From Candidatus Pullichristensenella excrementigallinarum (GTDB taxonomy: Bacteria > Bacillota > Clostridia > Christensenellales > Aristaeellaceae): a DNA stretch of 33,531 nucleotides. Location of the stretch: assembly GCA_018714825.1 (NCBI GenBank), contig DVMU01000186.1, positions 1-33,531 on the forward strand. Reading direction: 5' to 3'. The notes beneath the pieces are model-generated. The model was not told where the DNA came from. It made no database searches and saw only the letters and a program-made list of their open reading frames with translations. This document shows, piece by piece, positions 1 through 33,531 of this stretch; the first letter of the stretch is position 1; each line of letters starts with the position of its first letter. Made by a program: the position numbers and the translations under genes.

Positions 1-156
1 TCTAAATTACGCACAGAAAATTCACGTTTATCTCGCAACAGAAATAATTTATGCGGATTGCAAATGTTTCCGCCCAAAATATAGAGAGATATACGGGTGC
101 GGGTCACAGAGAGCGGGGAAATAACTTGGAAAACTTGAAAATTCCTCCTGCGATGC

Positions 157-185
157 TTGACACTGAATGGGGGCTGTGTTATCCT
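157..185 (+). promoter_or_regulatory. Promoter of the tyrosine T-box operon
   Basis: A consensus -35 TTGACA (157-162) is followed after 17 bp by a weaker -10 TATCCT (180-185). Transcription would start near 192, just before the first conserved T-box leader elements. Bases 1-156 are A+T-rich and I see no gene or other clear signal in them. Confidence 0.7.
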
Positions 186-191
186 GTTAAA

Positions 192-516
192 TAAAGTCAA
201 GGGAAAAAGCAAACGCGATGACGGAAACAAGTAGCCGCGGCAGGCCGAATGCAGAGAGTCCCCGGAGGGTGCGAGGGGATGGAGGCGGCCGGGGCGAATA
301 CATTCCTAAGCGGCCCGGGGGAACGGAGTAGCCCGGGACGGGTGGCGCCCGTGACAGCGCATCGAGAGGCCCAGGGGAAGAACGCGCGCATTGGCGCGCC
401 GAACCCCGCGGCAAAGGATTTCTTTGCCGGGTAACGCGCTTGCAAGACGGCGCTGGGCGAAATGGAAGTGGTACCGCGATACGTCGCCTTCCTCGGGGAA
501 GGCGGCGATTTTATTT
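192..516 (+). promoter_or_regulatory. T-box leader, tyrosine specifier
   Basis: The canonical T-box sequence GGAAGTGGTACCGCG lies at 464-478. Stem I elements are visible upstream: AAGTAG near 229, GCAGAGAG near 250 with a GGGTGCGAGGGG distal part, and the specifier region GCGAATACATTCC, in which TAC (299-301) is the specifier followed by the usual purine. TAC is a Tyr codon, matching tyrS in the downstream operon. In known T-boxes, uncharged cognate tRNA binds the specifier and stabilises an antiterminator, so genes are switched on by tyrosine shortage. Part of the terminator's left arm (CGCC, 485-488) can alternatively pair with GGCG near 449. The helix assignments are by eye; the specifier frame is the main inference. 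Confidence 0.93.
482..516 (+). terminator. T-box regulated terminator
   Basis: CGTCGCCTTCC pairs with GGAAGGCGGCG (11 bp with one G-U) around a TCGG loop, followed by TTTTATTT. It begins immediately after the T-box sequence, as expected for the terminator that competes with the T-box antiterminator. Confidence 0.92.
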
Positions 517-573
517 GTGGGAACGGAAACAGAATAAAAAGCGCGCCAAGGACGCGAACGGGAGGGAAAAAGA

Positions 574-1752
574 ATGAAATTTACGGAAGATTGCATTGCG
601 CGGCACATGCGGCCCATCACCGGTTCCGCCATTCGAGAGATCTTTAAGCTCCTGGGAAAGCCGGGGATGATCTCGTTTGCGGGCGGCAATCCATCTAACG
701 CAGCGTTGGAACCGGAAGTAATTTCCGAATTGGCTGTGGAAGTGCTGCAAAAATACGGGACTACGCTTTTGCAGTACGGCGCGACCGAAGGATTTGCGCC
801 CTTTATCGAATCGGCAGGGGAATTTTTGAAGGAGACGGGCGTGCAGGCCGGCCCGGGAGAATTGCTGCCGGTGCAGGGAGGTTCGCAGGCATGGGACCTG
901 CTCCTCAAGGCGGTCATTGAGCCGGGAGATGTGATCCTGGCGGAAGATCCGACGTTCTTGGGCGCTTTGCAGGCCATGCACATCTACAACGCCAAGGTCG
1001 TGCCCATTGCGACGGACGAAAACGGCGCGATTCCCGAGGATGTGGAAGAGAAGATCCGCGCCTGGAAGCCGAAATTGATGTATATCATTCCCACCTTCCA
1101 GAATCCTTCGGGCGTGACGCTCTCGCTCGAGCGTCGCAAGAAGCTGGCTGAGCTCGCCAACCGCTACGGCGTACTCCTGGCCGAGGACGACCCCTATCGG
1201 GATCTGCGCTATTCGGGAGAAGCGCTGCCGGCGATCAAGTCCTTTGACGAGGAGGGCTGGGTTGTCTACATGTCGAGCTTTTCCAAGTACGTTTCTCCGG
1301 GAATGCGGCTGGGCGCGGCGGTGGCCAATCCCGTGCTTTTGCGCAAGATGACCATCGGCAAGCAGTCCGCGGACGTGCATTCGCCGCTGATCACCCAGGC
1401 GATTGTGGACGCCTATCTGCGCAAGGGGCTCATGCCCGGGCATCTCAGGCGCATTTGCGGGGATTATAAAAAGCAGCTGGACGCCATGCTGGCGGGATTC
1501 CGCTTCTTCCCCGAGGGTTCGAAGCACACGGTGCCCGAGGGCGGACTGTTCGTCTGGGCCACACTGCCGGAAGGATTGGACGCCAAGGAATTGCTTCCGC
1601 GCGCGGTGGAGAACAATGTGGCCTATGTGCCGGGGACGTTCTTCTATGTCAATGGGGAGCATGAAAACACCCTGCGGCTGAATTTCTCCAACGCCACGAT
1701 CCCGGAAATTGAGAGCGGGATGCGCAAATTGGGCGAAGCCCTGAAAGCATAA
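574..1752 (+). CDS. PLP-dependent aminotransferase, fold type I (LysN/Aro8-like), probable aromatic aminotransferase
   Basis: A 392-aa class I/II aminotransferase of the 2-aminoadipate/aromatic (LysN, ARO8) branch, without a GntR DNA-binding domain. Seen: GGNPSNAAL near the N-terminus, GGSQAWDLL (cofactor-binding turn), PTFQNPSG (Asn that contacts PLP), and the Schiff-base lysine in SSFSKYVSPGMRLG (about K238). The start has GGGAGG 7-8 nt upstream. It is the first gene behind a Tyr-specific T-box and lies 19 nt ahead of tyrS. This family is promiscuous, so the fold alone does not give the substrate. The tyrosine control, and the lack of any transaminase in the otherwise complete aro operon at the other end of the window, suggest that it makes Tyr (and perhaps Phe) from 4-hydroxyphenylpyruvate or phenylpyruvate. 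That role is inference. Confidence 0.9.
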   Translation: MKFTEDCIARHMRPITGSAIREIFKLLGKPGMISFAGGNPSNAALEPEVISELAVEVLQKYGTTLLQYGATEGFAPFIESAGEFLKETGVQAGPGELLPVQGGSQAWDLLLKAVIEPGDVILAEDPTFLGALQAMHIYNAKVVPIATDENGAIPEDVEEKIRAWKPKLMYIIPTFQNPSGVTLSLERRKKLAELANRYGVLLAEDDPYRDLRYSGEALPAIKSFDEEGWVVYMSSFSKYVSPGMRLGAAVANPVLLRKMTIGKQSADVHSPLITQAIVDAYLRKGLMPGHLRRICGDYKKQLDAMLAGFRFFPEGSKHTVPEGGLFVWATLPEGLDAKELLPRAVENNVAYVPGTFFYVNGEHENTLRLNFSNATIPEIESGMRKLGEALKA

Positions 1753-1771
1753 AGCATAAGGAGAGGAACCG

Positions 1772-3004
1772 ATGAACGCACTGGATATCTTAAAGGAGCG
1801 CGGATTTCTCGCGCAGGTAACGTTTGAAGAGGAACTGCACAAGGCCTTTGACGAGGGAATGGTTACCTTTTATACGGGCTTTGATCCCACGGCGGACAGC
1901 CTGCACATCGGCCACTATATCCCGATCATGGCCATGGCGCATTTGCAGCGGGCGGGCCATCGCCCGATCGCGCTGATGGGCGGGGGCACCGGAATGATCG
2001 GCGACCCCTCCGGCAAAAGCGATCTGCGCAAGGTGCTTTCGGTGGAGGATATCGACCACAACGTTGCCTGCTTTAAAAAGCAGATGGCAAAGTTCCTGGA
2101 TTTTGATTCCGGAAAGCCCAACCAGGCCATCATCGCCAACAATGCCGATTGGCTTCGGAGCCTGAACTACATCGACTTTTTGCGCGATGTGGGCGCGCTG
2201 TTCTCGGTCAACCGCATGTTGACCGCCGAATGCTACAAACAGCGCATGGAAAAGGGCCTGACCTTCCTTGAGTTCAACTACATGATCATGCAGTCCTACG
2301 ATTTTCTGGAGCTGTTCCATCGCTATGGCTGCATCCTGCAGGCGGGAGGAGACGACCAGTGGTCGAACATGCTCTCGGGCGCGGATCTGATCCGGCGCAA
2401 GGAACAGAAGCCCGCGTTTGCGCTGACGTTCAAACTGCTCCTGACCTCCGACGGCCGCAAGATGGGCAAGACCGAGAAGGGCGCGCTGTGGCTGGATCCT
2501 AACAAGTGTTCTCCCTATGACTTCTATCAGTATTGGCGCAACGTGGGGGATGCGGACGTGGAAAAGTGCCTGGCGCTTTTGACCTTCCTGCCCATGGACG
2601 AGGTGCGCAGGCTCGGCGCGCTCAAGGATTCCGCCATCAACGAAGCCAAGCGCGTGCTGGCCTTTGAAGTCACCAAGCTGATTCACGGCGAAGAGGAAGC
2701 GATCAAGGCCCGAGACGCGGCCGAGGCGCTCTTCGGCGGCGGCGGATTGGCCGGCAGCGTGCCGACCACGCACATTCGGCCCGAGGATTTGGAGCAGGAT
2801 AACCGGCTGCTGGCATGGATCGCCCGCTGCGGCCTGTGCAAATCCAACGGCGAGGCGCGCAAGGCCATCCAGCAGGGCGGCGTCTCCATCGGCGAAGAAC
2901 GGGTGACCGATATCGATTTCCGCCTGACTCCGGAAATGCTTAGCGGAGAAGGCGTGCTCGTGCGCAAGGGCAAAAAGAGCTATCATCGCTTTGTGATGGA
3001 ATGA
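1772..3004 (+). CDS. tyrS: Tyrosyl-tRNA synthetase
   Basis: 410 aa, a normal length for bacterial TyrRS. Cytoplasmic; charges tRNA-Tyr. Seen: the class I HIGH signature (HIGH, residues 45-48, in SLHIGHYIP), [14 protein letters not shown] after it, the tyrosine/tRNA region [10 protein letters not shown], the second signature as KMGKT (residues 230-234), and a C-terminal S4-like RNA-binding domain (about 343-410, with [15 protein letters not shown]). AAGGAG precedes the ATG by 8-9 nt. Second gene of the Tyr T-box transcription unit, which is the usual control for tyrS in Firmicutes. Confidence 0.98.
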
Positions 3005-3010
3005 TCGCCC

Positions 3011-3655
3011 ATGAAGCCGTACAAGACCTTTCTTCGCCGCGCGCAGGGAGAGTTTGTCATCAACAAATCCCGCTTCATCGGCACGGGAGCACCCGTGGAG
3101 ACGGAAGAGGAGGCCCTGCAATTTCTCTCGGAAATGCGCGGGACGTACAAGGACGCCAATCATAACTGTTACGCCTACATCATTGGCCCCAACAAGGGCG
3201 TGATGCGCTATTCGGACGACGGCGAACCGGGCGGAACGGCGGGGCTTCCCATCATCGAGGTGCTCAAGGCCCGCGATGTGACCAATTGCGCGGTCGTGGT
3301 CACGCGGTATTTCGGCGGCATTCTGCTCGGCGCGGGCGGACTGGTGCGCGCCTATTCGCAGGGGTCGGCGACCGCGATCAACGCCTGCGGGGTCGGGGTA
3401 ATGCACCCGACGGCGCGGCTTTTAATGGATGTTCCGTATCCTCTTTTAAACCGCGTGGAATATTTTCTCAAGGATCAGCCCGTGGTGGTCGAAGAAAAGA
3501 CGTTTGCGGATACGGTCACAATACAGATGGTCGTCCGCTCCGTGGACGAGGAACAGCTTGAAAAAAAGCTGGTCGATCTTTCCGAGGGCGTATTGGAGCC
3601 GGTGCGCTTTGAGGAATTTTTCCGCGCATGGCCGGAGGAGGAAGACGGCGCGTAA
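3011..3655 (+). CDS. YigZ/IMPACT family protein
   Basis: 214 aa. The N-terminal UPF0029/Impact domain carries the family signature YSDDGEPGGTAG and the following VVVTRYFGGILLGAGGLVRAY segment, and the C-terminal ~70 residues fit the small DUF1949-type ferredoxin-like domain. Bacterial YigZ proteins are widespread and of uncertain role; the eukaryotic relative IMPACT affects translation control. It starts 6 nt after the tyrS stop, so it is probably co-transcribed and coupled with tyrS under the T-box. No terminator is visible between it and ilvE. Confidence 0.93.
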   Translation: MKPYKTFLRRAQGEFVINKSRFIGTGAPVETEEEALQFLSEMRGTYKDANHNCYAYIIGPNKGVMRYSDDGEPGGTAGLPIIEVLKARDVTNCAVVVTRYFGGILLGAGGLVRAYSQGSATAINACGVGVMHPTARLLMDVPYPLLNRVEYFLKDQPVVVEEKTFADTVTIQMVVRSVDEEQLEKKLVDLSEGVLEPVRFEEFFRAWPEEEDGA

Positions 3656-3671
3656 AATAACCGTTTCCCGC

Positions 3672-3700
3672 TTGCAAGACCCGCTTTAAGGGCGTATAAT
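3672..3700 (+). promoter_or_regulatory. ilvE promoter
   Basis: TTGCAA (3672-3677), 17-bp spacer, perfect TATAAT (3695-3700). The predicted transcript starts about 25 nt before the ilvE ATG, leaving no room for a leader regulator. Confidence 0.8.
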
Positions 3701-3730
3701 ACAACAAATTTATTGGATGGAGGAGTATTT

Positions 3731-4801
3731 ATGCAGGAGATTCGCTTTGAAAAGGCGACTTCCTTCAAGCAGAAGCCGCAGGACGAGAGCAAGCTGGGCT
3801 TTGGCAAGCTCTTTACCGATTACATGTTCGAAATGGATTACGAGGCCGGCAAGGGCTGGCACGATCCGCGCGTGGTTCCGTATCACAATTTCTCGCTCGA
3901 TCCGGCCACCTCGGTCTTCCATTACGGCCAGGAAATCTTCGAGGGCCTCAAGTGCTATCGCCGCAAGGACGGCGGCCTGCAGCTGTTCCGCGCCAAGGAC
4001 AATTTTGCCCGCATGAATCGCTCGGCCGAGCGCATGGCGATTCCCCAGTTTGACGAGGAGCTGGCGCTCCAGGGCCTGATCAAGCTCCTGGAAGTGGAAA
4101 AGGATTGGGTGCCGCACACGGCGGGGACTTCGCTGTATATCCGGCCCACCATCATCGCCACGGATCCGATGCTCGGCGTACACGCGGCCAAGCGCTATAA
4201 GTTCTTTATCATTCTCTCGCCCTCGGGCGCGTACTATGCCGGCGGGCTGGCCCCGGTGGAGATCTATGTGGAGGACAAGTATGTGCGCGCGGTGCGCGGC
4301 GGCATCGGCTTTGCCAAGACCGGCGGCAACTACGCGGCCTCCATTCGAGCGGGCGAAATCGCCGAGGAAAAGGGCTATACGCAGGTTTTGTGGCTGGACG
4401 GCGTGGAGCAGAAGTATGTCGAGGAAGTCGGCGCGATGAACATGATGTTCGTCCTCGATGGCAAGATCGTCACGCCCATGCTCAACGGCTCGATCCTGCC
4501 GGGCATCACCCGCGATTCCATCCTGAAGCTGGCCAAGCACATGGGCTATGAAACCGAGGAACGGCGCATCGCCATTCAGGAGATCTTTGACGCCGCGCAT
4601 TCCGGCAAGCTCGACGAGGCGTTCGGCACCGGCACTGCCGCGGTGGTATCCCCGGTGGGAGCGCTGTGCTGGAAGGATGAGAAGCTCGTGATCAACCGCG
4701 GAGAGATCGGTCCCATCGCGCAGAAATTGTACGATACGCTCACCGGCATTCAGTTCGGCGAAGCGGAAGATCCCTTCGGCTGGGTTCTTAAAATCGACTG
4801 A
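3731..4801 (+). CDS. ilvE: Branched-chain amino acid aminotransferase
   Basis: 356 aa, class IV PLP aminotransferase of the longer BCAT type. It interconverts Leu/Ile/Val and their 2-oxo acids with glutamate/2-oxoglutarate. Seen: GQEIFEGLKCYRR, RMNRSAERM, the PLP lysine in FAKTGGNYAAS (K196), EVGAMNMMFV, and GTGTAAVVSPVG at the C-terminal phosphate-binding turn. The ORF track starts at 3713, but that ATG overlaps the ribosome site; GGAGGAG sits 5 nt upstream of the ATG at 3731, which gives the expected N-terminus. It has its own promoter and a strong terminator, so it is monocistronic. Confidence 0.96.
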   Translation: MQEIRFEKATSFKQKPQDESKLGFGKLFTDYMFEMDYEAGKGWHDPRVVPYHNFSLDPATSVFHYGQEIFEGLKCYRRKDGGLQLFRAKDNFARMNRSAERMAIPQFDEELALQGLIKLLEVEKDWVPHTAGTSLYIRPTIIATDPMLGVHAAKRYKFFIILSPSGAYYAGGLAPVEIYVEDKYVRAVRGGIGFAKTGGNYAASIRAGEIAEEKGYTQVLWLDGVEQKYVEEVGAMNMMFVLDGKIVTPMLNGSILPGITRDSILKLAKHMGYETEERRIAIQEIFDAAHSGKLDEAFGTGTAAVVSPVGALCWKDEKLVINRGEIGPIAQKLYDTLTGIQFGEAEDPFGWVLKID

Positions 4802-4812
4802 GGATACTGTAT

Positions 4813-4845
4813 GGAGGGGCGGGGCGTTGACCCCGCCCTCCTTTT
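4813..4845 (+). terminator. ilvE terminator
   Basis: GGAGGGGCGGGG pairs with CCCCGCCCTCC (one bulged G) around a cgttga loop, then TTTT. It ends just before the ribosome site of the next gene, whose expression must rely on read-through or an unseen promoter. Confidence 0.88.
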
Positions 4846-4855
4846 CGGAGGCGCT

Positions 4856-5716
4856 ATGCTCGAACACGTCGTCCCCCGGGGCGTTCCTTCCATGCCCCTG
4901 AAGAGATATATCAGCCGCGCGTATCCGTTGATCAGCCGGAGCGTTCTGCAGGAGGCCTTCCGCCGCAGGGATGTGAAGGTAAACGCAAAGCGATGCGCCC
5001 CGGATATTTTGGTTTGCGGGGGAGATACCGTGACGCTGTATCTGCCGGAACAGGATTTTTCCCTGCAAACGCTCTTCTGCGATGGGCGCCTTCTGGCGGT
5101 GGTCAAGCCGCAGGGCTTGCCTGTGGATGTGGATCAACAGGGCGTGGGGGAGGATACGCTTTTGCGCCGTATCCAGGCCGAACATCCCGGCGCGCAGCTG
5201 TTGCACCGATTGGACGCGGCGACCGGCGGCGTGCTTCTGGCCGCCCTGGACGAGGACACGCTGCAAAGGGGCCTGGAGGCGTTTCAAAAAAGGCAGATGG
5301 ACAAGACCTATCGCGCCGTGGTGCTGGGAAAATTTTCGCAGAGCGAGGGGGTCTTGAGGGATTATCTCCTGAAAGACGCCAGGGCGGCGCAGGTGCGGGT
5401 TGTCCGTCGGCCCATGCCGGGGGCAAAGGAGATCGTCACGCGCTATCGCGTGCTGGATAAGGTGGGGCCGGGACAGCTGGTGGAGCTTTCGCCCGTCACG
5501 GGCCGCACCCATCAGCTGCGGGCGCACTGCGCGTTTTACGGGCATCCGCTTCTGGGGGATGATAAATATGGGAATCGGGAAGCGAACAAATCCGTTCGGG
5601 GCCTGCTTTTGTGGTGCCGGAGCATCGAAGCGCTTCCCGGCGCGCTCGGGGAATACGAAGGAAAGCGGTTTCTGGCTTTGGAGCCGAATTGGAGGGCGCT
5701 ATGGACATCCGATTGA
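4856..5716 (+). CDS. RluA-family RNA pseudouridine synthase
   Basis: 286 aa. Converts specific uridines in rRNA or tRNA to pseudouridine. An S4-like RNA-binding segment is likely at residues 15-65 (LKRYISRAYPLISRSVLQEA), followed by the catalytic domain with the HRLDAATGG motif carrying the nucleophile Asp, and the C-terminal SPVTGRTHQLRAH motif. The track start at 4811 lies inside the ilvE terminator; the ATG at 4856 with GGAGG 4 nt upstream is preferred. It overlaps the next gene by 16 nt. The exact RNA target cannot be read from the sequence; RluD-like and RluC-like members differ little at this level. Confidence 0.93.
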   Translation: MLEHVVPRGVPSMPLKRYISRAYPLISRSVLQEAFRRRDVKVNAKRCAPDILVCGGDTVTLYLPEQDFSLQTLFCDGRLLAVVKPQGLPVDVDQQGVGEDTLLRRIQAEHPGAQLLHRLDAATGGVLLAALDEDTLQRGLEAFQKRQMDKTYRAVVLGKFSQSEGVLRDYLLKDARAAQVRVVRRPMPGAKEIVTRYRVLDKVGPGQLVELSPVTGRTHQLRAHCAFYGHPLLGDDKYGNREANKSVRGLLLWCRSIEALPGALGEYEGKRFLALEPNWRALWTSD

Positions 5717-6531
5717 TTGCCTTTGATTTGGATGGAACCCTTCTGGGGGAAGGGGGATGCGTGCTGGAATCCAACAGCCGCGCGCTTCGAGCGGCGGAGG
5801 AGAAGGGCATCCGGCTCGTGCTCAACAGCGGACGCAATTTTGAAAAGGTGCGGGAATTCGGCGAGGTCTTCGGAATTTCGCCCGCGATCTGTTCGCTGAA
5901 CGGCGCGCGGGTGGATCTCAGTCCGGAGGGGCCGACGGTCTATCGGTTGTTTTATCGGGAAGATTGCGCACGGGAGCTTTGCCGCGTGATCGAGCGCAGC
6001 GGGCTATATTTCAATGTGGATACTCCGGGCCACACCTATTTGGGCAATATCGAGGCGGGACGCTCGCTGCCGGTGTTTTTTTACCAATTGGAGAGCGGCG
6101 TTCCGAAGGATTTTGAAAGGGTGGAAGATCCGCAGCGGCTGTGGACGGAGGGCATGGCCCAGGTGTACAAATTTTCGGCCTACGGGCTTGCGCACGATCC
6201 CCGCTTTCAGCCGATCTGCGAGGCGGCGCGCGAGTTGGGATTGACCATCATCCGGTCGAACAGCAGCAATATTGAGATCATGTGGCCGGGCGCGAGCAAG
6301 GGCGATGGGCTTCGGCGCATCGCGCAGGCCCTGGAAATTCCCCGCGAGTCGGTGATGGCCTTTGGCGACAATATCAACGACCTTTCCATGTTGGAATACG
6401 CGGGATTTCCCGTGGCCATGGAGAATGGGGAAAATGAAGTCAAGGAGATTGCTCGCGCCGTCGCGCCGCACCATGCGCAGGGCGGGGTCGGGCAGTTTTT
6501 GTGGAAAAATGTGTTGGGGGAAGCAATGTGA
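5701..6531 (+). CDS. HAD-superfamily (Cof-type) phosphatase
   Basis: 276 aa, HAD class IIB (Cof) hydrolase. Motif I is AFDLDGTLL (nucleophile Asp at residue 9), motif II is LNSGR, the lysine motif is WPGASKGDGL, and motif IV is FGDNINDLSML. A C2-type cap lies between motifs II and III. Members act on sugar phosphates, FMN or PLP, and the substrate cannot be predicted here. The chosen start (ATG at 5701) has GGAGGG 4 nt upstream and lies inside the end of the RluA gene; the longer track ORF adds residues unlike the family. Confidence 0.92.
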   Translation: MDIRLIAFDLDGTLLGEGGCVLESNSRALRAAEEKGIRLVLNSGRNFEKVREFGEVFGISPAICSLNGARVDLSPEGPTVYRLFYREDCARELCRVIERSGLYFNVDTPGHTYLGNIEAGRSLPVFFYQLESGVPKDFERVEDPQRLWTEGMAQVYKFSAYGLAHDPRFQPICEAARELGLTIIRSNSSNIEIMWPGASKGDGLRRIAQALEIPRESVMAFGDNINDLSMLEYAGFPVAMENGENEVKEIARAVAPHHAQGGVGQFLWKNVLGEAM

Positions 6532-7037
6532 ATATCGTACTCGTTCATCCCGAAATTCCGCAAAATACCGGAAACATCGCGCGCACCTGCGCGGCGACCG
6601 GCGCGATTTTGCATCTGGTCGAGCCCCTTGGGTTTGAGATTTCCGATCGATATCTCAAGCGCGCGGGGCTGGATTACTGGCATTTGATGACCTTGAAGAT
6701 CCATAAGAGCCTGGAAGCGTTCTTTGCCTCCTGTCCGGAGGGGGCGAGGATGCGCTTTGCCACCACCAAGGCTCCGCGCGATTATTGTTCGGTTTCCTAT
6801 GGGCCGGAGGATTATCTGGTGTTTGGCTGCGAAACCAAGGGCCTGCCAGAAACCTTGCTGGCCGAGCGATATGACGAATGCGTGCGCATTCCCATGCGGT
6901 CGGAGGCGCGGAGCCTCAATCTGTCCAATTCCGTGGCGATCGTCCTCTACGAGGCGCTGCGGCAACAGGGATTTCCCGGCCTTCGGCAGGAAGGGCGCCT
7001 CACCCAACCCATCGGAGAATGGAAGGACTACATTTAG
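6528..7037 (+). CDS. trmL: tRNA (cytidine/uridine-34-2'-O)-methyltransferase
   Basis: 169 aa SPOUT-class methyltransferase that 2'-O-methylates the wobble base of certain leucine tRNAs. Seen: VHPEIPQNTGNIART at the N-terminus, VFGCETKGLP, and the knot/SAM-binding tail RSLNLSNSVAIVLYEALR. It begins with GTG (6528), overlapping the ATGTGA end of the preceding HAD gene, with GGGGG 7 nt upstream; the track's ATG at 6501 would add nine unlike residues. Translationally coupled to the HAD gene. Confidence 0.95.
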   Translation: MNIVLVHPEIPQNTGNIARTCAATGAILHLVEPLGFEISDRYLKRAGLDYWHLMTLKIHKSLEAFFASCPEGARMRFATTKAPRDYCSVSYGPEDYLVFGCETKGLPETLLAERYDECVRIPMRSEARSLNLSNSVAIVLYEALRQQGFPGLRQEGRLTQPIGEWKDYI

Positions 7038-7069
7038 GGGAATCCGCCGGAAAACGTGGAGGAATAGAA

Positions 7070-7552
7070 ATGAAAAGCGCCAAGGAAAAGACCAATGTGA
7101 TGCGCCTGCTGGATGCGAAAAAGACGCCCTATGAGAGCCATTGCTATCTGGATTCCGGGGCGATTTCCGGAGAAGAGGTCGCGCGGGCGCTGGGAGAAGA
7201 CCCTGCGCGGGTGTTTAAGACGCTTGTGACTTTGGGCGCGTCAGGCGCGCACTATGTGTTCGTCGTCCCCGTTGACAGGGAATTGGATCTCAAAAAGGCC
7301 GCGAAGGTGGCGGGGGAAAAATCCGTGGCCATGCTCAAGGCCAAGGAACTTCTTCCATTGACGGGGTATGTGCATGGCGGCTGTTCGCCTATCGGCATGA
7401 AAAAGCCCTTTCCCACGTTTTTTGACGCATCCGCGCGGAATTTTGAAAAGATTTGCTTCAGCGCAGGCAAGATCGGCTATCAGGTGGAACTTGCTCCGGC
7501 GGATTTGGAGGGAGCGCTTCGGTTTTCCTGGAGCGATCTTGTGAAGGATTGA
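7070..7552 (+). CDS. ybaK: Cys-tRNA(Pro)/Cys-tRNA(Cys) deacylase, YbaK family
   Basis: 160 aa, INS/YbaK editing domain. It hydrolyses Cys mischarged on tRNA-Pro in trans. Seen: ALGEDPARVFKTLV, the invariant lysine region KAAKVAGEKSVAML, and GYVHGGCSPIGMKK, all typical of YbaK. The ATG at 7070 has GGAGGAA 6 nt upstream; the track's longer ORF runs through the trmL reading frame. It lies 32 nt after trmL in the same direction, so it is probably the last gene of the rluA-HAD-trmL-ybaK run, which is devoted mostly to RNA modification and tRNA quality. Confidence 0.95.
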   Translation: MKSAKEKTNVMRLLDAKKTPYESHCYLDSGAISGEEVARALGEDPARVFKTLVTLGASGAHYVFVVPVDRELDLKKAAKVAGEKSVAMLKAKELLPLTGYVHGGCSPIGMKKPFPTFFDASARNFEKICFSAGKIGYQVELAPADLEGALRFSWSDLVKD

Positions 7553-7626
7553 TTTTGAGAAACCGCGTTTTGGAGAATTTGCGCAAAGGTCTAGAAACTG
7601 CCGCAAAACCTTCGGGATTGGCCTGG

Positions 7627-7655
7627 TTGCAAATTGCGGGGGAGCGTGGTATACT
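7627..7655 (+). promoter_or_regulatory. Promoter of the small membrane protein gene
   Basis: TTGCAA (7627-7632), 17-bp spacer, TATACT (7650-7655). The transcript would start about 15 nt before the ATG at 7677. No terminator for ybaK is visible upstream. Confidence 0.7.
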
Positions 7656-7676
7656 TACAGGGATGGAGGTGAAGGC

Positions 7677-7898
7677 ATGGCAAAGTTGATTACGCGCAAG
7701 GAAGCGGAAAACCGGCGGCTGAAATTCCGCGTATTCGCGGGGATGATCGATTTTTTAGGAACCATCGGGAGCGTGTTGGTCATCCTTGCCTGCGTGCTTC
7801 TGCTGGTTTCCCTGTGGAATTGGATTATTAGCGACGGGAAGACGACGTTCGCCTCGATTATCTATTCGATCAAGACGGCGTTGCTCATTCCGGAATAA
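7677..7898 (+). CDS. Small single-pass membrane protein, unknown function
   Basis: 73 aa; I do not recognise a family. The N-terminal 18 residues are strongly basic (ITRKEAENRRLKFR). A hydrophobic segment follows (about residues 20-50; the core GSVLVILACVLLLVSLWNW would span the membrane), then a short tail. The positive-inside rule predicts a cytoplasmic N-terminus. GGAGGTG precedes the ATG by 6 nt. It is a complete monocistronic unit, with a promoter 22 nt upstream and a strong terminator 16 nt downstream, which supports a real gene despite its size. Confidence 0.75.
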   Translation: MAKLITRKEAENRRLKFRVFAGMIDFLGTIGSVLVILACVLLLVSLWNWIISDGKTTFASIIYSIKTALLIPE

Positions 7899-7913
7899 GC
7901 AGAGAATCCTATG

Positions 7914-7941
7914 GCCCCGCGCAAACGGGGCTTTTTGTTTT
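7914..7941 (+). terminator. Terminator of the small membrane protein gene
   Basis: GCCCCG, a cgcaaa loop, CGGGGC, then TTTTTGTTTT: a short, G+C-rich, textbook rho-independent terminator. Confidence 0.93.
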
Positions 7942-7976
7942 CGGGAATGCCGGGCCATGACGCGGAGGGATGCCTT

Positions 7977-8543
7977 GTGCGGATCAATTGGGCGGAATTT
8001 TACCGGGAAATCCGGGAATGTGAAAGATGCGCCCTGTATCGGGGAAGATTAAATGTTGTGCCGGGGGAGGGAAACCCGCGGGCGCGCCTGATGCTGATCG
8101 GAGAAGGCCCGGGGCAGCAGGAGGACCGCATGGGGCGGCCGTTTGTCGGCCCTTCGGGAGAGCTTTTGACCAAGATGCTGCACGCGATCGGCCTGGAACG
8201 CTCGGAAGTCTATATCTGCAATATCGTCAAATGTCGGCCGCCGAAAAACCGGAATCCCGAACCGGAGGAAGCCCAGGCCTGTCTGCCCTTTTTGCGGATG
8301 CAGGTGGCGCTGGTCCGGCCGAAGATCATCGTTCTTTTGGGCAAGGTGGCCTGCCGCTGGACATTGGGCGAGGAAATTTCCATCACGCGCGGGCACGGGG
8401 TCTGGCATGAGCGCAAAGGCGTTTGGTTTTTGCCCACCTTTCACCCTTCGGCGCTTCTGCGCGATCCGGCCAAGAAGGCGGACGCCTGGGAGGATTTTCA
8501 GAAACTGCGCGAAAAAATGCGGGAATTGGAAGGAGAACCATAG
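7977..8543 (+). CDS. Uracil-DNA glycosylase, family 4 (Fe-S type)
   Basis: 188 aa. Removes uracil arising from cytosine deamination or dUTP incorporation. Motif A is GEGPGQQEDRMGRPFVG, and the leucine-loop side motif is HPSALLRDP. Four cysteines are placed as in family 4 4Fe-4S enzymes: CERC near the N-terminus, KCRPP, and QAC 16 residues later. The track ATG at 7911 lies inside a terminator stem and adds unlike residues; the GTG at 7977 has GGAGGG 7 nt upstream and is preferred. The paralogous glycosylase gene begins 30 nt downstream. Confidence 0.93.
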   Translation: MRINWAEFYREIRECERCALYRGRLNVVPGEGNPRARLMLIGEGPGQQEDRMGRPFVGPSGELLTKMLHAIGLERSEVYICNIVKCRPPKNRNPEPEEAQACLPFLRMQVALVRPKIIVLLGKVACRWTLGEEISITRGHGVWHERKGVWFLPTFHPSALLRDPAKKADAWEDFQKLREKMRELEGEP

Positions 8544-8573
8544 CGTTCGACGCGCGCAAAAGGAGAGAGGATT

Positions 8574-9155
8574 TTGGAAAAATTTCGCGCAGAGATGGCG
8601 GCGTTTGTCGCGGGCGTATATGAGGGCGAAAAGAAGCTCCTGGTGTTCGGGGAAGGCCCGATCGGGGCCAAGGTGCTGCTGGTGGGGGAGGCGCCCGGAG
8701 AGCAGGAAAGTTTGCAGGGTCGCCCGTTTGTGGGGCGCGCGGGAAAGAATCTGGATCATTTTCTGGAGGTGGCGGGGCTTTCCCGCCGGGAATTGTATGT
8801 GACCAACCTGGTCAAATTTCGGCCGACAAAGATTTCTCCCGCAGGGCGCCTCGTCAATCGGACGCCTACCCAGGAGGAAATCCGGCTGTTTCAGCCCTGG
8901 CTCCTCCGCGAAATCGCGATGATTCGGCCCGAATGCGTGGTGACGCTGGGAAATGTCCCGCTGCGCGCACTGGCGGGAAACGAATGCGTCATCGGCGCGG
9001 CGCACGGTCGCTTTTTGCGGGTCGAAGTCGGGCGCGTGTACGCAATGTACCATCCTGCGTCCGTACTCTATAACCCGACTTTGCGGCAAACGTACCGGGA
9101 AGATTTGGAGAGATTGGCCGCGCATTTAAGAAATAAAAATATCACAGAGAATTAA
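8574..9155 (+). CDS. Uracil-DNA glycosylase superfamily protein lacking Fe-S cysteines
   Basis: 193 aa, starting with TTG (8574) behind AGGAGAGAGG. It keeps the family 4 layout: GEAPGEQESLQGRPFVGRAG, then TNLVKFRP, and the HPASVLYNP motif near the C-terminus. All four cluster cysteines of its neighbour are absent: there is no N-terminal CxxC, KCRPP has become KFRPT, and the later QAC position reads RLF. Motif A has ES where the neighbour has ED. It may be a cluster-free glycosylase with altered substrate range, or a uracil-binding protein; activity cannot be judged from sequence. It is probably co-transcribed with the upstream paralogue and is followed by a terminator. Confidence 0.85.
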   Translation: MEKFRAEMAAFVAGVYEGEKKLLVFGEGPIGAKVLLVGEAPGEQESLQGRPFVGRAGKNLDHFLEVAGLSRRELYVTNLVKFRPTKISPAGRLVNRTPTQEEIRLFQPWLLREIAMIRPECVVTLGNVPLRALAGNECVIGAAHGRFLRVEVGRVYAMYHPASVLYNPTLRQTYREDLERLAAHLRNKNITEN

Positions 9156-9164
9156 CATTTTTTG

Positions 9165-9196
9165 GGGCGCGAATGGGTTTTCATCGCGCCCATTTT
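9165..9196 (+). terminator. Terminator after the glycosylase pair
   Basis: GGGCGCGA (9165-9172) pairs with TCGCGCCC (9184-9191) around an 11-nt loop, followed by ATTTTG. It lies 9 nt after the stop codon. Confidence 0.78.
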
Positions 9197-9205
9197 GTGT
9201 ATGAT
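9178..9205 (+). promoter_or_regulatory. Possible promoter of the zinc-ribbon gene
   Basis: TATGAT (9200-9205) with a poor -35 TTTTCA (9178-9183) at 16 bp, overlapping the preceding terminator. It would give a leader of about 85 nt in which I see no known element. Confidence 0.35.
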
Positions 9206-9297
9206 AGTACTTACGTGTTTGCGTGCTTTTTCGTCGTGCCGCGCGCTGTGGAACAAGAGGCGTTCGGCGCATAAGTCTTACTGGGAGGCGAAGTTCT

Positions 9298-9699
9298 ATG
9301 ACGTTGGTGAAGTGCCCGCGCTGTGAGCTCAATTACATGAACGAGGGCGAAAAGATGTGTTCTGTGTGCCGCAAGGAATTGCGCGGGGATACGGAACAGT
9401 ACGATGTGATTGAATTGTGCTCCGAATGCGGGGAAAATCCCGCGGTTCCGGGGCAGGAATTGTGCGCATACTGCCTCAAGGAGCTCTCGCGCAGGAACGC
9501 GCAGGTCAATGCGGACGATGTGATTGTGGAGGATCCCAACATCGAAATCGATTCGGTGAGCACCATGGATGAGATCGATCTGGATTTGGGAGCGGATCTG
9601 GACGGCGAGAGCTTTGACGATGAGGATGCGTCCTTTGAAGAGGATATGGAGGATGAGGACAAGGACGATCCCGACAAGCACGATGATGACGAGGATTGA
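9298..9699 (+). CDS. Zinc-ribbon protein with acidic tail, unknown function
   Basis: 133 aa. Two CxxC...CxxC zinc-knuckle units lie in the first 65 residues: CPRC/CSVC and CSEC/CAYC, the second of each ending in a similar K-E-L. The remaining ~65 residues are dominated by Asp/Glu (for example DDEDASFEEDMEDEDKDD). A zinc ribbon plus polyacidic tail suggests a soluble protein that binds nucleic acid or a basic partner, but I recognise no named family. The ATG at 9298 has GGGAGG 9 nt upstream; the track start at 9223 is upstream of that site. The next gene begins 3 nt after its stop, so the two are co-translated. Confidence 0.82.
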   Translation: MTLVKCPRCELNYMNEGEKMCSVCRKELRGDTEQYDVIELCSECGENPAVPGQELCAYCLKELSRRNAQVNADDVIVEDPNIEIDSVSTMDEIDLDLGADLDGESFDDEDASFEEDMEDEDKDDPDKHDDDED

Positions 9700-9702
9700 C
9701 CC

Positions 9703-10398
9703 TTGACGGTCTATGCGATTTCCGATCTGCATCTCCCGGCCCGTGAAAAGCCCATGGATATTTTCGGCCCGCAATGGGAAAACCACTTTTCGCGCATCCG
9801 GGAGGATTGGCAAAACAAGGTGCAGCCGGAGGACGTGGTGCTGCTGCCGGGGGATCTGACCTGGGCCATGCACCTGGAGGAGGCGAAGGAGGATATTGCC
9901 CGCGTGGGAGAATTGCCCGGGCGAAAGATCCTCTTGCGCGGCAATCACGATTATTGGTGGAGCGCGATCGGGCGCGTGCGCAGGGCGCTTCCGGAGGGTA
10001 TGTACGCCCTGCAGAACGACAGCCTGCTGCTTGACGGAGTGCTTTTCGCGGGTTCGCGCGGCTGGACGCTTCCTCCCTACGCGCAGGAGGAAAACGATCT
10101 GCGCATCTATGAACGCGAACGGCTGCGGCTGGAGATGTCTCTGAAAGATGCGCGCAAGAGAGACGCCGCGGCTCCGCTGATCGCCATGACCCATTATCCG
10201 CCGCGCACGGAGAATTGCCCGGGTTTCTCGGATCTTTTGGAGCAGTATCGGGCGGATGTGTGCGTCTATGGCCATCTGCACGCCGCTTCCTTCCTGGGGG
10301 GAATTCGCGGCAGGCGCGGAGGCGTTCTCTATTGCCCCGCTTCCTGCGACGGGCTGGGATTTCGCCTGCTGCAAATTGAACTGGAACCAGAGCCTTAG
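9703..10398 (+). CDS. Calcineurin-like metallophosphoesterase
   Basis: 231 aa. The five metallophosphoesterase blocks are visible: SDLHL (with D and H), LLPGDLTWA, LLRGNHDYWW, MTHYPP and YGHLHAA. Each supplies ligands for a binuclear metal site. This subgroup of stand-alone 230-aa cytosolic phosphoesterases is common in Clostridia, and its substrate is unknown. It begins with TTG (9703), 3 nt after the zinc-ribbon gene, with GAGGA as ribosome site inside the preceding ORF. The tight linkage suggests that the two products work together, but the sequence does not say how. Confidence 0.92.
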   Translation: MTVYAISDLHLPAREKPMDIFGPQWENHFSRIREDWQNKVQPEDVVLLPGDLTWAMHLEEAKEDIARVGELPGRKILLRGNHDYWWSAIGRVRRALPEGMYALQNDSLLLDGVLFAGSRGWTLPPYAQEENDLRIYERERLRLEMSLKDARKRDAAAPLIAMTHYPPRTENCPGFSDLLEQYRADVCVYGHLHAASFLGGIRGRRGGVLYCPASCDGLGFRLLQIELEPEP

Positions 10399-10468
10399 AG
10401 CAATCGCAAGCGTGCGCAAAGGAGCTGCATTTCCAACGAGTTTTGATCCCCGCCTTTGGGAGAAAGAG

Positions 10469-10525
10469 AAGAAGCCTGCGAAAAACGGAAATTGCATCTA
10501 TTTCCCTTTTTCGCAGGCTTCTTTT
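10469..10525. terminator. Bidirectional terminator with nested stem
   Basis: AAGAAGCCTGCGAAAAA (10469-10485) and TTTTTCGCAGGCTTCTT (10507-10523) form a perfect 17-bp stem. Inside it, GGAAAT/ATTTCC adds six more pairs after a C-C mismatch. A T-rich flank lies on either strand. It separates the convergent metallophosphoesterase and YjjG-like genes. Confidence 0.92.
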
Positions 10526-10542
10526 CGGGAAAATTCGGAAGG

Positions 10543-11226
10543 TCAACCGAGCGCAATCTCGGTCAGCGCGCGAATGTCGCGGATCTCGTAGCGAACATGG
10601 AACCCTTCCCGAAGGGGCTTCTGTTCGGGGTTGTACCAGCAGGCGTCCACACCCGCGCGGTTGGCGGCAAGAACATCGCTGGTGAGGCTGTCGCCCACCA
10701 TCAGCGCCCGTTCCGCAGGGAGGTTCCCCAGGCGAGACAGGGCCTCGTAGAGCATCCGAGGATCGGGCTTTTGTACGCCGATTTCGCCGGAGACGACCAT
10801 GGAATGAATGTACTGTTTGAGGGGAGAGGCGTCCATCCGGGAACGCTGCACGGAGGAGATGCCGTTGGTGACGACGACCACCGGCCGCTTCTGCGCGATT
10901 TCCCGCACGGTTTCCAAAGCGCCCGGAAGGAGAAAGCTCTGCTGGGAAAGCGATTGCGTATACCTTTCGCCAATCTGCGCCGCGTCCCGATCGCAGCCGT
11001 AATGCTCCAAAAAGCGGCGAAACCGCTGCACGCGCAATTCCTTTTGCGTAAGTTCGCCGCGCTCAAACGCCTCCCAGCAGGCCCGATTGATCTCGTGATA
11101 GATCCGCGGGGCTTCCACATCCTGAATGCCAAGGAGGGTAAGGATATCGCCGATGGCGGCCCTTTCGGCCGCGCGGAAGTCAAACAGCGTGTCGTCCGCA
11201 TCGATCAAAATCGCATCGTATTTCAA
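10543..11226 (-). CDS. yjjG: HAD-superfamily phosphatase, YjjG/YfnB-like (pyrimidine nucleotidase type)
   Basis: 227 aa. Motif I DADDTLFDF is the characteristic YjjG/YfnB variant of DxDxT; motif II is VVTNG, the lysine is in GVQKPDP, and motif III/IV is MVGDSLTSDV. E. coli YjjG is a nucleotidase active on non-canonical pyrimidine nucleotides, so a house-cleaning role is likely by family. The track begins at 11292, but the first 22 residues are unlike the family and cover the end of the upstream structured RNA. The TTG at 11226 gives LKYDAILIDADDT and has AAGGGAG 7 nt upstream. That ribosome site could fold with CTCC just before the TTG (GGAG-AAT-CTCC). It lies 28 nt downstream of the RNA's closing helix and is probably on the same transcript. 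Confidence 0.9.
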   Translation of the reverse strand: MKYDAILIDADDTLFDFRAAERAAIGDILTLLGIQDVEAPRIYHEINRACWEAFERGELTQKELRVQRFRRFLEHYGCDRDAAQIGERYTQSLSQQSFLLPGALETVREIAQKRPVVVVTNGISSVQRSRMDASPLKQYIHSMVVSGEIGVQKPDPRMLYEALSRLGNLPAERALMVGDSLTSDVLAANRAGVDACWYNPEQKPLREGFHVRYEIRDIRALTEIALG

Positions 11227-11254
11227 GGAGATTCTCCCTTCTCGCCGTATCCCA

Positions 11255-11471
11255 AGGACGGTTTCTCCGCCCGACCTGGTCTTTGCCCCCACACTCGCCG
11301 GCTGGGACGTTCGCTCCTAAGGCCTCTGCCTCCCCACTACTGGCCCTCTCAACCGAAGTTGGCCGGACTTACCTCTAGGCCGCACCATGCTCACCGGAAT
11401 TTTTCCTGCTTACGTGGGTCGTTTCGCCTGCGACTGGCATCGACTTTCAACCACGGACGCGGAGAAACCGC
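11255..11471 (-). ncRNA. Structured noncoding RNA, possibly raiA-motif RNA
   Basis: A roughly 215-nt gene-free stretch follows a strong promoter. Its two ends form a perfect 12-bp helix (CGGTTTCTCCGC at 11470-11459 with GCGGAGAAACCG at 11270-11259). Inside are further obvious helices, for example CAACTTCGGTTG with a UUCG loop, enclosed by GGCC...GGCC, and purine-rich unpaired runs such as GGCGAAACGACC and GGGGGCAAAGACC. There is no ribosome site with an ORF. Size, terminal helix and several of these strings recall the raiA RNA motif of Firmicutes and Actinobacteria; this match is from memory and unverified. It could also be a cis-acting leader of the YjjG-like gene 28 nt downstream. RNase P, tmRNA, 6S and SRP RNA were considered and do not fit. 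Confidence 0.62.
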
Positions 11472-11477
11472 CTTTCC

Positions 11478-11507
11478 ATTATACCGTGTCCGCGCCGGGG
11501 GCGTCAA
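11478..11507 (-). promoter_or_regulatory. Promoter of the structured RNA
   Basis: On the - strand, TTGACG (11507-11502), 18-bp spacer, perfect TATAAT (11483-11478). Transcription would start about 11471, exactly at the 5' edge of the RNA's closing helix. Confidence 0.88.
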
Positions 11508-11559
11508 GAAAAACGCGGCAAATTTCGGGAATCTTCTCTGCGCCCTTCAAGCCGAAGCA

Positions 11560-13746
11560 TCAGGGAAGTTCCCGCAAGCGCTTTTGCAGCGCGCTGAAGC
11601 GGCGGTCCACATGATCGTTTTCCACCATTCTCTGCACGCACGCCTCTCTCCCCACGATAACCACCAATTTTTTTGCGCGCGTGACCGCGGTATAGAGGAG
11701 ATTGCGAGTCATGAGCATTTGGGGCCCATTGATCAGGGGCAGGACCACGCAATCAAATTCGCTGCCCTGGCTCTTATGGACGGAAATGCAATACGAAAGC
11801 TCCAATTCCTCCAGGGCGGGCGCGTCGTATTCGACCACGCGGCCGTCGTCAAAGGCCACGGTGAGCGCGTTTTCCTGCTCGTCCATCTCCACGATAAAGC
11901 CGATATCGCCGTTGAACACGCCGATTCCGGGCTCCGCTCCACGCACCCATTCGAGATCGTAATCGTTTTTGATTTGCATGACCTTATCGCCCAGGCGGAA
12001 GACATTGTCCCCGCGCTGGATTTCGGGCTTGCCGATTTCGGGAGGGTTGAGCGCCCGTTGCAGCGCGCGGTTGAGCGCGAACACGCCCGCGTCGCCCCGC
12101 TTCATCGGCGCCATGACCTGAATCGAGCGCATGGGATCCAAATGTAAGTAGTTCGGAAGCCGATGCGTGACCAGCCGTACCACGGAATCCACCGCCTGCG
12201 CCACGCTTTCCTTGCGTTCCAGGAAGAAATCTGTATCACGGTTTCGAATCTCAGGATATTCGCCGCGATTGATGCGGTGCGCGTTGCGAATGATCATGGA
12301 ACCGGCAGCCTGACGGAAGATCTCATTGAGGCGTACGCTGGGGATTACGCCGCTTTCCAACAGGTCGAAGAGCACGTTTCCCGCGCCTACCGACATCAAT
12401 TGATCCTTGTCGCCCACGAGAATCAGCCTTGTCCCCGGCTCCAGCGCCCGCAAGAGCGCGCGGAGAAGGAAGATGTCCACCATGGACATCTCGTCCACAA
12501 TCACGGCCGAACAGTCCAGGGGATTGCGCTCATCGCGCAAGAATCGCTCTTCCTCGCCCGCGTATTCGAGCATCCGGTGAATGGTGCGCGCCTGTCGCCC
12601 GGTAGCTTCGCTCATGCGCTTGGCGGCGCGGCCCGTGGGCGCGCACAGTTCCACGCTCTCCCCCAACAGGCGGAGCATGGCGCGGATGCAGGTCGTCTTT
12701 CCGGTTCCCGGACCTCCGGTAACGATCAGCACCCCCGTGCGCTGGCATTCCATGACGGCCTGGCGCTGCGCGTCCGAGAGGGTGATGCCCTCGATCGTCT
12801 CCGCGCGGCGAACGCGCGCTTCCAATTCGACCTCGTCTTGCGCGTCGCTTCGGAAGGATTTCTGCAAAAGGCGCAGGCGATAGGCCGCGTCGCTTTCCGC
12901 CTCGTACAGCCAGGGGAGGTATACGGCCGTTTCTCCGTCCACATCCTCGGCCACGAGCCCCCCTTCGATCAGGAGGCCGCGGATGGCGTTGTCCACCAGA
13001 TCCTCGTCCGCGCCGAGCACGCGCCCGGCCTCGGCGGCAAGGCGCATCAGCGGCAGATAGACGTGCCCGGAGGCGTTGGCGGCTTCCTGTAAGACATAGC
13101 GGACGCCGCTGCGCAGGCGAAAGGGGCTTTCGGGTTGGAAGCCCATCGACAGCGCCAATTCGTCCGCGGTCTTGAAGCCCACGCCTTCGATTTCGTCCGC
13201 CATGCGGTATGGATTTTCCCGCAGGATATTTTCCGTATTTTCTCCATACGCGCGATAAACCCTGACGGCAAGCCCCGGCGTCAGGCCGCAATTCTGCAAA
13301 AACATCATGGTCACGCGCATGGCGTTGTTCTCCAGAAACGACGCGCCGATCATCGCCGCGCGCTTGGGACCGATCCCGGGAACCTCGCGGAGCCGTTCCG
13401 GTTCGCTTTCCAGCACGTCCAGCGTGCGCCGCCCGAAAGTATCCACAATCAATTTGGCCGTGGCGGGTCCCACGCCGCGAATCAGTCCCGAAGCCAAATA
13501 GCGTTCGATGGCCAGCGCGCCTTCGGGGCGCAGCGATTCATATCGCTCCACGCGGATCTGGCGGCCGTATTCGCGATGTTCGACTTCTTCCCCCTCAAAC
13601 ACGGCCGATTCACCCGCCGCCAAAAACGGCATACGGCCGACCGCGCCCAGCCTTGCTCCGTCCTCGAGCTTGATCTGGGCAACCGTCCAGCCGTTTTCTT
13701 CGTTGCGATATGTAATTCTCTCGACCGTAGCTTTAAAACTGGGCAT
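11560..13746 (-). CDS. recD2: ATP-dependent DNA helicase RecD2
   Basis: 728 aa SF1 5'-3' helicase of the RecD2 (YrrC) type, found in bacteria independently of RecBC. Order: an N-terminal OB-like/RecD2 region with tandem helix-hairpin-helix segments (LIRGVGPATAKLIV, LREVPGIGPKRAAMI, EIEGVGFKTADELA), Walker A GGPGTGKTT (residues 344-352), Walker B VDEMSMVD, GDKDQL, and motif V/VI SVHKSQGSEFD with VTRAKK. Known roles are replication-fork and repair helicase. The ATG at 13746 has GGAGG 5 nt upstream; the track start at 13809 is too long. It overlaps alkA by 14 nt, as last gene of a panT-coaX-ogt-alkA-recD2 unit. No clear terminator follows; the RNA promoter begins about 50 nt downstream. Confidence 0.96.
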   Translation of the reverse strand: MPSFKATVERITYRNEENGWTVAQIKLEDGARLGAVGRMPFLAAGESAVFEGEEVEHREYGRQIRVERYESLRPEGALAIERYLASGLIRGVGPATAKLIVDTFGRRTLDVLESEPERLREVPGIGPKRAAMIGASFLENNAMRVTMMFLQNCGLTPGLAVRVYRAYGENTENILRENPYRMADEIEGVGFKTADELALSMGFQPESPFRLRSGVRYVLQEAANASGHVYLPLMRLAAEAGRVLGADEDLVDNAIRGLLIEGGLVAEDVDGETAVYLPWLYEAESDAAYRLRLLQKSFRSDAQDEVELEARVRRAETIEGITLSDAQRQAVMECQRTGVLIVTGGPGTGKTTCIRAMLRLLGESVELCAPTGRAAKRMSEATGRQARTIHRMLEYAGEEERFLRDERNPLDCSAVIVDEMSMVDIFLLRALLRALEPGTRLILVGDKDQLMSVGAGNVLFDLLESGVIPSVRLNEIFRQAAGSMIIRNAHRINRGEYPEIRNRDTDFFLERKESVAQAVDSVVRLVTHRLPNYLHLDPMRSIQVMAPMKRGDAGVFALNRALQRALNPPEIGKPEIQRGDNVFRLGDKVMQIKNDYDLEWVRGAEPGIGVFNGDIGFIVEMDEQENALTVAFDDGRVVEYDAPALEELELSYCISVHKSQGSEFDCVVLPLINGPQMLMTRNLLYTAVTRAKKLVVIVGREACVQRMVENDHVDRRFSALQKRLRELP

Positions 13747-14341
13747 GTTTTCCTCCCGGAACCGTCCCCGCCGCCAGCTCCCAGAGATAGAGGCTCGCGA
13801 CGCTTCCATAGGGCGAGTACAGTTCGCGCCAGAAATCGAATTGATCCGGCGCGATTTTCCCGTGCAACAGGGCCAGGCCCTTGCGGATGCCGAAATCTCC
13901 CTTGCTGAGGACGTCCATGCGGTTCAGGCAAAAGAGCAGAAACATCTCCGCCGTCCAGCGCCCCACGCCGGGAAAATCCGTCAGGCGGCGCACGCATTCC
14001 GCGTCCGAAAGGGAAGCCAGTTCATCCAGTTCCCGGGCTCTTTCGGCACATGCGCGCGCCCAGCGCGCCTTCTTAGGGCCGAGCCCCAGGCCGCTCAGCG
14101 CCTCTTCCGGGCAGGCGAGAATCGCTTCCGGGGAAATCAGATTCCTTTCCGATAACCGGGCCCACACCGTCTGATGCGCGCGGCCGGAGATCTGTTGGCC
14201 CACAATGGAATGCAGCAGACAGGCAAACGGATCGCCGATCCGAGGGCGGTAGATCGGCCCCCGAAGCGCGACAAGCTCCCCCAGCGCCGGATCGCGCCGC
14301 GCGAGAAAATCCGTTTCTTTTCGGCCGTATTCAAACCACAT
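13733..14341 (-). CDS. DNA-3-methyladenine glycosylase II, AlkA-like
   Basis: 202 aa, HhH-GPD superfamily. Excises alkylated purines. Seen: SIVGQQIS, the helix-hairpin-helix LTDFPGVGRWTAEMFLLF (residues 120-137) and the catalytic Asp D149 in SKGDFGIRKG. It lacks the C-terminal Fe-S cysteines of endonuclease III/MutY and the N-terminal TBP-like domain of E. coli AlkA, as in short AlkA proteins of Firmicutes and yeast Mag1. It overlaps ogt by 11 nt upstream and recD2 by 14 nt downstream. Pairing with a methyltransferase gene gives an alkylation-repair module. Confidence 0.92.
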   Translation of the reverse strand: MWFEYGRKETDFLARRDPALGELVALRGPIYRPRIGDPFACLLHSIVGQQISGRAHQTVWARLSERNLISPEAILACPEEALSGLGLGPKKARWARACAERARELDELASLSDAECVRRLTDFPGVGRWTAEMFLLFCLNRMDVLSKGDFGIRKGLALLHGKIAPDQFDFWRELYSPYGSVASLYLWELAAGTVPGGKHAQF

Positions 14342-14813
14342 GGCGTTTTTCCAGCTCCAACAGGGCGCTTTTGACGGGCAACCCCCCGCCGTAGCCCACC
14401 AGGTTTCCGTTTGCGCCGATCACGCGGTGGCAGGGAATCATGATGCAGATCGGATTGCGGTTGTTGGCAAGCCCCACCGCGCGCGCGGCCTGGGGATTTC
14501 CCAGCCTGCGGGCGATTTCGCCGTAAGAGACGGTTCGGCCGTAGGGGATTTCGCGCAAGAGCGCCCACACGCGCATTTGAAAATCCGTGCCCGAGGGGTG
14601 CAGGGGCACGGAGAAGCTCCGGCGAAGGCCGCAGAGATATTCCGAAAGTTCACGTTCCGCCTGGTCAAGCAGGGAGCACGCCTCCTGCGCAACGGGTTCT
14701 TCCCAGCGCCCGAAGCCCAAAAACGTCACGCCTGTCTCGTCCACAGCCAGGCAGACAGGGCCAATGGAGGTTTCCAATTGGCGGCGCTTCCAATCAGGCT
14801 GCATTTTTACCAT
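14331..14813 (-). CDS. ogt: Methylated-DNA--[protein]-cysteine S-methyltransferase
   Basis: 160 aa, suicidal O6-alkylguanine repair protein. The acceptor cysteine is C128 in IPCHRVIG; FQMRVWALLREIPYGRTVSYGEIA-type helix-turn-helix residues and the GLANNRNP asparagine hinge are present, and YGGG closes the fold. The size matches Ogt/MGMT without the Ada domain. The start is uncertain: ATG at 14813 overlaps the end of coaX by 20 nt and no strong ribosome site is visible; ATG at 14804 is an alternative. Expression is probably by coupling from coaX. Confidence 0.95.
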   Translation of the reverse strand: MVKMQPDWKRRQLETSIGPVCLAVDETGVTFLGFGRWEEPVAQEACSLLDQAERELSEYLCGLRRSFSVPLHPSGTDFQMRVWALLREIPYGRTVSYGEIARRLGNPQAARAVGLANNRNPICIMIPCHRVIGANGNLVGYGGGLPVKSALLELEKRHVV

Positions 14814-15564
14814 AGATCAGGCACAATCCCTTCAACGTCAGCAATCCGTCCAGCACGTCGATGGCCTTGGACTCGTCTGCGATCAAAAGGGCCAAACCTC
14901 CCGTGGCGATAACCTTGGCATTCGGGGAATTCAATTCGCGCTTGATGCGCTCGATCAGGTATTCGACCTGGCCGATGTATCCGTAGACGATGCCCGATTG
15001 CATGTTCGTCACGGTGTTTTTCCCGATCACGGTTTCCGGCCGGACCAATTCAAAGCGCGGCAGCTGAGCGGTTCGCTCGGTCAGCGCTTCGGCCGCCAAT
15101 TTCAGACCCGGGCAGATGGCGCCACCCAGGAATTCGCCGCGCGCGGAAATTGCGCCGAAGCTGGTGGCGGTCCCGAAATCGATGGTGATGCAGGGGCCGC
15201 CGTACAATTCGTAGGCCGCGACCGCGTTGGCGATGCGGTCGCTGCCCAATTCGCGGGGATTTTCGTATTTGATGTTGATGCCGGTCTTGATGCCCGGCTC
15301 CACGGACATCGGCTCCATGCCGAAGTAATTGCGGCACATGTGCTCGATGGTGAAATTGATCGAGGGGACCACCGAGGACATCACGATTCCCCGAACGTCG
15401 CGCGCCGAATATCCCGCGTGCTCGATCAATTGAAGGAGCACGATGCCGTATTCATCCGAAGACTTGCGGCGATCGGTCGAAACGCGGAAGTAGCTGAGCA
15501 TTTCCATGCCGTCAAACAGGCCGCATTTGATGTTGGTGTTTCCGATGTCCAAAGCAAGGATCAT
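14794..15564 (-). CDS. coaX: Type III pantothenate kinase
   Basis: 256 aa, ASKHA-fold kinase for the first step of CoA synthesis (pantothenate to 4'-phosphopantothenate); this type is potassium-dependent and insensitive to CoA feedback. Seen: DIGNTNIKCG at residues 6-15 (phosphate loop), LGSDRIANAV, IDFGTATSFG, GGAICPGL and GIVYGYIGQVE. The ribosome site CGGAG is 8 nt before the ATG. The upstream gene is an ECF S-component, here read as a pantothenate importer. Confidence 0.97.
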   Translation of the reverse strand: MILALDIGNTNIKCGLFDGMEMLSYFRVSTDRRKSSDEYGIVLLQLIEHAGYSARDVRGIVMSSVVPSINFTIEHMCRNYFGMEPMSVEPGIKTGINIKYENPRELGSDRIANAVAAYELYGGPCITIDFGTATSFGAISARGEFLGGAICPGLKLAAEALTERTAQLPRFELVRPETVIGKNTVTNMQSGIVYGYIGQVEYLIERIKRELNSPNAKVIATGGLALLIADESKAIDVLDGLLTLKGLCLIYGKNAA

Positions 15565-15579
15565 GGCAATCTCCGTTCC

Positions 15580-15605
15580 CGGAGCGCCCCGCCAAGAGCG
15601 CTCCG
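15580..15605. repeat. Inverted repeat in the panT-coaX spacer
   Basis: CGGAGCGC and GCGCTCCG form a perfect 8-bp stem with a 10-nt loop, 15 nt upstream of the coaX ATG. There is no T-tract, so it is more likely a processing, pausing or mRNA-stability hairpin than a terminator. Confidence 0.5.
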
Positions 15606-15622
15606 CAAAATCTGCAAGTTCT

Positions 15623-16201
15623 TCAGGCCCCGATCTTCCACAGCGCGGCGACGATCGGCGTGGTCAGCACGATGGAAAGCACCATTTCGCCCAAACCGCC
15701 CAGTCCACCCAAACCAAAGATCACGCCCAGGAGGTTTTCATTGTCCAAACCGAGCAGGCCGTAAAAGACCAGCATCAGGCCCAGATACAGAATCGTATTT
15801 GTCAGAGGGCCCGCGGCGGCGGCAAAGGGCAGCGCCTTGAGCGAGCGCTCTTTTCCGCGGGACGCCAGACGGTAGACCAGGTGGCAACTCACGGGAACCA
15901 ACATGCGGGGCACAAAGCACAACAGCAGCGCCAGAATCGGGCTTTCCGCCACAATCGGCGCCACCAGCGTCGATTGGGCGACCGGAGAAAGCCCGAAGGC
16001 GCTCAGCGCGCTCATGGCGCCGAAGCAAAAGCCCAAAAACAGGCCGGGTTTCAGACCCAGCACCAGCGTTCCCACGACCACCGGGAGAAACAGCGTCGTC
16101 AGGTTGATCACGACCAGCGGAATCAGCCCCAGCGGGGTCAATCCCAACAGCAGCACCAGCGCCACGAACAGCGCCGTCAGGGTCAGTTTGCGAGTATTCA
16201 T
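15623..16201 (-). CDS. ECF transporter S component, probable pantothenate uptake (PanT-like)
   Basis: 192 aa, very hydrophobic, with about six membrane segments (for example LTLTALFVALVLLLGLTPLG, LTTLFLPVVVGTLVLGL and LGEMVLSIVLTTPIVAALW). The N-terminal MNTRKLTLTALFVALV is typical of ECF S-components, which capture a vitamin and share a common EcfAAT energising module. The substrate is inferred from position: the next gene, 58 nt downstream, is coaX. The ATG at 16201 has GGAGGG 5 nt upstream; the track start at 16279 adds a hydrophilic, unlike stretch. Its promoter lies about 150 nt upstream. Confidence 0.85.
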   Translation of the reverse strand: MNTRKLTLTALFVALVLLLGLTPLGLIPLVVINLTTLFLPVVVGTLVLGLKPGLFLGFCFGAMSALSAFGLSPVAQSTLVAPIVAESPILALLLCFVPRMLVPVSCHLVYRLASRGKERSLKALPFAAAAGPLTNTILYLGLMLVFYGLLGLDNENLLGVIFGLGGLGGLGEMVLSIVLTTPIVAALWKIGA

Positions 16202-16243
16202 TTTTTCCCTCCGTTCGGGTTCGCCTCGCGATACCCTACGCAT

Positions 16244-16266
16244 ATTTTGCCGCGCGCGGCCAAAAT
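16244..16266. repeat. Near-palindrome in the leader of the ECF gene
   Basis: ATTTTG-CCGCGCGCGGC-CAAAAT is a near-perfect palindrome about 45 nt upstream of the ECF gene, inside its predicted 150-nt leader. It could be an RNA hairpin or a DNA operator. I recognise no known riboswitch in the leader. Confidence 0.45.
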
Positions 16267-16359
16267 GTTTCCGGGACACGGCGCGCGAGCGCCCCGGAAT
16301 GGTCCGGCTCCCGAAAGATACCGGCCGAATCGCAACGCAAACGGATGCGAGACACCGCT

Positions 16360-16368
16360 ATTATAGCA
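16360..16368 (-). promoter_or_regulatory. Extended -10 promoter of the panT-coaX-ogt-alkA-recD2 unit
   Basis: On the - strand TGCTATAAT, an extended -10 with perfect TATAAT (16365-16360). No good -35 is visible at 17-18 bp (GGGAAA). The transcript would start near 16353. Confidence 0.6.
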
Positions 16369-16433
16369 CATCCCGGGCGCGCTTTCCCCGCGTTTGTGTA
16401 AAGAATTCTGTCCACGATGGCGGAGGAGAGGGA

Positions 16434-16462
16434 TTGCGCGCGCCCGTACAGGATGGTATAAT
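16434..16462 (+). promoter_or_regulatory. Cupin gene promoter
   Basis: TTGCGC (16434-16439), 17-bp spacer, TATAAT (16457-16462). The gene-free region 16202-16503 holds this promoter, the divergent ECF-gene promoter and the palindrome at 16244; I see nothing else in it. Confidence 0.72.
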
Positions 16463-16503
16463 ATAGGTGTCTATTCCGAAAAAACGAAAAGGAGTGCAAC
16501 GCC

Positions 16504-16845
16504 ATGATCACCAGGCTTTCCGAACGCGTGACGGAATCGCGCGAGCACATGCGCGGCGGCGCGGGAACGGTGCTTTTGACCCCCATTTCCAAGGAAATCC
16601 CGCAAAACGCCCGCCTGTTTTCTGAAATTCGCCTCCGGCCGGGCATGTCCATCGGCTATCATGTGCATGAGAAGGAGACGGAGCTGTTCTACTTTCTCTC
16701 GGGCAAGGGACGCGCGCAGGATGACGAAGCGTTTTACGATGTCTCGGCGGGCGATTCCATGGCCACACCTTCCGGCCACGGCCACGCGATCGAGTGCGTA
16801 GGCGAGGAGGATTTGGTGATCGTAGCGGTGATTATCAAGGATTGA
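16504..16845 (+). CDS. Single-domain cupin protein
   Basis: 113 aa, one small beta-barrel. The two cupin motifs are present: GYHVHEKETELFYFLSGKG supplies two His and a Glu, and SGHGHAIEC supplies the third His, so a metal site looks intact. Such proteins range from isomerases to sensors, and nothing in the neighbourhood fixes a substrate. It is monocistronic between its own promoter and a strong bidirectional terminator; the ribosome site AAGGAG is 8-9 nt before the ATG. Confidence 0.9.
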   Translation: MITRLSERVTESREHMRGGAGTVLLTPISKEIPQNARLFSEIRLRPGMSIGYHVHEKETELFYFLSGKGRAQDDEAFYDVSAGDSMATPSGHGHAIECVGEEDLVIVAVIIKD

Positions 16846-16875
16846 TGATTCCCAACAGAGGTTTTCCGCAATGCA

Positions 16876-16909
16876 AAAGGAGCCGTCTTTATTGGAAGAC
16901 GGCTCCTTT
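16876..16909. terminator. Bidirectional terminator between cupin and coiled-coil genes
   Basis: AAAGGAGCCGTCTT, a tattgg loop, AAGACGGCTCCTTT: a perfect 14-bp stem ending in TTT on both strands, shared by convergent transcription units. Confidence 0.92.
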
Positions 16910-16938
16910 GACGTATCCAACCCAATTGACTGAAAACG

Positions 16939-17580
16939 CTATTCGCCCTCCACGCCCAGATCCGTGCGCTGACGGCGCACGGAAGAAAGCGCCTGCGCGA
17001 GATTGTCCTCCACATCGCTCAAGAGCTTGTATGCGTCGTGCGACGCCTTCAGGCGCAACTCGTTGGCCTCCACGCGCGCATCGTTTTTGATAATGCGCGC
17101 TTCTTCGCGGGCGCGGCGCACGATTTCGTTTTCGTCCACCATGTGATCGGCGCGTTCCTGCGCGTCGGCGATGATGGCGTGGGCCTCGTTTTCCGCGTCG
17201 TTGAGGCGCTGTTCCGCCTCTTCCTTAGCCTTTTCCAAGGCGGCGTTGGCGCGCATCTCGGCGGAGGAAACCTTGTTCATAGCGGCGGTTTCCGCGTTGC
17301 CCAAGATGCGGTCGCGCTCGGAATACATCTGCAAGCCGTACTGCACCGCGTCGGGCAAATTGCGCTCCATGTCGTCAATGATCAAAAGGCACTTGTCCGC
17401 GTCTATGATCTTCTTGCTGGTCAAGGGTACGTTCGTCCCGGCGCTGATGGCGGCGCGAATGTGCTTGAGCAGCTCGAGGAAATACTTCATATCGTCAATT
17501 TCTTCGGGTTCCTGAATGCCGCGCTCCTCCAGACCGGAAACCGGCTCGTCCTCGTAGAACCTTTCCTGATCGCGATCCAT
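16939..17580 (-). CDS. Coiled-coil protein, ATP synthase b-subunit/DivIVA-like
   Basis: 213 aa, no membrane segment. An acidic N-terminus (about 1-30) leads to a conserved-looking block (PLTSKKIIDADKCLLIIDDM), then a long Ala/Glu/Lys/Arg-rich helix (about 95-200) with heptad character, as in EKAKEEAEQRLNDAENEAHA. This resembles the uncharacterised Firmicutes proteins often labelled ATPase or ATP synthase subunit B-like and found after coaD, but it is too long and lacks the membrane anchor of a true b subunit. A role as a cytoskeletal or division-associated scaffold is only a guess. It starts 13 nt after coaD with GGGAG upstream; last gene of the rsmD-coaD unit. Confidence 0.8.
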   Translation of the reverse strand: MDRDQERFYEDEPVSGLEERGIQEPEEIDDMKYFLELLKHIRAAISAGTNVPLTSKKIIDADKCLLIIDDMERNLPDAVQYGLQMYSERDRILGNAETAAMNKVSSAEMRANAALEKAKEEAEQRLNDAENEAHAIIADAQERADHMVDENEIVRRAREEARIIKNDARVEANELRLKASHDAYKLLSDVEDNLAQALSSVRRQRTDLGVEGE

Positions 17581-17593
17581 TGATCCACACTCC

Positions 17594-18082
17594 CTATTTA
17601 GAATCCGGCGCAGTCGCGCACGCTCTGTAAATATCTTCTACAATTTCCGGGGGAACCATGCCTTCGATCGGCGCCTTATGCCGGGCGCAATCGCGCACGA
17701 TCGAACTGGAAAGCAGGCTGTATTGGGGAGAACAGACCAAAAACAGCGTATCCATTTCCCCGATTCGGCGGTTGGCCACCGCCATCTGCATCTCCAGCGG
17801 GAGATCCGACGCATCCCGAATGCCGCGCAGGATGACATCCGCGCCCACGCGTCGCGCCAAATCCACCAGCATCCCTTCGTCGCTCAACACCCGCACGTTT
17901 TGCATATCGCGAGTGATGCGCGAAAGCATCTCTTCCCGCTCTTTCAGGGAAAAGAGATATCTCTTTTCCGATTGGGAAAGCACCGCCACGAAGACTTCCT
18001 CAAACAGGCTTGAAGCTCTGCGGATGATGTCCAAATGGCCGAGCGTCGGCGGAGAAAAGCTGCCTGCGTAAATTGCTTTCAT
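17594..18082 (-). CDS. coaD: Phosphopantetheine adenylyltransferase
   Basis: 162 aa, nucleotidyltransferase of the HxGH class; fourth step of CoA synthesis (4'-phosphopantetheine + ATP to dephospho-CoA). Seen: AGSFSPPTLGHLDIIRRA (the TxGH motif), LRGIRDASDLPLEMQMA and the C-terminal SSSIVRD, all typical of CoaD. The track start at 18196 overlaps rsmD; the ATG at 18082, 1 nt after the rsmD stop, restores the standard N-terminus. Coupling with rsmD is the usual arrangement in Firmicutes. Confidence 0.96.
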   Translation of the reverse strand: MKAIYAGSFSPPTLGHLDIIRRASSLFEEVFVAVLSQSEKRYLFSLKEREEMLSRITRDMQNVRVLSDEGMLVDLARRVGADVILRGIRDASDLPLEMQMAVANRRIGEMDTLFLVCSPQYSLLSSSIVRDCARHKAPIEGMVPPEIVEDIYRACATAPDSK

Positions 18083-18083
18083 C

Positions 18084-18635
18084 TCAGACCCCTTTTGCCA
18101 CAAAATCCAGCGCGCTCTCTCCATACGCGCGCGAATCCAACAACCGGTATCCCTCCGGAAGAGGAATTTGCACGGTTTTGGCGCGTTCGAGCACAATGCG
18201 CGCGTCCGGCGCCGTCAGGTTTTCAAGAAACCGCAGAGCGCCTGCGTAAGCGTCCGCCATGCGATAGGGCGGGTCGAGAAAGATCAAATCGAATTGCTCA
18301 CCCGCCAGAGAAGGAAGCGCCTGCCGGTAATCCATCTTCAAAATGCGCAACCGCTTGCGCCAATCCTCGCCCAATACCGCCAGGGCATTGCGCTCCATGG
18401 CACGAACAGCCTCGCGACCCGAATCGATCGCCACCGCGCGTTCCGCCCCTCGGGACAATGCCTCCAGGGCCAACGCGCCTGTTCCGGAAAACACATCCAA
18501 CACATGCGCGCCGGCAACCCGGCGGCCGAGGATGTTGAATAGAGCGCCGCGCGTCCTGTCCGATGTCGGGCGCGTATCCGCGCCGGTCGGCGCGAACAAC
18601 TTTCGGCCCCCGGCTTCTCCGGCAATGATGCGCAT
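18084..18635 (-). CDS. rsmD: 16S rRNA (guanine(966)-N2)-methyltransferase
   Basis: 183 aa, Rossmann-fold SAM methyltransferase that modifies the small ribosomal subunit. Seen: MRIIAGEAGGRKL, RPTSDRTRGALFNIL, the SAM motif VLDVFSGTGALALEALSRGA and the catalytic FLDPPY. The ATG at 18635 with GGAGGAG 4 nt upstream is preferred over the track start at 18680. Followed immediately by coaD. Confidence 0.96.
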   Translation of the reverse strand: MRIIAGEAGGRKLFAPTGADTRPTSDRTRGALFNILGRRVAGAHVLDVFSGTGALALEALSRGAERAVAIDSGREAVRAMERNALAVLGEDWRKRLRILKMDYRQALPSLAGEQFDLIFLDPPYRMADAYAGALRFLENLTAPDARIVLERAKTVQIPLPEGYRLLDSRAYGESALDFVAKGV

Positions 18636-18660
18636 ATCTCCTCCCACGCTATTTGTCGTA

Positions 18661-18690
18661 ATTATATCACAATTGTGCAATATTTGCCAA
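18661..18690 (-). promoter_or_regulatory. rsmD-coaD promoter
   Basis: On the - strand TTGGCA (18690-18685), 18-bp spacer, TATAAT (18666-18661). It would start transcription about 20 nt before the rsmD ATG. Confidence 0.75.
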
Positions 18691-18732
18691 GTGCTTTTTC
18701 AAAATAAAATCAACTTTTATCCTTCGAGGGCC

Positions 18733-18762
18733 AAAAATGGACGTTTTCCGGGGAAAACGCCC
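18733..18762 (-). terminator. alr terminator
   Basis: On the - strand GGGCGTTTTCC pairs with GGAAAACGTCC (one mismatch), tightly looped, then ATTTTT; flanking AAATGG/CCATTT can extend the stem. It ends the paaK-ACT-alr unit. Confidence 0.82.
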
Positions 18763-18838
18763 ATTTCTTAGTCGTTTTGAGACTCCCGTTGGTTCCCTCA
18801 AGGCACAAAAACCGCCTATTTGGAAAAAATTCCCTCCG

Positions 18839-19942
18839 CTAATTTTGCAAATCGTCCCGATAGACGCGCCGTACGCGCGAAGAAAAGCCCAGAACAATTT
18901 CATAGGGGATGGTTTCGGCATGGCGCGCAAGCTCGGCGGCGTCGATGCACTCTTCTCCCTGCGCGCCCAGGAGCACCACTTCGTCTCCCATGCCCGCCTC
19001 GGGAATGTCGGTAATGTCCGCCATAAGCATATCCATGCACACGCGGCCGACGATTGGCGCGCGCTTGCCGCGGATGAGCACGTCGGCGCGGTTGCCCAGG
19101 ATGCGGGGATAGCCGTCCCCATAGCCAATGGGGAGTGTCATGATCTTCGCATCGCGTTCGGAACGGAATGTGCGCCCGTAGCTGACGCTTTCCCCGGCGC
19201 GAATCCAGTCTACGCGCACAGGGCGGGTGACCAGCTTCTGCGCGATTTTCAATCCGGGAATCTGCGAATCATACCCGTACAGCGCGATGCCGGGCCGCAC
19301 CATGTCGTGCCGAAACGCAGGATTGATAAGCGCGTCGCTGGCCGAGATATGCGCGACGGGAGAAAACCCCGCCTCCTGCGCGCGTTCAATGGCGGATAAA
19401 AATTCCGTCTCCTGTTTGCGGGTAAAGATGGGATCGCCGAGCGCGTCGGCGAAATGAGTGAAGATTCCCTGCATGTGCACGCTGGGGCAGTCCTTCCAGG
19501 TTTTGAGAAGGGATTTGAGCGCCTTATTTCCGCGCACGCCCAGACGGGACATGCCGGTATCGATTTTCAGATGCGCATCCGCAACGGTTCCCAAAGCCTG
19601 CGCAGCTTCTTCCAGGGCATTGAGCGCGTCCTCGCTATACACGGCCATGGACACGTTTCGCTCCACGGCTTCGCGCATGTCCTCGGGATTGACGCCGCCC
19701 AGAACCAGGATGGGCGTTTCCACGCCCGCGTCGCGCAACTGGACGGCCTCTTCGAGAATGGCCACGGCGAACATGTCCGCGCCGGCCTTTTCGAGCCTGC
19801 GGGCCACGGGAACCAGGCCGTGCCCATAGGCGTCGGCCTTTACGACCGCCATGCACTTGACCCATGGGCCGACGATTTCCGCGATTTTGCGAAAATTCTC
19901 CTCAATGGCGCTGAGGGAAATGCGCAATTCGGTCGCCCTCAC
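18839..19942 (-). CDS. alr: Alanine racemase
   Basis: 367 aa, PLP-dependent, makes D-alanine for peptidoglycan. The PLP lysine is K35 in VVKADAYGHG; KIDTGMSRLG, RPGIALYGY and the catalytic tyrosine region GESVSYGRTF are present, as is RVCMDMLMAD near the C-terminus. It begins with GTG (19942), overlapping the ACT-domain gene by 4 nt (GTGA), with AGGTGG upstream. An alr gene behind paaK/ACT has no obvious metabolic logic and probably reflects operon convenience. Confidence 0.97.
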   Translation of the reverse strand: MRATELRISLSAIEENFRKIAEIVGPWVKCMAVVKADAYGHGLVPVARRLEKAGADMFAVAILEEAVQLRDAGVETPILVLGGVNPEDMREAVERNVSMAVYSEDALNALEEAAQALGTVADAHLKIDTGMSRLGVRGNKALKSLLKTWKDCPSVHMQGIFTHFADALGDPIFTRKQETEFLSAIERAQEAGFSPVAHISASDALINPAFRHDMVRPGIALYGYDSQIPGLKIAQKLVTRPVRVDWIRAGESVSYGRTFRSERDAKIMTLPIGYGDGYPRILGNRADVLIRGKRAPIVGRVCMDMLMADITDIPEAGMGDEVVLLGAQGEECIDAAELARHAETIPYEIVLGFSSRVRRVYRDDLQN

Positions 19943-20376
19943 AGCGCGTCCACCTCGCTCTGGCTCAAAAGGCGGATATGTGCCTTTTCAAAGGCGAGCA
20001 AGCCCTTCTGCGGATCGTCCAACCGGAAGATGATCAGGGCCATGCCGTCCTTGCCGCGCACGAACGAATAGGTGTACTCGATGGAAAGATCCTGATCCTC
20101 AATCGCCTTGAGCACCGCGTTCAATCCGCCGGGCTGATCGGGAACGCCCACGCACAGCACGTTGGTTTCCCGCACGGTATATCCCTGTTCCCGGAGCAAC
20201 CCGATGGCTCTGAGGCAATCCTGGGAACGCACCACGCAGCGAAGAATGCCGAAATTCTGCGTATCCGCAATGCTCAACGCCATCAGATCGACGTTGCCCG
20301 CGGCCAGGATACCGGTCATCTCGCTGAGGCTTCCCTTGATGTTTTCAAGGAACACGGAAATCTGCTTGACAAACAC
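19939..20376 (-). CDS. Tandem ACT-domain protein
   Basis: 145 aa, two ACT repeats (about residues 3-70 and 71-140): QISVFLENIKGSLSEMTGIL with GNVDLMAL, then LCVGVPDQPGGLNAVLKAI with LSIEYTYSF. There is no enzyme or DNA-binding part. ACT pairs bind amino acids at their interface, and stand-alone tandem ACT proteins of this size commonly follow phenylacetate-CoA ligase genes in anaerobes, as here. It may sense an aromatic or related amino acid to modulate a partner enzyme; this is inference. Starts with GTG (20376), GGGGAGGAA 5 nt upstream. Confidence 0.9.
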   Translation of the reverse strand: MFVKQISVFLENIKGSLSEMTGILAAGNVDLMALSIADTQNFGILRCVVRSQDCLRAIGLLREQGYTVRETNVLCVGVPDQPGGLNAVLKAIEDQDLSIEYTYSFVRGKDGMALIIFRLDDPQKGLLAFEKAHIRLLSQSEVDAL

Positions 20377-20422
20377 TTCGATTCCTCCCCTCGATATCGG
20401 TCGGTTCCAAAGCTTTCTGCTC

Positions 20423-21718
20423 TTACAGCTTGCGATTGTCGATTACGCGCTTGGCCTTGCCCTCGCTGCGCGGAATGGAACGCGGCGCGACGAGCTTGAT
20501 CGAAGCGGTAATGCCCACGACCTGCTTAATCCGGTCGCGAATGAGCTGCTTGAGCTGTTCGATGTGGGAAACGGTATCGGAGAACATCTGATCGGTCATT
20601 TCCACCTGCACTTCCAGCGTGTCCGTGGAATGGACGCGATCGACCACCAGCATATAGTGCGGCGCAACGCCCTGTACGCCAACCAGCACGCTTTCGATCT
20701 GGCTGGGGAATACATTGACGCCGCGAATGACCAGCATATCGTCCGTCCGCCCGGTAATGCGGCCCATACGCACCAGCGTCCGGCCGCAGGCGCAGGGCGT
20801 ATCGTCCAGGACGCAGATGTCGTGCGTGCGATAGCGCAGCATCGGCATTCCTTCCTTGGTGATGGTGGTAAAGACCAATTCGCCGCTCTGGCCGCAGGGC
20901 AAAGGCTCGTGGGTCACGGGATCGAGGATCTCCGCGATCACATGATCCTCGTTGATGTGCATTCCGTGCTTCTCCATGCATTCAAAGGCCACGCCCGGCC
21001 CGCAGATCTCCGTAAGGCCGTAAACATCCAGCGCGTCGATGCCCAGAAGCTCCTCAATGCGCTTGCGCATGGCCTCGGTCCAGGGTTCCGCGCCGAAGCA
21101 GCCCGCGCGCAATTTGATATCCTTGGGATCGACGCCCGCTTCGCGCAGGCTTTCGCCCAGGTAGAGGGCATAGGAGGGCGTGCAGCACAGAATCGTGGTG
21201 CCCAGTTCGCGCAGCATGAGCAATTGCCGGTGCGTATTGCCGCTGGACATGGGGATGACCGTCGCGCCGATTTTGCCCGCGCCCTGATGCGCGCCCAAGC
21301 CGCCGGTAAACAGGCCGTAACCGTAAGCGACCTGCACGATGTCGTCCTTCCCTGCGCCCGCGGCGCTGAGCGTGCGCGCCATCATTTCGGTCCAAACTTC
21401 GACGTCGTTGGCCGTATAGCCCGCCACAATGGGTTTTCCGGTCGTACCGGAAGATCCCTGGATGCGCACGATGTCCTGCAAGGGCGAGGCAAACAATCCA
21501 TAGGGGAAGTAATCCCGCAAATCGGTTTTTTCCGTAAACGGAAGGTGTTTTAAATCCTCAATCCCCCGAATGTCCTCGGGTTTGACGCCGATTTCGTCCA
21601 TGCGCGCGCGGTAAACGGGCACATTGTCATATTCGCGCCGAACGGTTTCCCGGAGCCTTTTGGATTGCAGAGCCGTTCGCTCGTCGCGGCTCATGGCTTC
21701 CATCGCGGGATTGAACAT
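20423..21718 (-). CDS. paaK: Phenylacetate--CoA ligase
   Basis: 431 aa, ANL-superfamily adenylate-forming enzyme activating phenylacetate or a similar aryl acid with CoA. Seen: the P-loop GSSGTTGKP, VYGLTEICGPG, the hinge GRTDDML and the late-domain lysine region RSEGKAKRVID. Many anaerobes use it in reductive or ferredoxin-dependent aromatic amino acid fermentation; no indolepyruvate oxidoreductase is visible here. The track start at 21841 is too long. I chose ATG 21718 (MFNPAMEAMS, family-like N-terminus, GAGAGG upstream); ATG 21739 is an alternative. Confidence 0.94.
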   Translation of the reverse strand: MFNPAMEAMSRDERTALQSKRLRETVRREYDNVPVYRARMDEIGVKPEDIRGIEDLKHLPFTEKTDLRDYFPYGLFASPLQDIVRIQGSSGTTGKPIVAGYTANDVEVWTEMMARTLSAAGAGKDDIVQVAYGYGLFTGGLGAHQGAGKIGATVIPMSSGNTHRQLLMLRELGTTILCCTPSYALYLGESLREAGVDPKDIKLRAGCFGAEPWTEAMRKRIEELLGIDALDVYGLTEICGPGVAFECMEKHGMHINEDHVIAEILDPVTHEPLPCGQSGELVFTTITKEGMPMLRYRTHDICVLDDTPCACGRTLVRMGRITGRTDDMLVIRGVNVFPSQIESVLVGVQGVAPHYMLVVDRVHSTDTLEVQVEMTDQMFSDTVSHIEQLKQLIRDRIKQVVGITASIKLVAPRSIPRSEGKAKRVIDNRKL

Positions 21719-21772
21719 GGTATTTTTCCTCTCGGACATGGCTGCGTCCCCCCGTAAACCAAAGTTTTCCTT

Positions 21773-21778
21773 ATTATA
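21773..21778 (-). promoter_or_regulatory. Probable paaK -10 element
   Basis: Perfect TATAAT on the - strand (21778-21773), about 55 nt before the paaK ATG. The -35 region at 17 bp is A/T-rich (TAAAAA) and poor. Confidence 0.5.
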
Positions 21779-21858
21779 GTACGTTCCGGTTAAATTTTTT
21801 AGTTGCCGTAGAAAATTCGGCGAATCTAACAAAGAGAGCAAATACTGTCGTTTTGGCA

Positions 21859-21923
21859 GGGGAATTTCCTGGATTTCGAGAGGGTAAATCGTAAATCTTA
21901 CGAAAATTCAATGGAAATTCCCC
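21859..21923. repeat. Nested inverted repeats upstream of and into the fprA promoter
   Basis: An 11-bp inverted pair, GGGGAATTTCC (21859-21869) and GGAAATTCCCC (21913-21923), flanks a perfect dyad TCGTAA-ATC-TTACGA (21889-21903). The right arm overlaps the fprA -35 region. Each arm is itself nearly palindromic (GGAATTTCC/GGAAATTCC), and the two are 54 bp apart, about five helical turns. This is the arrangement expected of operators for a dimeric or looping regulator; none is identifiable. Confidence 0.5.
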
Positions 21924-21940
21924 GCGGCGCAAGGTATAAT
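21912..21940 (+). promoter_or_regulatory. fprA promoter
   Basis: TATAAT (21935-21940) with a weak -35 TGGAAA (21912-21917) at 17 bp. The weak -35 is consistent with control by an activator, or with the inverted repeats being the control site. Confidence 0.65.
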
Positions 21941-21966
21941 AGAACCATTGGGAGGTGGAACTAATT

Positions 21967-23130
21967 ATGCGGAATTGGACGAATGTCACCGAGGACATCC
22001 TGCAAATCGGCATCAACGATCGGGTGACCGATTTGTTTGAAGGACAGTATAAAATTCCCAACGGCATTTCTTACAACGCCTATGTGATCCTGGATGAAAA
22101 GGTGTGCCTGCTCGATACGGTGGACGGCCGCTTTGCCGCGGAGTATCTCGCCGCGCTGGAGGAGGCGTTGGGCGGAAGAGAGCCGGAGTATCTCGTGGTT
22201 TCGCACATGGAACCGGATCATTCGGCCTGCATCGGCGCGCTTATGGAAAAGTATCCGGAAATGCGTCTGGTGGGCAACCAGAAGACCTTTCCCATCCTCA
22301 AGCGGTATTTCGATCTTCTTTTGGAGGAGCGAAGCGTTACTGTGCGGGAAGGGGAAACGCTGTCTCTGGGCCGACACGAACTGACCTTTGTCATGGCGCC
22401 CATGGTGCACTGGCCGGAGGTCATGGTGGCATACGACGCCGGGGAAAAGATCCTGTTTTCGGCGGACGCTATGGGCAAGTTCGGCGCGCTGGATTGCGAG
22501 GAAGAGTGGCTTGGCGAGGCCCGCAGGTATTATTTCAATATCGTGGGCAAGTTCGGCAAGCAAGTGGAGATGCTGCTGAATAAGGCCAAAAATTTGGAAA
22601 TTGAAACGGTTTGCCCGCTGCACGGTCCGATTCTTCGGGGAGAAGCGCTGGCAAAGGCCCTGGAGGTATATGCCAAATGGGGCGCGTACGCTCCCGAGGA
22701 AAAGGGCGTGCTGGTGGCGTATGCGTCGCTGCACGGAAATACGGCCAAGGCTGCCCGCGCGTTTGAGAAAATGCTGCGCGATCGCGGCGCGAAGGTGGAA
22801 ATGTTTGATCTCGCCCGGGAAGACCTGTCCGAGGCGCTTTCGCAGGCCTTCCGCCTGGATACGATGGTGCTGATGGCCTCTTCCTACGATGCGGGCGTGA
22901 TGCCCTTTATGGAAACCTTCCTGGCGCATCTCAAGGCGAAAAATTATCAGAAGCGCCGCGTGGCGCTGGTGGAAAACGCTTCGTTTGCGCCCAGCGCGAA
23001 TCGCACGATGCGAGAGATCCTTTCGCAGATGCGGGAAATTTCCGTGGAGGAAGAGCCGATCACGATCTTCGGTTCCGTAAAACCGGAGGATCTGCAAAAA
23101 TTGGAAGCGCTGGCGGACAAGCTGGCCTGA
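21967..23130 (+). CDS. fprA: Flavodiiron protein (FprA-type O2/NO reductase)
   Basis: 387 aa, cytoplasmic. The N-terminal metallo-beta-lactamase-like domain keeps all expected diiron ligands: HMEPDH, the His in VHWPEVM, the Asp in SADAMGKFG and the His in CPLHGPIL. The C-terminal flavodoxin domain (about 250-387) has the FMN loop YASLHGNTAKAA. Such proteins reduce O2 to water (or NO to N2O) with electrons from rubredoxin, protecting anaerobes. The ATG at 21967 with GGGAGG about 11 nt upstream is preferred; the track's GTG at 21955 overlaps that site. Confidence 0.95.
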   Translation: MRNWTNVTEDILQIGINDRVTDLFEGQYKIPNGISYNAYVILDEKVCLLDTVDGRFAAEYLAALEEALGGREPEYLVVSHMEPDHSACIGALMEKYPEMRLVGNQKTFPILKRYFDLLLEERSVTVREGETLSLGRHELTFVMAPMVHWPEVMVAYDAGEKILFSADAMGKFGALDCEEEWLGEARRYYFNIVGKFGKQVEMLLNKAKNLEIETVCPLHGPILRGEALAKALEVYAKWGAYAPEEKGVLVAYASLHGNTAKAARAFEKMLRDRGAKVEMFDLAREDLSEALSQAFRLDTMVLMASSYDAGVMPFMETFLAHLKAKNYQKRRVALVENASFAPSANRTMREILSQMREISVEEEPITIFGSVKPEDLQKLEALADKLA

Positions 23131-23145
23131 CGTTTCCGACGCCTG

Positions 23146-23185
23146 GCGGCGGGATTCCCTTTGCGGGGCCCGCCGCTCTATTTTT
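23146..23185 (+). terminator. fprA terminator
   Basis: GCGGCGGG (23146-23153) pairs with CCCGCCGC (23169-23176), then TCTATTTTT. Its T-tract overlaps the last codons of convergent tyrA. The same hairpin lacks a T-tract on the - strand. Confidence 0.82.
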
Positions 23186-24032
23186 GCGCGCGGGATGCCT
23201 CGAGCGCTTCGCGGCGCGCGCGGGAAGTATCAAACAGCCGCACGAGCGCCTCTCGGTCGCCCGCCGCGATCGCGGACCGGATCTTTTCCAATTCCCGGCA
23301 AAATCCGTCGATTGCGCCCAGGAGATTCTCCCGGTTTTCCAGGAACAATTCGCTCCACAGGGCGGAATTGATCTTCGCGATGCGGGTCAGATCCCGATAG
23401 CTGTCGCCGATAAAGCGCCCGGTATCCCGGCCTTCTCGGTCGCTGTTGATCAGCGCCACGGCCATGGCGTGTGGGAGTTGAGAGGTAAAGGCGATGATTT
23501 CATCGTGGAATTGGGGACTGACGCGCCGAACGCCGGCAAACCCCAGTTCGCGCACGAGCGCTTCGAGCGTCCGGAGATGCTCTTCGGAATTGGAGGGCAG
23601 GGGCGTAAGGATGTAGTTGGCGCCCCGGAAGACCTCGGCCGAGGCAAAGTCGATGCCCCGCTTTTCCCGCCCGGCCATGGGATGCCCCAGGACAAAGTCC
23701 ACATCCGCGGGCAGGATCCCCGCGAGGCCGCTGGCCAGGCGGGTTTTGACGCCCGTTGCGTCGGTAACGAGGGAACCCGGGCGAAAGTGCTTTGCGTTTT
23801 CCTGCAAAAAGGGCAACACCGCTCCGGGATACAGGGCGAGGATGGTCAGATCCGCATGGGGCAGGATCCTTGCGGCCTCGGTTTCGGCCCCGAGGACCAT
23901 TCCGCGCCGCAGGGCGGTTTGGAGGGTTTCGGGATCGCGATCCACGCCGTAGACCTCCCGATAGCCCGCTTCCTTCAGCGCCAGGGCAAAGCTCCCGCCG
24001 ATCACGCCCAGGCCGATAATCGCAATGTTCAT
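23178..24032 (-). CDS. tyrA: Prephenate dehydrogenase
   Basis: 284 aa. Oxidative decarboxylation of prephenate to 4-hydroxyphenylpyruvate, the tyrosine branch. Seen: the dinucleotide motif IIGLGVIGGSFA with acidic GVDRD after beta-2 (NAD rather than NADP), DATGVK, GHPMAGREKRG with the catalytic His, and QLPHAMAVAL. It ends about 285 residues in, so the C-terminal ACT domain of Bacillus-type TyrA is missing; feedback by Tyr may therefore be absent at this enzyme. The ATG at 24032 overlaps the aroQ stop (ATGA). Last gene of the aro operon; no terminator of its own is visible. Confidence 0.95.
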   Translation of the reverse strand: MNIAIIGLGVIGGSFALALKEAGYREVYGVDRDPETLQTALRRGMVLGAETEAARILPHADLTILALYPGAVLPFLQENAKHFRPGSLVTDATGVKTRLASGLAGILPADVDFVLGHPMAGREKRGIDFASAEVFRGANYILTPLPSNSEEHLRTLEALVRELGFAGVRRVSPQFHDEIIAFTSQLPHAMAVALINSDREGRDTGRFIGDSYRDLTRIAKINSALWSELFLENRENLLGAIDGFCRELEKIRSAIAAGDREALVRLFDTSRARREALEASRAQK

Positions 24033-24481
24033 TTTTGTTCCTCCCGGGGATTTGCGCACAGTTCGAGCGCGCTCATGGCCAGGAGATATCCGTTCATGCC
24101 GAATCCCGCGATCTGCCCCAGGCAAGCCGGCGCCGTGACCGAGCGGCGGCGAAATTCGTCGCGCGCGTGGACATTGCTCAGATGGACCTCCACTGTGGGG
24201 ATGTGAACCGATTGAATCGCGTCGTGCAGGGCGTAGCTGTAATGCGTGTACGCGCCCGGATTGAAGAGAATCCCGTCGTATTTCTCAACGTATGCCTGCT
24301 GAATCCAGTCGATCAGCTGCCCCTCCCAATTGCTCTGCAGAATGGTCAGCGCATGGCCGCGACGCTTTGCCTCCAGCGCCACCGTCTCCATCATCGATTC
24401 ATAGGAAGTGTTTCCGTAAATTCCCGGCTCGCGGATTCCCGTGAAATTGAGATTGGGCCCGTTGAGGAGCATGATTTTCAT
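24029..24481 (-). CDS. aroQ: 3-Dehydroquinate dehydratase, type II
   Basis: 150 aa, dodecameric type II dehydroquinase, third step of the shikimate pathway. Seen: LNGPNLNFTGIREPGIYG with the catalytic Tyr on the flexible loop, QSNWEGQLIDWIQ, NPGAYTHYSYALHDAI, and VEVHLSNVHARDEFR with the catalytic His and the product-binding segment. The ATG at 24481 overlaps the aroK stop by 4 nt and has GGGAGGCGG upstream; the track start at 24565 runs back into aroK. Confidence 0.97.
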   Translation of the reverse strand: MKIMLLNGPNLNFTGIREPGIYGNTSYESMMETVALEAKRRGHALTILQSNWEGQLIDWIQQAYVEKYDGILFNPGAYTHYSYALHDAIQSVHIPTVEVHLSNVHARDEFRRRSVTAPACLGQIAGFGMNGYLLAMSALELCANPREEQK

Positions 24482-24993
24482 TTTTCCGCCTCCCATATGC
24501 TTTGAACGGCTTGCAAAAGCCGGTTTAGTCCCTCTTGCTGCGAAGAGTCGTTTTTCACGATGCAATCCGCGCTTGCGCGATAGAGGGAATCGCGCGCGTC
24601 GCGAATGGCGAGCAGGCGTTCGCGGCCCTGCGCGAGCAACGGCCGGTTCGAGGGGTCCACATCCCCCAGGATGTTTTCCACCGGGCGATCCAGAAACACG
24701 ATCGCGCCTGCGCCGCGCATCATCTGCACGTTTTCTTCCCGCAGGATCGCGCCGCCCCCGCAGGCGACCACCAGGTTTTTCCTCCGGCAGAGGGCGCGGC
24801 AGGCGCGCGTCTCCGCGTCGCGGAAGACTTCCTCTCCCCGGGCAAAGAGCTCGGGGATTTCCCGCCCTTCGCGCAGGACGATTTCCGCGTCCATATCGCA
24901 GAAATCCGCGCCCAGCTCCCGGGCCAGCAACTGCCCCAAGGTGGTCTTGCCCGCGCCCATCAGGCCGGTGAGAAAGATCAGGGACGTCTTCAT
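24478..24993 (-). CDS. aroK: Shikimate kinase
   Basis: 171 aa, P-loop kinase, fifth step of the shikimate pathway. Seen: FLTGLMGAGKTTLG (Walker A, residues 10-18), the DMDAEI acidic shikimate-binding region, CGGGAIL, and the LID arginine in RPLLAQGRERL. Overlaps aroE upstream and aroQ downstream by 4 nt each (ATGA), so translation is coupled across the block. Confidence 0.96.
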   Translation of the reverse strand: MKTSLIFLTGLMGAGKTTLGQLLARELGADFCDMDAEIVLREGREIPELFARGEEVFRDAETRACRALCRRKNLVVACGGGAILREENVQMMRGAGAIVFLDRPVENILGDVDPSNRPLLAQGRERLLAIRDARDSLYRASADCIVKNDSSQQEGLNRLLQAVQSIWEAEK

Positions 24994-25799
24994 CGGCTAA
25001 GGCCTCCTTCGCGCAACGCCCGGCCGATCGCCTCGCAGATTCCCTCGGGCACGGGTTCGCCCTGCCAGATCTCTTCGGAGGCCAGGGCCTGCTCGATGAG
25101 CATATACAGTCCGTTGGACACGTTCTTTCCCATTTCCCGGCCCAGACGCAAAAATTCCGTCTCTTCCGGATTGTAGATCAGATCCATCAGCGCGTCGAAT
25201 CGGGAAAGGACTTCCGCGCCCACCGGCGTATATCCCGCGTGGGGAAACATGCCCACCGGCGTGGCGTTGATCAGAAGATCGCCCGCCAGAGGCGCGTCAT
25301 AGCCCGAAAACCGCACGCGCGGATCGGGATGCGTCCGCCCCTCCGGCTGCCGGCTGACCACGGTGATTTCCCGCGCGCCGCCCTTGAGGAGCACCAACAC
25401 CGCCGCTTTTGCCGCGCCCCCGCTGCCCAGAACTGTGGCTTTCGCGCCGGAAAGGGAGACTCCCATGCGCAGAAGGGCACGGCTGAGCCCCAGGACATCC
25501 GTGTTATAGCCCACCAGCCGATCGCCCTGTAGGCATAGCGTGTTGACCGCGCCCGCCTCCCGGGCCAGGGGATCGATTTCGTCCAGATAGGGCAGGATTG
25601 CCTGCTTATAGGGAATGGTGACGTTGAGCCCCCGGAACCGGAAAAGCCGGATCGCCTCCGGCAGAAGAGAGAGCTTCTCGGGAGGGATCTCCAAAAGCCG
25701 GTACGCGCCCTCCTTTCCGGTCAGGGAAAAATACATCTGATGAATTTGCGGGGAGAGGCTGTGGCCGAGCTTTTCCCCGATCAGGCCGTAGAATTCCAT
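24990..25799 (-). CDS. aroE: Shikimate dehydrogenase
   Basis: 269 aa, NADP(H)-linked reduction of 3-dehydroshikimate, fourth step. Seen: SLSP at residues 14-17 and NVTIPYK with catalytic K65, then NTD in YNTDVLGL for substrate binding, the nucleotide motif LGSGGAAKA followed by VVSRQ (Arg as NADP-type determinant), and NATPVGMFP. The ATG is 2 nt after the pheA stop, with GGAGG 7 nt upstream. Confidence 0.97.
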   Translation of the reverse strand: MEFYGLIGEKLGHSLSPQIHQMYFSLTGKEGAYRLLEIPPEKLSLLPEAIRLFRFRGLNVTIPYKQAILPYLDEIDPLAREAGAVNTLCLQGDRLVGYNTDVLGLSRALLRMGVSLSGAKATVLGSGGAAKAAVLVLLKGGAREITVVSRQPEGRTHPDPRVRFSGYDAPLAGDLLINATPVGMFPHAGYTPVGAEVLSRFDALMDLIYNPEETEFLRLGREMGKNVSNGLYMLIEQALASEEIWQGEPVPEGICEAIGRALREGGLSR

Positions 25800-25801
25800 G
25801 C

Positions 25802-26926
25802 TTACGCCTCCTCTCCCTTGCGATAGAGCCCCAATAGACGCAGCGCCTGGGTATCGGGCTCGATTTCGCGAAGCGTCCGGCGCAGTTTTCCCAGCTGCAA
25901 TTCGCCCTCAAAATCCGCGTAGAAGACGTATTCCCAGGGCCTTTGCGGGATGGGACGGCTCTCCAGGCGGGTCATGTTCAGATCGTATTCGGAAAAGCGG
26001 TTGAGCACCCGTGCCAGAGCGCCGGGTTGGTTGCGCGTGTTGAAGACCACCGAGGCCTTTTCCGCGCGCGGATCATCAACCATTTCCCGCGAGACGATGA
26101 CAAACCGGGTGTGGTTTTTCTTATCCTCGTGAATGTCGGCGGCGAGGATGTTCAGCCCATAGCGCTCCGCCGCGCGGGAAGAGGCGATGGCGGCCTGCGA
26201 GGGATCGCCATCCTGGAATACCTTGTTGGCGCTGATGGCCGTGTTCTTGTAGGGAATGAGCTGCCAATCCGGATGGGCGTGCAAAAACTCCCCGCATTGC
26301 GCGATGCCTTGCGCGTGGGAATAGACGCGCCGGATATCCGAGAGCTTCGCGCCCGGAAGCGCGAGCAAATGCTGCCGGATGCGCACGTTCTGTTCGCCGA
26401 CAATGAACAGGCGCTCCCGGCTGATGCAGTCGTAGCATTCGGAAATGGTGCCGGTGGAGGAATTTTCAATGGGTACGACGCCATAGTCCGCGCGTTTCTC
26501 GCGCACGGCGCAGGCGACTTCTTCCAGCGAGGGGAAGCAGACCCGCCGCGCCGGCGGGCCGAAGAACTGCATCGCCGCCTGTTCGGAGAACGCGCCCTCC
26601 ACGCCGAAATAGCCCACCAGCGGATCCTGGATCCATTCGGCGCCCGCGCTTTCCGGGGCGGAAGGCAACAGCCGCCGCTGCGCGGCCTTGCTCAGATGCA
26701 AAATTTCCCGGTACAGCGCGCGCACGTCCCGCCGATTTTCCTCGGGCACGCAGGCTTCCGCGCGATCCAGAACGACCTGTTCGCGACCGGCCTGCAGCAC
26801 TTCCATGCCGTGTTCCAATTTATAGCGCGCCACCGCTTCGCTCACTTGCATCCGCCGGGCGAAGAGGGGGGCGATTTGCGCGTCGATTTCGTCGATCTGG
26901 GCGCGGTAATCCGTCAAATCCGGCAT
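25802..26926 (-). CDS. pheA: Bifunctional chorismate mutase / prephenate dehydratase
   Basis: 374 aa, three domains: an AroQ-class chorismate mutase helix bundle (about 1-85; YRAQIDEIDAQIAPLFARR), prephenate dehydratase (about 105-285; GYFGVEGAFSEQAA, VPIENSSTGTISE, HTRFVIV with the catalytic TRF), and a C-terminal ACT domain (about 290-370). The ACT part retains both phenylalanine-binding signatures, PGAL and ESRP, so feedback inhibition by Phe is expected. The mutase also feeds TyrA, which has none of its own. ATG 26926 has AAGGAGG 8 nt upstream and overlaps aroC by 13 nt. The fused form is more usual in proteobacteria than in Bacillus. Confidence 0.96.
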   Translation of the reverse strand: MPDLTDYRAQIDEIDAQIAPLFARRMQVSEAVARYKLEHGMEVLQAGREQVVLDRAEACVPEENRRDVRALYREILHLSKAAQRRLLPSAPESAGAEWIQDPLVGYFGVEGAFSEQAAMQFFGPPARRVCFPSLEEVACAVREKRADYGVVPIENSSTGTISECYDCISRERLFIVGEQNVRIRQHLLALPGAKLSDIRRVYSHAQGIAQCGEFLHAHPDWQLIPYKNTAISANKVFQDGDPSQAAIASSRAAERYGLNILAADIHEDKKNHTRFVIVSREMVDDPRAEKASVVFNTRNQPGALARVLNRFSEYDLNMTRLESRPIPQRPWEYVFYADFEGELQLGKLRRTLREIEPDTQALRLLGLYRKGEEA

Positions 26927-28008
26927 GAGAGCACCTCCTTCAACTGATCGTAGAGGACAATGGCGCACGCGGCTTCGACGACCGGCACCGCGCGCGGGAC
27001 GATGCAGGGATCGTGTCGCCCGGGAACCGAGATCTCCGTCTCTTCCTTTCGGGAGAGGGAGACGGTCTTTTGCTTTTTGGCAATGGACGGCGTGGGCCGC
27101 ACGGCCACGCGAAACAGCAGGGGCATTCCATTGGCGATTCCGCCTTGAATACCTCCGGAGAAATTCGTTTCGCAGGCAATTTCTCCGTCCTTGAGGCAGA
27201 AGGCGTCGTTGACTTCGCTGCCCAGGCGTTCGGCCGCTTCAAAGCCCAGCCCGAATTCCACGCCCTTGATGGCGGGAATGGAGAACAGAACGTGCGCCAG
27301 ATCGGATTCCAGGGAATCAAAGAACGGATTGCCTGTTCCTGCGGGAACGCCCGTCGCCCAGCATTCGATCACGCCGCCCACCGAATCCCCCTCGCGCTTG
27401 GCGCAGAGGATGGCCTCCCGCATCTTTTCCGCGGCCTCGGGATCGATCGTGGGCAGTTCGCGCGCGCAAAGCGCGGCGCGCGCCTCGTCAGAGAGGCGCA
27501 GAGGGTCCAAAGGCGCATCGTGAATTCCACGAATGGAAGCGATGCGGGCGGAAATTTCGATGCCCTGCGCGCGAAGGATCTGTTTGGCCACCGCGCCCGC
27601 GAAGACCAACGGCGCGGTGATGCGCCCGGAAAAGTGGCCGCCGCCGCGATAATCCTGGAATCCGCAATAGCGCATCTGCGCCGTATAATCCGCGTGCCCG
27701 GGGCGGGGGAGATCCCGCAGAAGCGAATAATCCCTGGAACGCGTGTCGCGATTGCGCAGAATCGCGCACAGCGGCGCGCCAGTGGTTTTTCCCTCAAAAA
27801 AGCCGCTGAGGATTTCGGGGAAGTCCTCCTCCCTGCGCGGGGTGGAAAGATTGCTGCGTCCCGGAGCGCGGCGCGAAAGCTCGAAGGCGATCGCGTCCAA
27901 ATCGAGGGCAAAGCCCGCGGGCAAACCGCTCAGGACGATGCCAATGGCCGGACCATGGGATTCTCCGAAGATGGAAAGTTGGAAATGCCGTCCCCATTCA
28001 TTGCTCAT
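26914..28008 (-). CDS. aroC: Chorismate synthase
   Basis: 364 aa, FMN-dependent, seventh and last step to chorismate. Seen: the N-terminal GRHFQLSIFGESHG signature, RPGHADYTAQMRY, RGGGHFSGRITAPLVFAGA, and the C-terminal RHDPCIVPRAVPV. The ATG at 28008 has GGGAGGG upstream and lies inside the end of aroA (11-nt overlap); the track start at 28149 adds 47 unlike residues. Confidence 0.98.
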   Translation of the reverse strand: MSNEWGRHFQLSIFGESHGPAIGIVLSGLPAGFALDLDAIAFELSRRAPGRSNLSTPRREEDFPEILSGFFEGKTTGAPLCAILRNRDTRSRDYSLLRDLPRPGHADYTAQMRYCGFQDYRGGGHFSGRITAPLVFAGAVAKQILRAQGIEISARIASIRGIHDAPLDPLRLSDEARAALCARELPTIDPEAAEKMREAILCAKREGDSVGGVIECWATGVPAGTGNPFFDSLESDLAHVLFSIPAIKGVEFGLGFEAAERLGSEVNDAFCLKDGEIACETNFSGGIQGGIANGMPLLFRVAVRPTPSIAKKQKTVSLSRKEETEISVPGRHDPCIVPRAVPVVEAACAIVLYDQLKEVLSCRI

Positions 28009-29260
28009 GCACGCGCCCTCCCAATCTGACAAAATCGCCGAAGAAATCCGGGTAGGATTTGGCCACGCATTCGGCGCGGGGAATTTCCACCGGTCCCCGC
28101 GCGCCCGCGCCCGCGATCGCGAGGAACATGGCCATGCGATGATCGCCATAGCTCTCGGCCGCGCAGCCCTGCCATTCGCCTCCGCCGGAGATGATCAGCC
28201 GGTCGTCCCGGATTTCCGCCCTTGCGCCGAGCCGGGTCAGCTCGCGGCAGGTCGCCTCCAGCCGGTCGCATTCCTTGAGGCGCAAGCGCGCGGCGTTCTC
28301 AATCACCGTGACGCCCGCGGCCCGGGAGGCCACCAGGGCCAGGATGGGGATGATGTCCGGGCAATCCGCAGCGTCGATGGTCGTGCCGTGCAGATTTTGC
28401 GCGCGGACGAGCACGCGATCCCCTTCCCACACGGCCTCGGCGCCCATGCGGCCGAGAATATCCAGCACCACGCGATCGCCCTGCCGCGAATCCGGGGACA
28501 TGCCGCAAACCCAGATCCGGGCGCCCAGCGCATCCGCCGCCAGCCACACCGCAGCCTGCGACCAATCGCCCTCCACCTGGAAATCCACGGGGCGAAAGAC
28601 CTGACCGCCGGGCACGAAGTAGCCGTCCTCCCGGCAATCGACGCGGACGCCAAATCTTTGGAGCACCTCCAGCGTGCAATCGACATAGCTTGCCGATTGC
28701 AGGGGCGTGGTCAGGCGAATTCGGGAATCGCCTTCCAGAAGGGGAAGCGCCAGGAGAAGGCCGGTGACGAACTGGCTGGACACATCCCCGCGCAGCGGAA
28801 ATTCGCCGCTGTGCAGGCGGCCGCAAACCTGCAGATCGAGCTTCTCTCCAGGCGCTTTTTCCCAGGAGATCCCCTGCCGGACAAAGAGATCCCGATAGGG
28901 ATCGAGCGGGCGAGAGGCCAACCGTCCCCGGCCCCGAAAGCGCGCCCCGCCGCACAGCGCGAGCGAGAGCGGCAATAAAAACCGCAGCGTGGAGCCCGAT
29001 TCCAGGCAGTCGATTTCCGCGGGTGCGCACATCTCGCGGCGCGATGCAAACCGAAGGGCCTGCCCCTCCTCCCGGAAGGCGGCGCCCAGCGCCCGCAGGC
29101 CGGAAAGCGTGGCGCGGATGTCTTCGGATTCCGCCGGGGGGAAGACGGTGTTTCCTCCCGCCAGGGCGGAGCAGATCAGGGCGCGATGCAGGATGCTCTT
29201 GGAAGGGGGCGCCTGCACCTCTCCGGAGAGGGCACCGGGGAAAACTGTCAGGCGAGGCAT
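27998..29260 (-). CDS. aroA: 3-Phosphoshikimate 1-carboxyvinyltransferase (EPSP synthase)
   Basis: 420 aa, sixth step. Two-domain inverse alpha/beta barrel. Seen: PPSKSILHRALI (the usual GSKS is PSKS), ESGSTLRFLLPL, GDVSSQFVTGLLLALP, EGDWSQAAVWL, DCPDIIPILA, RLKECDRLEA and SYGDHRMAM. Residues lining the PEP site cannot be classed with confidence by eye, so no statement is made on inhibitor sensitivity. Overlaps aroB by 13 nt. Confidence 0.97.
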   Translation of the reverse strand: MPRLTVFPGALSGEVQAPPSKSILHRALICSALAGGNTVFPPAESEDIRATLSGLRALGAAFREEGQALRFASRREMCAPAEIDCLESGSTLRFLLPLSLALCGGARFRGRGRLASRPLDPYRDLFVRQGISWEKAPGEKLDLQVCGRLHSGEFPLRGDVSSQFVTGLLLALPLLEGDSRIRLTTPLQSASYVDCTLEVLQRFGVRVDCREDGYFVPGGQVFRPVDFQVEGDWSQAAVWLAADALGARIWVCGMSPDSRQGDRVVLDILGRMGAEAVWEGDRVLVRAQNLHGTTIDAADCPDIIPILALVASRAAGVTVIENAARLRLKECDRLEATCRELTRLGARAEIRDDRLIISGGGEWQGCAAESYGDHRMAMFLAIAGAGARGPVEIPRAECVAKSYPDFFGDFVRLGGRVHEQ

Positions 29261-30306
29261 TGTTCCACCCCCTCGAAGAATTCGCGGTTTGTGGAATAGA
29301 GATAACCTTCTCCCGACCTGCGCACGAGCACCACCGTCAGATGATCGCCCAGGTTCTTTTTGTCATTTTGGAGGGCGGCGCGCACCTTTTCCCAATCCAG
29401 CGCGCCCGCCCGCACCGGCAGGCCGATCTGCGCAAGACGCGCTGCGATGGCCTCGGCTGTTCCCGGCTCGGTCAGGCCGCGCGCCTGCGCCAGGCGGGTG
29501 ATCGCCAGCATTCCAAGGCCCACCGCCTCGCCATGGGTAAAGCCGGAAAAATTCTGCGAGGCTTCGATCGCGTGGCCCACGGTATGCCCGAAATTGAGCA
29601 GCATCCGCTCGCCCCGGTCGCGCTCATCCGTCTCGACCACGCGCCGCTTCCAATCGCAGGAACGGAAAAGGACTTCCTCGATCCGATCGGGATCCTGCAA
29701 AAGATCCAGAAGCGTGGGGTCAAACAAAAAGCCGTACTTGATCACTTCGCCCATGCCGTCCCGGAACACGCGCGGGGGAAGGGTCTGGAGCACATCCGGA
29801 TCGATCAAAACGAGCTTCGGCTGATGGAACGCGCCCACGAGGTTTTTCCCCCAGGGCATGTCCACGGCCACCTTGCCGCCCACCGAGCTGTCCACCTGCG
29901 CCAAGAGAGAGGTGGGAACCTGCACAAACGGCAATCCGCGCAAAAAGGTCGCCGCCGCGAAGCCGCCCAAATCGCCGATGACCCCGCCGCCCAGGGTCAG
30001 CACCAGATCCGCGCGGGTCAGGTGAAAATCGCTCATGGCGCGATAGATTTCCGGCAGCGTATCGAACCGCTTGGTCTGTTCCCCGGCAGGGAGCGCCAGC
30101 CGACGAACGCGCATCCCCATCTCGCGGAGGGAATTTTCGGCCGTCGCCCCATAGAGGGCGTCCACGTTTTGATCCGTCAACAGGAACGCGCGGCCACCTG
30201 CGCAGAACGGGCGAACTTTGGATCCCAGATCTTTCAAAAGTCCGCGCCCAAAGAGGATGTCGTAGCTCTTATCTCCCAAATGGATGGGAAGGCATCGGCT
30301 GTCCAT
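29248..30306 (-). CDS. aroB: 3-Dehydroquinate synthase
   Basis: 352 aa, NAD- and metal-dependent cyclisation of DAHP, second step. Seen: GEQTKRFDTL, the glycine-rich GGGVIGDLGGFAAATFLRG, PTSLLAQVDSSVGGK, GMGEVIKYG and the metal site NFGHTVGHAIE with a later HGEAVGLGM. The ATG at 30306 follows GGGGAGG by 8 nt and lies 14 nt after aroF; the track start at 30510 lies inside aroF. Confidence 0.97.
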   Translation of the reverse strand: MDSRCLPIHLGDKSYDILFGRGLLKDLGSKVRPFCAGGRAFLLTDQNVDALYGATAENSLREMGMRVRRLALPAGEQTKRFDTLPEIYRAMSDFHLTRADLVLTLGGGVIGDLGGFAAATFLRGLPFVQVPTSLLAQVDSSVGGKVAVDMPWGKNLVGAFHQPKLVLIDPDVLQTLPPRVFRDGMGEVIKYGFLFDPTLLDLLQDPDRIEEVLFRSCDWKRRVVETDERDRGERMLLNFGHTVGHAIEASQNFSGFTHGEAVGLGMLAITRLAQARGLTEPGTAEAIAARLAQIGLPVRAGALDWEKVRAALQNDKKNLGDHLTVVLVRRSGEGYLYSTNREFFEGVEQCLA

Positions 30307-30320
30307 GGTTTTTCCTCCCC

Positions 30321-31337
30321 TCAGGCGATCTTGCGGCCCACGGCCTGGGCGATGGTGCGCACATCCCGCATCAGATTCGCGAACACTTCCGGCTTGATGG
30401 ATTGCTGGCCGTCGCACAGCGCGTGGACCGGATCGTTGTGGACTTCGATCATCAGCCCGTCCGCGCCCACGGCAATGGCGGCCTTGGCCAAAGGCTCGAC
30501 CATCCACCATTTTCCGGTGGCGTGGCTGGGATCGACGAGCACCGGCAGGCAGCTCATCTTTTTGATCGCCGGGATGGCGCTCAGATCAATGGTATTGCGG
30601 GTGTAGGTTTCAAACGTGCGGATGCCGCGCTCGCAGAGGATGACGTTTTCATTGCCCTCGCACATGATGTATTCGGCGCTCATCAACCATTCCTCAATCG
30701 TTGCGGAAAGTCCGCGCTTGAGGAGAACGGGCTTTTTGCAGCGGCCGAGCTGGCGCAAGAGGTCAAAATTCTGCATGTTGCGCGCGCCCACCTGGATCAG
30801 ATCGACTTCCTCTTCAAAGATGTCGATGTCGGCGGGGGACATAATTTCGGAGACAATGGGCATCCCCGTCTTTTCGCGCGCCTCGATCAGCAATTTGAGG
30901 CCGTCGTATTTCAGTCCCTGGAAGGCATAGGGGGACGTGCGGGGCTTGAACGCGCCGCCGCGCAAGAGGTTGGCGCCCATCCGCTTGACGTCGCCGGCTA
31001 CCTGACAGATCTGCTCCTCGCTTTCCACGGAACACGGCCCTGCGATGATGGTCAGCGCCTCTCCGCCGATCTTCACGCCGGATACGTCCACCACCGTGTC
31101 GTCGGGATGAAACGCGCGATTGGCTTTCTTAAACGGCTCCGCGACATGGATGATCTTTTCCACACAGGGATCGGCCTCAACCCTGGTGGGGTCAACCCGG
31201 GTGGTATCCCCGATCAGGCCCAGGATGGTGAGGTTTTTTCCATAGACAGGATTGACTTCCACGCCCATTTTTGTCAGTTTATCTGCCAATGCCTCGACTT
31301 GCGATTTTCCCGTGCCAGCCTTCAAAACGACGACCAT
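30321..31337 (-). CDS. aroF: 3-Deoxy-7-phosphoheptulonate synthase, type I-beta with regulatory N-terminal domain
   Basis: 338 aa, first committed step (PEP + erythrose 4-phosphate). Residues 1-70 form an extra ferredoxin/ACT-like domain (MVVVLKAGTGKSQVEALADK), as in the 338-residue Thermotoga maritima enzyme, where this domain mediates Tyr/Phe inhibition. The barrel shows IIAGPCSVES, LRGGAFKPRTSPYAFQG, KPVLLKRG, ILCERGIRTFE and DPSHATG. The track start at 31403 lies upstream of the attenuator terminator; ATG 31337 has AGGAGG 8 nt upstream. First gene of the aro operon, behind a Phe/Tyr attenuator. Confidence 0.97.
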   Translation of the reverse strand: MVVVLKAGTGKSQVEALADKLTKMGVEVNPVYGKNLTILGLIGDTTRVDPTRVEADPCVEKIIHVAEPFKKANRAFHPDDTVVDVSGVKIGGEALTIIAGPCSVESEEQICQVAGDVKRMGANLLRGGAFKPRTSPYAFQGLKYDGLKLLIEAREKTGMPIVSEIMSPADIDIFEEEVDLIQVGARNMQNFDLLRQLGRCKKPVLLKRGLSATIEEWLMSAEYIMCEGNENVILCERGIRTFETYTRNTIDLSAIPAIKKMSCLPVLVDPSHATGKWWMVEPLAKAAIAVGADGLMIEVHNDPVHALCDGQQSIKPEVFANLMRDVRTIAQAVGRKIA

Positions 31338-31367
31338 AGCCATTTCCTCCTGTGTTTGGGGAGATAC

Positions 31368-31396
31368 AAAAAGGAGAGCTCCTTTCCGAGCTCTCC
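31368..31396 (-). terminator. Attenuator terminator in the aro operon leader
   Basis: On the - strand GGAGAGCT, an 8-nt loop (cggaaagg), AGCTCTCC, then TTTTT. It stands 31 nt before the aroF start codon and after the leader ORF, so it would stop transcription before the operon unless it is prevented from folding. Confidence 0.93.
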
Positions 31397-31451
31397 TCAA
31401 CATCTCCCAAAAGATCTGTGCGGATCAGATAAACGCTCTTTGGAAAGGAAG
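31381..31451 (-). promoter_or_regulatory. Antiterminator of the aro leader
   Basis: The RNA segment CCTTTCC-AAA-GAGC (31448-31435), inside the last leader codons, can pair with GCTC-GGAAAGG (31391-31381): 11 pairs with an AAA bulge. The second strand takes the end of the terminator's left arm and its whole loop, so the two structures exclude each other. The same first strand, CTTCCTTTCCAAAG (31451-31438), is also complementary at 13 of 14 positions (two G-U) to the leader's ribosome-site segment CTTTGGAGGAGAAG (31565-31552), a possible anti-antiterminator. No energies were calculated. Confidence 0.72.
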
Positions 31452-31550
31452 AATATCCATGCAGAAATAGCCGTAGCCAAAATAGCTACGGATCGTAAAG
31501 TAAAACGCGCACAGAACGCTTTTTACGCTACGCTTGCTGCAAAGATCCAT
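31425..31550 (-). CDS. Phe/Tyr-rich attenuation leader peptide of the aro operon
   Basis: A 41-codon ORF too short for the track. GGAGGAGAAGG lies directly before the ATG (31550), and the TGA is at 31427-31425. Residues 16-29 read FYFTIRSYFGYGYF: four Phe and four Tyr in 14 positions, with two more Phe (36, 40) later. In ribosome-mediated attenuation such codon runs stall the ribosome when the cognate charged tRNA is scarce. A stalled ribosome at codons 23-29 leaves the antiterminator strand (31448-31435) free; a ribosome reaching the stop codon covers it and lets the terminator form. A hairpin CCGTAGC/GCTACGG (7 bp) overlaps the Tyr/Phe codons and could act as the pause hairpin. The peptide itself shows no domain. 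The operon it precedes makes exactly Phe and Tyr. Confidence 0.9.
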   Translation of the reverse strand: MDLCSKRSVKSVLCAFYFTIRSYFGYGYFCMDILPFQRAFI

Positions 31551-31587
31551 CCTTCTCCTCCAAAGTGTCTTTCAAATCCTTGCGAAC

Positions 31588-31616
31588 ATTATAGGGCGGA
31601 AGCGAAAATTCGTCAA
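31588..31616 (-). promoter_or_regulatory. Promoter of the aro operon
   Basis: On the - strand TTGACG (31616-31611), 17-bp spacer, perfect TATAAT (31593-31588). Start near 31581 gives a leader of about 245 nt before aroF. The gene-free stretch 31338-31758 is thus fully explained by promoter, leader ORF, attenuator and the terminator at 31717. Confidence 0.92.
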
Positions 31617-31716
31617 GTAAATATTTTGCGCCGCCTTCGGAGAAGTTTTCGCAGCCCTTCTCCTTTTCTCTGAAAATCCGCAGATTTTCATGGAGCGGGT
31701 CAAAGAATTTTGACAC

Positions 31717-31744
31717 GCAAAAGAGGCGGTTTTTTCCGCCTCTT
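31717..31744 (-). terminator. Terminator of the secreted-protein gene
   Basis: On the - strand AAGAGGCGG, aaaaaa loop, CCGCCTCTT, then TTGC: a 9-bp stem with a short T-run, 15 nt after the stop codon. Confidence 0.8.
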
Positions 31745-31758
31745 CCTCGCGATCTCTA

Positions 31759-32283
31759 TTACGCTTCCTGGGTCTGCGCCTCTTCCATGAGAATCTCTAC
31801 GGCCAGCGCGTTGATCCTCGGCGGCAGGGACATGGTCATTACGCCGTTAAAATAGATCGTCACTTCCTGCCCCACTTCCAGGCCCATGCCTTCCGGAAGG
31901 GTTGCGAAGACATCGCCGTTCTCCTTGCTGGAGACCAGGATCCCCTCCTCGGAAACTTCTGCAACGGTGCCATGCACCGCATAGACGGAGATCTTATCCG
32001 CCGTGATCTGCGCCGGGCGGGAACGCGTCATCTGGCCATCGTAATCTACCAACGCATACTGCCCCGCGGCCAGGGAATCCTCCGTATTTTCAATTACCGT
32101 ATCCTCGGAAAGAAGAACCATGACTTCCCCGGAATCGCCCATATCCATCAGGATTCCGTCTTCCTGCACTTCAAGGATCCAACCTTCCAGATGGAAGGAC
32201 ATGATTTCCTGCGCGCCTTCCTCGGCAAATGCAAACGGGATTGCCAGCGCAAGGATCATAAGCAAAGCCAAGCATTTTTTCAT
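31759..32283 (-). CDS. Secreted protein with two homologous beta-rich repeats, unknown function
   Basis: 174 aa. Signal peptide: MKKCLALLMILALAIPFAFA, cleavage probable at AFA-EE. The mature part is two similar units of about 60-65 residues: unit 1 LEGWILEVQEDGILM...GEVMVLL...YDGQMTRSRPAQITADKI and unit 2 VHGTVAEVSEEGILV...GDVFATL...FNGVMTMSLPPRINALAV. The strand-turn pattern suggests small beta-barrels (OB-like), but I recognise no family. Acidic overall. The first Cys (position 4) is not in a lipobox context. ATG 32283 has AAGGAGG 8 nt upstream; the track start at 32373 is too long. Promoter not clear. Confidence 0.85.
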   Translation of the reverse strand: MKKCLALLMILALAIPFAFAEEGAQEIMSFHLEGWILEVQEDGILMDMGDSGEVMVLLSEDTVIENTEDSLAAGQYALVDYDGQMTRSRPAQITADKISVYAVHGTVAEVSEEGILVSSKENGDVFATLPEGMGLEVGQEVTIYFNGVMTMSLPPRINALAVEILMEEAQTQEA

Positions 32284-32299
32284 ATCGTCAACCTCCTTG

Positions 32300-32322
32300 G
32301 TGAGCTTGTTTTGTTTGCTCAC
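32300..32322. repeat. Inverted repeat before the secreted-protein gene
   Basis: GTGAGC/GCTCAC (6 bp, 11-nt A/T-rich spacer) lies just upstream of the ribosome site. It could be an mRNA 5' hairpin or a weak operator. There is no T-tract. Confidence 0.35.
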
Positions 32323-32369
32323 GCAAGTAAGACGAAGCAGGCCAAGAAACGGTTCCCTCGCAAAAAAGA

Positions 32370-33416
32370 TCATTCTATGGCGAGAATGCGGCCCTCCTCT
32401 CCGCTTCGATAGGCCGATTCCATGATGCGCTGCACGCGAACCGCATCCCGCGCGGGCACTTCCAGCCGAGCGCCGGTTAAGATCGAATGGGAAAAGCTCT
32501 CGATTTCGCGCGTGTAGAGGTTGCCGAATTCCCCGGGGATCTCCACGCCCGCCTCATCCTGATGATCCTGGCCGGGATCGTATTGCCGATCTCCTTCCAA
32601 AAACAGCGCGTTGAGGGCGCCGCCGTCTATCTGTCCGATGATGGTATCACCCATCAGCCTGCCGCGGGTGCCGAAAAATTCCATGCGCCATTTCGCGGCC
32701 TCGTCGGGAATGTTGAAATTGGTCTGCACCACGCACTGCGCGCCGTTTTCCATGCGCAGAAGCAGCGTGGAGGTGTCCTCGACATCGTAGGAAAAGGTAA
32801 TGGTTTCATTCAGGGCGGCAACGCGCGTGACGCGCATTCCGGTAATGTATTCCATCAAATCGATGGTATGCACGCCCATATCCATCATGCAGCCGCCGCC
32901 CGAGCGGGCTTTTTCCAGCCGCCAGTTGCCCGCGCCGTCGGGGAGCCATAGGGTAAATTGCGAATAACCGGAAACGACCTGGCCGATTTTTCCCTGCGCG
33001 ATGGCGTTTTTCATGTTGCGGACATGGCTGCCGAAGCGCATCATCAGGCCCGCGCCGATTTGCACGCCGCGCTGCGCGCAGTAATCCAGAACCTGCTGCC
33101 CTTCCGTGCTGGTCATGGCCACGGGTTTTTCCAGCAGAATGTGCTTGCGATAGTCCGCCGCCAAGCGCGCCTGTCGCGCGTGCTCGACCACGGGGGAGGC
33201 AATGTATACCGCGTCCACCTCGGGATCGCTCAAAAGATCCTCTTCGCGCGCATAGGCGCGCCGCGCGCCGTATTTTTGCTTGAGTTGTTCGGCAAAATCC
33301 TGTCGAATCTCCATTACGGCTACCAATTCGGCATTTTGCGCCTGAAGCATTCCGGGAATCGTGCGCCGATCCGCGATGCCGCCTGCGCCGATAACCCCCC
33401 AACGAAGTTTTTCCAT
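32370..33416 (-). CDS. Gfo/Idh/MocA-family oxidoreductase
   Basis: 348 aa. N-terminal Rossmann domain with WGVIGAGGIADRRTIPGM and the family lysine motif LEKPVAMT (about residues 95-102). The C-terminal substrate domain has GGGCMMDMGVHTIDLMEY, whose D and H are the usual catalytic residues. Members are NAD(P)-dependent dehydrogenases of sugars, inositols or related polyols; the substrate is undetermined and no sugar genes lie alongside. ATG 33416 with GGAGG 8 nt upstream; own promoter upstream. 86 nt separate it from the secreted-protein gene. Confidence 0.94.
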   Translation of the reverse strand: MEKLRWGVIGAGGIADRRTIPGMLQAQNAELVAVMEIRQDFAEQLKQKYGARRAYAREEDLLSDPEVDAVYIASPVVEHARQARLAADYRKHILLEKPVAMTSTEGQQVLDYCAQRGVQIGAGLMMRFGSHVRNMKNAIAQGKIGQVVSGYSQFTLWLPDGAGNWRLEKARSGGGCMMDMGVHTIDLMEYITGMRVTRVAALNETITFSYDVEDTSTLLLRMENGAQCVVQTNFNIPDEAAKWRMEFFGTRGRLMGDTIIGQIDGGALNALFLEGDRQYDPGQDHQDEAGVEIPGEFGNLYTREIESFSHSILTGARLEVPARDAVRVQRIMESAYRSGEEGRILAIE

Positions 33417-33466
33417 GGTTTTCGCCTCCAGATTCCATGCAATAAAGGAGCATTGTTCTCAGCAAA

Positions 33467-33496
33467 ATTATATAGAAAAAGCGAAATGCGCGTCAA
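33467..33496 (-). promoter_or_regulatory. Promoter of the Gfo/Idh/MocA gene
   Basis: On the - strand TTGACG (33496-33491), 18-bp spacer, TATAAT (33472-33467), placing the start about 45 nt before the ATG. The remaining bases to 33531 show no gene. Confidence 0.82.
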
Positions 33497-33531
33497 GGAA
33501 TTTTTTAACATATAGCGCGCGATTTGTTCTT

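Follow-up and report, generated by a model that had tools for sequence, protein, structure and literature searches.

A gut bacterium probably turns on a tyrosine-making aminotransferase together with tyrosyl-tRNA synthetase in response to uncharged tRNA-Tyr

In Candidatus Pullichristensenella excrementigallinarum, a T-box leader with a tyrosine specifier stands ahead of a class-I aminotransferase gene, which is followed by the tyrosyl-tRNA synthetase gene tyrS and by yigZ. Sequence analysis bears out the T-box, its specificity for Tyr and the operon, and all three are conserved. Our best reading of this arrangement, to which we assign a probability of roughly 0.68, is that the enzyme is an aryl-2-oxo-acid aminotransferase that makes tyrosine and is induced with tyrS at tyrosine starvation. 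The aminotransferase-tyrS-yigZ unit is kept over many families of the order Christensenellales, in one part of which it is under a Tyr T-box, and an order-wide, generically annotated aminotransferase thereby gains a concrete and testable function. The literature searched, which did not extend to the T-box surveys PMC2271356 and PMC2650889, holds no earlier description of an aminotransferase-tyrS unit under a Tyr T-box. Throughout, the window is the whole stretch of DNA analyzed, a contig of 33,531 nucleotides.

Results

The leader aligns with every position of the Rfam T-box model (RF00230), and the covariance alignment places UAC in the specifier columns, with position 299 as the first base of the TAC codon that the original prediction had read there (Table 1). 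Its score of 63.2 bits is below the Rfam gathering score of 93, which only two of the approximately 14 convincing T-boxes found in a covariance search of the genome exceed; the issue is therefore the threshold rather than the element, and a default scan of the window shows only a raiA RNA because the leader falls short of that score. The raiA RNA (RF03072; 11262-11467, minus strand) scores 197 bits, well over its threshold.

The specifier register could be validated by eye at those T-boxes of the genome that have a recognisable downstream gene. In the same register, the specifier agrees with the gene at metS (ATG), pheS (TTC), ileS (ATC), leuA/leuS (CTC), serS (TCC), cysS (TGC) and the trp genes (TGG). 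An alternative register, in which the specifier would be ACA and not a Tyr codon, was discarded because it agrees neither with the Rfam alignment nor with the distance to the 3' GAGC among the leaders. The UGGN-containing core (AGTGGTACCGCG, 467-478) is followed by the terminator. The discriminator base of tRNA-Tyr is A (A73), which UGGU fits; the core of the cysS T-box carries UGGA instead, and each motif agrees with what the discriminator base of the cognate tRNA (tRNA-Cys or tRNA-Tyr) would predict. One anticodon-loop pattern gave no match to a tRNA-Tyr gene in the genome. Upstream of the leader lies a promoter-like site, of a kind matched four times in 5 kb against 2.1 expected.

Table 1. 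Coordinates of the leader, the genes behind it and related genes in the window.
Feature	Position	Strand	Basis or remark
Promoter-like site TTGACA-17-TATCCT, TG before second hexamer	157..185	+	Consensus match only
T-box leader	209..494	+	Rfam RF00230 positions 1-219 of 219, 63.2 bits, E 1.6e-13
Specifier codon TAC (Tyr)	299..301	+	Rfam alignment column
T-box core AGTGGTACCGC	467..477	+	Sequence; UGGU pairs with tRNA acceptor end NCCA, N = A
Intrinsic terminator competing with antiterminator	482..507	+	Fold z-score -2.7
Class-I aminotransferase, LysN/PH0207/Aro8-like	574..1752	+	Proposed 4-hydroxyphenylpyruvate aminotransferase; PLP lysine K238
tyrS, tyrosyl-tRNA synthetase	1772..3004	+	TIGR00234, 408.6 bits, cut-off 113.8
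yigZ, IMPACT/UPF0029 family	3011..3655	+	Third gene of the unit, in many relatives too
ilvE, branched-chain aminotransferase	3713..4801		Own promoter-like site at 3672-3700
tyrA, prephenate dehydrogenase family	23178..24125	-	Over Pfam PF02153 cut-off; possible 4-hydroxyphenylpyruvate source
pheA, chorismate mutase/prephenate dehydratase	25802..26968	-	Phenylpyruvate source

The original prediction had drawn the unit from 299 to 1752; its aminotransferase boundary is exact, with the gene at 574-1752, and the leader is larger, the T-box beginning at about 209. The feature that matters most, tyrS, was absent from that prediction and lies immediately downstream, after a gap of 19 bases. No terminator-like site is found on the plus strand between the aminotransferase gene, tyrS and yigZ, and from their spacing we infer that the three are co-transcribed. 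The third gene, yigZ, keeps its place behind the other two in many of the order's families.

The 392-residue aminotransferase is closest, among sequences of solved structure, to an aminotransferase II homologue, to PH0207, to a multiple-substrate aminotransferase and to LysN of Thermus. The phmmer matches to LysN, PH0207 and the multiple-substrate aminotransferases extend over nearly the whole length of the protein (E 1e-80 to 1e-96), the PLP lysine (K238) is invariant, and the conserved Arg that is R23 in LysN has its counterpart in R21, which supports the proposed LysN/Aro8-like class-I assignment. K238 and R21 do not discriminate between aromatic and other substrates, and the protein has no residue that singles out aromatic ones. 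The protein falls short of the cut-off of every NCBIfam equivalog model, so that a generic database name is likely, as had been anticipated.

At a presence cut-off of E<=1e-60, the aminotransferase occurs in 54 of the 101 genomes sampled from the order, and in 41 of these 54 it is directly upstream of tyrS. The same succession is seen in 23 of 29 order loci, and in nearly all of the 33 loci collected by protein similarity that have enough DNA. This position is kept over about 20 families at approximately 40-58% protein identity, and such order-wide conservation rules out a chance pairing with tyrS. Outside the order but within the class, 27 homologues were examined, and none is near tyrS within flanks of about 1.5 kb on each side. 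On a quick tree of 66 rows, the root of which was not inferred, the linkage takes four changes, against 22 with shuffled labels, which would fit an early origin of the linkage and few subsequent losses.

Wherever the T-box core and stem I are present, the specifier is almost invariably TAC: it is in register in 37 of 38 such leaders, including that of the window (a script gave 35; those of L061 and L063 were read by eye). Homologues elsewhere thus lie behind Tyr T-boxes and beside tyrS, a point that the original prediction had proposed to check. The sole exception (L049:24-235) has the specifier TGC (Cys) ahead of an aminotransferase-tyrS pair and a core UGGU that fits Tyr rather than Cys; a sequence error, decay or a change of specificity might each account for it. 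The pair also occurs without a T-box in loci L052 and L055 (upstream of 4001). In L052 a promoter-like site is directly followed by a retained terminator-like hairpin, which gives the impression that a deletion has removed the remainder of the T-box. None of the loci scanned from families more distant than that of the window shows a T-box, which suggests that the pairing of the genes probably predates the T-box control or outlasts it. In three relatives with large gaps between the genes (L028, L044 and L048), tyrS has no T-box of its own in the gap, and one leader therefore serves both the aminotransferase and tyrS.

Some relatives differ in the order of their genes. A gene for a metallo-beta-lactamase-fold-like hydrolase, recognized by eye, lies between the aminotransferase gene and tyrS at L028:5176-6101 and L044:5170-6118, and the copy in L044 has a frame seemingly broken by an early TAG. 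In genome G058, from the family of the window, the aminotransferase gene is directly followed by yigZ (C6:7963-9105; L072), and tyrS is found on another contig (C38:20407-21606) as a more distant sequence (56% identity), an arrangement which suggests that the original tyrS has been displaced.

The aro operon of the window lies on the other strand and runs from 31403 down to 23178, with genes for DAHP synthase, aroB, aroA, aroC, chorismate mutase/prephenate dehydratase, aroE, aroK and tyrA. It contains no class I/II transaminase, as originally noted, and covariance searches of the window and the genome found no T-box on it, tyrA and pheA included. The proposal that the aminotransferase is the missing last step of Tyr and Phe synthesis goes too far: besides this enzyme the genome encodes three plausible class-I aminotransferases, one AspB-like, one PatA-like and one Met/KAT-like, the last lying downstream of cysS, and 26 well-complete genomes of the order have both prephenate dehydratase and prephenate dehydrogenase without a copy of the enzyme at E<=1e-60. 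Nothing ties it to Phe, and pheS of this genome has its own Phe T-box. A role as the sole or missing step, or in serving Phe, is thus not supported. We also considered HisC as a stand-in aromatic aminotransferase and discarded it, as none was recognized among the PF00155 matches of the genome (92% complete), in which hisG was likewise not found.

Across the order, whose genomes are drafts, co-occurrence was assessed with tests that ignore shared ancestry, were chosen after the data had been seen and are suggestive only. Prephenate dehydratase (PDT) and prephenate dehydrogenase (PDH) are both present in 27 of 32 genomes with the aminotransferase-tyrS pair and in 32 of 49 others (81 well-complete genomes; p 0.08), so that a specific co-occurrence with the prephenate branch was rejected as not significant. 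The contrast for hisG is similar (p 0.014), and since it is no weaker, the prephenate-branch signal may reflect general prototrophy. Six genomes with the pair have neither prephenate gene; four of them are well complete, and one (G003) is from the window's own family, 99% complete and equipped with a TAC T-box. In these six at least, the enzyme must serve a different purpose or draw its substrate from elsewhere.

Discussion

In the mechanism that we propose, the leader would be a T-box that senses tRNA-Tyr and acts by terminating transcription. If the tRNA is uncharged, its GUA anticodon would bind the UAC specifier while its free acceptor end binds the UGGU bulge, allowing the antiterminator to form and RNA polymerase to read into the aminotransferase gene, tyrS and yigZ. 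The enzyme would be a broad aryl-2-oxo-acid aminotransferase that converts 4-hydroxyphenylpyruvate into tyrosine, glutamate being the probable amino donor, and a single switch could thereby raise the supply of tyrosine and its charging together. Induction by uncharged tRNA-Tyr favours the direction in which the amino acid is made. Against this reading count the weak co-occurrence with the two prephenate genes, the 26 genomes that have both of these genes and no copy at the cut-off, and an aro operon that has no T-box of its own.

Parts of this arrangement are familiar from other systems. The tyrS leader of Bacillus subtilis likewise has a tRNA-Tyr specifier, a T-box core and a terminator/antiterminator switch ahead of tyrS, whereas here an aminotransferase gene is placed between leader and tyrS. 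In the Bacillus cereus group, a tyrosine T-box also controls tyrosine-making genes, but there it heads the biosynthesis operon (PMC2494555); in the window, no T-box precedes the aro/tyrA operon, and the aminotransferase alone, with tyrS, is under one. With LysN, PH0207 and the multiple-substrate aminotransferases (fold type I, of the Aro8/KAT II kind), the enzyme shares the PLP lysine and the arginine that corresponds to R23 of LysN.

The similarity to Thermus LysN could be taken to mean that the enzyme is the 2-aminoadipate aminotransferase of lysine synthesis. We consider this close to impossible and ruled it out, since LysX, the marker of the alpha-aminoadipate lysine pathway, reaches at best 28 bits in the genome against a cut-off of 275.6, which makes a lysine-pathway role unlikely; the LysW/LysX pathway expected with LysN is not in evidence, a dihydrodipicolinate-synthase-like gene, recognized by eye, is present on contig C71, and the gene context is tyrS rather than lys. 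The opposite metabolic direction, in which the enzyme would carry out the first step of a Stickland-type fermentation of tyrosine, is suggested by the indolepyruvate:ferredoxin oxidoreductase (IOR) gene clusters of the genome and by the ability of aminotransferases to work both ways, but a Tyr T-box turns genes on when Tyr is scarce, which is the wrong sign for catabolism, and we regard it as very improbable. A broad-specificity aminotransferase (for Leu, 2-aminoadipate, Met and aromatic substrates) whose place in the tyrS operon is incidental and whose link to Tyr is loose is less easily dismissed, given the multi-substrate enzymes among the close solved relatives, the want of a fitting NCBIfam equivalog and the many genomes in which the enzyme is dispensable. 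We nevertheless judge it unlikely, because its place ahead of tyrS over about 20 families and the Tyr T-box in the window's clade would be hard to explain.

A further possibility, held at low confidence, concerns where the substrate comes from. The enzyme might mainly aminate arylpyruvates derived from arylacetates, with de novo synthesis optional: a PaaK-like ligase would activate 4-hydroxyphenylacetate or phenylacetate, IorAB would reductively carboxylate the CoA ester with ferredoxin, and the aminotransferase would act last. This is a narrower case of the tyrosine-making reading, and the confidences in the two overlap. On its contig C189, the window's genome carries paaK, iorA and iorB as a cluster, and IorA is found in five of the six pair-carrying genomes that lack the prephenate branch, against four of 14 other genomes lacking it (p 0.05, on small numbers). 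A 2026 paper (PMC13285125) notes the proposal that IOR runs backwards in a methanogen to make amino acids, and considers ligase-linked IOR in Bacteroides in the same biosynthetic sense. In favour of the tyrosine-making reading as a whole, a candidate source of aryl-2-oxo acid (any of PDT, PDH and IorA) is present in 40 of 41 genomes with the pair and in 50 of 60 others (p 0.026, uncorrected for relatedness), the one genome without a source being G076, which speaks against salvage there. IorA is, however, common in the order (63 of 101 genomes), its overall enrichment with the pair is not significant (p 0.21), the genomes are drafts, and paaK and IOR can also run degradatively. More tentatively still, one Tyr-starvation switch might govern an amination shared by de novo synthesis and ferredoxin-driven arylacetate salvage in the order, so that Tyr, and perhaps Phe, could be rebuilt from microbial waste even after loss of the prephenate branch. 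If salvage does occur, it would bear on the aromatic amino acid supply of uncultured gut Clostridia and on predictions of auxotrophy.

In G003, iorA appears as two adjacent matches (C85:3552-5233; model positions 1-415 and 422-595), either through a frameshift or as two genes. The window's genome contains a second TAC T-box (G000:C33:3025-3285, equivalent to L012:1501-1761), which stands ahead of a sodium:solute symporter of the PutP-like superfamily. This symporter is a candidate transporter of tyrosine (or of aromatic compounds), and its placement behind such a leader would fit a coherent response to Tyr starvation.

What the first reader, a model, noticed from the sequence alone, without database searches (positions are those of the whole stretch)
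31425..31550. Unlisted Phe/Tyr-rich leader peptide ahead of a nine-gene aro operon
The sequence shows a 41-codon ORF with a strong ribosome site and eight aromatic residues (4 Phe, 4 Tyr) in a 14-residue run, between a near-consensus promoter and a terminator that precedes aroF. This is the layout of ribosome-mediated attenuation, best known from proteobacterial trp, phe and his operons; Firmicutes generally use T-boxes or TRAP for this task. Mixed Phe plus Tyr codons would tune the common aromatic pathway to both end products.
Basis: partly seen in the sequence, partly recalled or inferred. Interest (0 to 1): 0.92.

Follow-up and report, generated by a model that had tools for sequence, protein, structure and literature searches.

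The report
Phe/Tyr leader-peptide attenuator of aro operon
A short peptide gene packed with phenylalanine and tyrosine codons sits in front of this bacterium's aromatic amino acid operon and very probably acts as a starvation sensor that switches the operon on; the same arrangement recurs ahead of the same first gene at roughly half of the sampled loci across the class Clostridia, where tRNA-sensing T-boxes were the expected solution.

Summary
Window 31550..31425(-) encodes MDLCSKRSVKSVLCAFYFTIRSYFGYGYFCMDILPFQRAFI, with 8 Phe/Tyr in codons 16-29. It lies between a near-consensus promoter and a terminator ahead of aroF-aroB-aroA-aroC-pheA-aroE-aroK-aroQ-tyrA. Relatives carry a short SD-led ORF rich in Phe/Tyr upstream of aroF: 52/109 loci (dinucleotide shuffles average 0.4), 42/73 further same-family loci, and 56/100 class-wide loci in 28 of 44 families. 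T-boxes occur only at aroF loci without it. The end of the ORF pairs with the terminator's 5' arm more than shuffles in three samples (mean z -1.3, -1.5, -2.0). In-ORF RNA structure exceeds synonymous recodings. Folding the window with a ribosome stalled on the Phe/Tyr codons gives an antiterminator (0.94); a ribosome at the stop codon, or none, gives the terminator. For the window alone the antiterminator is not better than shuffles. Best reading: classical ribosome-mediated transcription attenuation by charged tRNA-Phe/Tyr. The mechanism is known, and aroF leaders are known in C. glutamicum (aroR) and Acholeplasma (uORFC-13-1). I found no report of the Clostridia-wide family in the open-access library, and Rfam has no model. 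No expression data were available.

The parts
31588..31616 (-). Promoter-like TTGACG-17-TATAAT
   Evidence: 11 of 12 matches; -10-like hexamers lie 15-65 nt ahead of 118 of 147 related leaders, shuffles 54.4 sd 5.3
31550..31561 (-). Shine-Dalgarno region of the leader (GGAGGAGAAGGA); also segment 1 of a protector fold that pairs with the end of the ORF when no ribosome is present
   Evidence: sequence; folds
31425..31550 (-). Leader peptide ORF, 41 codons, MDLCSKRSVKSVLCAFYFTIRSYFGYGYFCMDILPFQRAFI
   Evidence: counterparts
31464..31505 (-). Sensing cluster, codons 16-29, 4 Phe and 4 Tyr
   Evidence: 8 of 14 is not reached in any of 40 shuffles of 109 upstream regions
31471..31491 (-). Hairpin CCGUAGCUAUUUUGGCUACGG inside the Phe/Tyr cluster (candidate pause hairpin), position kept in nearest relatives
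31435..31450 (-). Segment 2 (UUCCUUUCCAAAGAGC), last codons of the ORF; antiterminator 5' strand
   Evidence: antiterminator probability 0.94 with a stalled ribosome; not significant for the window alone, z -0.32
31379..31391 (-). Segment 3 (GCUCGGAAAGGAG), terminator 5' arm and loop; antiterminator 3' strand
31371..31398 (-). Intrinsic terminator, 11 bp stem, -20.1 kcal/mol, U-rich tail
30321..31340 (-). aroF, DAHP synthase (NF006421, TIGR01361), first gene of the regulated operon
29248..30306 (-). aroB, 3-dehydroquinate synthase (start inferred)
27998..29260 (-). aroA, EPSP synthase
26914..28008 (-). aroC, chorismate synthase (start inferred)
25802..26926 (-). pheA, chorismate mutase/prephenate dehydratase with ACT domain (start inferred)
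24990..25799 (-). aroE, shikimate dehydrogenase
24478..24993 (-). aroK, shikimate kinase
24029..24481 (-). aroQ, type II dehydroquinase (start inferred)
23178..24032 (-). tyrA, prephenate dehydrogenase (start inferred)

Best explanation
A ribosome-mediated transcription attenuator. Transcription starts about 30 nt before the leader ORF and a ribosome follows RNA polymerase. With enough charged tRNA-Phe and tRNA-Tyr the ribosome reaches the stop codon and covers segment 2 (the last codons), so the terminator forms and the aro operon stays off. When Phe- or Tyr-tRNA is uncharged the ribosome stalls in codons 16-29 and leaves segment 2 free. Segment 2 then pairs with the terminator's 5' arm as it emerges, and polymerase reads into aroF-tyrA. 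Without translation, the leader's start region pairs with segment 2 and the terminator forms. Shown here by computation: the ORF, its class-wide recurrence, the terminator, excess complementarity and excess in-ORF structure in relatives, and the behaviour of the folds. Inferred: translation, stalling, regulation by charged tRNA, and the relative weight of Phe and Tyr.
For: Phe/Tyr-rich SD-led ORF upstream of aroF in 52/109 loci (0.4 in shuffles), 42/73 further same-family loci and 56/100 class-wide loci in 28 of 44 families. In the class-wide sample, 50 of 55 distinct leaders have a terminator. Segment 2 and the terminator arm are more complementary than shuffles in all three samples: mean z -1.33, n=49; -1.46, n=35; -2.01, n=50; pooled p 2.5e-12, 3e-11 and 2.6e-21, with relatedness not corrected for. 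Pairing partners differ in sequence between clades (CUAAUGAGU/ACUCAUUAG; AGUGAGGUUUUA/GGGAAUCUCACU; GCGGUUUGUGCG/GCACAAACCG). In-ORF RNA structure exceeds synonymous recodings in 86 leaders: mean z -1.89, and p 6e-14 when only synonymous codons within the ORF are permuted. Ribosome-state folding of the window: stalled gives antiterminator 0.94; at stop gives antiterminator 0.00; none gives terminator 0.98. T-box motifs at 13 class-wide aroF loci, none with a leader; Rfam T-boxes directly upstream of aroF only in leaderless L064, L080, L083, L090, L095, none in the leader loci scanned. Operon content fits: pheA and tyrA are in it and no trpE was found in the genome.
Against: No expression, ribosome profiling or term-seq data. 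For the window alone the antiterminator is not better than shuffles (z -0.32, p 0.34), and it wins only in the nascent transcript before the 3' arm is made. About half of the aroF loci sampled have no leader by this rule, and 16 of 51 second-set leaders gave no terminator with my finder. Loci are related, so pooled p values are too small.
Confidence: 0.9

Rival explanations
1. A T-box or another ligand- or tRNA-binding RNA controls the operon and the ORF is incidental.
For: T-boxes are the usual solution in this phylum; this genome has 14 T-box matches, one in this same window.
Against: No T-box or other Rfam family at the aroF leader, even at relaxed thresholds. T-boxes and leaders never co-occur at aroF in the loci scanned. 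The ORF's amino acid content is kept across 28 families while its length and sequence change.
Confidence: 0.03
2. The nascent peptide itself is an arrest peptide that senses free Phe/Tyr (TnaC-like); the kept [FY]FSxG[YF] motif is the arrest sequence.
For: In a hand-picked set of 13 leaders, two columns of the aromatic region (F18, G27) are invariant and the consensus is FYFSxGYF.
Against: Other clades have quite different leaders with only the aromatics in common, such as MRHCFYFTFTIPGGFAVPGV. The motif overlaps an RNA hairpin, which can explain it. Phe codons prefer UUU (183:39 against 155:154 in aroF), which suggests selection on codons or RNA.
Confidence: 0.05
3. The leader couples translation to aroF (re-initiation or SD exposure) rather than transcription termination.
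For: Some leaders have no terminator by my finder.
Against: A strong terminator with a U tract lies between leader and aroF in the window and in most relatives; 84 nt separate the ORF's end from aroF.
Confidence: 0.04

Closest known systems
Corynebacterium glutamicum aroR leader peptide upstream of aroF (PMC4046766; PMC11802643 citing Neshat et al. 2014)
   Same: Leader ORF with Phe-Tyr-Phe codons ahead of a DAHP synthase gene; transcription rises under Phe limitation by ribosome stalling.
   Different: Actinobacteria; one short FYF run. Here 6-11 aromatic residues in 14 codons, in low-GC and high-GC Clostridia, heading (in the window) an operon that includes pheA and tyrA. Sequence homology to aroR was not tested.
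uORFC-13-1 motif (PMC8632094)
   Same: Upstream ORF with Phe codons ahead of aroF, before an intrinsic terminator; attenuation proposed.
   Different: 24 representatives reported only from Acholeplasma and environmental sequences. Its alignment was not available, so whether it is one branch of the family seen here could not be tested.
E. coli pheL-pheA and trpL-trpE leaders (Rfam Phe_leader, Trp_leader)
   Same: Mechanism: stalling codons, mutually exclusive antiterminator and terminator, transcription attenuation.
   Different: No Rfam match; different gene controlled; mixed Phe and Tyr codons.
His and branched-chain leader attenuators in Firmicutes (PMC2965389, PMC9413887, PMC5794164)
   Same: Leader-peptide attenuation in Gram-positives, replacing T-boxes or repressors.
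   Different: Different amino acids and genes; the his attenuators were reported in 17 genomes in PMC9413887.
T-box riboswitch (RF00230)
   Same: Senses tRNA charging to control an intrinsic terminator; used at aroF in some relatives.
   Different: No T-box at the window's aroF and none at any leader-bearing aroF locus scanned.

Membership tests
Ribosome-mediated leader-peptide transcription attenuator | Short translatable ORF with its own ribosome site ahead of the operon | tested here: met
Ribosome-mediated leader-peptide transcription attenuator | Run of codons for the amino acid(s) the operon makes, kept in relatives | tested here: met
   8 Phe/Tyr in 14 codons; 52/109, 42/73, 56/100 loci; pheA and tyrA in the operon
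Ribosome-mediated leader-peptide transcription attenuator | Intrinsic terminator between leader ORF and first gene | tested here: met
   (50 of 55 class-wide leaders)
Ribosome-mediated leader-peptide transcription attenuator | Antiterminator excluded by a ribosome at the stop codon and allowed by a stalled one | tested here: inconclusive
   Window folds as required but its pairing alone is not better than shuffles; met statistically across relatives
Ribosome-mediated leader-peptide transcription attenuator | Read-through rises when the cognate tRNA is uncharged | not testable with these tools
   Needs an experiment
T-box riboswitch | Stem I with specifier and T-box sequence (RF00230) | tested here: not met
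   at the aroF leader
Rfam Phe_leader / Trp_leader | Match to the covariance model | tested here: not met
   no match even at E<=5
uORFC-13-1 | aroF uORF with Phe codons directly before a terminator | tested here: met
   Described features present (text)
uORFC-13-1 | Match to the published consensus model | not testable with these tools
C. glutamicum aroR | Homologous leader sequence | not tested
   Only the Phe-Tyr-Phe content is quoted in the papers read

The most novel reading that the evidence does not exclude
A class-wide, ancestral Clostridia sensor whose codon mix is tuned to the aromatic amino acids each species makes (Phe and Tyr, plus Trp where trpE is present), with the nascent peptide motif [FY]FSxG[YF] contributing to arrest in one large clade.
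Probability: 0.12. Interest if true: 0.8.

Novelty: new member of a known kind. Interest (0 to 1): 0.62.

Why it matters
Control of the first committed step of aromatic biosynthesis in Clostridia seems to rest, in about half of the sampled loci, on an unannotated leader peptide rather than a T-box, and the Rfam library does not contain it. It gives a large natural series of leaders with varying Phe:Tyr:Trp content, in which multi-amino-acid sensing by one ribosome and the exchange of T-boxes for leader peptides can be tested directly.

Tried and rejected
The first leader scan missed all loci whose match lay on the minus strand, because genome-search loci are not turned; corrected. Window-only antiterminator statistics gave nothing (z -0.32), so the mechanism rests on the relatives. 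Weak Rfam matches to the leader (sbrA E 0.012, rli43, animal miRNAs) are far below gathering scores and were rejected. Chance from AT-rich sequence was rejected by dinucleotide shuffles and by GC-rich examples. A test of whether Trp in the leader follows trpE was positive but weak (odds ratio 3.7, p 0.011, relatedness not corrected), so it is not used as main evidence. Looking for comparable trp and his leaders in the same genome failed because no trpE or hisG was found.

Full report
OBSERVATION. On the minus strand, 31550..31425 reads MDLCSKRSVKSVLCAFYFTIRSYFGYGYFCMDILPFQRAFI and stops at TGA. The cluster FYFTIRSYFGYGYF (codons 16-29) has 4 Phe and 4 Tyr. A GGAGGAG ribosome site precedes the ATG, an 11-of-12 sigma-70-type promoter lies at 31616..31588, and an 11-bp terminator at 31398..31371. 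The 260-nt leader folds far better than shuffles (z -6.8). Pfam confirms aroF, aroB, aroA, aroC, pheA, aroE, aroK, aroQ and tyrA, all co-directional.

RELATIVES. AroF relatives were collected from the window's family, from named genomes and from an even sample of the class. The rule was an ATG ORF of 12-70 codons, SD-led, 50-420 nt before aroF, scored by F/Y/W in the best 14 codons. At a score of 6 or more, 52 of 109 loci pass, against 0.4 per shuffled set and 0.7% upstream of other genes. In 73 further same-family loci 42 pass, and in 100 class-wide loci 56 pass, from 28 of 44 families. The nearest relative (L008/L037, AroF 76% identical) has MNAVQVKVTPSSVFYFTSRSYFSFGFFCCNKIPQRRVSL; Clostridium cibarium (L040) has MEGMVKEVLAKSYSFFYFIFWGFYFSAGYLFCKKKNKSFLMSV. 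MAGs labelled Synergistaceae (L101), Fusobacteriaceae (L093) and Candidatus Avacidaminococcus (L099) carry similar ORFs. ORF length and sequence vary; the aromatic cluster stays. -10-like hexamers precede 118 of 147 leaders (shuffles 54.4).

STRUCTURES. Terminators follow most leaders. The stretch from the last aromatic codon to the terminator was compared with the terminator's 5' arm and loop, against dinucleotide shuffles of that stretch. Mean z is -1.33 (49 loci), -1.46 (35) and -2.01 (50). The pooled p values (2.5e-12, 3e-11, 2.6e-21) ignore relatedness and are too small, but the effect repeats in three samples and the partners change sequence together between clades. Segment 2 usually lies in the last codons or just after the stop, where a terminating ribosome would cover it. 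The ORF's own RNA is more structured than synonymous recodings (86 leaders, mean z -1.89; within-ORF permutation p 6e-14), which fits a pause or protector hairpin; in the window it is CCGUAGCUAUUUUGGCUACGG over RSYFGYG. Phe codons in leaders prefer UUU (183:39) compared with aroF (155:154).

MECHANISM IN THE WINDOW. With codons up to the stall site masked, the nascent transcript pairs UUCCUUUCC-AAA-GAGC (31450..31435) with GCUC-GGAAAGGAG (31391..31379) at mean probability 0.94, for all eight Phe/Tyr codons of codons 16-29 tried as stall sites. With a ribosome at the stop codon this pairing is 0.00 and the completed transcript forms the terminator at 0.98. With no ribosome the leader start pairs with segment 2 and the terminator forms. 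At equilibrium the finished terminator always wins, so the switch must act during transcription, as in classical attenuators. The window's own pairing is not better than shuffles (z -0.32); this is the weakest link.

ALTERNATIVES. No T-box or other Rfam family matches at the aroF leader. In relatives T-boxes and leaders exclude each other: Rfam T-boxes directly ahead of aroF in L064, L080, L083, L090, L095, all leaderless; T-box motifs in 13 of 100 class-wide loci, none with a leader; no Rfam T-box in leader loci. The genome does use T-boxes elsewhere (14 matches, 2 above the cut-off), including one in this window with a UAC (Tyr) triplet at the specifier position, ahead of an aminotransferase gene and tyrS. 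So the same organism appears to sense Tyr-tRNA by two devices.

BIOLOGY. No trpE was found in this 92%-complete genome, so the aro operon would mainly serve Phe and Tyr, matching a leader with no Trp. Across 80 leader-bearing genomes, Trp in the leader is commoner where trpE is found (14 of 28 against 11 of 52; p 0.011, relatedness not corrected). This is suggestive only.

KNOWN OR NEW. The mechanism is textbook. For this gene, C. glutamicum aroR (Phe-Tyr-Phe; responds to Phe, not Tyr) is known (PMC4046766, PMC11802643), and uORFC-13-1 was proposed ahead of aroF in Acholeplasma (24 sequences, PMC8632094). In Firmicutes, his leaders (PMC2965389, PMC9413887) and a leucine-rich ilv attenuator in S. 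aureus (PMC5794164, title and abstract only) are known. Nine searches of the open-access library found no report of a Clostridia-wide aroF leader family, though subscription papers (for instance Lopatovskaya et al. 2010, cited in PMC4833913) could not be read. I therefore call it a new, unusually widespread member of a known kind.

Noticed in passing
window 209-494 (+): T-box (RF00230, 63 bits, below the 93-bit gathering score, E 1.7e-13) with GAA-UAC at the specifier position (Tyr), ahead of a PLP aminotransferase gene (574-1752), tyrS (1772-3004) and a YigZ-family gene; a second Tyr-tRNA sensor in the same window.
   Followed up: partly
window 11262-11467 (-): raiA RNA (RF03072), 197 bits, above the gathering threshold.
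   Followed up: no
G000 genome: No anthranilate synthase component I (PF04715) and no HisG (PF01634) found in this 92%-complete assembly; possible Trp and His auxotrophy or missing contigs.
   Followed up: no
L117-L189 and earlier loci, e.g. genomes G068, G093, G075, G245: Genomes with two aroF-type DAHP synthases can carry a separate Phe/Tyr-rich leader in front of each.
   Followed up: partly
leaders of the L037-L116 set: Phe codons in leaders are strongly biased to UUU (183:39) compared with the downstream aroF (155:154), and Tyr to UAU (80:43 against 80:94); unexplained, possibly slower wobble decoding or RNA structure.
   Followed up: partly
window 31759-32373 (-): Gene of a putative exported protein with a weak DUF3221 match directly upstream of the promoter, followed by its own terminator-like hairpin before the aro promoter (sequence).
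   Followed up: no
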